From assembly GCA_905234515.1 (NCBI GenBank), contig CAJOIN010000001.1, forward strand, positions 1 through 46,343: 46,343 bases of DNA. The letters are read 5' to 3'. The position numbers were made by a program, and so were the translations under genes. The notes beneath the pieces were generated by a model. It searched no databases. It worked only from the letters and a program-made list of their open reading frames with translations, and was not told the origin of the DNA. Within the stretch, counting starts at the first letter, position 1. Each line of letters opens with the position of its first letter. Source of the stretch: an uncultured Selenomonas sp. Its GTDB lineage: Bacteria > Bacillota > Negativicutes > Selenomonadales > Selenomonadaceae. This document shows, in pieces, positions 1 through 46,343 of this stretch.

Positions 1-1104
1 GCCCTGGCCATGTCCATCTTGGAAAGGCTGCTGGAAATCGGCACTGCCACCCTGGCCACCACTCATTACTCTGAGCTGAAAACTTTTGCTTACAGCCGTC
101 CCGGCATCGAGAATGCCTGTGTGGAATTTGATGTGAAAACCCTGCGTCCCACCTACCGCCTGCTTTTGGGTACCCCCGGGGCCAGCAATGCCTTTGCCAT
201 CAGTCGCCGTCTGGGGCTTTCTGAGGCCTTGATTCTGCGGGCCAAGCAGCTGGTGGAAGCTGACCATGCCCAGTTTGAGAATGTCATCAATGAACTGGAG
301 CAGGAAAAGATGATGTACGAGCAGCGAAACGCTGACATCATGGAGCGCCAGCAGCGGGTGACGGCCCTGCAACTGAAGGTGGAGCGCACCAAGGAGGAAA
401 TCTCCAAGCAGAAGGGCGAGATTATCCGCAAGGCCCGGGAGCAAAGTGCCGCCATGATTCGCCGCACCCGCCGGGAATCCGAGGAAATCATCAAGGAGCT
501 GAAGGAACAATTCCAGGATATGGGCGTGAAAAAGCGCCAGCAGGCCATTCAGGAGGCCCGTGCCAAGCTCACAGAGGCTTCTGCCAAGGCCAATCCTGGC
601 ATCATGGCCCAGAAGGGCGTGGGCAGGCCCGTAGATATCAAGAAAATCCACCCCGGTGATACTGTCTATGTGAAGAATCTTGACCAACAGGGGACTGTGC
701 TGGAAATCAAGGGCAAAGAACTTGAAGTACAGCTTGGAAGCCTGCGGACGAAAATCAAGGCCTCTGCTTGTACCTTTGTTTCTCATGCTGCCAAGGAAAA
801 AGTTTCGCCCAGCTCCAATAAGAACCGCCAGAGCAGTAGTTTCCTGCAGAAGACGGCAACCATTGGCCGGGAAATTGATATACGGGGCATGATGGTGGAC
901 GAAGCCGAACTTGTTCTTGGCAAGTTCCTGGACGATGCGGTGATGGCAGGTCTTAGCCAGGTGCTGGTGATACACGGTAAGGGCACAGGCGCCCTTAGAA
1001 AGGGTGTACAGGCTTATCTCAAGAGCCATAGGAATGTGCTTTCTTACGCTTTTGCAGATATCAATGAGGGCGGCACCGGCGCCACCGTGGTGAACTTGAA
1101 ATAA
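1..1104 (+). CDS. mutS2: Endonuclease MutS2, C-terminal part (5'-truncated by window edge), with Smr domain
   Basis: Open frame from base 1; TTHYSELKTFAYSRPGIENACVEFD, long coiled coil, C-terminal Smr motif (DIRGMMVDEAE...VLVIHGKGTGALRKGVQAYL). Confidence 0.93.
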   Translation, partial: ALAMSILERLLEIGTATLATTHYSELKTFAYSRPGIENACVEFDVKTLRPTYRLLLGTPGASNAFAISRRLGLSEALILRAKQLVEADHAQFENVINELEQEKMMYEQRNADIMERQQRVTALQLKVERTKEEISKQKGEIIRKAREQSAAMIRRTRRESEEIIKELKEQFQDMGVKKRQQAIQEARAKLTEASAKANPGIMAQKGVGRPVDIKKIHPGDTVYVKNLDQQGTVLEIKGKELEVQLGSLRTKIKASACTFVSHAAKEKVSPSSNKNRQSSSFLQKTATIGREIDIRGMMVDEAELVLGKFLDDAVMAGLSQVLVIHGKGTGALRKGVQAYLKSHRNVLSYAFADINEGGTGATVVNLK

Positions 1105-1235
1105 TTTCTTAACGTCTATATATCGCAGCTGCACAGCAAGCATGTAACTTTGTTTTTGTTTGTTTTGTCTGGCAGTAGCTTTTCCCTTACCTGGTGGTGT
1201 ATAATGGGAGGGTATATTATTTAAGGAGGCTGCTC

Positions 1236-3347
1236 ATGGATAATCGTTCAAATACGAGCCGTCAGAAACGTACACCAGCAAAGAAAAGCGGTAATTCTGC
1301 AGGTCGTATACTTTTAGGATTCTTGATTGTAGTCTTAGTAATGGTCACTGGCATTGGCTGTGGTTTTCTGACAGCCAGTATGAACACCAAGCCTGATTTG
1401 GCCAACGACATACAACCGCCGGCATCATCTCAGATTTTTGATATCAATGGCAATGAAATAGCTAATGTCCACGCAACTGAGAACAGAATGCCTGTTAAAA
1501 TCTCCCAGGTGCCGCAGAATTTACAGGATGCTTTCGTGGCCGTTGAGGATAACCGTTTTTATGACCACATGGGGGTAGATCCCAGAGGGATCATGCGTGC
1601 CATTTGGTCAAATGTCAGAGGACAGACCATTGCTGAGGGCGGTTCAACTATTACCCAGCAGTTGGCCAAAAATGCCTATCTGACTCAGGACCGTACCTTG
1701 AAGCGCAAAGTGCAGGAAGTTTTCCTTGCTTTGCAGTTGGAGCGGCAGTATACGAAAAAAGAAATCTTGGAACTTTATCTGAACCAGATTTATTTTGGCC
1801 AGGGTGCCTATGGTGTACAGGCAGCAGCCAAAACATATTTTGGCAAGAACGTGGAAGATTTGGATCTTAACGAATGTGCAATGTTGGCAGGCATTCCCAA
1901 AAGCCCCAATTATTATTCTCCCACCAACAACCTGCAGGCAGCAGAAGAAAGAAAAGCTGTTGTGCTGGATCAGATGGAAAAATATGGCTATATAAATGCC
2001 TCAGAAGCCTCCAAAACAAAGAAACAGGAGCTCAAATTGGTTAAGCCTGCCAAAACTACTGACACCAATGAGGCATCTTATTTCATCGATTATGTTACCC
2101 AAAAACTGATTGATAAATATGGCGCAGATGCAGTCTATAAAGAGGGGTTGAAAATTTATACCACCATAGATATGGACATGCAACGCGCAGCAGAGGCAGC
2201 TATAAAACTGCTGCCAACCTACAACAAGGATGGCAATGGTATAGAGCAGCCGCAGGGGGCTTTGGTAGCCATTGACCCACATAATGGTCATGTAAAAGCC
2301 ATGGTAGGTGGACGAGGCACAGACCAGTTTAATCGTGCCACTATGGCAGAAAGACAGCCTGGTTCTGCTTTCAAGCCCTTTGTTTTTGCAGCAGCTTTGG
2401 AAAACAAATTCACCCCCGGTACAGTTATTAATGACAGTCCTGTAAAAATTGGTGATTGGGAACCACAAAACTATGACCGTACCTTCAGTGGAAAAGTTAC
2501 TTTGCGTGAAGTAGCCACACATTCCCTGAATGTGCCTACGGTAAAGATTGCACAGAAGTTGGGCATAGACAAACCTATCTATTATGCTCAGGAAATGGGT
2601 ATTACCACCTTTGTTTTGGAAGGCGCCCAAAATGACCGCAATCTGGCAACGGCCCTTGGCGGTCTCACCAAGGGGGTAACTCCCATGGAACTCACCAGCG
2701 CTTATGGTACCTTTGCCAATAAAGGCATTCATGTAGAGCCTGTAGTCATAGTAAAAGTGCTGGACAGAAATGGCAAGGTGCTTGAGCAGGCTGAAGGAAA
2801 ACAGCGCAGTGTAATCAGCGAAAATAGTGCAGCAGAACTTACAGGTATGCTTCAAACTGTTATCCAAAAGGGTACAGGTACTCATGCCAATATTGGCCGT
2901 CCGGCAGCCGGAAAAACCGGTACTACCAGCGATTATCACGATGCCTGGTTTGTAGGTTATACTCCTGATTTGGTGGCAGGCGTTTGGATAGGAAACGATA
3001 ATAATACTGCACTTCACAGCATGACAGGAGGACAGACTCCTGCCGAAATCTGGAAGGCTTTCATGAGCAAAGCTCTGGCTACTACTCCCTCTAAGAATTT
3101 TGACGGCAGTGCTGCCGGTAAATATGATGCCATGGGAGAATTGGAAGATGATGAAAAGACTACCGTAAAGAATAAGCCTTCCGAAGTAAAAAAAGATGAG
3201 CCAAAGGAAAAAACTGAAGCCACTAAAACTGATGGAAAGCAAAAACCTGCTGCCAATAGCAAAAAGCAGCCTGTCTCCGAACCGCCAAAACAAGAACCAG
3301 TCGCAGATGCACCTGAACGTGGCGGTGGCGTAGGTAAAGGTCGTTAA
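1236..3347 (+). CDS. Penicillin-binding protein 1A family (transglycosylase/transpeptidase)
   Basis: EGGSTITQQLAKN transglycosylase motif; SAFKPF, SLN and KTGT transpeptidase motifs; N-terminal TM; SD aaggagg before ATG 1236; Lys/Glu/Pro-rich C-terminal tail. Confidence 0.92.
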   Translation: MDNRSNTSRQKRTPAKKSGNSAGRILLGFLIVVLVMVTGIGCGFLTASMNTKPDLANDIQPPASSQIFDINGNEIANVHATENRMPVKISQVPQNLQDAFVAVEDNRFYDHMGVDPRGIMRAIWSNVRGQTIAEGGSTITQQLAKNAYLTQDRTLKRKVQEVFLALQLERQYTKKEILELYLNQIYFGQGAYGVQAAAKTYFGKNVEDLDLNECAMLAGIPKSPNYYSPTNNLQAAEERKAVVLDQMEKYGYINASEASKTKKQELKLVKPAKTTDTNEASYFIDYVTQKLIDKYGADAVYKEGLKIYTTIDMDMQRAAEAAIKLLPTYNKDGNGIEQPQGALVAIDPHNGHVKAMVGGRGTDQFNRATMAERQPGSAFKPFVFAAALENKFTPGTVINDSPVKIGDWEPQNYDRTFSGKVTLREVATHSLNVPTVKIAQKLGIDKPIYYAQEMGITTFVLEGAQNDRNLATALGGLTKGVTPMELTSAYGTFANKGIHVEPVVIVKVLDRNGKVLEQAEGKQRSVISENSAAELTGMLQTVIQKGTGTHANIGRPAAGKTGTTSDYHDAWFVGYTPDLVAGVWIGNDNNTALHSMTGGQTPAEIWKAFMSKALATTPSKNFDGSAAGKYDAMGELEDDEKTTVKNKPSEVKKDEPKEKTEATKTDGKQKPAANSKKQPVSEPPKQEPVADAPERGGGVGKGR

Positions 3348-3430
3348 GCAAAAACATCTTGCCTGCGACCGAGAATTTAAGTTTGATTTTAAAAGTTTAT
3401 TTCCTAGTAATAAGCCATTTAATTTTTTCC

Positions 3431-3459
3431 TTGCAGTATCATTAATTAACTGTTACAAT
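3431..3459 (+). promoter_or_regulatory. Putative sigma-A promoter of the 69-aa ORF
   Basis: TTGCAG (3431-3436), 17-nt spacer, TACAAT (3454-3459). Confidence 0.55.
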
Positions 3460-3515
3460 AAAAATAAGTAACAGATTTATGGTTCAAAGTTCATTCTGAT
3501 TTTGGAGGAATTGAA

Positions 3516-3725
3516 ATGGCTAGACAGAAGAATTATGATCAGAAAATCGCTGCTCTGAAGGAAAAGATTGCTGCTAAGACTGAACAGCTCAAGGCCATGA
3601 AAAAGGATTTGGCTGAACTTGAGTCCGCTGCTGCTCAGAGCAAAATCCAGGAAATCGCTGCTTTGATTGATGAGAAGAACATCGATCCGGCTGAGGCTTT
3701 GAAGGCTCTCCAGGAGCGTTTCTGA
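3516..3725 (+). CDS. Small (69 aa) coiled-coil protein of unknown function
   Basis: SD ggagg before ATG; heptad-like Lys/Glu/Ala/Leu pattern; own promoter and terminator. Confidence 0.75.
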   Translation: MARQKNYDQKIAALKEKIAAKTEQLKAMKKDLAELESAAAQSKIQEIAALIDEKNIDPAEALKALQERF

Positions 3726-3745
3726 GAATATTCTAGGATTGTAAA

Positions 3746-3780
3746 AATGCTTTCTGTTTCGACAGAAAGCATTTTTTTAT
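3746..3780 (+). terminator. Rho-independent terminator of the small ORF
   Basis: AAATGCTTTCTGT-TTCG-ACAGAAAGCATTTTTTT: perfect stem plus T run. Confidence 0.92.
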
Positions 3781-3793
3781 GAAACTTCAGAGG

Positions 3794-3822
3794 TTGTCTG
3801 CCTATAAAAAGCATGGTATTAT
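3794..3822 (+). promoter_or_regulatory. Putative tyrS promoter
   Basis: TTGTCT, 17-nt spacer, TATTAT. Confidence 0.5.
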
Positions 3823-3875
3823 ATACTGAATGGTAATGACATATTTTAATTTCGCACAATAAAGGAGCGAGTTGG

Positions 3876-5084
3876 TTGGCTAACGTATTTGATACTTTAA
3901 AAGAGCGCGGTTTCATTGCCCAGTGCACCAATGAGGAAGAACTTCGCAAACTTTTCGACACCGAGCAGGTTTCCTTTTATATAGGCTTTGACCCTACAGC
4001 TGACAGCCTTCATGCCGGTCATTTTATTGCCCTGATGGCCATGGCACACATGCAGCGTGCCGGTCATCGTCCCATCTGTCTGGTAGGTGGCGGCACTGGT
4101 ACTGTAGGTGATCCCTCAGGCCGCACTGATATGCGTCAGATGCTGACGGATGAAATCATTGAGCATAACTGCGAATGCTTCAAGAAGCAGATTGCCCGCT
4201 TCATTGATTTTTCCGATGATAAGGCAATTATGGTCAACAATGGTGACTGGCTGAGGAAGCTCAATTATATCGAACTGCTCCGTGAAGTAGGCGCAGATTT
4301 CACCGTGAACCGTATGCTTTCCGCTGAATGCTACAAGCAGCGTTGGGAAAAGGGCCTGACCTTCCTGGAATTCAACTACATGATTATGCAGGCCTATGAC
4401 TTCCTGGAACTTAACCGCCGCTATGGCTGCAAGCTGGAAATGGGTGGCGACGACCAGTGGTCCAATATTATCGCTGGTGTGGAGCTTTGCCGTCGCAAGC
4501 TCAGCACACCTGTTTACGGTCTGACCAATAAGCTCCTCACCAAGAGTGACGGCAAGAAGATGGGCAAAACTGCCGGCGGCGCTCTCTGGCTGGATGCAGA
4601 AAAGACCTCTCCCTATGAGTTCTACCAGTACTGGCGCAATGTGGATGACGCTGATGTAGAGAAGTGCCTGGCGCTCCTGACCTTCCTGCCCATGGATGAG
4701 GTGCGTCGCTTAGGCGCTATGAAGGACCAGCAGGCCAACGAAGCCAAGGCGGTGCTAGCCTACGAAGTCACCAAGATTGTCCACGGCGAGGAAGCGGCCC
4801 AAAAGGCCAAGCAGTCCTCTGAGGCGCTCTTCGGGGGTGCAGGTAGCGTAGCCGATATGCCCACCGTTGAAGCAACGGCAGGACAAAAGCTACTGGATGT
4901 TCTGGTGGCAGGCAAAGTGTTTGCTTCTAAGGGCGAAGGCAAGCGCCTTATTCAGCAGAATGGTCTGAGCCTTAATGACAATAAGGTCAGCGATATAGAA
5001 TATGTTCTCCAGGAAAATGATTTCCAGGATGGTACAGCTATAGTTAAAAAAGGGAAAAAGAAATACTATAAGCTGACCAAGTAA
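3876..5084 (+). CDS. tyrS: Tyrosyl-tRNA synthetase
   Basis: [16 protein letters not shown] (HIGH-like), [13 protein letters not shown] (KMSKS-like), C-terminal S4-like domain; TTG start with SD aaaggag. Confidence 0.96.
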
Positions 5085-5098
5085 ATCGTTAACTAAAA

Positions 5099-5137
5099 GA
5101 TAACGTCATGAGTCATTTTGATTCATGGCGTTATTTT
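5099..5137 (+). terminator. Probable tyrS terminator
   Basis: TAACGTCATGA / TCATGGCGTTA stem (one G-U) followed by TTTT. Confidence 0.7.
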
Positions 5138-5266
5138 GCATAATTAAAAGGGGGAGGAAGGAAAATCCCTGATTGAAGGGAAATAGTAATCTTGAACAGG
5201 GAAAATGTATATTCTGCAGGAGACAATCTGCTTTCTTTCTGCAGAAGCAAGGGAAGAGGCGAGAAA

Positions 5267-5890
5267 ATGAAGACAAGCAAAGGGGTTGCTGCCTGTAGCA
5301 GGCTGCTGATGACGTTGGCTGTTGTTTTGGCAGTGTTGCTGGTCTCAGGCTGTGGTGAGCAAGAAAACAGCAGCAGTGAAGGAGCGGCTTCTGGAAATCT
5401 CCAAGCCAAGCAAGTTGAGACCGGGAACAAAATTTCTGAAGGAAAGACAGCAGCCAAAGTCTTTACCATGAAAGACATCAAAGGGCTGAAACACACAGAA
5501 ATTTTTGCCAAGGGAGCTTTGGAACATATCTTTGACGGTACCATCAACAAGAAGGGAAATGCCACTGGCTACCACTATGATAAGGTCAAGGACAGCAAGG
5601 GTAAAATCCTTCCCGGCACACGTTCCAAGGAAGACAAGAATGGAATTTTTACCGCTAAGGTTGAAGTGGACGGGGTAAAGAAAAATGGCTTCAGTTCCTT
5701 CTATCCAGACACCTGGACACCCCAGGAAGTGGTAGATGCCATTAATGAAGCCTACAAGGAAGCATTGGATAATCCCAATAATCCCCAAGGTGATTTGTGG
5801 ATTGGCCACAGCAAGAATCTGGAAATAGATATGTACCTCACAGACCAGAAAAAAATACTCACCGCCTATCCCATCTACAGGAAGGAGTAA
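5267..5890 (+). CDS. Lipoprotein with C-terminal bacterial EndoU-type nuclease domain (putative toxin)
   Basis: Signal peptide with lipobox (VLLVSGC|GEQ); short Ser/Gln linker; C-terminal EHIFDGTINKKGNATGYHYDK...NGIFTAKVEVDG...FYPDTWTPQEVVDAINEAYKEA...KILTAYPIY resembling bacterial EndoU (two His, Lys, C-terminal Thr/Tyr). ATG 5267 chosen over upstream 5192. Confidence 0.8.
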   Translation: MKTSKGVAACSRLLMTLAVVLAVLLVSGCGEQENSSSEGAASGNLQAKQVETGNKISEGKTAAKVFTMKDIKGLKHTEIFAKGALEHIFDGTINKKGNATGYHYDKVKDSKGKILPGTRSKEDKNGIFTAKVEVDGVKKNGFSSFYPDTWTPQEVVDAINEAYKEALDNPNNPQGDLWIGHSKNLEIDMYLTDQKKILTAYPIYRKE

Positions 5891-5893
5891 GGC

Positions 5894-6193
5894 ATGCTGA
5901 AATATAAAGTGACAAGAGAAAGGCATTCCACGCCCATCTTTGAATTTGAGGACAAAAGCTATGCCTTGCTAAGTGAGTTCCTGCTGGCAGAGGGCAGGAA
6001 TTTTGGTACTGAGATAACAGCCTTTTTGACTCAATGTATTTTGACAGGGCAGACGGCGGAGTTTGCCGGTAATGTCTTTAGAATCAAAGCATCAGAGGGC
6101 CAGGCCAGAATTATCAACGAGATTACAGATAAGGAATGCTTGGTGCCCCTTAAAGAACTTAAAACTATAGTTGAAGAATACATCAGCAGCTAG
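5894..6193 (+). CDS. Small protein, putative immunity partner of the EndoU lipoprotein
   Basis: 99 aa, no signal peptide, starts 3 nt after the toxin stop with SD aggaggag-like sequence; function by position and size. Confidence 0.65.
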   Translation: MLKYKVTRERHSTPIFEFEDKSYALLSEFLLAEGRNFGTEITAFLTQCILTGQTAEFAGNVFRIKASEGQARIINEITDKECLVPLKELKTIVEEYISS

Positions 6194-6289
6194 GGAGGAA
6201 TTTTTCCGGGTCAGTTGAAATATATAACTTTATTAGACTAAGCTTTATTTGTACAAGAAGACTTTCCTTATTCCAAGGGGGCGTTTTCC

Positions 6290-7594
6290 ATGAAGAGGAC
6301 TATCTCTGCTTTGATGTTTCTTTTGGTCCTGGGCTCGGTCAACACAGCTTGGGCGGAAGCTAATCCTTTTTCAGATGTGCCTGCTGACCATTGGGCTTAT
6401 GATGCCATACTTCAGCTGTCTGAACATGGGGTCATACAGGGCTATGGAGATGATACCTTCCGTGGAGGGCGCAGCCTCACCCGATATGAGATGGCTCAAA
6501 TGGTTGCCAGAGCCATGGCCCAAAGGAAAATCAGTGACCAAGACAAGACTTTGCTGAATAAATTAACCTTAGAGTTTGGAAACGAACTTAGCAGTCTGGG
6601 AATCAGAACGGACAATCTTGAGCGAAACGCAGACAGGGTAAAGTGGACTGGCAAAGTAGAATATACTGCTGTCAGCAACCACATAGAGGAAATGACGGAG
6701 TCGGGGCGGGAAGAGTTCAAGGATAACTTTTATGATCTACTGCTGCGGTTGGAGCCCAGCGCCGACATAAACGATTACTGGACAGTTCATGCCAGGTTGG
6801 ACAGCAGATTTGACCTGGAGCAGGACACGGCTGCTGCCAATGTGCGTCTCAGACGGGCCTGGGTGCAGGGAGATTTCGGCGATGTTCGGGTCAAATTGGG
6901 CCGCCATGAATTGAATACAAATGAAAAGGGCGGTGGAGCCAGCCTTGTTTGGGACACCAACTATTCGGGGGCGTCTGTAGAGATTGGCAAAAACCTGAAG
7001 GGCAGCATCATGGGAGGCCGCCTCAACCGGAATGCTATCTGGAGCAGTGTGGGCTATGTACCCTACAGCATAGATTACGAAGTTCCCAGGGATACAGTGG
7101 ATTTTGTAGGCGTAAATGTCCAGTATGACACAGGGCAGAAACTATATGGAGGCGCTGGATATTATCGTGTGAAAAGCGACAGCCTGAAAGCCCTTGATAA
7201 TGAACTAACAGAGGACAAGGGTGATATCTGGTCCTTAAATGCCGGATACCACTTCAGTGACAAAGCTGTCCTGGGTGCTGCCTACGCCCAAAATACCAAG
7301 GCTGATTACCAAGATAAGTCTTGGCAGGTACAGTTTACTTATGGAAATTATGATGACGCCAAAGAAAAGGGTTCCTGGAATGCCTATGCGGCTTACCGCA
7401 GCATGGGCACAGGCGTTAGTCTGGCAGCCAACCACGATGGAGTAATGCTGGGGACCAGAGGCTTTGAGATAGGTGCTGCCTATGCGCCTTTCAGGAACGT
7501 GGGCTTTCTTATCAAATATTTTGACGGCAAGTCATTACATGATGATGAGAATTATGCCAGGAAGCTTTTCGGGCGCCTTGAGATGTTCTTTTGA
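6290..7594 (+). CDS. SLH-domain outer-membrane porin (OmpM-like)
   Basis: Signal peptide; SLH motif NPFSDVPADHWAYDAILQLSEHGVIQGYGDDTFRGGRSLTRYEMAQMVARAM; predicted beta-barrel with C-terminal Phe. Confidence 0.9.
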   Translation: MKRTISALMFLLVLGSVNTAWAEANPFSDVPADHWAYDAILQLSEHGVIQGYGDDTFRGGRSLTRYEMAQMVARAMAQRKISDQDKTLLNKLTLEFGNELSSLGIRTDNLERNADRVKWTGKVEYTAVSNHIEEMTESGREEFKDNFYDLLLRLEPSADINDYWTVHARLDSRFDLEQDTAAANVRLRRAWVQGDFGDVRVKLGRHELNTNEKGGGASLVWDTNYSGASVEIGKNLKGSIMGGRLNRNAIWSSVGYVPYSIDYEVPRDTVDFVGVNVQYDTGQKLYGGAGYYRVKSDSLKALDNELTEDKGDIWSLNAGYHFSDKAVLGAAYAQNTKADYQDKSWQVQFTYGNYDDAKEKGSWNAYAAYRSMGTGVSLAANHDGVMLGTRGFEIGAAYAPFRNVGFLIKYFDGKSLHDDENYARKLFGRLEMFF

Positions 7595-7607
7595 TATTGG
7601 AGGATTA

Positions 7608-8393
7608 ATGATATCCATCGAAGTATTACAAGGTCTTTTACTACCTTTCCTGGGCACCAGCTTAGGCGCAGCCGGGGTATATGTGTTGCGGGAGGAATTG
7701 AATCCTAAGGTACAAAAAGCTCTAACGGGTTTTGCCTCAGGCGTGATGGTGGCAGCTTCCATATGGAGCCTGCTGATTCCTTCCATGGAGGCGTCAAGCG
7801 GTCTGGGCGATTTGGCATTTCTCCCTGCAGTGACAGGCTTTTGGGCAGGAACGCTCTTTCTGTTGGCCCTGGATCATTTCATTCCTCATCTACACATGGA
7901 TGCAGATGAAGCTGAGGGACCAAAATGTTCCTTGCCTAAGTCCACCATGCTGGTAATGGCTGTAACCCTGCATAATATTCCCGAAGGTATGGCAGTGGGG
8001 GTGGTGCTGGCCGGCTGGATTTCGGGGACTGCAGACGTTACCTTGGGAGGAGCGTTGGCTCTGTCTTTGGGCATAGCCATACAGAATTTCCCTGAAGGGG
8101 CCATCATTTCTCTGCCATTGCGAGCTTCGGGGATGAGCCGCCATAAAGCATTCCTGGGAGGAGTGCTCTCCGGCATTGTGGAGCCCCTGGGCGGACTCCT
8201 GACCATTTTGGCTGCCAGCTTCATCGTGCCTGTTCTGCCATATTTACTGGCCTTTGCAGCAGGCGCCATGCTCTATGTAGTGGTGGAGGAGCTTATCCCA
8301 GAGATGTCGGCAGGGGTACACTCAAATGTGGGCGTGTTGGCCTTTGCCTTCGGTTTCACCTTGATGATGGCTTTGGATACAGCGCTAGGATAA
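7608..8393 (+). CDS. ZIP family metal transporter
   Basis: HNIPEGMAVGV and QNFPEGAIISLPL motifs, multiple TM; start ATG 7608 with SD ggagg. Confidence 0.9.
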   Translation: MISIEVLQGLLLPFLGTSLGAAGVYVLREELNPKVQKALTGFASGVMVAASIWSLLIPSMEASSGLGDLAFLPAVTGFWAGTLFLLALDHFIPHLHMDADEAEGPKCSLPKSTMLVMAVTLHNIPEGMAVGVVLAGWISGTADVTLGGALALSLGIAIQNFPEGAIISLPLRASGMSRHKAFLGGVLSGIVEPLGGLLTILAASFIVPVLPYLLAFAAGAMLYVVVEELIPEMSAGVHSNVGVLAFAFGFTLMMALDTALG

Positions 8394-8425
8394 AAGGAGG
8401 GACGGCCTTAGCCGTCCCTCCTTTT
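8392..8425. terminator. Bidirectional terminator between convergent ZIP and MFS genes
   Basis: Perfect 15-bp stem AAAAGGAGGGACGGC-CTTA-GCCGTCCCTCCTTTT. Confidence 0.92.
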
Positions 8426-8447
8426 ATCAATTATGCAATTGCTTCAA

Positions 8448-9791
8448 TCAGTCTTCCAGCACAACTTCCAGCTCTTCCAATGATTTCTGCTTGCTCTCCT
8501 GACCCAAGGCCAGCACCACAGCAGAGATAATCACAAATACAGAAGCGAACATAAAGAAAATGCTGTTCATGCCGAAGCTGGCGGCAATCATAACACCTAC
8601 CAGCATAGGAGCCAGCATGCCTCCGATGCGGCCGAAGCCTGCGGCCCAGCCGCTGCCAAGAGCACGCATGGCAGTAGGATACTGTTCCGGAGTATAGGTG
8701 TAGATAACTCCCCAAGCTCCTAAGTTAAAGAAGCTCATGGAAGCTCCCCAGGCCAGCAGGGTCTCCGAGGAGGATGCGTTGCCGAAGAAGAAGCTGCATA
8801 CACCACTCATTAGCAGGAACAGGGACAGGGTGTACTTGCGGCCGATGACCTCCACCAAATAGGCGGCGGCAAAGTAGCCAGGGAGCTGAGCCAAGGTCAT
8901 AAGCAGTACATACTCAAAGGTCTTCACCACTGCAAAGCCCTGGGCAAAGACGATGGAAGGCAGCCACATGAAGATGCCATAGTAGCTGAAGACAATACCA
9001 AACCAAGCCAGCCAGAGCATCATAGTACGCAGGCGGAACTGGCGGCTCCAAAGCTTGGTGAAATGGGGAATTTCCTCCTTGACCTGACCCTTTTCCAAAG
9101 GAGTGAGTTCACCTGCAAAAGGCTGGCTGATCACTTTCAGTTTCTTTTCCAGGCTAAGGATGATTTCCTTGGCTTCCTCCACCTTGTTGTGGGCTAAAAG
9201 ATAGCGCACGGACTCAGGCATGTGCAAGCGAATAAGGAAGACATAGAGCGCGGGCAGGGTACCGATGATGAAGGCAATCTGCCAACCGAAGCGGGGAATA
9301 AGCAGGTAGGCGATGCAGGCAGCCACCAGCCAGCCAAGAGCCCAGAAGCTTTCAAGCAGCACAATGAACCTGCCCCTCAGATGGGAGGGAGCATACTCAC
9401 TCATAAGGGTAGCTGCCACTGGCAGCTCTCCTCCCAGTCCAAAGCCTACCAGGAAACGGAAGAACAGCAGGGACTCATAGCTCCAGGACAGGGCGCACAT
9501 GCCTGTGGAAAGGCTATAAAGCAGAACCGTAATGGAGAAGACCTTCTTGCGCCCAATGCGGTCAGCCAAGGTGCCTGCCAGCACCGCCCCCAGGGCCATG
9601 CCAATGAGGCCGATGGAGCCAATCCAGCCCATCTGGGCAGGCGTCAGGCTCCAGTCCTTGGCCAGCACTGGCAGTACAAAAGCAATTAGCCCTGTGTCCA
9701 TAGAATCAAAAAGCCAGCCCAGGCCGGTCACCGCCAGCAGCTTGTACTGGAAGGAGCCCACCGGTAGCTTTTCCAAGCGTTCAAGAATCAT
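8448..9791 (-). CDS. MFS transporter, NiaP-like (possible niacin or aromatic-acid transporter)
   Basis: 12-TM MFS, FDSMDTGLIAFVLPVLAKDWSLTPAQMGWIGSIGLIGMALGAVLAG...LADRIGRKKVF; start ATG 9791. Confidence 0.85.
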   Translation of the reverse strand: MILERLEKLPVGSFQYKLLAVTGLGWLFDSMDTGLIAFVLPVLAKDWSLTPAQMGWIGSIGLIGMALGAVLAGTLADRIGRKKVFSITVLLYSLSTGMCALSWSYESLLFFRFLVGFGLGGELPVAATLMSEYAPSHLRGRFIVLLESFWALGWLVAACIAYLLIPRFGWQIAFIIGTLPALYVFLIRLHMPESVRYLLAHNKVEEAKEIILSLEKKLKVISQPFAGELTPLEKGQVKEEIPHFTKLWSRQFRLRTMMLWLAWFGIVFSYYGIFMWLPSIVFAQGFAVVKTFEYVLLMTLAQLPGYFAAAYLVEVIGRKYTLSLFLLMSGVCSFFFGNASSSETLLAWGASMSFFNLGAWGVIYTYTPEQYPTAMRALGSGWAAGFGRIGGMLAPMLVGVMIAASFGMNSIFFMFASVFVIISAVVLALGQESKQKSLEELEVVLED

Positions 9792-9870
9792 TTGATAAGA
9801 CCTCTTTCGTATGGATTTTATAGTAAAGACTTTTCTGCTGTCTTGACACCAAGATAAACAGCATGTCTGC

Positions 9871-9899
9871 ATTGTACTTATCCAAAAAAAATTTGTCAA
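9871..9899 (-). promoter_or_regulatory. Putative promoter of the niaP-like gene
   Basis: On - strand: TTGACA, 17-nt spacer, TACAAT. Confidence 0.65.
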
Positions 9900-9910
9900 G
9901 TCGATTTGCC

Positions 9911-9941
9911 CAAGTTGCTTAATATTTGTATAAGCAACTTG
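9911..9941. repeat. Inverted repeat in divergent intergenic region
   Basis: CAAGTTGCTTA-N9-TAAGCAACTTG, perfect 11-bp arms. Confidence 0.85.
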
Positions 9942-9947
9942 AACAGA

Positions 9948-9976
9948 TAGACAAGGGGAATCTTGAAGGGTATACT
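9948..9976 (+). promoter_or_regulatory. Putative promoter of the thioesterase gene
   Basis: TAGACA, 17-nt spacer, TATACT. Confidence 0.5.
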
Positions 9977-10037
9977 AGAGAAGAAAGGACTTAGAATATT
10001 TGCAGCCCACATCCAATTAGCAAAGCGAGGCAGAAAA

Positions 10038-10433
10038 ATGGAACTTACAACGATCAAGCCAGGCATGAAGAACGAAACAGAAGAACGGGTCACAGATGAT
10101 AAAACAGCAGCGTCCATGGGCAGCGGCAGCCTGCCTGTCTATGCTACACCTGCCATGTGCTGTCTGATGGAAAAAGCGGCGGCAGAACTGGCTGAAAAGC
10201 TGATGCCGGAAGGCTGGACTACTGTGGGCGGCTCCCTGGCCATTCAGCACAAAGCCCCCACGCCGGTGGGCGGCACAGTAAGAGCCGAGGCTGAGGTGCT
10301 TGAAGTGAAAGGCCGCCGGATTGCCTACAGGATGGCAGCCTATGACGAAGCCGGCCTCATTGGGGAGGGCAACCATGAGCGCTTTGCTGTAAACAAAGAA
10401 AAGTTCATGGATAAAGCCGCACAGCGTCGCTGA
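10038..10433 (+). CDS. Hotdog-fold thioesterase, fluoroacetyl-CoA thioesterase-like
   Basis: ATPAMCCLMEKAAAE...GWTTVGGSLAIQHKAPTPVGGTVRAEAEVLEV...GLIGEGNHERFAV; start ATG 10038. Confidence 0.85.
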   Translation: MELTTIKPGMKNETEERVTDDKTAASMGSGSLPVYATPAMCCLMEKAAAELAEKLMPEGWTTVGGSLAIQHKAPTPVGGTVRAEAEVLEVKGRRIAYRMAAYDEAGLIGEGNHERFAVNKEKFMDKAAQRR

Positions 10434-10458
10434 AGCTGGTTAAAAGCCTCGCCGCACA

Positions 10459-10487
10459 TTGACGGCGGAGCGGGTAAATGTTAAAAT
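10459..10487 (+). promoter_or_regulatory. Putative yebC promoter
   Basis: TTGACG, 17-nt spacer, TAAAAT. Confidence 0.6.
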
Positions 10488-10524
10488 ATGAAAGTTAGTA
10501 ACTAAAAAGGAGCGGTGTTCTTTT

Positions 10525-11256
10525 ATGTCAGGACATTCTAAATGGGCCAACATCAAGCGGAAGAAGGGCGCAAATGACGCTATCCGCGGCAAGATTACGA
10601 CGAAGATTGGCCGTGAAATCACTATAGCTGTACGCATGGGCGGCGGTGACCCCACCGGCAACATGCGCCTGAAGCTGGCCCTTTCCAAGGCCAAGGCCAA
10701 CAACATTCCCAAGGATAACATCAACCGTGCCATCCAGAAGGGTCTGGGGACTACGGAAGGCAGCAACTACGAAGAGCTTATGTACGAAGGCTACGGTCCC
10801 GGCGGCACCGCCGTTATGCTGGACATCCTTACGGATAACCGCAACCGTACCGCTGCTGATGTGCGCCATCTCTTCTCCAAATACGGCGGCAACCTGGGCC
10901 AGGATGGCTGCGTAGCCTGGATGTTCAAGAAGAAGGCAGTATTCCTCGTTGAAAAAGAAACCTTCGATGATGAGGATGCTCTCATGGAAATCGTCCTGGA
11001 GGCTGGAGCCGAGGATATGAAGGTAGAGGACGAAGTCTTTGAGATTACGGCTGAGCCTGAAGCCTTTGACGACATTGAAGCTGCTTTAGCAGAAAAAGGT
11101 ATTGAAACTGCTTCTGCTGAGGTTACCATGGTACCTGACAACACGGTTAGTCTGGCAGGCAAGGATGCAGAAAAGATGCAGACTCTCATTGATGCTCTGG
11201 AAGAGAATGATGATATCCAGAATGTCTACAGCAACTATGAGACTGACGAAGACTAA
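10525..11256 (+). CDS. yebC: YebC/PmpR family DNA-binding regulatory protein
   Basis: MSGHSKWANIKRKKGANDAIRGKITTKIGREI; full length. Confidence 0.96.
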   Translation: MSGHSKWANIKRKKGANDAIRGKITTKIGREITIAVRMGGGDPTGNMRLKLALSKAKANNIPKDNINRAIQKGLGTTEGSNYEELMYEGYGPGGTAVMLDILTDNRNRTAADVRHLFSKYGGNLGQDGCVAWMFKKKAVFLVEKETFDDEDALMEIVLEAGAEDMKVEDEVFEITAEPEAFDDIEAALAEKGIETASAEVTMVPDNTVSLAGKDAEKMQTLIDALEENDDIQNVYSNYETDED

Positions 11257-11278
11257 TTGATTAACTGATATATGACAG

Positions 11279-11310
11279 AGGCGGCCGTCTTGGCCGCCTG
11301 TGTTGTATTT
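11279..11310 (+). terminator. GC-rich hairpin between yebC and ruvC (weak terminator or attenuator)
   Basis: AGGCGGCC-GTCTT-GGCCGCCT; poor T tract (GTGTTGTATTT). Confidence 0.5.
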
Positions 11311-11323
11311 ACATGGAGAAATT

Positions 11324-11821
11324 ATGTTAGCATTAGGAATCGACCCTGGCACTGCTATCTGCGGCTACGGTTTTGTGGAACAAGTAGGCAGCCGGCTGGT
11401 ACCAAGAGACTACGGCGCCATCACCACCAGTCCCAAGATGCGTATGGAGGACCGTCTGCTGAAACTTTATGAAGGACTTGAAGCCCTTATTCAGCAGCAT
11501 AAGCCTGATGTCATGGGAGTAGAGCAGCTTTTCTTCAACCGCAATGTCACTACGGCCATACCTGTGGGACAGGCCAGGGGCATCGTGCTGCTTTCTGCTG
11601 CCAAAAACGGGGTGCAGCTGGTGGAACACACCCCCCTGCAGGTAAAACAGTCTGTTACAGGCTATGGCAAAGCCACCAAGGAGCAGGTAATCTACATGGT
11701 CACCAAACTCCTGAACCTGCCTAAGCCCCCACATCCAGATGACACTGCTGACGCCCTGGCTGTTGCCATCTGCACCACCCATTGCATGAACAGCATTGCC
11801 TGGCGCAACAAACTCGGTTAA
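11324..11821 (+). CDS. ruvC: Holliday junction endonuclease RuvC
   Basis: MLALGIDPGTAICGYG; GVEQLFFNRN; ADALAVAICTTH. Confidence 0.95.
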   Translation: MLALGIDPGTAICGYGFVEQVGSRLVPRDYGAITTSPKMRMEDRLLKLYEGLEALIQQHKPDVMGVEQLFFNRNVTTAIPVGQARGIVLLSAAKNGVQLVEHTPLQVKQSVTGYGKATKEQVIYMVTKLLNLPKPPHPDDTADALAVAICTTHCMNSIAWRNKLG

Positions 11822-11848
11822 CATACTATATACAGTAAAGGACACGGT

Positions 11849-12442
11849 ATGATTGGCTATTTAAGAGGAAAAGTTACATATCTGCTGATAGATTACGCCA
11901 TACTTGATGTACAGGGTGTTGGCTATCGTCTGTTTATCTCCGAAGCCACCCGCAGGGAACTGCGCCTCAATGAAGAGACTCAGCTTTTTACCTATCTTAG
12001 TGTACGAGAAGATGCACTACAGCTCTATGGTTTTTACACCCAAAAGGAATACGATATCTTTCAGCTGTTGATTTCGGTATCAGGCATAGGGCCCAAAGTA
12101 GCCCTTGGTATGCTTTCCCATATCAGTGTGGAAAGTCTCTGTCATGCCATTATCAACAAGCAGGCTTCCATTCTCACCAAACTGCCAGGGATTGGCAAGA
12201 AATCTGCAGAACGACTGATTCTGGAACTAAAGGATAAGGTATCCTGCGACGGTGGGGAAGAGGAGCAGCTGCTTCTTACCAATGAGGATGAAGTGGCTGA
12301 TGACAAGCTGTCCGAAGCTCAGGCTGCCCTTATGGCCCTTGGTTATGCCCAGGCGGAGATAACCCCGGCCCTCAAGCAGGCAGCCCGTGGCAAGGACACT
12401 TCAGAAATCATCAAACTGGCCCTTAAGTATTTGAGCAAATAA
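11849..12442 (+). CDS. ruvA: Holliday junction branch migration protein RuvA
   Basis: MIGYLRGKV; LISVSGIGPKVAL; LPGIGKKSAERLILELKDK. Confidence 0.95.
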   Translation: MIGYLRGKVTYLLIDYAILDVQGVGYRLFISEATRRELRLNEETQLFTYLSVREDALQLYGFYTQKEYDIFQLLISVSGIGPKVALGMLSHISVESLCHAIINKQASILTKLPGIGKKSAERLILELKDKVSCDGGEEEQLLLTNEDEVADDKLSEAQAALMALGYAQAEITPALKQAARGKDTSEIIKLALKYLSK

Positions 12443-12466
12443 TCAAGGGTCCAAGGAGGAGCAGGT

Positions 12467-13492
12467 TTGGAAGATTTTAACGATATTGACATAGATGACA
12501 GCCGTATCGTATCCATGGGGGAACAGCAGACAGATGATTGGCAGTACAGCCTGCGTCCCAGAAAGCTGAATGAATATATAGGCCAGGACAAAGCCAAGGA
12601 TAATCTTGATATTTTCATTAAGGCTGCCTTGTCCAGGGGAGAGGCACTTGACCATGTGCTGCTTTATGGGCCGCCTGGTCTTGGGAAAACCACCCTGGCC
12701 GGCATCATTGCCAATGAGCTCGGGGTTAACTTCCGACAGACTTCGGGGCCTGCCATAGAGCGACAGGGAGATTTGGCTGCCCTGCTCACCAACCTGCAGG
12801 AACGTGATGTGCTCTTCATTGATGAGATACACCGCCTGTCCCGCAGTGTGGAGGAAGTGCTGTATTCTGCCATGGAAGACTATGCCCTGGATATTATTAT
12901 AGGCAAAGGACCTAGTGCCCGTTCCATCCGTTTGGATATAGCCCCGTTCACCCTCATTGGAGCCACCACCAAAGCGGGGGCCTTAGCGCCGCCTCTCAGA
13001 GACCGCTTTGGCGTCATTTCCCGTTTGGAATACTACACGCCAGAGGCTTTGGTGCACATTGTGAAGCGGGCGGCTGAAATATTAGAAATTCCCATTGAGG
13101 ATCAGGGAGCCCTGGAGATTGCCCGTCGTTCCCGGGGAACCCCACGCATTGCCAACCGCCTGCTGAAGCGGGTTAGGGATGTGGCCCAGATTGAAGGCAA
13201 TGGCATCATTACCAACGAAATTGCTGATAAGGCTCTGCGTATGCTGGAAGTTGATAAAGTTGGGCTTGACCATACTGACAGGCGCATGCTCGCTACCATG
13301 ATCAAGAAATTCGGTGGCGGGCCGGTAGGGCTTGATACCCTGGCTGCGGCCATCAGTGAAGCCACAGATACCATCGAAGATGTTTACGAGCCCTTTCTCA
13401 TACAGCAGGGCTTCATTAACCGCACCCCCAGGGGACGTGTGGTAACCAAAGCTGGTTATGACCATCTGGGTATACCATATCCGGCAGATTGA
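12467..13492 (+). CDS. ruvB: Holliday junction ATP-dependent helicase RuvB
   Basis: Walker [42 protein letters not shown] start with SD. Confidence 0.96.
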
Positions 13493-13502
13493 GGTGAAGA
13501 TT

Positions 13503-14114
13503 TTGAAACTGCTTTTACACATGTGCTGCGGCCCCTGTTCCTGCTATCCAGTGAAGAAACTGCGTGAAAATGGCATTGAACCGGTAGGATATTTCTTCAA
13601 CCCCAATATTCATCCCTACAAGGAGTGGGAGCAGCGCCTGTCAACTGCCAAAAAGTTTGCAGAAAAAGTTGGCATGGAGATTCACACTGATGAAAACTAT
13701 CGTTTGCGTGAATTCTTAAAGAAGGCATTGCCTGCCGAAGCAATGCCCAACGGGCGCTGTACTATGTGCTATACTTGGCGTTTAGAGCAAACCGCAAAAT
13801 TTGCGGCAGAGCAGGGCTTCGATGCTTTTACCTCTACATTGTTTTACAGCATCTATCAGCAGCATGATTTGATGCGCAGAACTGCCGAACATTTCGCCTT
13901 AAAGTATGACGTGAAATTTTACTATGAGGATTTCCGCCCCGGCTGGCAGGAAGGCATAGATATCAGCCATGAACTGGAACTCTATCGCCAGCCATATTGC
14001 GGCTGCATATTCTCCGAGGAAGAACGATATTCTAAGGCCATTCGCAAGGCCCGTAAAAAGGAGAACAAAGCCAAAAAGCGCGCCCGTCTGGCGGCTGAAG
14101 CCGCTTCTGTCTAG
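13503..14114 (+). CDS. queH: Epoxyqueuosine reductase QueH
   Basis: LLLHMCCGPCSCYPV and GRCTMCYTWRLEQTA Cys motifs; TTG start with SD gaggtga. Confidence 0.9.
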   Translation: MKLLLHMCCGPCSCYPVKKLRENGIEPVGYFFNPNIHPYKEWEQRLSTAKKFAEKVGMEIHTDENYRLREFLKKALPAEAMPNGRCTMCYTWRLEQTAKFAAEQGFDAFTSTLFYSIYQQHDLMRRTAEHFALKYDVKFYYEDFRPGWQEGIDISHELELYRQPYCGCIFSEEERYSKAIRKARKKENKAKKRARLAAEAASV

Positions 14115-14128
14115 AGAGGAGCCACACC

Positions 14129-15292
14129 ATGAAAGCCATGAAATTGATGCTTGTCTGTCTGTTAGCTCTGTTTATCATGCTTCCCCAGGCGGCTGAAGCT
14201 GCCTGGCAGCCTCAGCTTGCCATAGGCCTGGAAAAGGGCCATGAAGCCATTAACATCAGGCTGCCTCAGGGCGGACAGGCCTGCCTTGGCACCAGCAGCA
14301 AACCTGTCAAGGAGTTTTCCGCCGGCAGCCAGCTGAGCATTACCTGCCGTGGCGGCCACTTGCTTCTCAATGGCAAGCAGATGAAAGGCTCTGAAATCAT
14401 CATCAAGGCCGGCGCTGGACAGGAGCAGCAGAATTACTATTTCACCTTTAACCAGAACGATTACCGTGGGTCTGCCAAGGTCATCATTAAAAATGGCAAG
14501 CTAACCCTTATCAATCTCATAGATACAGAGGATTACCTGGCAGGGGTGGTACCAGAGGAAATGCCCTCAAGTTGGCACAAAGAGGCCCTCAAAGCCCAGG
14601 CTCTGGCTGCCCGAACCTATGCCCTGCAAAATCGTGGGCGCCATGAAGCAGATGGTTTTGACTTGTGCAGCAACACCCATTGCCAACAGTATCTGGGCAT
14701 GAAATCAGAAACCCAGGCTGCCACCAAGGCACTTGAAGACACCAGAGGCGAAGTGCTGGTTTACCAAGGACAGCTCATCGAAGCCCTTTTTCATACGGAT
14801 TCGGGGGGCATGACAGAAAACAGTGAGGATGTCTGGGGCAGCCATCTGCCATACCTGCGGGCTGCTGAAGAAGCTGAAAAATATACCAAAGCCTGGAAAA
14901 ACACCTTCAACGCAGAACGTATAGCCTCTCTGGTCAGCAAGCAGGGGGGGAAAGACATAGGTGAACTAAAGGAAATAAGGCTCTCTACCCTTAAGATTGG
15001 CAAATCTGCCAAGGACCGCTCCGCTTCAGGGCGCGTGAAACAGGCTGTATTCGTGGGGAGAAAGGGCCAGGTTACCATCAGCGGCAATGACCTGCGCAGC
15101 CTGCTGGGCCTTCGCAGCACTATGTTCAACATGGTACTGAAGCATAAGCAGGTCCTGGTGGAAGGATACGGCTGGGGCCATGGCCTGGGCATGTCTCAAA
15201 GGGGGGCCAAGGCATTGGCTGAAAGAAACAAGACCTACTCAGAGATTCTCTTTCATTATTACCAGAACACAGCCATAAAAAAACTCTATTGA
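14129..15292 (+). CDS. SpoIID/LytB domain protein
   Basis: Signal peptide; IDTEDYLAGVVPEEMPSSWHKEALKAQALAARTYAL; GYGWGHGLGMSQRGAKALA. Confidence 0.92.
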   Translation: MKAMKLMLVCLLALFIMLPQAAEAAWQPQLAIGLEKGHEAINIRLPQGGQACLGTSSKPVKEFSAGSQLSITCRGGHLLLNGKQMKGSEIIIKAGAGQEQQNYYFTFNQNDYRGSAKVIIKNGKLTLINLIDTEDYLAGVVPEEMPSSWHKEALKAQALAARTYALQNRGRHEADGFDLCSNTHCQQYLGMKSETQAATKALEDTRGEVLVYQGQLIEALFHTDSGGMTENSEDVWGSHLPYLRAAEEAEKYTKAWKNTFNAERIASLVSKQGGKDIGELKEIRLSTLKIGKSAKDRSASGRVKQAVFVGRKGQVTISGNDLRSLLGLRSTMFNMVLKHKQVLVEGYGWGHGLGMSQRGAKALAERNKTYSEILFHYYQNTAIKKLY

Positions 15293-15318
15293 TTTGTTTA
15301 TAAAGAAGGACTTTAAGC

Positions 15319-16401
15319 ATGTTTTTATCTGATTTTGATTATGACCTGCCAGAGGAGCGCATTGCCCAGACACCAGTGGAACCACGCAATGCCTCAAGGA
15401 TGATGGTACTGGATCCCCAGGAAAAATCCATTGAGCACAAGCATTTTTATGACCTGAAAGAATTTCTTGTGCCAGGTGACACTCTGATTTTCAATGATAC
15501 GCGTGTTCTACCCGCCCGCCTGATTGGACACCGGGCCCAAACTGGCGGCAAGGTAGAAGTTTTCCTGCTGCGCCGTATTGATGCCACCCATTGGGAAACT
15601 TTGGTAAAGCCCGGCAAAAAAGCTAAGCCTGGCAATGAGATTGAATTCAGCGAAGAACTTTCCTGTGTGGTTACTGAGCATACAGACTTTGGCGGCCGTA
15701 TTGTGGAGTTTAAGTTCAACGGAGTATTTGAAGAAATCCTCGACCGCCTGGGAGAAACGCCCCTGCCTCCCTACATCCACGAAAAACTGGAGGATAAGGA
15801 ACGCTATCAGACAGTTTACAACCGAGAAGAAGGCTCTGCCGCAGCACCTACAGCCGGACTGCATTTCACCAAGGAGCAGATGCAGGAATTGAAAGATATG
15901 GGTGTAAATCTTGGTTTTGTAACTTTACATGTAGGCCTGGGCACTTTCCGTCCGGTAAGTGTGGATAATATTGAAGAGCATGAAATGCACAAGGAGTATT
16001 ATTCTATTCCTGCAGAGACTGCTGAACTTATAAAGGCAACCAAGGCTTCCGGCCATCGTGTTATTGCCGTGGGGACCACTTCCATCAGGACCCTGGAATC
16101 TGCAGCTACAGGTTTTAATGAAATCCAGGGCAAAAGTGGCTGGACCCAGATTTTCATCTACCCCGGCTATGATTTCAAGATTGTGGATGCCATCATCACC
16201 AATTTCCATCTGCCAAAATCCACCCTTATTATGCTCATAAGCGCCTTTGCAGGCAGGAACTTCATTCTTAATGCTTACAAGACAGCTGTGGAGGATAAAT
16301 ACCGTTTCTTCTCCTTTGGGGATTCTATGTTTATCCAGCGCAGGCAGCCAGATAGCGAACGTGACACAGAACTAAAAGAACTTGAGGCCTCTCACCAATA
16401 A
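15319..16401 (+). CDS. queA: S-adenosylmethionine:tRNA ribosyltransferase-isomerase QueA
   Basis: [61 protein letters not shown]. Confidence 0.95.
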
Positions 16402-16422
16402 ACCAACTATAGCGGATATTTT

Positions 16423-16454
16423 AAACGGCAGGACAGCAAATCCCGCCGTTTTCT
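16423..16454 (+). terminator. Probable queA terminator
   Basis: AAACGGCaGGA / TCCcGCCGTTTT stem plus T-rich tail. Confidence 0.65.
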
Positions 16455-16461
16455 TATAGGT

Positions 16462-16500
16462 CATTGTTCAAGTTTTACCTGTGGCAAACCTTGAACAATG
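16462..16500. repeat. Dyad-symmetric element
   Basis: CATTGTTCAAG-N17-CTTGAACAATG, perfect 11-bp arms. Confidence 0.85.
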
Positions 16501-16509
16501 GCGTTATAA
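16473..16509 (+). repeat. 37-bp direct repeat, copy 1
   Basis: TTTTACCTGTGGCAAACCTTGAACAATGGCGTTATAA; 33/37 identical to copy 2. Confidence 0.85.
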
Positions 16510-16610
16510 CGAGGAAGAAGATGTCCCCCACCTCTGCAGGTTGGGGGAGCTCATCGCATAACAGGCGGCGAGCATATATCTCCCGCCTCGTTGAAACGCT
16601 AATTGGAGGA

Positions 16611-16647
16611 TTTTGCCTTTGGCAAAATTTGAACAATGGCGTTATAA
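16611..16647 (+). repeat. 37-bp direct repeat, copy 2 (carries the likely uvrC promoter)
   Basis: TTTTGCCTTTGGCAAAATTTGAACAATGGCGTTATAA. Confidence 0.85.
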
Positions 16648-16648
16648 T
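16619..16648 (+). promoter_or_regulatory. Putative uvrC promoter
   Basis: TTGGCA, 18-nt spacer, TATAAT. Confidence 0.6.
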
Positions 16649-16696
16649 AAGTGTAATGTGTCACCAGGCTGTCGTAGACAGCTTATATAGGGGAAT

Positions 16697-18544
16697 ATGA
16701 AATTGACAGAAACAGTAGAAGAAAAACTGAGTCTCTTGCCAGAAAGCCCTGGGGTATACCTGATGAAAAATGACCAAGGCAGGATTATCTACGTAGGCAA
16801 GGCTGTAGTTCTGAAAAACCGCGTGCGTCAATATTTTCAAAGCAATAAAAATCATAGTCCCAAAGTGCGTGCTATGGTCTCACATATTGCAGACTTTGAA
16901 ATCATCATGACTCACTCAGAAGTGGAAGCCCTGATTCTGGAATGCAATCTCATCAAAAAACACAGGCCCCGCTACAATATCAGCCTGAAAGATGACAAGA
17001 GCTATCCCTATGTAAAGGTGACTGTCCAGGAGGAATTTCCCCGGGTCTTTGTGACCAGAAGGCTGCTGAAGGACGGTGCCCGCTACTTTGGACCCTATAC
17101 CAGCGTCACGGCCCTGCACGAAAGCCTGAAACTGCTGAAACGCCTCTTCCCACTTAGGACCTGCAAACATCTGCAGGACAGGCCATGTCTGGAATTCCAC
17201 ATCAAGCGCTGCCTTGCACCCTGTGTAGGCAAAGTTTCGCAGGAAGAATACGCTGTGATGATCAGAGAAGTACTTCTCTTTTTAGAGGGACGTACCGACG
17301 ATGTGGAAAAAGAACTTAATTTCCGCATGCAGGCTGCAGCAGAAGGCTATCATTTTGAACTGGCCGCCCGCTTGCGTGATCAGCTTATGGCCGTACGAAA
17401 AGTGGCAGAGAAACAAAATATCGTGACTGGCGCGGGAGACCAGGATGTGCTTGGGTTGGCCCGCTCTGAATTTGGTGTCTGTGTGCAGGTGTTTTTTATT
17501 CGCAGTGGCAAGATGATTGGCAGAGAACATTTTCTGCTGCGCGGCAGTGAGGATGAAAATGATGCAGATGTACTGACAGCTTTCATGCAGCAGTATTATC
17601 ATAGAGCTGCCTTTATTCCCAGAGAAGTTCTGCTGCCCATGGAAATTGGGGCAACAGAACAGGAACTCTTGGAGCGGTGGCTGTCTGAGAAAAAAAGAAA
17701 AGCTCAGGTACATCTGCTATGCCCTCAAAGGGGCACCAAGCGCGACATCGTGGTTATGGCAGTCAGCAATGCCCAAAAATACTTGCAGGATGAAGCAGAA
17801 AAACTGAAGCAGGCTAACGAGCAGACCTTGGGAGCTGTCAGGGAACTGGGCAAATATCTGGGACTGAAAAAGCTGCCGTACCGTATGGAATGTTTCGATA
17901 TTTCCCATATCCAAGGCTCGGAAACTGTGGCTTCTATGGTAGTCTTTGAGGGAGGCCTGCCTAAAAAGAGCGATTACCGCCGCTTCAAGATTCAAAGCAC
18001 AGAGGGCAAGCCTGATGACTTTCTCTCAATGCGGGAGGTAACTACCCGCCGCTATGTGGGATTGCCAGAAGAAGATTTGCCTGACCTTATAGTCATTGAC
18101 GGCGGCAAAGGCCAGCTTTCCTCAGCTCTGGAAATAATCAGGCAGGAAGCTGGCCATCAAAAGGTACCTGTAGTGGGCCTTGCCAAGCAGTTTGAGCTGA
18201 TATTTACAGAGGGAGAATCCGAGCCAGTGGTGCTGCCCCGCCACAGCCAAGCTCTGTATCTCATTCAACGCATAAGAGATGAGGCACACCGCTTTGCCAT
18301 TACCTACCACCGTAAGCTGCGGGGGAAACGTAACCTTGTTTCCGTGCTGGACCATGTGGTTGGTATTGGCCCTAAGAGAAGACAGGCCCTATGGTCGCAT
18401 TTCGGCACCTTGGCGAAAATGAAAGCTGCCAGCATAGAAGACATAGCCTCTGTGCCTGGCATGAATCTGCCGGCAGCAGAAGCCGTATATAATTTTTTCT
18501 TGGCCCAGCGCAAGCTGGCAGGTAGTGATGGAAAGGAACAATGA
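16697..18544 (+). CDS. uvrC: Excinuclease ABC subunit C
   Basis: GIY-YIG domain LPESPGVYLMKNDQGRIIYVGKAVVLKNRVRQYF; FDISHIQG; LIVIDGGKGQL; C-terminal HhH. Confidence 0.96.
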   Translation: MKLTETVEEKLSLLPESPGVYLMKNDQGRIIYVGKAVVLKNRVRQYFQSNKNHSPKVRAMVSHIADFEIIMTHSEVEALILECNLIKKHRPRYNISLKDDKSYPYVKVTVQEEFPRVFVTRRLLKDGARYFGPYTSVTALHESLKLLKRLFPLRTCKHLQDRPCLEFHIKRCLAPCVGKVSQEEYAVMIREVLLFLEGRTDDVEKELNFRMQAAAEGYHFELAARLRDQLMAVRKVAEKQNIVTGAGDQDVLGLARSEFGVCVQVFFIRSGKMIGREHFLLRGSEDENDADVLTAFMQQYYHRAAFIPREVLLPMEIGATEQELLERWLSEKKRKAQVHLLCPQRGTKRDIVVMAVSNAQKYLQDEAEKLKQANEQTLGAVRELGKYLGLKKLPYRMECFDISHIQGSETVASMVVFEGGLPKKSDYRRFKIQSTEGKPDDFLSMREVTTRRYVGLPEEDLPDLIVIDGGKGQLSSALEIIRQEAGHQKVPVVGLAKQFELIFTEGESEPVVLPRHSQALYLIQRIRDEAHRFAITYHRKLRGKRNLVSVLDHVVGIGPKRRQALWSHFGTLAKMKAASIEDIASVPGMNLPAAEAVYNFFLAQRKLAGSDGKEQ

Positions 18545-19424
18545 CTTGAGCAAGATAATCGACCTCCATGTGCACTCACATATTTCCGACGGCAGCTATT
18601 CTCCTGAAGGCCTGGCTCAGCTGGCTGCCCAGCGTGGACTGGCTGCCTTTGCCCTGACAGATCATGACAGCATAATGGGCTGCCAGGAGGCAGCTATAGC
18701 TGCAGAAAATCTTGGCATAGGCTTTATAAATGGCATGGAACTCAGTGCAGAATATGCAGGCCATAAGGTACACATAGTCTGCCTGGGCTTTGACGCACAT
18801 CATCCATCTTTCCAGTTACTCTATAAAAAAATCCGCTCCATCAAGGAAGCGAAAATTCCTGAAATGATTGATTTTGTGCGGGAGCGTGGCGTAGACATCT
18901 CCCTGGAGAAAGTCCGCCCCTTTGCCTATGGTGCTCTGGACAGATATGCCCTTATGCGCTATATGGTATCTCTGCAAATGTATGAAAGAGCCCAGCCTCT
19001 TTGGGACAACTACCTTAACCCAGCCGCTGAGGCTTTGGGCATTGATGTGAACATCACTGCCGAGGAAGCCCTGCCCCTGATTCGTGAAGCAGGCGGCGTT
19101 ACTTCTTTGGCTCATTTCCACAAAAATATTGGTCTGAAAGGATTAAGCCGCCAGGAGCAGGAGAAGGCCATCCTGCACCTTCACTCAATGGGACTGGACG
19201 GTATGGAAAGATATTATCCCAACTATACAGCTGAGGACGAAGACTTTGCCGCCTATATGATTGAAAAATACCAGTTGCTGGCTACTGGCGGTACTGATTT
19301 CCACGGCACAAACCGCCCAGGTATAGAATTGGGCACAGGTGAAGATGGGAATATGCAGGTCCCTTGGGAGTATTTCCAAAAGATAAAGTCCAAGACACAG
19401 CAGGAGTTTGTCCAGGCCGTGTAG
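18525..19424 (+). CDS. PHP domain metal-dependent phosphoesterase (TrpH/YciV-like)
   Basis: IIDLHVHSHISDGSYSPEGL; FALTDHDSI; GGTDFHG; start overlaps uvrC end. Confidence 0.88.
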   Translation: MMERNNDLSKIIDLHVHSHISDGSYSPEGLAQLAAQRGLAAFALTDHDSIMGCQEAAIAAENLGIGFINGMELSAEYAGHKVHIVCLGFDAHHPSFQLLYKKIRSIKEAKIPEMIDFVRERGVDISLEKVRPFAYGALDRYALMRYMVSLQMYERAQPLWDNYLNPAAEALGIDVNITAEEALPLIREAGGVTSLAHFHKNIGLKGLSRQEQEKAILHLHSMGLDGMERYYPNYTAEDEDFAAYMIEKYQLLATGGTDFHGTNRPGIELGTGEDGNMQVPWEYFQKIKSKTQQEFVQAV

Positions 19425-19478
19425 AAGTGAGCATTTATCAAAGAAGGCATGGTTCATTTTGTACAGGGAGGGCGTAAC

Positions 19479-19640
19479 ATGAAAGTTTGGGTTTGTTCTG
19501 TATGCGGATGGATTTATGACGAGGAAAAAGGCGATGCAGATTACGATCTTGCTCCCGGAGTGAAATTTGAAGATCTGCCAGAGGATTTTGTCTGCCCCCT
19601 GTGCGGAGTCGGCAAAGACCAGTTTGAGGAACAATCATAA
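19479..19640 (+). CDS. Rubredoxin
   Basis: MKVWVCSVCGWIYDEEKGD...FVCPLCGVGKDQFEE: two CxxC(G) motifs. Confidence 0.96.
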   Translation: MKVWVCSVCGWIYDEEKGDADYDLAPGVKFEDLPEDFVCPLCGVGKDQFEEQS

Positions 19641-19656
19641 GGGAAACGTCATGAAG

Positions 19657-19686
19657 CGAGGGCACCGGCAAGGTGCCTTTTTTGCG
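19657..19686 (+). terminator. Rubredoxin terminator
   Basis: GGGCACC-GGCAA-GGTGCCTTTTTT. Confidence 0.85.
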
Positions 19687-19760
19687 TTTTCAAAGTAGAC
19701 AAAAGCCGCTAAATTATTTTGCAAATATTATGATATGAAGCAAAATAAAGATGTTAACGG

Positions 19761-19787
19761 AAAAACAAGGACATGTGTCCCTTTTTG
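19761..19787. terminator. Hairpin with flanking A/T tracts overlapping the purC promoter region
   Basis: AAAAACAAGGAC-ATGT-GTCCCTTTTTG. Confidence 0.5.
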
Positions 19788-19816
19788 TTGACAGAGGACA
19801 AATTTACATATATTAT
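19788..19816 (+). promoter_or_regulatory. Putative promoter of the pur operon
   Basis: TTGACA, 17-nt spacer, TATTAT. Confidence 0.7.
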
Positions 19817-19870
19817 GTGAGATGTGGCCAAGTTAATAACTATCATTAGAAGGGGAGACGATTCAAGCTC

Positions 19871-20743
19871 ATGAAAGAGTACAAACCGTTCAAATCTGGC
19901 AAAGTCCGTGAAATCTATGACCTGGATGACAGTCTGGTACTGGTGGCAACTGACCGTATTTCTGCCTTTGACCATATCTTGGAAAATGATATTACGGATA
20001 AAGGTGCCATCCTCACCCAGATGTCCAAGTTCTGGTTCGATTTTACCCAGGACATCTTGCCGAACCATGTGCTTTCCACTGACACTGCAGACCTGCCGGA
20101 GTTCTTCCAGCAGCCTGAGTTCCAGGGACGCACCACCAAGTGCCGCAAGCTGAAGATGATTCCCATGGAATGTATCGTGCGTGGCTACATCACCGGCAGC
20201 GGCTGGGAAAGCTACCAGGCAGACGGTACGATTTGCGGTATCAAGCTCCCTGCTGGTCTGAAGGAATCCCAGCAACTTCCTGAGCCTATCTTCACCCCCA
20301 GCACCAAAGCAGAACTGGGCGACCACGATGAAAACGTGAGCCTGGAGCAGGGTGCTGCTTATGTAGATAAGGCTTTCCCCGGCCACGGACGTGAGTATGT
20401 AGAAAAGATTCGTGATTATACCATTGCCATCTACAAGAAATGTGCTGATTATGCCAAGTCCAAGGGCATCATTATTGCAGATACCAAATTCGAGTTTGGT
20501 CTTGATGAGGAAGGCAATATTGTTATCGGCGACGAGATGCTTACTCCTGACAGCTCCCGCTTCTGGCCCCTGGAAGGCTATGAAGCAGGACATGGCCAGC
20601 CTTCCTATGACAAACAGTTTGTGCGTGACTGGCTGAAAGCCAATCCGGACAAGGGCTACAAACTCCCCCAGGATATCATCGATAAAACCATTGCCAAGTA
20701 TAAGGAAGCATATCAGATGCTTACAGGCAAGGAATTCAAATAA
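19871..20743 (+). CDS. purC: Phosphoribosylaminoimidazole-succinocarboxamide synthase
   Basis: SGKVREIYDLDDSLVLVATDRISAFD; CIVRGYITGSGWESY; DTKFEFG. Confidence 0.96.
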   Translation: MKEYKPFKSGKVREIYDLDDSLVLVATDRISAFDHILENDITDKGAILTQMSKFWFDFTQDILPNHVLSTDTADLPEFFQQPEFQGRTTKCRKLKMIPMECIVRGYITGSGWESYQADGTICGIKLPAGLKESQQLPEPIFTPSTKAELGDHDENVSLEQGAAYVDKAFPGHGREYVEKIRDYTIAIYKKCADYAKSKGIIIADTKFEFGLDEEGNIVIGDEMLTPDSSRFWPLEGYEAGHGQPSYDKQFVRDWLKANPDKGYKLPQDIIDKTIAKYKEAYQMLTGKEFK

Positions 20744-20752
20744 TAAAACTAA

Positions 20753-20798
20753 GCAATGCAAGGCCTTTGTCAGGTCTTGCATTGCCTGACAAAGGAGG
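20753..20798 (+). promoter_or_regulatory. Interleaved alternative hairpins in purC-purE leader, one sequestering the purE Shine-Dalgarno
   Basis: Stem 1 GCAATGCAAG (20753-20762)/CTTGCATTGC (20776-20785); stem 2 CCTTTGTCAGG (20764-20774)/CCTGACAAAGG (20785-20795); SD AAAGGAGG at 20791-20798. Confidence 0.7.
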
Positions 20799-20807
20799 CA
20801 GAGCAAA

Positions 20808-21293
20808 ATGAAAGCAGCTATTTTGATGGGCAGCGATTCTGACTGGCCGGTTTTGAAGCCTGCAGTGGAACTTCTTCATCAGTTTGGCATTGAGCCAGTA
20901 GTGGAAGTAGCATCTGCACATCGTACCCCGGATAAAGTGCGTCATTTTGTCAAGGATGCAGCAGAAAACGGTGTGGGCGTCTTTATTGTGGCAGCAGGAG
21001 CAGCTGCCCATCTGGCGGGAGTTGTGGCAAGCTATACCACCCGTCCGGTTATTGGTGTGCCCATTAATGCGACTCCCCTCAATGGCATGGACGCACTTCT
21101 TTCTACTGTGCAGATGCCCTCAGGTGTGCCTGTGGCCACTATGGCGGTCAACGGTGCTAAAAATGCTGCCATTTTGGCAGTGGAAATCTTTGCGGTGGCT
21201 GATGCTGCTCTGCAGCAGAAGCTCACGGCTTATCGCGAAGAAATGGTACAAGGTGTGGAGAAAAAGGCAGCCCGTGTAGCTGCGCAGCTTTAA
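20808..21293 (+). CDS. purE: 5-(carboxyamino)imidazole ribonucleotide mutase
   Basis: [39 protein letters not shown]. Confidence 0.96.
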
Positions 21294-21349
21294 GCTGCGC
21301 GTTATGCGGACTGTTTTTTGATATTTTTCGAAAGAGAGACCAAGAAGAA

Positions 21350-22795
21350 ATGTATGAAAATGACTGCGCATTAAAACCCCAGTGGCATGAGGAATGCGGT
21401 GTCTATGGCGTCTATTCAAAAACTGAAGATGTTTCGGCCATGACCTATCTCGGCCTCTATGCTCTGCAGCACAGAGGACAGGAGAGCGCCGGCATTGCCA
21501 TTACCGATGGTGCCTGGATGGATGTGTCCAGAGGCATGGGGCTCGTAAATGAGGTGTTCCGCCATCAGGTGCCTCATATGGAAAACCAGACCATTGCCAT
21601 TGGTCATGTACGCTATTCCACTACAGGTTCCAGCCTGCTGGCCAACACCCAGCCCCTGTTGGTAAACTATGCAAGAGGCAAGATTGCCCTGGCACATAAT
21701 GGCAACCTGACCAACGCTGCGGCCATTAGGGCCGACCTGGAGGAGCAGGGCACCATCTTCCAGACCTCCATTGACTCTGAGGTCTTTGTGAACCTGATTG
21801 CCCGTTCCCGTCAAGAAACCATCGAAGAAAAGATCATCGAGAGCCTTAAGAAAATCAAAGGAGCTTACTGCCTCACCATCATGACGGAATCAAAACTGAT
21901 TGGTGCCAGAGATCCCCAGGGCTTCCGTCCCCTCTGCTTGGGCAAAACCGAAGAGGGGAGTTATATTCTTTCCTCGGAAAGCTGTGGCCTGGATGTGGTA
22001 GGCGCAGAGTTCATTCGTGATGTCCAGCCTGGCGAAATGGTAGTGATAGACGATGAAGGTGTGAAGTCCTTCCCCTTTGCAACTGAGGAAAAGAAGGCCT
22101 CCTGCGTCTTCGAATACATCTACTTTGCCCGTCCTGATTCTGTCATTGACGGCCAAAGCGTACATGAGGCCCGCTTCATGATGGGCCGGCAGTTAGCCAA
22201 GGAGTCCGGCTTCAAAGGTGATGTTGTGATTTCCGTGCCAGACTCCGGCACCACCGCAGCAACAGGCTTTGCTTATGAGTCCGGCATTCCCTTCATGGAA
22301 GGGCTTATCAAAAACCGCTATATCGGCCGTACCTTTATCCAGCCTACCCAGAAAAAACGCGATACTGCCGTAAAGCTGAAGCTTAATGCCATCGGTGCTG
22401 CCGTAAAAGGCAAGTCTGTCATCATGGTGGATGACAGCATTGTCCGTGGTACCACCAGCGGCAAGATTGTTAAGATGCTGAAGGATGCCGGAGCCCGAGA
22501 AGTGCATATGTGCGTTTCCAGTCCTCCCATTGGTTTTCCCTGCTATTATGGTATAGACACTTCTATCCGCAAGGAACTTATCGCCGCCACCAAAAGTGTG
22601 GAGGAAATAAGAGAGTTTATCGGAGCTGATTCCCTGCATTTCCTCTCCATCGAAGGACTGAAGAAGTGCATGAACGAGGTCAATCCCGAGGATATGTGCT
22701 ATGCCTGCTTCAACAAGGCTTATCCCATTGAAGATGGAGAAAAGCCGGCAGGGAACAGCAAGTATGTGTTTGAACATCGTAAGGAAAAGTGCTGA
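21350..22795 (+). CDS. purF: Amidophosphoribosyltransferase
   Basis: EECGVYGVY N-terminal Cys; VMVDDSIVRGTTSGKIV PRPP motif. Confidence 0.96.
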   Translation: MYENDCALKPQWHEECGVYGVYSKTEDVSAMTYLGLYALQHRGQESAGIAITDGAWMDVSRGMGLVNEVFRHQVPHMENQTIAIGHVRYSTTGSSLLANTQPLLVNYARGKIALAHNGNLTNAAAIRADLEEQGTIFQTSIDSEVFVNLIARSRQETIEEKIIESLKKIKGAYCLTIMTESKLIGARDPQGFRPLCLGKTEEGSYILSSESCGLDVVGAEFIRDVQPGEMVVIDDEGVKSFPFATEEKKASCVFEYIYFARPDSVIDGQSVHEARFMMGRQLAKESGFKGDVVISVPDSGTTAATGFAYESGIPFMEGLIKNRYIGRTFIQPTQKKRDTAVKLKLNAIGAAVKGKSVIMVDDSIVRGTTSGKIVKMLKDAGAREVHMCVSSPPIGFPCYYGIDTSIRKELIAATKSVEEIREFIGADSLHFLSIEGLKKCMNEVNPEDMCYACFNKAYPIEDGEKPAGNSKYVFEHRKEKC

Positions 22796-22823
22796 GACTG
22801 ATAAGAGGGGTATTTGATTTTAT

Positions 22824-23876
22824 ATGGCAGAACAACTTACATATAAAGATGCTGGTGTAGATATTGATGCGGGCAACCGCAGTGTGCAGCTGATCAAGGA
22901 CAGCGTAAAGGCAACTTATCGTCCAGAGGTGCTGGGAGATCTCGGTGGCTTCGGCGGACTTTTTGCCCTGCAGGCGTCCAAGTATAAGGAGCCAGTGCTT
23001 GTTTCCGGCACTGATGGTGTTGGCACCAAGCTGCGCCTGGCTTTTATGCTGAACAGGCATGATACCATCGGCCAGGATGCTGTGGCCATGTGTGTGAATG
23101 ATATTCTGGTACAGGGAGCAGAGCCCCTGTTCTTCCTGGACTATTTGGCTGTGGGTAAGCTTGATCCTGAGCAGGTGGCAGATGTGGTGAAAGGCGTAGC
23201 CTCTGCCTGCCGCGAATCCGGCTGTGCTCTCATTGGCGGCGAAACAGCGGAAATGAGCGGTTTCTATCCCGTTGGTGAGTATGATATTGCCGGCTTTGCC
23301 GTAGGCGTAGTGGAAAAGTCCAAGCTTATCACAGCTGCCAAGGTCAAGGAAGGAGATATTCTCCTGGGACTGCCCAGCTCTGGCGTCCATTCCAACGGTT
23401 ATTCCCTGGTACGCAAGATTGTCTTTGAGCACAAGGGCTTCAAGGGCGATGAATACATAGAGGAACTGGGCAAAACTATTGGTGAAGAACTTTTGACACC
23501 TACCCGCCTGTATCCCCAGGCCTGCCTGCCCTTGCTGCGTGATTTTGACCTCCACGGTTTGGTGCATATCACTGGTGGTGGCTTCTACGACAATATCCCC
23601 CGTGCCCTGCCCGATGATTTGGCAGTGGAGCTTGATGCAGAGGCCTGGCGAGTGCCCCCTGTCTTCAAGCTGCTGCAAGAGTGGGGCAATGTAGACTGGC
23701 ATGAGATGTACCGCACCTTCAACATGGGTATCGGCATGGTGCTCATTGCCAGCATTGACGAGGCAGAGAAGATTGAAGCCCATCTGGCAGCCCGCGGTGA
23801 AACAGTCTATGAGATTGGCCGGGTAGTAAAAGGCAATCACGATGTGACCATCAGAGGCGGGGTGTTCCGTGGCTGA
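22824..23876 (+). CDS. purM: Phosphoribosylformylglycinamidine cyclo-ligase
   Basis: YKDAGVDIDAGNRSV; SGTDGVGTKL; LIGGETAEM. Confidence 0.96.
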   Translation: MAEQLTYKDAGVDIDAGNRSVQLIKDSVKATYRPEVLGDLGGFGGLFALQASKYKEPVLVSGTDGVGTKLRLAFMLNRHDTIGQDAVAMCVNDILVQGAEPLFFLDYLAVGKLDPEQVADVVKGVASACRESGCALIGGETAEMSGFYPVGEYDIAGFAVGVVEKSKLITAAKVKEGDILLGLPSSGVHSNGYSLVRKIVFEHKGFKGDEYIEELGKTIGEELLTPTRLYPQACLPLLRDFDLHGLVHITGGGFYDNIPRALPDDLAVELDAEAWRVPPVFKLLQEWGNVDWHEMYRTFNMGIGMVLIASIDEAEKIEAHLAARGETVYEIGRVVKGNHDVTIRGGVFRG

Positions 23877-24495
23877 GAAACAAAAATTAGGAGTGCTCTG
23901 CTCAGGCCGTGGCACTGACCTACAATCCATCATTGACGCCATTGGCCGTGGCGAAGTCAAAGCCGAGATTGCTGTAGTGCTGACGGACAAACCTGACGCC
24001 TTTGCTCTGGAAAGAGCTAAAAAGGCAGGTATCAAGGCAGTCTGCGTGAACCGCAAAGAGTATGAGGGCCGGGAGCCCTTTGAGGAAGCTCTTATCAAGG
24101 AGTTGGAAGAAGCTGGAGTCACTTTGGTGGTGCTGGCTGGCTTTATGCGGATACTTACACCGCTTTTCGTCAGACACTTTGCCGGCCGCATCATGAATAT
24201 CCATCCAGCCTTGCTGCCCAGCTTCCCCGGAGCTCATGCCCATAGGGACGTACTGGCCTACGGAGTGAAGGTCAGCGGCTGCACGGTGCATTTTGTTGAT
24301 GAGGGTACGGATTCCGGCCCCATTATCATGCAGGCTGCGGTGCCGGTGCTGCCCGGTGATACAGAAGAGACATTGGGAGCCCGGGTACTTGAGCAGGAAC
24401 ATATTATCTATCCTAAGGCTGTACAGCTTTACTGTGAAGGCCGCCTGAAGGTGGAAGGACGTCATGTGCATATCTTGGAAGGGGACAATAAATAA
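23869..24495 (+). CDS. purN: Phosphoribosylglycinamide formyltransferase
   Basis: LGVLCSGRGTDLQSI; IMNIHPALLPSFPGAHAH; GTDSGPII; GTG start overlapping purM. Confidence 0.95.
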   Translation: MAEKQKLGVLCSGRGTDLQSIIDAIGRGEVKAEIAVVLTDKPDAFALERAKKAGIKAVCVNRKEYEGREPFEEALIKELEEAGVTLVVLAGFMRILTPLFVRHFAGRIMNIHPALLPSFPGAHAHRDVLAYGVKVSGCTVHFVDEGTDSGPIIMQAAVPVLPGDTEETLGARVLEQEHIIYPKAVQLYCEGRLKVEGRHVHILEGDNK

Positions 24496-25101
24496 ATGAA
24501 AATCAAGCGCGCGCTGATCAGCGTTTCCAATAAAGACGGTGTAGTGGAACTGGCTAAGCGTCTTCACGCTGCCGGGGTGGAAATCATCTCCACTGGCGGC
24601 ACTATGAAGGCCATCAAAGAAGCAGGTATTCCAGTAACCTATGTCAGTGATGTTACCGGCTTCCCCGAAATCATGGACGGTCGGGTCAAAACCCTAAATC
24701 CTTTCATTCACGGCGGTATCTTGGCTGTGCGTGACAACCAGGAGCATCTCAACCAGATGCAGGAACATAACATCAAGGGCATTGATTTGGTTGTGGTTAA
24801 TCTCTATCCCTTCAAGGAAACGATTGCCAAACCAGACGTAGAGCTGGCTGAGGCCATAGAGAACATTGATATCGGTGGACCTGCCATGATTCGTGCTTCC
24901 GCCAAGAACTTCAAGTTCGTGACGGTGGTCACCAACCCTGCACGTTATGAGGCTGTGGCCACCCAGGTAGAGGAACAGGGCGAGGTTGATTACAAACTCC
25001 GCATGCAACTGGCCCAGGAGGCCTTTGCCCATACGGCTGATTATGATACAGCTATCAAGAATTACCTGGCCAAGGTTATGGAGCAGGGGGCGGAAGCATG
25101 A
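24496..25101 (+). CDS. purH: IMP cyclohydrolase domain only (PurH N-terminal MGS-like domain, no AICAR transformylase domain)
   Basis: [52 protein letters not shown]; ends at 201 aa where purD begins. Confidence 0.9.
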
Positions 25102-26375
25102 AAATCCTGGTAATTGGCGGCGGCGGCCGTGAGCATACCCTGGCCTGGAAGCTGGCCCAAAGCCCCAAAGTAGATAAAATTTATGCTATTCCCGGCAATC
25201 CTGGCATGGCCAAAGTGGCTGAGTGCATAGAGGGAATCTCCATTGATGACAATGACAGGATTGTGGAATTTGCCAAGCAGTCAGCCATCGACATGGTTGT
25301 GGTTGGCCCTGAGGCTCCCCTTACCAATGGCTTGGTGGATGCCCTGGAAAATACTGGCATCCGCGCCTTTGGTCCCCGCCGTGACGCAGCCGAACTGGAA
25401 GGCTCCAAGTCCTTTGCTAAAATGATGATGGAAAAATACCAGATTCCCACGGCCAAGTTCAAGGTATTCAATGATGCAGAATCAGCCAGAGCTTACGTAA
25501 GGGAAGAGGGCGCACCTATCGTCATCAAGGCTGACGGCCTTGCCGCTGGCAAGGGTGTTGTAGTGGCCCAGACCCTTGAGGAAGCAATTGCTGCAGTCGA
25601 CAACATCATGGAAGACAAGAGCTTTGGTGCTGCAGGCAGCCGAGTGGTCATTGAGGAATGCATGGTTGGTGAAGAAGCTTCCCTGTTGGCCTTCACCGAT
25701 GGTGAGACTATCGTGCCAATGATAAGCTCCCAGGACCATAAACGCGCCTATGATGGCGATAAGGGCCCCAATACAGGCGGAATGGGAACCTACGCTCCTG
25801 CCCCTGTTATGACTCCCGATTTGGTGAATCAGGCTGTAGAAAAGGTGCTCAAACCTATCATTGCTGGTATGAAGACCGAGGGGCGCACCTATAAAGGCTG
25901 TCTCTACGCTGGCCTGATGATTACCGAGGACGGTCCCAAAGTAGTGGAATTCAACGCTCGCTTTGGCGACCCGGAAACACAGGTAGTCCTGCCCCTTTTA
26001 AAAAGTGATTTGGCAGAGATCATGCAGGCCTGTTGTGACGGCACCCTGGCCCAGCAGAACATCGTCTGGTCTGAAGGTGCTGCTGTCTGTGTGGTGCTGG
26101 CCTCAGGCGGCTATCCCGGCAAGTATGAGAAAGGCCACCCCATAAAAGGACTGGATGATGCTGAAGCAGCCGGCACGATGGTTTTCCATGCTGGCACAGC
26201 AGAGAAGGACGGTAGTGTAGTCACCAGCGGCGGGCGTGTGCTGGGCGTGGTGGCAGAGGCCGCCAGCATCAAAGAAGCCGTTGACAAGGCCTACGCAGGC
26301 GTAGGCAAGATAAATTTCCAAGGCATGCAGTACCGCAAGGATATTGCCCATAGAGCCCTGGAGCGCATGGCCTAA
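25098..26375 (+). CDS. purD: Phosphoribosylamine-glycine ligase
   Basis: [49 protein letters not shown]. Confidence 0.96.
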
Positions 26376-26395
26376 CAAGAAAATTTGAAAAAAGG

Positions 26396-26433
26396 AAAAC
26401 GGATTCCCGCAACAGTTGGGAATCCGTTTTGTT
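26396..26433 (+). terminator. Terminator of the pur operon
   Basis: AAAACGGATTCCC-N9-GGGAATCCGTTTT, perfect 13-bp stem. Confidence 0.92.
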
Positions 26434-26447
26434 ATGCCACGCACAGG

Positions 26448-26477
26448 TTGTATGGAATAGAGAGTGTATGCTATAAT
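26448..26477 (+). promoter_or_regulatory. Putative promoter of the 26.5-kb operon
   Basis: TTGTAT, 18-nt spacer, extended -10 TGcTATAAT. Confidence 0.6.
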
Positions 26478-26507
26478 AATGTGTTGTTGAAATTGACGCT
26501 CAGTTAG

Positions 26508-27230
26508 GTGGGGGATAACTTGCAGGAAGAAACAAAAGCCAAGGTGGAAGCCGACATCAAGGACTGGCATTACCTGGAAGAACTGCCGGATAGCTGCCAC
26601 GGCTTCAATCTTAACCGTGACCAACATATTATTGAGAATATGTATGATTTATACAGCTATACCAACCCACAACTTCACAAAAAAGTCATCATATACTACC
26701 ATGAAGAAACCCACGAATACAAAGTCCGTGTGAAGATAGGTTTGATTGAATTCTGCCGCATTGAGTTCATTACAGCCAAACTTGAGTCCTTTGAACAATT
26801 GCTTCGAGCCCAATTCGAAGGACTATTAAGTGATATGGAGAATTATAATCGGGAGGCTATCGGAAGTATAATCCTAAAAAAAGGCATTGTGGAGTGGGGA
26901 GGAGAAACAGAACTCCCAGCTTCATGTGAAGGTTTTACGCTCTTCATAAAGCCACAAAATCCTGAAAAAATTAACAATGGCTCCTATGTTATAATCAACT
27001 ACGTTGACTTCAGTATCGAAAGTGATTTCACCATTTATTATAACATCTACCGTGATGAATTTTTTGGTGAAGCCCGCATTTGGGACATACCTGATGTCAA
27101 CTACGATTTTGATTCAAATTCCTTAGCTGAACTTTCAGCTAAACTGCAGACATATATGGTTCCACGCCTGCAGGAAATACGTCAACGAGCTGAAAAAGAA
27201 GCTGCTATGAGAGAGAAGGATAAAACTTGA
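26508..27230 (+). CDS. Uncharacterised protein with two tandem related segments
   Basis: GTG 26508 or TTG 26520 start; LPDSCHGF...VIIYYHEETHEYKVRV and LPASCEGF...VIINYVDFSIESDFTIYY look like an internal duplication. Confidence 0.7.
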   Translation: MGDNLQEETKAKVEADIKDWHYLEELPDSCHGFNLNRDQHIIENMYDLYSYTNPQLHKKVIIYYHEETHEYKVRVKIGLIEFCRIEFITAKLESFEQLLRAQFEGLLSDMENYNREAIGSIILKKGIVEWGGETELPASCEGFTLFIKPQNPEKINNGSYVIINYVDFSIESDFTIYYNIYRDEFFGEARIWDIPDVNYDFDSNSLAELSAKLQTYMVPRLQEIRQRAEKEAAMREKDKT

Positions 27231-28228
27231 TTATCATTGATAAAGCTGTTTTGCATATCCTGGATATTAACTCAGGCATGACCATATACTCTGATGAAGA
27301 ATTATCAGTATCAGACAGTATAGAAACCTTCTTGCTAAAACATATAGAAAAAGCATGGAAAAGCCAGGGAGCAAAGCCCGGGACCTTCTATGATGACAGT
27401 TCCTTTCAAGAAAAACTGTCAGGGTATCTTAATGGTGAAATGGATTTCATTTCATTCTCAAAGGATGTTGGACATACCTTTGAAGAAGCCTTTTGCCATG
27501 CAGAGGAAATGGCCTCCGCTGATGTAATAGTAGCAGATGTGCGTATAGACGACCATCGCAAGATAGTCATCTTCAAGTGCAACAGCCACATGGGCTATAT
27601 ACATCAGGTTAATCAGACAGAAAATGGAATAAAAAACGACATTATCAACCATTATTCCATCATGCCTAATTTATCCCAGAAAATGGATGAATTTGCTTTT
27701 ATTGATGTAGGTACAATGGCCATATCTGTAGATGCCAAGCGATATACCATTGATGGAAATTCCATCTTTGTCTTCCCAGAAATTCTTTTAGAGTGTTCCC
27801 TGACTCCATCCCCAAAAGAAGCCATTAAAAGCCTGAATAAAAACGTCAAAAAAGTCGCAGAAGCCTACGGACAAGATGAAGTAACCATAGCTGCCTCAGT
27901 TAAGAACGTTGTGGCAGAAGCCATGGAAAATAATGATGAGTTGGACTTGGCAGCTGTGGGGCAGGAGGTATTCAAAGATAATCCCTCTATGCAGGCAGAT
28001 TTTACAGCTGCTATCCAGGAGGAAGGTTTCGAAAAACCTGTCAAGATGGACCAGGAAGCTACCTTAAAAAAAATGTATAAACACAAGCTAAAAACTGATA
28101 CGGGTATAGAACTTTCTATTCCTACAGATTACTTCGATAACACCGAGTTTGTGGAATTCAATAACAACGAGGATGGCACCTTGTCCATAACCTTGAAACA
28201 TATTTCCAATATTGTAAACCGAAACTAA
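27227..28228 (+). CDS. NdpA/YejK-like 37-kDa nucleoid-associated protein
   Basis: HILDINSGMTIYSDEEL; IVADVRIDDHRKIVIFKCNSHMGYIHQV; TTG start overlapping upstream stop. Confidence 0.75.
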   Translation: MIIIDKAVLHILDINSGMTIYSDEELSVSDSIETFLLKHIEKAWKSQGAKPGTFYDDSSFQEKLSGYLNGEMDFISFSKDVGHTFEEAFCHAEEMASADVIVADVRIDDHRKIVIFKCNSHMGYIHQVNQTENGIKNDIINHYSIMPNLSQKMDEFAFIDVGTMAISVDAKRYTIDGNSIFVFPEILLECSLTPSPKEAIKSLNKNVKKVAEAYGQDEVTIAASVKNVVAEAMENNDELDLAAVGQEVFKDNPSMQADFTAAIQEEGFEKPVKMDQEATLKKMYKHKLKTDTGIELSIPTDYFDNTEFVEFNNNEDGTLSITLKHISNIVNRN

Positions 28229-28252
28229 AAAGATAAAAAAGGAGTTTTATTT

Positions 28253-29497
28253 TTGGCTTTCTCAGAAAAATTATTGGCCCTGAAGCAGGAAGTCCTGCAG
28301 GAATCCACGCCGCTGTTCAAGAGAGTGGAGGAAATCGCCGAAGCAAATACTTTGAAGGTGCTGGATGCCATGCGTGAGTGCAAGGTTTCCGATGCCCACT
28401 TTAATACCACCTCAGGTTATGCCTACGACGATATCGGCCGCAGCAAGCTGGAGGAACTGTATGCCAATATATTTGGTGCCGAGCGGGCCTTGGTGCGTAC
28501 CCAGTTCGTCTCCGGTACCCATGCCTTGGCTACAGTACTATTCGGTATCCTGCGCCCCGGGGATGAGCTGGTATCCATTACCGGCAAACCATATGATACC
28601 ATGCAGACGGTCATCGGCTATGACAATCCATCCCCTGGTTCTTTAAAGGAATTCGGCATCAAGTACAATGAGCTGCCCATGGAAGACGGGAAAGTTGTGG
28701 TTGATAATATCAACCAAGTTGTGGGTACAAATACCAAAATGGTGCTTATCCAACGTTCCCGAGGCTACAGCATGAGAAATCCCTTATCAATTGAGGATAT
28801 AAGGGAAATCACAGCAGAGGTGCACCGCCTCAATCCTGCCTGCATATGCTTCGTAGATAATTGCTATGGAGAATTTGTAGATGTGCTGGAACCAACTCAG
28901 GTTGGGGCTGACATTATGGCAGGCTCCTTAATCAAGAATCCCGGCGGCGGTATTGCCCCTACAGGCGGTTACATAGTCGGTCGCGACAAACTTGTAGAGC
29001 TTGCTTCCTATCGGCTGACGGCGCCGGGCATGGGGGATGAGTTGGGGGCCAGCCTGGCCAACAACCGCCTGCTGTTCCAGGGATTATTCCTGGCACCTCA
29101 TGTAGTCTCCCAGGCGATAAAAGGAGCCATCTTTGCTGCAGGCATGTTTGAGAAACTGGGCTATAAGACTTTACCCTTGGGCAAGGACGTACGTGGAGAT
29201 ATTATCCAGGCCATAGAGCTTGGCTCTGCAGAAAAGCTGATTGCTTTCTGCCAGGGTATACAGAAATATTCACCGGTGGATTCCTTTGCAGCACCGGAGC
29301 CCTGGGACATGCCAGGCTACAAGGACCAAATCATCATGGCAGCAGGCACCTTCGTACAGGGCGCATCCATAGAGTTCAGCGCCGATGGACCTCTTAGAGC
29401 ACCTTACAATGTTTATCTGCAGGGCGGTCTGACCTTTGAGCATGCTGTCATCGGCATCATGGGGGCAGCCCAAGCTATTGAGGATTTGCAGGGCTAA
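28253..29497 (+). CDS. Methionine gamma-lyase family / aluminium resistance-like PLP enzyme
   Basis: HFNTTSGYAYDDIGR; VRTQFVSGTHAL; FVDNCYGEFV; GSLIKNPGGGIAPTGGYI. Confidence 0.88.
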   Translation: MAFSEKLLALKQEVLQESTPLFKRVEEIAEANTLKVLDAMRECKVSDAHFNTTSGYAYDDIGRSKLEELYANIFGAERALVRTQFVSGTHALATVLFGILRPGDELVSITGKPYDTMQTVIGYDNPSPGSLKEFGIKYNELPMEDGKVVVDNINQVVGTNTKMVLIQRSRGYSMRNPLSIEDIREITAEVHRLNPACICFVDNCYGEFVDVLEPTQVGADIMAGSLIKNPGGGIAPTGGYIVGRDKLVELASYRLTAPGMGDELGASLANNRLLFQGLFLAPHVVSQAIKGAIFAAGMFEKLGYKTLPLGKDVRGDIIQAIELGSAEKLIAFCQGIQKYSPVDSFAAPEPWDMPGYKDQIIMAAGTFVQGASIEFSADGPLRAPYNVYLQGGLTFEHAVIGIMGAAQAIEDLQG

Positions 29498-29555
29498 AGC
29501 AAACTCTTGCCATAATTGGGCAAAACTATTAAAATATAACTATAGTCAAGTACGG

Positions 29556-29582
29556 AAGCAGGTTTTAAGGACCTGCTTTTTC
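29556..29582 (+). terminator. Terminator downstream of the PLP enzyme gene
   Basis: AAGCAGGT-N7-ACCTGCTTTTT. Confidence 0.85.
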
Positions 29583-29589
29583 CCCTAAA

Positions 29590-29625
29590 GTTTACTGTGT
29601 TGTATTCCCGTACAACACAGTAAAC
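29590..29625. repeat. Perfect 15-6-15 palindrome upstream of the recombinase gene
   Basis: GTTTACTGTGTTGTA-TTCCCG-TACAACACAGTAAAC. Confidence 0.92.
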
Positions 29626-29671
29626 CATCTGAAGTGGATATCGGTAGTATATTTCCAGCGAGGTTTTATCG

Positions 29672-30733
29672 ATGAAAAAAATGTATGATAATGTCAACCA
29701 CTTTTCTACAGATGAAAAAACTCTAGTTCTGCCAGACGTCGCTTCATCTTCTTTGGCGCATATACCTGCGGCCCAAACCATCACGCCTGACTACTTTGTT
29801 CAGCATTACCATGAATTCTTGCCACGTTACATTGCCAATGGCAATCCCAGCAGCAACACCCTGAAAACCTACTGTTCCTGGATTGACCACTTTATCTGCT
29901 GGTGTCTGGACAACCACCTGCATCCATTAGCTGTAAACGACTACCAAATGCGCCTTTTCCGTGAGTACCTTATACAGGAAAATTACCAACCTGCTACTAA
30001 CCATACTGTTTTCATGTCCATACGTTCCTTCTTTTCCGCTGCCCAGCAGCTGGGACTTATTTCCGCCAATCCTTGCCAGGATGTAAGCATTGCCAGCACC
30101 ACTTCCCACAATCTGCTGAATTTCTACAGCCAAGAACAGATGGTGGAAATCTGCGAATTCTTTGACCAGGAGCCAGATCAATTCATCCGCACCAGGAACA
30201 TCCTTATCCTATATCTCATGGGTGTGGAAGGTCTTCGTAATATTGAGGTTCACAGGCTTTGCCGTGAGGACGTCCGCTGGGATATTAAGGTTATCATGAT
30301 TCGAGGCAAGGGTGCCGCAGGCCGCCTGGACCCTATCTATCCCTGCTCTGAGACCTTCGATATTCTCAAAGCCTATATAGATGCCATCCCAACAGACAAG
30401 CCAATCAAAAAGGAGGGTTCCCTCACCCCCCTTATTCTCTCCGATTCACACAACAACGAACTGGGCCGTATTTCCCGCAACGGCCTGCGCTATATTATGA
30501 ACAAAGCCCTGAAGATAACCGGCTTGAAACAACAGGGCCAGACCTGCCACATCTTCCGCCACAGTTGCGGCACCAACCTGTATCAGCAGACAAAAGACCT
30601 CCGCGTGGTACAGGATACCCTCCGCCACCGTGACCCCAAGATTACAGCCCGTTATGCCCATGTCAATCAACAGCTGAACAACCGCGTCACTTCAGGACTG
30701 TCTTTAAGGCGCCGGGAAGAACAGAACGATTGA
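29672..30733 (+). CDS. Tyrosine recombinase/integrase (Xer-like)
   Basis: N-terminal core-binding domain; catalytic GLRNIEVHRL (R), RGKGAAGR (K), HIFRHSCGTNLYQQ (HxxR), LRHRDPKITARYAHV (H...Y). Confidence 0.9.
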   Translation: MKKMYDNVNHFSTDEKTLVLPDVASSSLAHIPAAQTITPDYFVQHYHEFLPRYIANGNPSSNTLKTYCSWIDHFICWCLDNHLHPLAVNDYQMRLFREYLIQENYQPATNHTVFMSIRSFFSAAQQLGLISANPCQDVSIASTTSHNLLNFYSQEQMVEICEFFDQEPDQFIRTRNILILYLMGVEGLRNIEVHRLCREDVRWDIKVIMIRGKGAAGRLDPIYPCSETFDILKAYIDAIPTDKPIKKEGSLTPLILSDSHNNELGRISRNGLRYIMNKALKITGLKQQGQTCHIFRHSCGTNLYQQTKDLRVVQDTLRHRDPKITARYAHVNQQLNNRVTSGLSLRRREEQND

Positions 30734-30778
30734 CTTCCTGTTCATGCTTTCGTATTATCATGGCCTGCCAATTAACAT

Positions 30779-31354
30779 TTATCCTCTGGCATATTCGTAT
30801 CCATCCACCACAATATCAAGTTTCCCGGTTCGTGGGTGGAAGATCAACCCATGCACTGGCACGTCGGTGGGAATCAAGGGGTTCAGCCTGATGGCTTCAA
30901 CTGTATCCAGCACATTCTGCTCCGGATGCTGGAATTCGTCTGCCCATTCCCTCAGCTCTTTGGCTATCATGTGGATAGCCTCTTTAGGAACGCCCCGTGA
31001 CAGCATAGCTTCGGTAAGGCTCTTAGAGGTAGTCTTAGCCATGCCACACTCATGGTGGCCTATGACCAGGATTTCCTTCACCCCCAGTTCATAGATACAA
31101 ACCATCAGGCTGCGAATAGTGCCGTCGAAAACGCCTGTCACAGAATTTCCCGCTGTCTTGATGACCTTAGCATCCCCCCTAGCTAATCCCAAGGCTTGCT
31201 CCAGGAAATTAACCAATCTCGTATCCATACAAGTGATGATAGCCACCTGCTTTTGTGGCAGCTTGCTCTGATGATGATCCTCCTGGGTATAATCATTGGG
31301 AGGTGAAGCACAAAAAGATGCATTGACAGACATAATATCCTGAAGCACAGACAT
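30779..31354 (-). CDS. Beta-class carbonic anhydrase
   Basis: ITCMDTRL (C..D.R), IKTAGN, VIGHHECGMAK (HxxC); SD aaggaggg. Confidence 0.92.
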   Translation of the reverse strand: MSVLQDIMSVNASFCASPPNDYTQEDHHQSKLPQKQVAIITCMDTRLVNFLEQALGLARGDAKVIKTAGNSVTGVFDGTIRSLMVCIYELGVKEILVIGHHECGMAKTTSKSLTEAMLSRGVPKEAIHMIAKELREWADEFQHPEQNVLDTVEAIRLNPLIPTDVPVHGLIFHPRTGKLDIVVDGYEYARG

Positions 31355-31444
31355 GGCATTACCCTCCTTAATGCAGAAATATAGCAGAATTTCAAACCTT
31401 TACTATACTACGTTATCAGTCCTTAAATACTTCCACGCCATAAA

Positions 31445-31487
31445 CAAAAACTCCTTCCAAACACCCTGCTATGGTGTCCGAAAGGAG
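31445..31487 (-). terminator. Terminator at the end of the cobalamin operon
   Basis: On - strand CTCCTTTCGGACACC-ATAGCAG-GGTGTTTGGAAGGAG-TTTTTGTTT. Confidence 0.88.
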
Positions 31488-31494
31488 AACTCAC

Positions 31495-32235
31495 TCAAAA
31501 TAATTTCGAGAAGAAAAATACTAACAAGACTGCAGTTTCCGTCAGAAGCTCAGCTGCACCATAAACATCTCCCGTAACGCCGCCCAGCTTGCTACAGGCC
31601 TGGTGTCCAAAACAAAAAGCCGTCAAAAGTCCTATAACTAAAGCTGATATAGCCACCAATCCCCAGGGAACAACCACAATACAAGTAAAGGCCCCCGCCA
31701 TCAGGAGGGTCTTTTTATCTGCCATTTCCGAAAAAGCCTTCCCCATCCCTTCCGGGCGGGCGTAAGGAAACGAGGCAATAACCATAACCATGGCCATACG
31801 TCCTATCACAGGCATGACAAACATTCCTGCCATAGCTTGCTCTAAAGAAAGCTCATTTATCAGAGACCACTGGAAAAGCAGCAGACACATGGCAGCTAAG
31901 GCGCCATAGGAGCCCACCCGACTGTCCTTCATTATCTCCAGCATTCTCTCCCGGCTGCGCCCCGACAGCAAACCATCCATGGTATCCATAAAACCGTCAT
32001 AATGGAGGCCTCCCGTCAGCGCAATGGTCATAATCAACAGCAATGTACCAGTGATGGCAGAGGGACCCAAATAATTAAGCAACAAAAAAGCTGCTGCCAT
32101 ATAAATACAGCCAAGGACCAACCCTACCAAAGGAAAGAATCTGGTGGACCGGCCAAAATCCTCAGCTGTCCAATTATCCTGTTTGACAAAGTGAAGCCTT
32201 GTCAGGAACTGCAGCGCCACGAAAAACAATCGCAC
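31495..32235 (-). CDS. cobS: Adenosylcobinamide-GDP ribazoletransferase
   Basis: RLFFVALQFLTRLHF; GGLHYDGFMDTMDGLLSGRSRERMLEIMKDSRVGSYG; GTG 32235 preferred (SD ggggg), ATG 32268 alternative. Confidence 0.92.
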   Translation of the reverse strand: MRLFFVALQFLTRLHFVKQDNWTAEDFGRSTRFFPLVGLVLGCIYMAAAFLLLNYLGPSAITGTLLLIMTIALTGGLHYDGFMDTMDGLLSGRSRERMLEIMKDSRVGSYGALAAMCLLLFQWSLINELSLEQAMAGMFVMPVIGRMAMVMVIASFPYARPEGMGKAFSEMADKKTLLMAGAFTCIVVVPWGLVAISALVIGLLTAFCFGHQACSKLGGVTGDVYGAAELLTETAVLLVFFFSKLF

Positions 32236-32295
32236 GAGACATAATCCCCCCAAAAAAATCAGTCGCATAAAAAAAGCTAGCTACAACTTTGTCCC

Positions 32296-33252
32296 TTAAT
32301 ACAGGCTGAAGCCCATGCAACGGAAAATAAGATAAAAACCTATAAGATATAAGACCGTCGCCGTATACATCATGCGGATGCATTCCATTATATGCTTGGG
32401 GGCCGTCATCTCAATTACATCCCCCATGTAGGCACGGAAGGATTTTTTTCCGAAATAAGAGTTAACTCCACCTAAGCGTATATGCAGTGCCCCTGCCACC
32501 GTGGCCTCGGCATAACCGCCATTGGGACTTGGATGCTTATCCGCATCACGTTTCATCACCTCAAGGGCATGACGGGCATCAAACCCCAGCAGCCAGGCGC
32601 TGATGATAAAGAGCACTGCCGTAATGCGGGCAGGAATCAACCCTAGAGCATCATCCAACCTGGCAGCCGCCCGTCCAAAGTAGAGGTATTTTTCGTTCTT
32701 ATACCCCAACATGGAATCCATGGTATTGGCAGCCCGATAGAGCACCGCCAGAGGCACGCCACCAATGGCAAAATAGAACAAGGGAGCGATGATACCGTCA
32801 ACAGTGTTTTCTGCAATAGTCTCCACTGTGGCCCTGGATACTTCATCCTCGCTCAATTCCTCCGTATCCCTGCCTACAATCCATCCTACTTTGCGCCTGG
32901 CCTCTGCCAAATCACCCACCACCAGCAGGCCGTAAATCTCTTTACCTGCCTTGGCCAGGCTCTTGGGAGAAATCATAAAGGAAAGGATAAGGGCTCCCAC
33001 CATGGCGCTTCCCCAGCCTGGTAGATAGTAAGAGAAGTGCATCAAGGCCGCCGCCACGTCGTAGCTTATCAGCAGGACAATTATTACCAGCATGGCGCCC
33101 ATGGCAAATTTTTTGCCATCACTATCCGTACCGCGGTAAAAAAAACGTTCTAAAAGGGAAATCAGTTTCCCCATCAGCACCACCGGATGCCATTTGCTAT
33201 TGGGATCGCCTATGATGGTATCGAAAAGGAATGCACAAATAGCCGTCAGCAT
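32296..33252 (-). CDS. cbiB: Adenosylcobinamide-phosphate synthase
   Basis: FDTIIGDPNSKWHPVVLMGKLI; SRATVETIAENTVDGIIAPLFY; RAANTMDSMLGYKNEKY. Confidence 0.94.
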   Translation of the reverse strand: MLTAICAFLFDTIIGDPNSKWHPVVLMGKLISLLERFFYRGTDSDGKKFAMGAMLVIIVLLISYDVAAALMHFSYYLPGWGSAMVGALILSFMISPKSLAKAGKEIYGLLVVGDLAEARRKVGWIVGRDTEELSEDEVSRATVETIAENTVDGIIAPLFYFAIGGVPLAVLYRAANTMDSMLGYKNEKYLYFGRAAARLDDALGLIPARITAVLFIISAWLLGFDARHALEVMKRDADKHPSPNGGYAEATVAGALHIRLGGVNSYFGKKSFRAYMGDVIEMTAPKHIMECIRMMYTATVLYLIGFYLIFRCMGFSLY

Positions 33253-34796
33253 ATATCCTCCCCGTTCCCATCCATGATGGCCTCCAGTTTCTTCATATCC
33301 AGGCTGCCAGCCACCGTTTCAGCCAGCCTGTCGTAGGCAGCTTCCTTGGCCTTGTACTGATTGCGCTGTTCCTGTAGAGGCTCCCAACCGCGTTTTTTAC
33401 GCAGCACATTGAGAAGCTGACGCCTGAATCCGTCGTGGTCAAAGATACCGTGAACATATGTGCCAAGAACCATGCCATCGGCACTCACAGCCCCATCGGC
33501 TTCATTTGCATCCCTTCCTCCCATTGAAAGAATGCGGAAGGGATGTATTGTCTCAGCTGTAAAATCAGTTTGCCCCATGTGAATCTCATAGCCTGGCATG
33601 TCATCTGCCTGCAAGGAGCTTGATTCCGTGATATAACTCAAGCACTCACACCGGCATTTTACCTGGGTCAGCAGCTTCTCCGGGGAAAAGGTGGTAATGA
33701 TTGGCAGCAGCCCCATGCCAACCACTTCATCGTGGACAGATTCCGTATGATGTGGGTCACGTATCTTTTCTCCCAGCATCTGATAGCCGCCACAAATTCC
33801 CCAAAGGGGTGTCCCGGCCTGCACCTTTGCCTTGACAGCCTGCTCCAATCCACACTCCCTCAAATGGAGCAAATCCTCTGTAGTGTTCTTGGAGCCAGGC
33901 AGCAGGATGAGATCAGGCTCACCCAATCCTTCAACATCCTGTACATAATAAAGGTCAACATCAGGCTCCGCCGCCAAGCTGGAAAAATCCGTGAAATTGG
34001 AAATCTTAGGAGTCTGTATCACTGCCAAACGCAGCTTGTCACCGTCTTCATGGGGAGCTGCCTGCTTTTCCTCCAATGAAACTGAATCCTCATCATCTAT
34101 GCCCAGCTCGTCTATATGGGGAACCACCCCCAGCACCGGCTTGCCAGTTTTCTTCTCCAAAAATTCTATGGCCGGAGTCAACAGGGAAATATCCCCCCTG
34201 AACTTATTGATGACCAGCCCCTTTACCAGGGCACGCTCATCCTCATCCAATAGTTCCAGGGTACCCACCAGAGATGCCAACGCTCCCCCTCTGTCAATAT
34301 CAGCAATGAGCAGCACAGGAGCCTGCAGATGCTTGGCCACCCTCATATTAACAATATCATTGGCCTTAAGGTTCACTTCTGCCGGACTGCCTGCTCCCTC
34401 AATCACCAGCACCTCATAGTTCTGCTGCAGACGCTCCAAAGCCTCAGTAACAGCTGAAAAAGCCTTCAGTGAATAACCGGTATGATATTCCCTGGCGCTC
34501 ATGTTCCCCAAGGGACGTCCGTTAATAATGACCTGGGAGCAGGAATTTCCTGTAGGCTTCAGAAGTACAGGATTCATATCCACCATGGGTTCCAGCCCAG
34601 CCGCCTCTGCCTGGGCTACCTGTGCCCTGCCCATTTCCAGTCCTTCACGGGTCACATAAGAGTTCAAAGCCATATTCTGAGCCTTGAAAGGCACAACCTT
34701 CAGCCCCTGCTGATGAAAGATACGGCATAGAGCTGTAGTAATGATACTCTTGCCCACATGGGAACTGGTGCCCATCAGCATGATGCTTTTAGCCAT
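33246..34796 (-). CDS. cobQ: Cobyric acid synthase
   Basis: KSIMLMGTSSHVGKSIITTALCRIF; PFKAQNMALNS; WGICGGYQMLG; ATG 34796 with SD. Confidence 0.95.
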   Translation of the reverse strand: MAKSIMLMGTSSHVGKSIITTALCRIFHQQGLKVVPFKAQNMALNSYVTREGLEMGRAQVAQAEAAGLEPMVDMNPVLLKPTGNSCSQVIINGRPLGNMSAREYHTGYSLKAFSAVTEALERLQQNYEVLVIEGAGSPAEVNLKANDIVNMRVAKHLQAPVLLIADIDRGGALASLVGTLELLDEDERALVKGLVINKFRGDISLLTPAIEFLEKKTGKPVLGVVPHIDELGIDDEDSVSLEEKQAAPHEDGDKLRLAVIQTPKISNFTDFSSLAAEPDVDLYYVQDVEGLGEPDLILLPGSKNTTEDLLHLRECGLEQAVKAKVQAGTPLWGICGGYQMLGEKIRDPHHTESVHDEVVGMGLLPIITTFSPEKLLTQVKCRCECLSYITESSSLQADDMPGYEIHMGQTDFTAETIHPFRILSMGGRDANEADGAVSADGMVLGTYVHGIFDHDGFRRQLLNVLRKKRGWEPLQEQRNQYKAKEAAYDRLAETVAGSLDMKKLEAIMDGNGEDIC

Positions 34797-34866
34797 GAAA
34801 TAAACCTCCAATAGTTGTATGTTTTAACGCCAGTGATTAAAAAACTTGCTGCATCTGTCCTATCTT

Positions 34867-35181
34867 TCAGGTCGCTTCTTCGTCTATGGCTTCCAAAAGG
34901 AAACTAACAGGACGAAAGCCATCATTACAGGAAATCATGGCTGAGCGGGGATTTTTCATCCAGCCATCATAGAAATTCTCTGCACCATGAGCCAGTCCCA
35001 TGACAAAGGGAGACATGGATTCCCAGGCACTTTCACAAAGACCTGCAGGCCGTTGCCAGCCATTGGCGATGAATACAGCGCCTTCCTGAACATCGCAGGC
35101 ATGTTCTATAGGATTTTCATACTCCGCCATCAAATCAGAATAACAAGCCTTACGCATAACGGTTATCCGCACTTTTTTCAT
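34867..35181 (-). CDS. Small conserved protein of TIGR04076-like type
   Basis: KKVRITVMRKACYSDLMAEY...GLCESAWESMSPFVMGLAHGAENFYDGWMKNPRSAMISCNDGFRPVSFLLEAI. Confidence 0.75.
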   Translation of the reverse strand: MKKVRITVMRKACYSDLMAEYENPIEHACDVQEGAVFIANGWQRPAGLCESAWESMSPFVMGLAHGAENFYDGWMKNPRSAMISCNDGFRPVSFLLEAIDEEAT

Positions 35182-35197
35182 ACCACTGCCTCCTGCT

Positions 35198-35851
35198 TCA
35201 GGTCAGGCTGTCTGACTGTCCCAAATCAAGCTCTGCTGCTGCTTCAGCCTTGAGCCCCATTTTTTTCAAGTTCACAGCCTGGCCGCAAGCTGTCAAGTAG
35301 ACGGCCTCTGCAGCGTCCGCCAGTTGCTGGTTCAGCAGCCCTGACAAGTCACGGTAAAGCCTTGCTAGATGGTTCTCAGGCACAATTCCCGCCCCCACTT
35401 CATTGGTAACCACGACCAAAGCCCTGGCTCTGGTCATGGCAGAAACTACCGACAGCAGTCTTTCCGCCATAGCCTGTATTTGCTTGTATAATCCCTTCTC
35501 ATGCTGCAATTCTTCTTCACTGCAGCTGCAAAGGAAATTGCTCAGATAGAGCGTCAGGCAATCAAAGAGAATGACGTCAAAGTTTTCACCTGTCTCACGC
35601 AGAGCGGCCAAAACAGCTTCTTCTGTAGGTGCCTCAAAGGTCTGCCACCCCTGGGGGCGGCGCTCCCTATGTCTTTGCACCCTGTATTTCATCTCTTCGT
35701 CGTAAACTTGAGCAGTGGCGATGTAAGCCACCCTGCCCTCCAAAGAAGCTGCCTTGGCATAAGCTTCTGCAAAGGCGGATTTCCCTGAGCGAGCTCCACC
35801 TGTTATCAGGATAAGTTTTGTCCTTGCAACTTTCAGTGGCTTTTTTTCCAT
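35198..35851 (-). CDS. cobU: Bifunctional adenosylcobinamide kinase / adenosylcobinamide-phosphate guanylyltransferase
   Basis: LILITGGARSGKSAFAE; YIATAQVYDEEMKYRVQRHRERRPQGWQTFE; VTNEVGAGIVPENHLARLYRD. Confidence 0.94.
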   Translation of the reverse strand: MEKKPLKVARTKLILITGGARSGKSAFAEAYAKAASLEGRVAYIATAQVYDEEMKYRVQRHRERRPQGWQTFEAPTEEAVLAALRETGENFDVILFDCLTLYLSNFLCSCSEEELQHEKGLYKQIQAMAERLLSVVSAMTRARALVVVTNEVGAGIVPENHLARLYRDLSGLLNQQLADAAEAVYLTACGQAVNLKKMGLKAEAAAELDLGQSDSLT

Positions 35852-37224
35852 GCCGCACACGCCCCCACAAATGACCTTGCCTGTTCAGGACAGCCTGCAA
35901 AATGAAGATGCAAATAACTGCCTAAGGTCTGCCCCAATTTATGGCCTGCCAGATAAGTCCTGCCATTTCGCAGGCGAGTGAACTCAAAGGGCCGTTCTTC
36001 ATCTGCTGCCTGTTCCTCTTCCACCGAAAAGTGGAACTCATGACCGTGCAGCACACTGCCCTTGGCTCCCAGCACTGTATCTTCCAGAAGACAAGCTTCA
36101 ATATAGCCCACTGTCTGAAGCTTGCTGGTCATAGCTGCCCTACAGGGGAAGAGCCCCACCATCTCGTGCTCGCCCCCGTCAAAATCCCTCAGGCTTTCCA
36201 TAAGGTACATATATCCTCCACACTCGGCGTAGATGGGGAGGCCGGACAAGGCTTTCTCCCTTATTTCCTGACGCAGGGATTTGTTATCCTCCAGCTGCCT
36301 GGCAAACATCTCCGGAAAACCGCCGCCTATGATTAAGCCATCTACCACGGGAAGCTGTTTATCCTGTAAAGGACTGAAAGGCACCAGTTCCGCCCCCAGT
36401 TCCTCAAGCACTTGCAAGCTGGCTGGATAATAAAAAGAAAAAGCCTCGTCCTTTGCCACACCAATACGACATTTGCCTGCAACCCAGTCCGGCTTGCAGA
36501 CCATGGACTCAAAATTAAGGGGTGAGGCTTTTTTAGAAAGGTCCAGCAGGGCTTCCAAATCCACCTGGCATTCCACGGCCTCTCCCATAGCAGCCACTGC
36601 CTTTAATGCCAAGTTCTCTGCGCCGCCCCGCTCTTCCACGGGCACCAGCCCCAAATGCCTTTCTGGCATGACAAGGCCATCCTGGCGACGCATAACACCG
36701 AAAACAGGCATACCAATATCAGCCATAGCCTCTTTCAGCATGGCCTCATGGGTATCGGAGCCTACTCTGTTAAGAATAACTCCTGCCAGATGCACATCTT
36801 TATCGTAATCACGAAAACCCTGGGCAATGGCTGCGGCAGAAGCTCCCATGGATTTGGCATCAATGACCAGCACCACCGGGGCTCCAAGCAATTTGGCAAT
36901 CTCCGCTGTGGAGCTGACCCCCTGCCTGCCTCCGTCATAAAGGCCCATAACGCCTTCAATGAGGGCCAGCTCTGCCCCCTCCATTTCCCTGGCAAAGGCA
37001 GAGGGCAGTTTTTCACTGGAAGTCAGCCAAGTATCAAGATTCATCCCAGGACGTCCTGATGCCAAACGATGATAGCCAGGGTCTATATAATCCGGGCCTA
37101 CCTTAAAGGACTGAACAGCCACTTTTCTCTTTCGAAAGGCCGCCAATAGTCCTGTAACAATGGTAGTTTTCCCCGCTCCCGATTGGGTGGCGCCTATTAC
37201 CAGACGGGGAATCTGCCTCTCCAT
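35833..37224 (-). CDS. cbiA: Cobyrinic acid a,c-diamide synthase
   Basis: IGATQSGAGKTTIVTGLLAAF; FKVGPDYIDPGYH; YAECGGYMYLMESL. Confidence 0.95.
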   Translation of the reverse strand: MERQIPRLVIGATQSGAGKTTIVTGLLAAFRKRKVAVQSFKVGPDYIDPGYHRLASGRPGMNLDTWLTSSEKLPSAFAREMEGAELALIEGVMGLYDGGRQGVSSTAEIAKLLGAPVVLVIDAKSMGASAAAIAQGFRDYDKDVHLAGVILNRVGSDTHEAMLKEAMADIGMPVFGVMRRQDGLVMPERHLGLVPVEERGGAENLALKAVAAMGEAVECQVDLEALLDLSKKASPLNFESMVCKPDWVAGKCRIGVAKDEAFSFYYPASLQVLEELGAELVPFSPLQDKQLPVVDGLIIGGGFPEMFARQLEDNKSLRQEIREKALSGLPIYAECGGYMYLMESLRDFDGGEHEMVGLFPCRAAMTSKLQTVGYIEACLLEDTVLGAKGSVLHGHEFHFSVEEEQAADEERPFEFTRLRNGRTYLAGHKLGQTLGSYLHLHFAGCPEQARSFVGACAAWKKSH

Positions 37225-37238
37225 AGGGCAAGCCTCCT

Positions 37239-37880
37239 TTAAGGACGGGTATCATCGATAAGGTACATGATGGCATTAAGGGCCGCAGCCGCAATGGGGC
37301 TGCCTCCCTTGGTTCCCTCCACGGTAATATATGGGACATAATCCTGCACCCGCAGTGCTTCCTTGGAATCAGCAGCTCCCACAAAACCTACAGGAATACC
37401 AACCACACAGGCAGGACGGACCCCTTCCTCTTCCATCAGGCGCAACACCTCAAAGAGGGCCGTAGGGGCGTTTCCTATGGCCACGATATTGCCCTCCAAG
37501 GCTTTGCCAAAGTGGCGCATGGCAGCCATGGAGCGGGTAATGCCCTCTTCTTTTGCCATTGCAGCAATCTTTTCATCAGCAATCAGGCAGTGCACTTTGC
37601 CGCCAAAGGTCTGCAGCTTGCGCTTGTTGATACCAGTACGCACCATCTCAACGTCTGTGTAAATATCACAACCTGAACGAAGAGCTTGCTGGGCCGCCTC
37701 TATAGCTTGGGGATGAATATGTATCAGGGGAGCATAATCCACATCCCCTGATGCATGTATCAGGCGGGAATACACCTTGGTTTCTGCTTCGCTGAGCTCA
37801 AGGCCGGCCAAATGGGGGGCAATGATTTCCATGCTGCGATGCTCTATTTCCATTGGTTTTTTGATGAAGTCTGCCTTCAT
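37239..37880 (-). CDS. cbiC: Precorrin-8X/cobalt-precorrin-8 methylmutase
   Basis: SRLIHASGDVDYAPLIHIHPQAIEAAQQALRSGCDIYTDVEMVRTGI; GIPVGFVGAADSKEAL. Confidence 0.94.
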   Translation of the reverse strand: MKADFIKKPMEIEHRSMEIIAPHLAGLELSEAETKVYSRLIHASGDVDYAPLIHIHPQAIEAAQQALRSGCDIYTDVEMVRTGINKRKLQTFGGKVHCLIADEKIAAMAKEEGITRSMAAMRHFGKALEGNIVAIGNAPTALFEVLRLMEEEGVRPACVVGIPVGFVGAADSKEALRVQDYVPYITVEGTKGGSPIAAAALNAIMYLIDDTRP

Positions 37881-38659
37881 TACTTTACCTCCCTGATTAG
37901 TTCCTGCAATTTTCTCTCTACCCCGTCAAAGGTATCACACAGGCAGTCATATTCCATAGGCGGCCTGTCTATCACCACCAGGGGCAAGCCCAGTTCCGCC
38001 GCAGCCTGCAGCTTGGTATCTGTCCCTCCCATGGTGCCGCTATTCTTTGTAACGATAACCTCTGCCTGGTACCTGAGAAATAGTTCCTTGTTAAGTTCCT
38101 TGGAAAAAGGGCCCTGAAGAGCCACCAGCCTGTCAGGAGTAAAACCAAGCGCCTCACACTGAGCAATTACTTCTGCTGTAGGCAAAACCCTGGCAATAAG
38201 CGTCTTCCCTTGAAGACAAGCCGCTTCTACAAATTTCTGCAAATTGCGGCTGCCTGTGGTAAGGAAAATCCTGTTCCCCAGGGAGGCTGCCTTAGCGGCA
38301 GCCTCTTCATAGTTGTGTACGACAACCGTTCCCTGATAGTCCAGTCTGGTAAGGTCCCGTTCATAGCGTATATAAGGCACACCAGCCTCATGGCAGGCTG
38401 TCATGGCATTGGCAGAAGCCGCCACTGCATAAGGATGACTGGCATCTACACAGGCTTTGATGCCCTGAGTCCTGAAACATGCCTGCAGCATTTCCGCATC
38501 CAGAGGCTCGCTGTTGACAGTGAGCCTGCCCTTATGAGCCTTTTCCAAAAGCTGCTGGCCATAATGGCTGACCACTGAGGCCATGACATCATATCCCTGC
38601 TCTAAAAGCGTCTTTACCAGCTCCCGGCCATCCTGGGTGCCTGCCATAACAAAAATCAT
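37880..38659 (-). CDS. cbiJ: Precorrin-6A/cobalt-precorrin-6A reductase
   Basis: MIFVMAGTQDGRELV; CVDASHPYAVAASANA; YIRYERD; VTKNSGTMGGTDTKLQAA. Confidence 0.92.
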   Translation of the reverse strand: MIFVMAGTQDGRELVKTLLEQGYDVMASVVSHYGQQLLEKAHKGRLTVNSEPLDAEMLQACFRTQGIKACVDASHPYAVAASANAMTACHEAGVPYIRYERDLTRLDYQGTVVVHNYEEAAAKAASLGNRIFLTTGSRNLQKFVEAACLQGKTLIARVLPTAEVIAQCEALGFTPDRLVALQGPFSKELNKELFLRYQAEVIVTKNSGTMGGTDTKLQAAAELGLPLVVIDRPPMEYDCLCDTFDGVERKLQELIREVK

Positions 38660-39417
38660 CAAAGATTCTCCTTGTTTTCATAACCTCTGGGAGTGATCAT
38701 CCAGCCATCCTGCACATAGGTCTGGCTGTTGCCGATGATGACCAGGGAGAACATATTTATCTCTTCTTTAGTAAAATCCTGAAGAGTGGAAATGACCTTT
38801 GTTTGTTTCTCACGGCTGGCAGCGGTGACAATTCCCACCGGCGTATCAGGGCTGCGGAATTTCAGCATGATTTCCCGCACTTCCTCAATATTTTCCACCC
38901 GTTTCTTGCTTTTAGGGTTATAGAGGGCCGTAACAAAATCCCCCTCTGCTGCCATCTGGATTCTCTTGCGTATAAGCTCCCAGGGTGTGAGCAGATTGGA
39001 CAGGCTGATTACAGCAAAATCATGCATCAGGGGAGCTCCCAGTACAGAAGCGGCTGCATTAACAGCAGATACACCTGCCACCACGCCACCCCACTGGGGC
39101 CGGTCCTTCTCTGGACGTTTCAGCACCAGCTCCAGCACCAGTCCCGCCATGCCATAGACACCGGCATCACCGCTGGATACAACCACTGTCTCTTTGCCGG
39201 CAGCAGCTTCCTCCACCGCCAGCCGGCATCTGTCGATTTCCTGCATCATGCCTGTGCCGATAACCTGCTTGCCGCTGTCTGCCAATAATTCTTCAATAAG
39301 CTTGATATAAGTGGTATAGCCCACTACTACCTCTGCCTGCTCAATGGCGGTCCTTGCCCTGGGAGTCATATCCAGAATGCTTCCGGGCCCCAAGCCTATT
39401 ACAGTTATTTTTGCCAT
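38659..39417 (-). CDS. cbiH: Precorrin-3B/cobalt-precorrin-3 C17-methyltransferase
   Basis: VIGLGPGSILDMTPRARTAIEQAEVVVGYTTY; SSGDAGVYGMAGLVLEL; ALYNPKSKKR. Confidence 0.93.
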   Translation of the reverse strand: MAKITVIGLGPGSILDMTPRARTAIEQAEVVVGYTTYIKLIEELLADSGKQVIGTGMMQEIDRCRLAVEEAAAGKETVVVSSGDAGVYGMAGLVLELVLKRPEKDRPQWGGVVAGVSAVNAAASVLGAPLMHDFAVISLSNLLTPWELIRKRIQMAAEGDFVTALYNPKSKKRVENIEEVREIMLKFRSPDTPVGIVTAASREKQTKVISTLQDFTKEEINMFSLVIIGNSQTYVQDGWMITPRGYENKENL

Positions 39418-39435
39418 GTTATCACCTGCTAATTA

Positions 39436-40512
39436 TCACCAACACCAAAGCAGGGCAACTGTCACCTGCTCATACTTTGTCTTCGGCAGGGCAAAACGTA
39501 TTCTTTCGCTGTGCCGAAGACCCTCACAAATTGCAGCAGCCTCACAGACATTGCCTGTACCCACCTGTCTTTTAACAAAACCGGACTGGTGCAGGTGAAA
39601 CTCCTCTGTCCGCTGCTGCAACAACTCTGCCTCATAAAATTCTATTGCAACTCCCAGTTCCCTGGCTGCTGCCAAAAGACCTGCCTCATCAGCCTTGACT
39701 GATACGCTGGCCATGGCATCCAAAAAGCTAATATCACGGCCTATCTTCTGACAGGCATTTTCCAAAGCCTGCCAGACTAACTCTTTGGGCACATTTCGCC
39801 TGCAGCCAACTCCAGCTATCAGCCGGGGAGGAGTAAGGTACAGAGTTTTGTCCGGCACCTCATGTTCCTCCGGCAATTCGTCCCGGGGACACAAACAAAC
39901 GTGATAAGAATACTCTGCTTTTTCTCTATAGGGAAGCTGCCATTTGACCAGTTCTTTCACATAAAAATCCCTATGAGACAGGAAAGGGCTCACCAGATAG
40001 TCAATTTTCTCTCTCTCCAGCAAGGCCTTATTGATAGTCTTGATTCGGGTTTTAGGCCAGGGCAGCAAAGCCAGCTGACCTGCAAAAGCATCAGGGGCCA
40101 GCCTTCCCTCCACGTCAGTAGCTGTAGTGATGACAGGCTGGGCTCCAATAGCCTCTGCCAACTGCCTGGTGAAGAAGTTTCCTCCTCCCACATGCCCTGA
40201 AAGCAGACTTATGGCAAAGCTGCCCCTCTCGTCACAGACCACCACCGCAGGGTCAGCCAGCTTATCCTTCAGCAAAGGGGCCAAAGTACGCACCACAATC
40301 CCCGTGGCCATAATACAGACCAAAGCATCATAACAAGCAAAGCTTTCCTGCAAAGCACTGCCAAAATGGCTGAAAAAATGCCAGTCCTCTGAAGCATACT
40401 CTCTCTTCATTCTTTCCGGCAGGAAAACAGCTACAGCCTGAGGAACAGCCTGCTTAATGACTTTGGCCAGAACCGCCCCTTGCTCTGTCAGAGCAAAGAC
40501 CGCCGCCCTCAT
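39436..40512 (-). CDS. cbiG: Cobalt-precorrin-5A hydrolase CbiG
   Basis: CIMATGIVVRTLAPLLKDKLADPAVVVCDERGSFAISLLSGHVGGGN; LIAGVGCRRN. Confidence 0.93.
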   Translation of the reverse strand: MRAAVFALTEQGAVLAKVIKQAVPQAVAVFLPERMKREYASEDWHFFSHFGSALQESFACYDALVCIMATGIVVRTLAPLLKDKLADPAVVVCDERGSFAISLLSGHVGGGNFFTRQLAEAIGAQPVITTATDVEGRLAPDAFAGQLALLPWPKTRIKTINKALLEREKIDYLVSPFLSHRDFYVKELVKWQLPYREKAEYSYHVCLCPRDELPEEHEVPDKTLYLTPPRLIAGVGCRRNVPKELVWQALENACQKIGRDISFLDAMASVSVKADEAGLLAAARELGVAIEFYEAELLQQRTEEFHLHQSGFVKRQVGTGNVCEAAAICEGLRHSERIRFALPKTKYEQVTVALLWCW

Positions 40513-41270
40513 GACTCGGCCTTGGCCTGACGAAACATGTGGGAAAACTCAGGAGCATAAAGCCTGGAAAGTTCATAATCCGATGCCAGGCAGGGACTTA
40601 CCACAATCATAGCTGTGCGGTCTATATCCTTGTCCTTGATTTCCTCGCAAATAGTGGAAAGGGTTGCCCGCACTATTTTCTGTTGTGGCCAGGAAGCCCT
40701 CTGCACAATGGCAATGGGCGTATTCTCGCTGTAGCCGCCAGCCTCCAGTTCTTCCACCACCTGGGAGAGCATGGCAATGGAAAGGAAGATGCACATGGTG
40801 GAACCATGCTGTGCCAAAGACCGTAGTTTCTCCTTTTCCGGCACAGGTGTACGTCCTTCCTGCCTGGTAATGATAACAGTCTGAGATACCCCAGGCAGGG
40901 TGTATTCCTGCTTAAGGGCTGCAGCTGTAGCCAGGAAGGAACTTACCCCGGGAACAACATCATAGTCAATTTCCCTTTTCTTGAAAGCATCCATTTGCTC
41001 CTGGATAGCACCGTAAATGGCTGGGTCTCCCGTATGAAGACGCACAGTCATTTTCCCTTCCTTTTCAGCCTTGGCTATGACCTCTACCACTTCTTCCAAT
41101 GTCATGTGCGCAGAGTTGTGAATCTCCGCCTCTTCACGACATAAGTCAAGAAGGGCAGGATTCACCAAAGAACCTGCATAAATCACTACATCAGCTTCCT
41201 GTAAGTATTTCTGTCCCTTGACTGTAATCAGCTCCGGATCTCCCGGGCCTGCTCCTACAATATGCACCAT
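40509..41270 (-). CDS. cbiF: Precorrin-4/cobalt-precorrin-4 C11-methyltransferase
   Basis: MVHIVGAGPGDPELITVKGQKYLQEADVVIYAGSLVN; RLHTGDPAIYGAIQEQ; YDVVPGVSSF. Confidence 0.94.
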   Translation of the reverse strand: MVHIVGAGPGDPELITVKGQKYLQEADVVIYAGSLVNPALLDLCREEAEIHNSAHMTLEEVVEVIAKAEKEGKMTVRLHTGDPAIYGAIQEQMDAFKKREIDYDVVPGVSSFLATAAALKQEYTLPGVSQTVIITRQEGRTPVPEKEKLRSLAQHGSTMCIFLSIAMLSQVVEELEAGGYSENTPIAIVQRASWPQQKIVRATLSTICEEIKDKDIDRTAMIVVSPCLASDYELSRLYAPEFSHMFRQAKAES

Positions 41271-41291
41271 ATTTCCATTCTCCTTTTATCG

Positions 41292-41921
41292 TCAGACAGC
41301 CTTCTCATCCATATCTGCCAGTCCGTTCTGATCCTTATCCCATTTTTTTGCCGTAAGAATGTACACAGGGTTTACTGCTTTGGCCATATCATAGGGACCT
41401 ACCTGCTGCAGGTGAGTTACCTGCACTTGGATAGTTTCATAGCTATACTCTGTGTCCCTGGCACGGAAATACTCAATACCCTGCATCAAGCTTTGAACGG
41501 TAATACAGTTTACCACAATGCGTCCGCCGGCCTTCAGCTTTTTGGAAACTGCATCCAGGATAGGCACCAGCCTGCCACCGCTGCCGCCTACAAATACAGC
41601 ATCACACATAGGCAGAGAGGCTATGCCGCAGGGCGCCTCCTCATTGATAACCGTAATATTGCGCAGAGCAAAATTGGCGGCATTGGCCTTTATCAAAGTG
41701 ATGGCCTCAGGGTTGCGCTCCAGGGCATAGACCCGCCCTTCCGAAGCCAGCCTGGCTGCTTCCACCGATATTGCCCCTGTACCTGCACCAATATCATAAA
41801 CAACAGACTGAGGGGAAAGCCGGGCCTTGACCAAAGAAAGAATGCGTATTTCCTTTTTGGTCATCGGCACCTTGCCACGAATAAACTCCTCATCATCAAT
41901 GCCCAAATAATCCATAAGCAC
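41292..41921 (-). CDS. cbiT: Cobalt-precorrin-6B (C15) methyltransferase CbiT
   Basis: MTKKEIRILSLVKARLSPQSVVYDIGAGTGAISVEAARL; DAVFVGGSGG. Confidence 0.92.
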   Translation of the reverse strand: MLMDYLGIDDEEFIRGKVPMTKKEIRILSLVKARLSPQSVVYDIGAGTGAISVEAARLASEGRVYALERNPEAITLIKANAANFALRNITVINEEAPCGIASLPMCDAVFVGGSGGRLVPILDAVSKKLKAGGRIVVNCITVQSLMQGIEYFRARDTEYSYETIQVQVTHLQQVGPYDMAKAVNPVYILTAKKWDKDQNGLADMDEKAV

Positions 41922-41939
41922 ACTCCTCTGCCAAATAAA

Positions 41940-42584
41940 TCAGCCCTGTACAATCAGAACACCATGGGAATATTCTTCAATCTCCCTTGCACCCTGCAAA
42001 GTAGTATTTATGATTTCTTCATCGGGATAAGACAGTCTCAGACAGATGGAAAGCCTTGTTTCCGTAGGCCATCCATTTTCCATCAATAACTCAGCAATAC
42101 TGCGGGAATTATAGACACCGTCAGTCAGCATTCCCAGCATCCTGCCCTTTGCATAGAACAGTTCCTCTTCCTTTGGCTCCCGCCCATGCAAGCTGATAAG
42201 GTCCGCATCATGCCAAGGCAGCGCAAGTCTGGCAAAAGCCAGCTGTACAGAGCTTATGCCAGGAATAACCTGTAAGTACTCCTCGGGAAATTCTTTCTTC
42301 AAGGCATCCAACAGGGAATAGTAACCAGGGTCCCCAGACACCAGCACTCCCACATCATGCAGGCGCAATTCCTCTCTTATAAAGGCCATTACCCCAGGAA
42401 TATCCCTGGTAATAGCAAAGGTATGCTGATCAGATGCAGCGTATTGGCTCAAAGCGCGCCGTCCACCTGTCAGTGCCTTGACCTCCCTGATGACTTGCCG
42501 GGCCATGGGCAGCATATAGTCAGGATTCCCAGGCCCGATGCCTATAACCTTTATCTTATGATGTTTTACTGCGGCATCTTCCAT
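41940..42584 (-). CDS. cbiE: Cobalt-precorrin-7 (C5) methyltransferase CbiE
   Basis: IKVIGIGPGNPDYMLPMA; VLVSGDPGYYSLLDAL; VIPGISSVQLAFARLALPWHDADLISLHGR. Confidence 0.92.
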   Translation of the reverse strand: MEDAAVKHHKIKVIGIGPGNPDYMLPMARQVIREVKALTGGRRALSQYAASDQHTFAITRDIPGVMAFIREELRLHDVGVLVSGDPGYYSLLDALKKEFPEEYLQVIPGISSVQLAFARLALPWHDADLISLHGREPKEEELFYAKGRMLGMLTDGVYNSRSIAELLMENGWPTETRLSICLRLSYPDEEIINTTLQGAREIEEYSHGVLIVQG

Positions 42585-43696
42585 CCCTGAGCCTCCCCAA
42601 TCACCTTGGCTTTTTCGTCAAGTCCCAACAGTTCCCCTGTAAGAGTCACCATAACCGTACCAACTTCTAGCTGGTTAAAAAGATATCTTTCTGCCCGGAC
42701 ACTGGCTCTTTGAGCAATAACATCACAAACCCTGCGGCAAAACCCCGGCTGCCAGACCGACAGCACTGCCAAAGCATCCTCTGTAGTATTAGCCGCCAGT
42801 ACCCTGCCCACAGCTTCACTGGAAAGTCCCTCTGCAGCAGCATAAGCTGCTATGGTTTCCAGCCTTGCATCACCAATGCGGTTATGGGTATAAAAGACGC
42901 CTGCCGCCACCTTGGCCATCTTGCCAATATGGCCGAAGAGCATTACCTGCCTGACACCTCGTTTAGCTGCAGCTTCCAGCATAAAACCAATGAAGTTGCT
43001 GGTCTGGATTAGGGCGCCTGCAGGCAGCCCCCAGGACATGGCCACCTTCTCGCCAATCTTGCCAGGCACAAATACCAGGCTGTCAAAGCCTGCAGATATG
43101 GCCACATCTATCTGGGGCACCAAAGATTCCTTAAAAGCCTCTTCTGACATGGGCCGAAGGACTCCTGTAGTCCCTATAACAGATATGCCCCCCTCAATGC
43201 CCAGCACGGGATTCAGAGTTTTCTTTGCCAGCTCAATTCCCTCAGGTATGGAAATAGTTACTTCCCAGCCACATGAACTGTCAGTCATTTCCTCCAGTAC
43301 AGACCTTATAAGCTGGCGGGGGCCAGGATTTATGGCAGGTTCTCCCACTGACACAGACAGACCGGGCTTGGTGATGGTTCCCACCCCCAGGCCGGCTTTG
43401 AAAACAATCTCTCCACTGCTTTCTATGGGTCTGAGGGTGGTAAACACAGAAGTACCATTAGTTATATCAGGATCATCTCCCGAAAACTTAATTACCTCTG
43501 CTGTCTCCCCCCCCTCCTCTCCTGACTGCACTGCTGCTATAGGAATGGACAGCTCCGTGCCATCCAGGGCTTTTAGCTTGACCTGCTGCCATGGCTCGCC
43601 TTGTTGCTTCAGAAGCACAGCTTTGACTCCAGCCGCCGCACAGGCGCCAGTGGTGTAGCCATAACGCAAGGACTTGTCAGCAGAAAGGATTGACAT
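42566..43696 (-). CDS. cbiD: Cobalt-precorrin-5B C1-methyltransferase CbiD
   Basis: LRYGYTTGACAAAGVKAVLL; GVGTITKPGLSVSVGEPAINPGPRQLI; LFGHIGKMAKVAAGVFYTHN. Confidence 0.95.
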   Translation of the reverse strand: MSILSADKSLRYGYTTGACAAAGVKAVLLKQQGEPWQQVKLKALDGTELSIPIAAVQSGEEGGETAEVIKFSGDDPDITNGTSVFTTLRPIESSGEIVFKAGLGVGTITKPGLSVSVGEPAINPGPRQLIRSVLEEMTDSSCGWEVTISIPEGIELAKKTLNPVLGIEGGISVIGTTGVLRPMSEEAFKESLVPQIDVAISAGFDSLVFVPGKIGEKVAMSWGLPAGALIQTSNFIGFMLEAAAKRGVRQVMLFGHIGKMAKVAAGVFYTHNRIGDARLETIAAYAAAEGLSSEAVGRVLAANTTEDALAVLSVWQPGFCRRVCDVIAQRASVRAERYLFNQLEVGTVMVTLTGELLGLDEKAKVIGEAQGWKMPQ

Positions 43697-43723
43697 AGAA
43701 ATCGCCTCGATAGTTCATTACAT

Positions 43724-44713
43724 TTACTTGCTAAGCTGCCTGTTCAAGAAGTCTCTGCCGAAAACTGCCAGGGTATAATAGAAACCAAGCAGGAAGGGAA
43801 TATACTCAGCAATAAGACGCCAGCACACAGCGATAATCCCCACTGTTCCTGCTGGAACAGTATTGCTGAAGAGCAGCACAAAGCCACCCTCGGCAATGCC
43901 TGACCCGCCTGGCGTAGGCATGAAATACAGAAGCATATTGAGGAAAATCATCCTGCCCATTACCGTATACCAGTCTGCATCCCAAACGCCAAGTCCCAGC
44001 AACAGACAAGGCACAATGGCATAGATGCACAAAAGGTTCAGGCCTGATTCCAGGAAGACCAGCATCATACTGCGCGGAGATTCAGCCAACAAGGCAATAG
44101 CACACTTGGTGTCACGATAAAAGGCGAATATTTTGCGGCGACGCTCATTCTTAAAGTTCCTGGTTCCCCAGATAACCAAACCGTCCAAATTCCCTCGTTT
44201 GGCACCGAAAATCATACCGAAAATTACCAGCAAAGCCGTCAGGGTAATGACCATAAGCCAGTCATTTGACATGCCCGGCACTATCCCCTCATCATGCAGC
44301 AAAATAAAGGGCATGCAAAGAGCCAGGAAAAAAATGGACAAAATAGTCCTGACAATAACCAGCACCGCAGCCTTCCCTGTAGGCACCCCTGCATGACGCA
44401 AAAACATTAGCTGCGCCACCGCACCGCCAGTAGCACCGGGGGTGAGCAAGGCTAAAAAATAATTGCCAAAAACCACCTGCACCGCCTGGTACAAGGATAT
44501 TTTCTCATGTGAGATTTTCACCAGATGCATCAGCCTGCTGCCGTCAAAAAACAGCCCCAGCGCTGTCACACCTGCAGCCATGGCTATAGACCATGGCTGG
44601 AACCGGTCGAGATTCTTTAAGGTATTGATATCAATGGTGGTATAGATAACCACACCGGAAATCACCAATACCAGCAGAATCAGGCTAAACAGCCGGCGGT
44701 AGAATTTATTCAT
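43724..44713 (-). CDS. Lysylphosphatidylglycerol synthase TM region / flippase-like (UPF0104) membrane protein
   Basis: Multiple TM; ALLTPGATGGAVAQLMFLRHAGVPTGKAAVLVIVRTI; FMPTPGGSGIAEGGFVLLF. Confidence 0.88.
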   Translation of the reverse strand: MNKFYRRLFSLILLVLVISGVVIYTTIDINTLKNLDRFQPWSIAMAAGVTALGLFFDGSRLMHLVKISHEKISLYQAVQVVFGNYFLALLTPGATGGAVAQLMFLRHAGVPTGKAAVLVIVRTILSIFFLALCMPFILLHDEGIVPGMSNDWLMVITLTALLVIFGMIFGAKRGNLDGLVIWGTRNFKNERRRKIFAFYRDTKCAIALLAESPRSMMLVFLESGLNLLCIYAIVPCLLLGLGVWDADWYTVMGRMIFLNMLLYFMPTPGGSGIAEGGFVLLFSNTVPAGTVGIIAVCWRLIAEYIPFLLGFYYTLAVFGRDFLNRQLSK

Positions 44714-44736
44714 GAAAAAACTCCATCCTGCCTATC

Positions 44737-45528
44737 TCAGCCCAGGTGTTCTTCATGGCTGGCATAAGCACTGTGATTATGTATGGATTCATAGTTCTCA
44801 CATTCCAAAGAGAACCAGGATAGCCCAGGAATTTCCCTGATAGTTAAGATATTATCACGCAAAATATCTTCAACGAATTTAGGATTCTCATAGGCCCTTT
44901 CCGTCACGGCCTTTTCATCCTCACGCTTGAGGAGAGGATAAATAGGAGAAGACCCCTGTGCCTCCACCAGCTGGGCCAAATCCTCAATGTAGATGCACTC
45001 GTATCCCGGCTTGAATTCCAGCTGGATTCTGGCCACAGACCGCTGATTATGGGCTCCATAGTCAGAAATCTCCTTACTGCAGGGACAGAGGGATGTGAAT
45101 GGCACTTCCACACCAAGACGGAACTGCATAGGCTGCCCCTTTTCCTTGTGGCCCATAAAGGTGCAGTCAAGATCCAACACCGAATGACGCTTGCTCACAG
45201 GAGCATATTTATCTATGAAGAACTTAAAGGACAGCTCCACTTCTGCAGACTGTGCTTCAAGAACTTCTAATGCTTCCGTAAGCATGGCTTCCATCTCTGC
45301 TTCTGCCAAAGGCTTTTGGCTCCAGGGCATGAGAATCTCCAAAAAGCGGCTCATATGAGTGCCCTTGTACTCCATGGGCAGGGAAACCGTAAACCTGATG
45401 CGGGCCAGAACCTGCTGGAAGCCCCCTTCCTTAGTCTTAATGAGAAAAGGCAGATGAGCTTCCTTGATACCCACATGCTGTATGGCTATGCCCCGCGAAT
45501 CCTGAAGATTTTGTACATCCTGCATCAA
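44737..45528 (-). CDS. folE2: GTP cyclohydrolase FolE2
   Basis: YKGTHMSRFLEIL; GVEVPFTSLCPCSKEISDYGAHNQRSVARIQLE; ENYESIHNHSAYA. Confidence 0.93.
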   Translation of the reverse strand: MMQDVQNLQDSRGIAIQHVGIKEAHLPFLIKTKEGGFQQVLARIRFTVSLPMEYKGTHMSRFLEILMPWSQKPLAEAEMEAMLTEALEVLEAQSAEVELSFKFFIDKYAPVSKRHSVLDLDCTFMGHKEKGQPMQFRLGVEVPFTSLCPCSKEISDYGAHNQRSVARIQLEFKPGYECIYIEDLAQLVEAQGSSPIYPLLKREDEKAVTERAYENPKFVEDILRDNILTIREIPGLSWFSLECENYESIHNHSAYASHEEHLG

Positions 45529-46214
45529 ACAGACCTCGTTTCATATTCCACAGGGTCTTCCACACCTGCCTCGGCAAAGCCCTGAAGGCGCAGCTTGCAA
45601 CTATCGCAAACACCGCAGGCTTTCTCTCCCCCCTGGTAGCAGCTATGGGTAAACTGCAGGGGTGCTCCCAGTTTGCTGCCCAGCTGGACTATTTCCTTTT
45701 TGGAAAGATCCTGCAGCGGCGTCTCAATCTTTATTTTCCTGCCCTCCACTGCTGTAGCCGTAGTGGCATAATCTGCCAGGGCCTGGAACCTCTCAATGAA
45801 CTCTGGACGGCAGTCGGGATAGCCAGAGTAATCCACAGAATTCACGCCGATATATACATGGGTTGCCCCCACTACTTCAGCATAGCCCATAGCATAGGAA
45901 AGAAAAATCATATTGCGGGCGGGAACATAAGTAACAGGCACGGTGGTGCGCTCCACATTCCCCTCCGGCACCTCAATCTTCTCATCTGTCAGGGCAGAGC
46001 CACCAATTGCTTCCATATTGGTCTCGATAATCAAATGCTTTTCCGCTCCATAAAAAGCGGCAATTTTCTTAGCCCCCTCCAACTCAATACTATGACGCTG
46101 ATGATAGTTGAAGCTGATGGGATAGAGCTCATAACCAGCTTTCTTTGCCACAGCCATGCAGGTACAGCTGTCCAAACCTCCAGAAAGAAGTATTACTGCC
46201 TTCTCCTTAGCCAT
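45525..46214 (-). CDS. queC: 7-cyano-7-deazaguanine synthase QueC
   Basis: AVILLSGGLDSCTCMAVAKKAGYELYPISFNYHQRHSIEL; CYQGGEKACGVCDSCKLRLQGFAEAGVEDP. Confidence 0.95.
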   Translation of the reverse strand: MAKEKAVILLSGGLDSCTCMAVAKKAGYELYPISFNYHQRHSIELEGAKKIAAFYGAEKHLIIETNMEAIGGSALTDEKIEVPEGNVERTTVPVTYVPARNMIFLSYAMGYAEVVGATHVYIGVNSVDYSGYPDCRPEFIERFQALADYATTATAVEGRKIKIETPLQDLSKKEIVQLGSKLGAPLQFTHSCYQGGEKACGVCDSCKLRLQGFAEAGVEDPVEYETRSV

Positions 46215-46216
46215 GA

Positions 46217-46343
46217 TTAAGCCTCCTCGCTACCACGAATATCACTAATAGCCTTGGCAACATCCGGAGCACAGTAGATAGCAGAACCTGCCACCAACAC
46301 GTTTGCACAGGCACGGCGCACCAATACACTTGTTTCTGCATTG
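46217..46343 (-). CDS. rpe: Ribulose-phosphate 3-epimerase, C-terminal fragment (5' part beyond window)
   Basis: Own translation of - strand edge: NAETSVLVRRACANVLVAGSAIYCAPDVAKAISDIRGSEEA*, matching the Rpe C-terminal ANVLVAGSAIF region. Confidence 0.75.
   Translation of the reverse strand, partial: NAETSVLVRRACANVLVAGSAIYCAPDVAKAISDIRGSEEA

Follow-up and report, generated by a model that had tools for sequence, protein, structure and literature searches.

We consider it very likely that a perfect palindrome in the genome of an uncultured Selenomonas sp. serves this lineage as its chromosomal dif site, and that the gene beside it codes for the one recombinase dedicated to the site. The site, its conservation, its position at a GC-skew shift, its linkage to the recombinase gene, the lack of XerC/XerD and the presence of FtsK with a gamma domain were all computed. 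A sequence-only reading had proposed a dif-like site belonging to a solitary recombinase; single copy, conservation and the lack of XerC/XerD now support that proposal, and the skew-shift position fits it too. The window, as we call the whole stretch of DNA analysed, is 46,343 nucleotides long and contains the following features.

28253..29497, + strand: flanking gene, PLP-dependent methionine gamma-lyase-like protein (PF06838, 2.4e-183)
29263..29920, no strand: support interval of the strand-controlled GC-skew shift point (change-point 29770), the inferred replication terminus
29556..29581, + strand: terminator-like hairpin of the upstream methionine gamma-lyase-like gene, recognised from sequence
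29590..29604, + strand: predicted left recombinase-binding arm GTTTACTGTGTTGTA, perfect inverted repeat
29593-29604, + strand: inner 12-bp half-site of the left arm
29605..29610, + strand: 6-bp central region (core) TTCCCG, the expected place of strand exchange
29611..29625, + strand: predicted right recombinase-binding arm TACAACACAGTAAAC, perfect inverted repeat
29611-29622, + strand: inner half-site of the right arm
29672..30733, + strand: solitary Xer-like tyrosine recombinase, 353 aa (Pfam PF00589, Phage_integrase, 1.7e-20)

The 36-mer GTTTACTGTGTTGTA-TTCCCG-TACAACACAGTAAAC occupies positions 29590-29625, and a gap of 46 bp separates it from the recombinase ATG. The earlier description of a perfect 15-6-15 palindrome at this distance 5' of the gene was confirmed, sequence and coordinates being exact, as was its placement between an upstream terminator and the recombinase start codon: the hairpin that precedes it (AAGCAGGT...ACCTGCTT, then T's) is terminator-like, and similar hairpins occupy the matching position in loci L003-L005. 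Two inverted half-sites around a 6-bp centre fit the Xer/dif format of ~28-36 bp with a centre of 6-8 bp. A whole-genome search for the 36-mer, the check proposed for a single-copy site, returned only this copy in the 2.69-Mb genome (G000) with up to 3 mismatches allowed. Thirty first-order Markov resamplings of the window yielded 0 palindromes with arms of at least 13. The window itself holds three perfect palindromes with arms of at least 15, the other two of which carry 4-nt loops. One is an 18-4-18 palindrome at 8389-8428 with arms GATAAAAGGAGGGACGGC, and the other, a 15-4-15 palindrome at 3743-3776 with A/T-run ends, looks like a bidirectional terminator. A PADLOC scan found no defence family.

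The protein encoded beside the palindrome is a tyrosine recombinase with its catalytic residues in place, R189, K213, H293, R296 and Y328 being invariant in an alignment of 15 sequences. Its nearest NCBIfam model is XerC (119.5 bits, cut-off 335), followed by XerD (108.7, cut-off 330) and XerA (106.4, cut-off 220), with XerS (NF003462) at 57.7 bits for a cut-off of 267; all scores are far below cut-off. Judged by model score, the recombinase is not XerS, XerC or XerD. In a tree built with Negativicutes XerC/D proteins, the recombinase and its relatives form a clade apart from Negativicutes XerC/XerD with a support of 100/100. Orthologs lie beside the site in five genus relatives at 74-87% identity, and the recombinase is present in 24 of 37 family genomes and absent from the other 13. 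We also see a second family of solitary tyrosine recombinases (~330-370 aa; L271-L277) in seven Selenomonadaceae genomes, which looks unrelated; five of these seven genomes are without the recombinase family of the window.

The site is single in G000 and is carried by 6/6 genus genomes, where the methionine gamma-lyase-like gene is its syntenic neighbour. Conservation beside the gene in related genomes had been expected of a true site, and it is found in all six, with a core that reads TTCCCG or TTCCTG. The outer arm bases differ among these genomes, left and right changing together, and in G005 the core points the other way with respect to the gene. Among distant relatives and other genera the arms differ and a 6-bp core is retained, often with a TTCC start. 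In an alignment of 15 selected sites, 95% of arm cells were complementary, compared with 30-44% when the partner was slid by 1-3 columns; these figures measure symmetry and are no blind proof, because the sites were partly picked for being palindromic. Both sides had changed in 11 of the 15 arm pairs. The arm changes are nearly all Watson-Crick on both sides (53 cells) and one-sided wobble changes are few, so a double-stranded binding site is favoured over an RNA hairpin.

A number of homologues, including copies on plasmids and extra copies, lack an evident palindrome. Weaker second copies of the site are found off the terminus, one each at G001:C2:43934-43963, near a transposase gene, and at G005:C30:33541-33570, near a contig end; these are possibly dif mimics of plasmids or mobile elements. 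In three class relatives (L024, L026 and L027) the region upstream of the homologue contains near-identical palindromes with CTTATAA-GTATAA-TTATA at their centre. Two of them have an XerC/D-type protein, and a palindrome of this type in G052 lies 24 kb from the skew shift.

The palindrome is very probably positioned where the chromosome arms meet. Cumulative GC skew in the window is maximal at 29693. The raw skew step is partly due to genes switching strand there, and gene-strand control was applied for this reason; the strand-controlled test still puts the shift on the site, with a log-likelihood ratio of 77. For G001, the change-point at 680716 (support 680624-680845) and the local skew maximum at 680706 can be compared with a site centred near 680752. 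Twenty 20-kb samples across the 2.14-Mb contig of G001 gave positive skew in 7/7 samples left of the site and negative skew in 12/12 samples right of it, and the sign crossing falls within the site-bearing sample. Among genes on the same strand, third-position skew reverses from one side of the G001 site to the other (p = 2e-16 and 4e-14), and in intergenic DNA the skew drops from +0.135 to -0.141.

With gene strand controlled for, change-points bracket the site in the window and in G001, G002, G005, G018, G025 and G012. The site thus lies at the GC-skew shift point. The recombinase-linked palindromes of G007, G024 and G052 do not: in G007 and G052 palindrome and shift point are 20-24 kb apart, and a terminus reading was rejected for the G024 palindrome, where the skew has one sign on both sides. 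The shift point of G125 is off the site by 1-3 kb, and the raw skew maximum of G011 is ~9 kb from the recombinase. A search for KOPS-like motifs found strand-biased heptamers, such as GGGGGAG (85:5), which general G skew may explain.

The recombinase gene of the oral Selenomonas G012 lies near oriC, at 0.11 of the genome from dnaA, so if the dif idea is right, an orphan site is expected at the skew shift. In a blind test the shift point was located first, at 344691, and 6-bp-core palindromes were then ranked in the surrounding 100 kb. The best of these is TTTAACTATCCATAA-TTACCA-TTATGGATAGTTAAA, a 15-6-15 palindrome at 345014, which is 0.3 kb from the shift point and 0.489 of the genome from dnaA. 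The oral site centre, CATAA-N6-TTATG, is one that we take to resemble the centre of dif. Orphan sites of this type occur once each in G108, G114 and G125, with outer changes that are largely symmetric, at 0.6-1.6 kb from the raw skew maxima. Their neighbour is hisIE in G108 and G125, and an oxaloacetate-decarboxylase-like gene in G012 and G114. As hisIE also adjoins the recombinase in G001, G002 and G004, the orphan-site locus and the recombinase locus are linked by synteny. Palindromes found just 5' of the recombinase in oral species were set aside as terminator-like. In an IMG/VR record (L287, 11802-11829), an oral Selenomonas prophage ends ~240 bp from an oral dif-like site, with hisIE coming after the site; the record has only one site copy and so does not show integration at dif.

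Canonical XerC/XerD with a dif site elsewhere had been named as evidence that would count against the proposal, and no canonical XerC/XerD is present in the Selenomonadaceae tested. XerD gave no match at E up to 1e-40 in 19 Selenomonadaceae genomes, and class relatives do match; XerC gave no match over the cut-off in 21 Selenomonadaceae genomes. The sole match to the XerC model in G000, G002, G007, G011, G012, G108 and G125 is the recombinase described here, and two recombinases above the XerC and XerD cut-offs were not found. The canonical Firmicutes dif consensus had no match in the genus and elsewhere gave scattered 2-mismatch hits at about control level. FtsK with a DNA-reading gamma domain is encoded in 9/9 genomes, at a distance from the site of 5.8 kb in G012 and 36 kb in G001.

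A homologue of the recombinase (56%) is found on the S. ruminantium plasmid pSRC1 (L253), with an imperfect related site, TTTTAGTGTTGCTAA-TTATGC-TTATCCACAGTAAAA, upstream of 6007. The sequences suggest that this paralog and its site are a plasmid dimer-resolution pair. Several Selenomonas genomes have extra copies of the recombinase, and extra homologues such as that on pSRC1 may serve plasmids. Some half-sites (L118, L086, L253) contain TTATCCACA, which we take to be the DnaA-box consensus, perhaps by chance. No close phage homologue of the recombinase was found, and no viral contig contains the site in its 28-bp form (exact arms); the one viral hit to a looser pattern falls within phage coding sequence and was taken as chance. 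Mobile-element insertions exactly at the core TTCCCG, which the sequence-only reading had suggested looking for, were not found, and none of the genomes showed a product of recombination.

Other explanations of the palindrome can be weighed against these data. It might be only an operator, at which the recombinase or another regulator represses the recombinase promoter: 46 bp 5' of the start codon is the expected place for an operator, and symmetric arms suit a dimeric regulator. We nevertheless think this improbable. A promoter scan found no sigma-70-like site overlapping the palindrome, and an operator gives no reason for a position at the terminus or for an asymmetric 6-bp core that is retained while the arms vary. 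Nor does it account for the reversed core of G005, or for the oral Selenomonas site, which stands at the skew shift without a recombinase and among different neighbours. In addition to a dif role, the palindrome may allow autoregulation of the recombinase.

Somewhat less probable still is that the recombinase travels on a mobile element, as an integrase with attP or as a plasmid resolvase, and that the palindrome is the attachment or resolution site of that element. The pSRC1 homologue with its related imperfect upstream site and the extra copies in several Selenomonas genomes speak for such an origin; against it, the gene is present in all genomes of the window's genus, in a syntenic chromosomal place by the methionine gamma-lyase-like gene, G000 holds no second copy of the site, and the searches for a close phage homologue and for viral contigs with the 28-bp form were negative. 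The least probable reading, which we regard as very unlikely, is an RNA hairpin (a terminator or 5' leader element) or a chance palindrome. Palindromes form RNA hairpins too and a terminator lies just upstream, but no T-run follows the palindrome, the two-sided Watson-Crick changes with few one-sided wobbles do not suit an RNA, and orphan intergenic copies were found without a downstream recombinase gene. Chance is excluded by the resampling and by conservation.

Under the preferred reading, that of a chromosomal dif site with its own recombinase, we infer that the recombinase would bind and cleave the site and resolve dimers under FtsK control. Each site would take up two recombinase molecules on its two symmetric half-sites, and two sites, one per half of a chromosome dimer, would synapse at the terminus as the cell divides. 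Cleavage by the tyrosines would fall at the borders of the 6-bp core, and a two-step strand exchange, probably with FtsK as activator, would resolve the dimer into monomers. With identical arms and a single recombinase protein, the direction of the site comes from the asymmetric core alone. On a broader view, to which we give about an even chance, Selenomonadaceae swapped XerCD for an independently evolved single-recombinase system, and the recombinase and its symmetric half-sites co-diversified, on chromosomes and on plasmids, to give many distinct pairs of enzyme and site in which the core alone sets direction.

This family is common in the rumen and mouth and has members without XerC/XerD, in which dimer resolution appears undescribed in the literature searched. 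Full-text searches, with most subscription papers outside their coverage, returned no description of an Xer/dif system for Selenomonas or Negativicutes. A defined candidate enzyme and site for chromosome dimer resolution in Selenomonas is now at hand. The site marks the terminus in draft genomes and is a likely attachment site for mobile elements, and its symmetric arms offer a case in which the part played by the core in directing Xer recombination stands isolated.

Among known systems, XerCD/dif of most bacteria and XerA/dif of archaea have a 6-bp central region flanked by two 11-bp half-sites (PMC5357621). The Selenomonas site shares the 6-bp central region between two half-sites, but its recombinase differs in scoring 119.5 against 335 bits for XerC, 108.7 against 330 for XerD and 106 against 220 for XerA, and the XerC/D proteins of Negativicutes form a separate clade (100/100). 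XerH/difH of Helicobacter and Campylobacter likewise relies on a single recombinase, which there is of 354-362 aa and FtsK-dependent (PMC5357621). Our recombinase matches the XerH structure 5jjv weakly in sequence (1.9e-07); difH, however, has imperfect repeat arms of 11 and 10 bp (PMC5357621), and its hosts belong to another phylum. XerL/dif of Legionellales is similar in having a single recombinase missed by homology surveys and a palindromic site near the terminus with variable flanking genes (PMC9765430). It differs in being known only from Legionellales and in a longer protein, the catalytic tyrosine of the Coxiella protein being residue 389.

The earlier reading had drawn its analogy with XerS/difSL, the system of streptococci and lactococci (PMC5357621, PMC3025954), and this analogy stands in part. 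Both have one tyrosine recombinase of ~350 aa, a gene adjoining the site (here directly, at 46 bp), a terminus position and a host among the Firmicutes (PMC5357621, PMC3025954). The identity of the enzyme does not carry over, with 57.7 bits against an XerS cut-off of 267, and neither does the form of the site: in difSL the central region spans 11 bp and the arms are unequal (PMC5357621), whereas the Selenomonas site has a 6-bp core and perfectly equal arms. As judged from sequence, then, this would be a single-recombinase Xer/dif system not previously described in the literature searched, and one that probably works like XerS/difSL.
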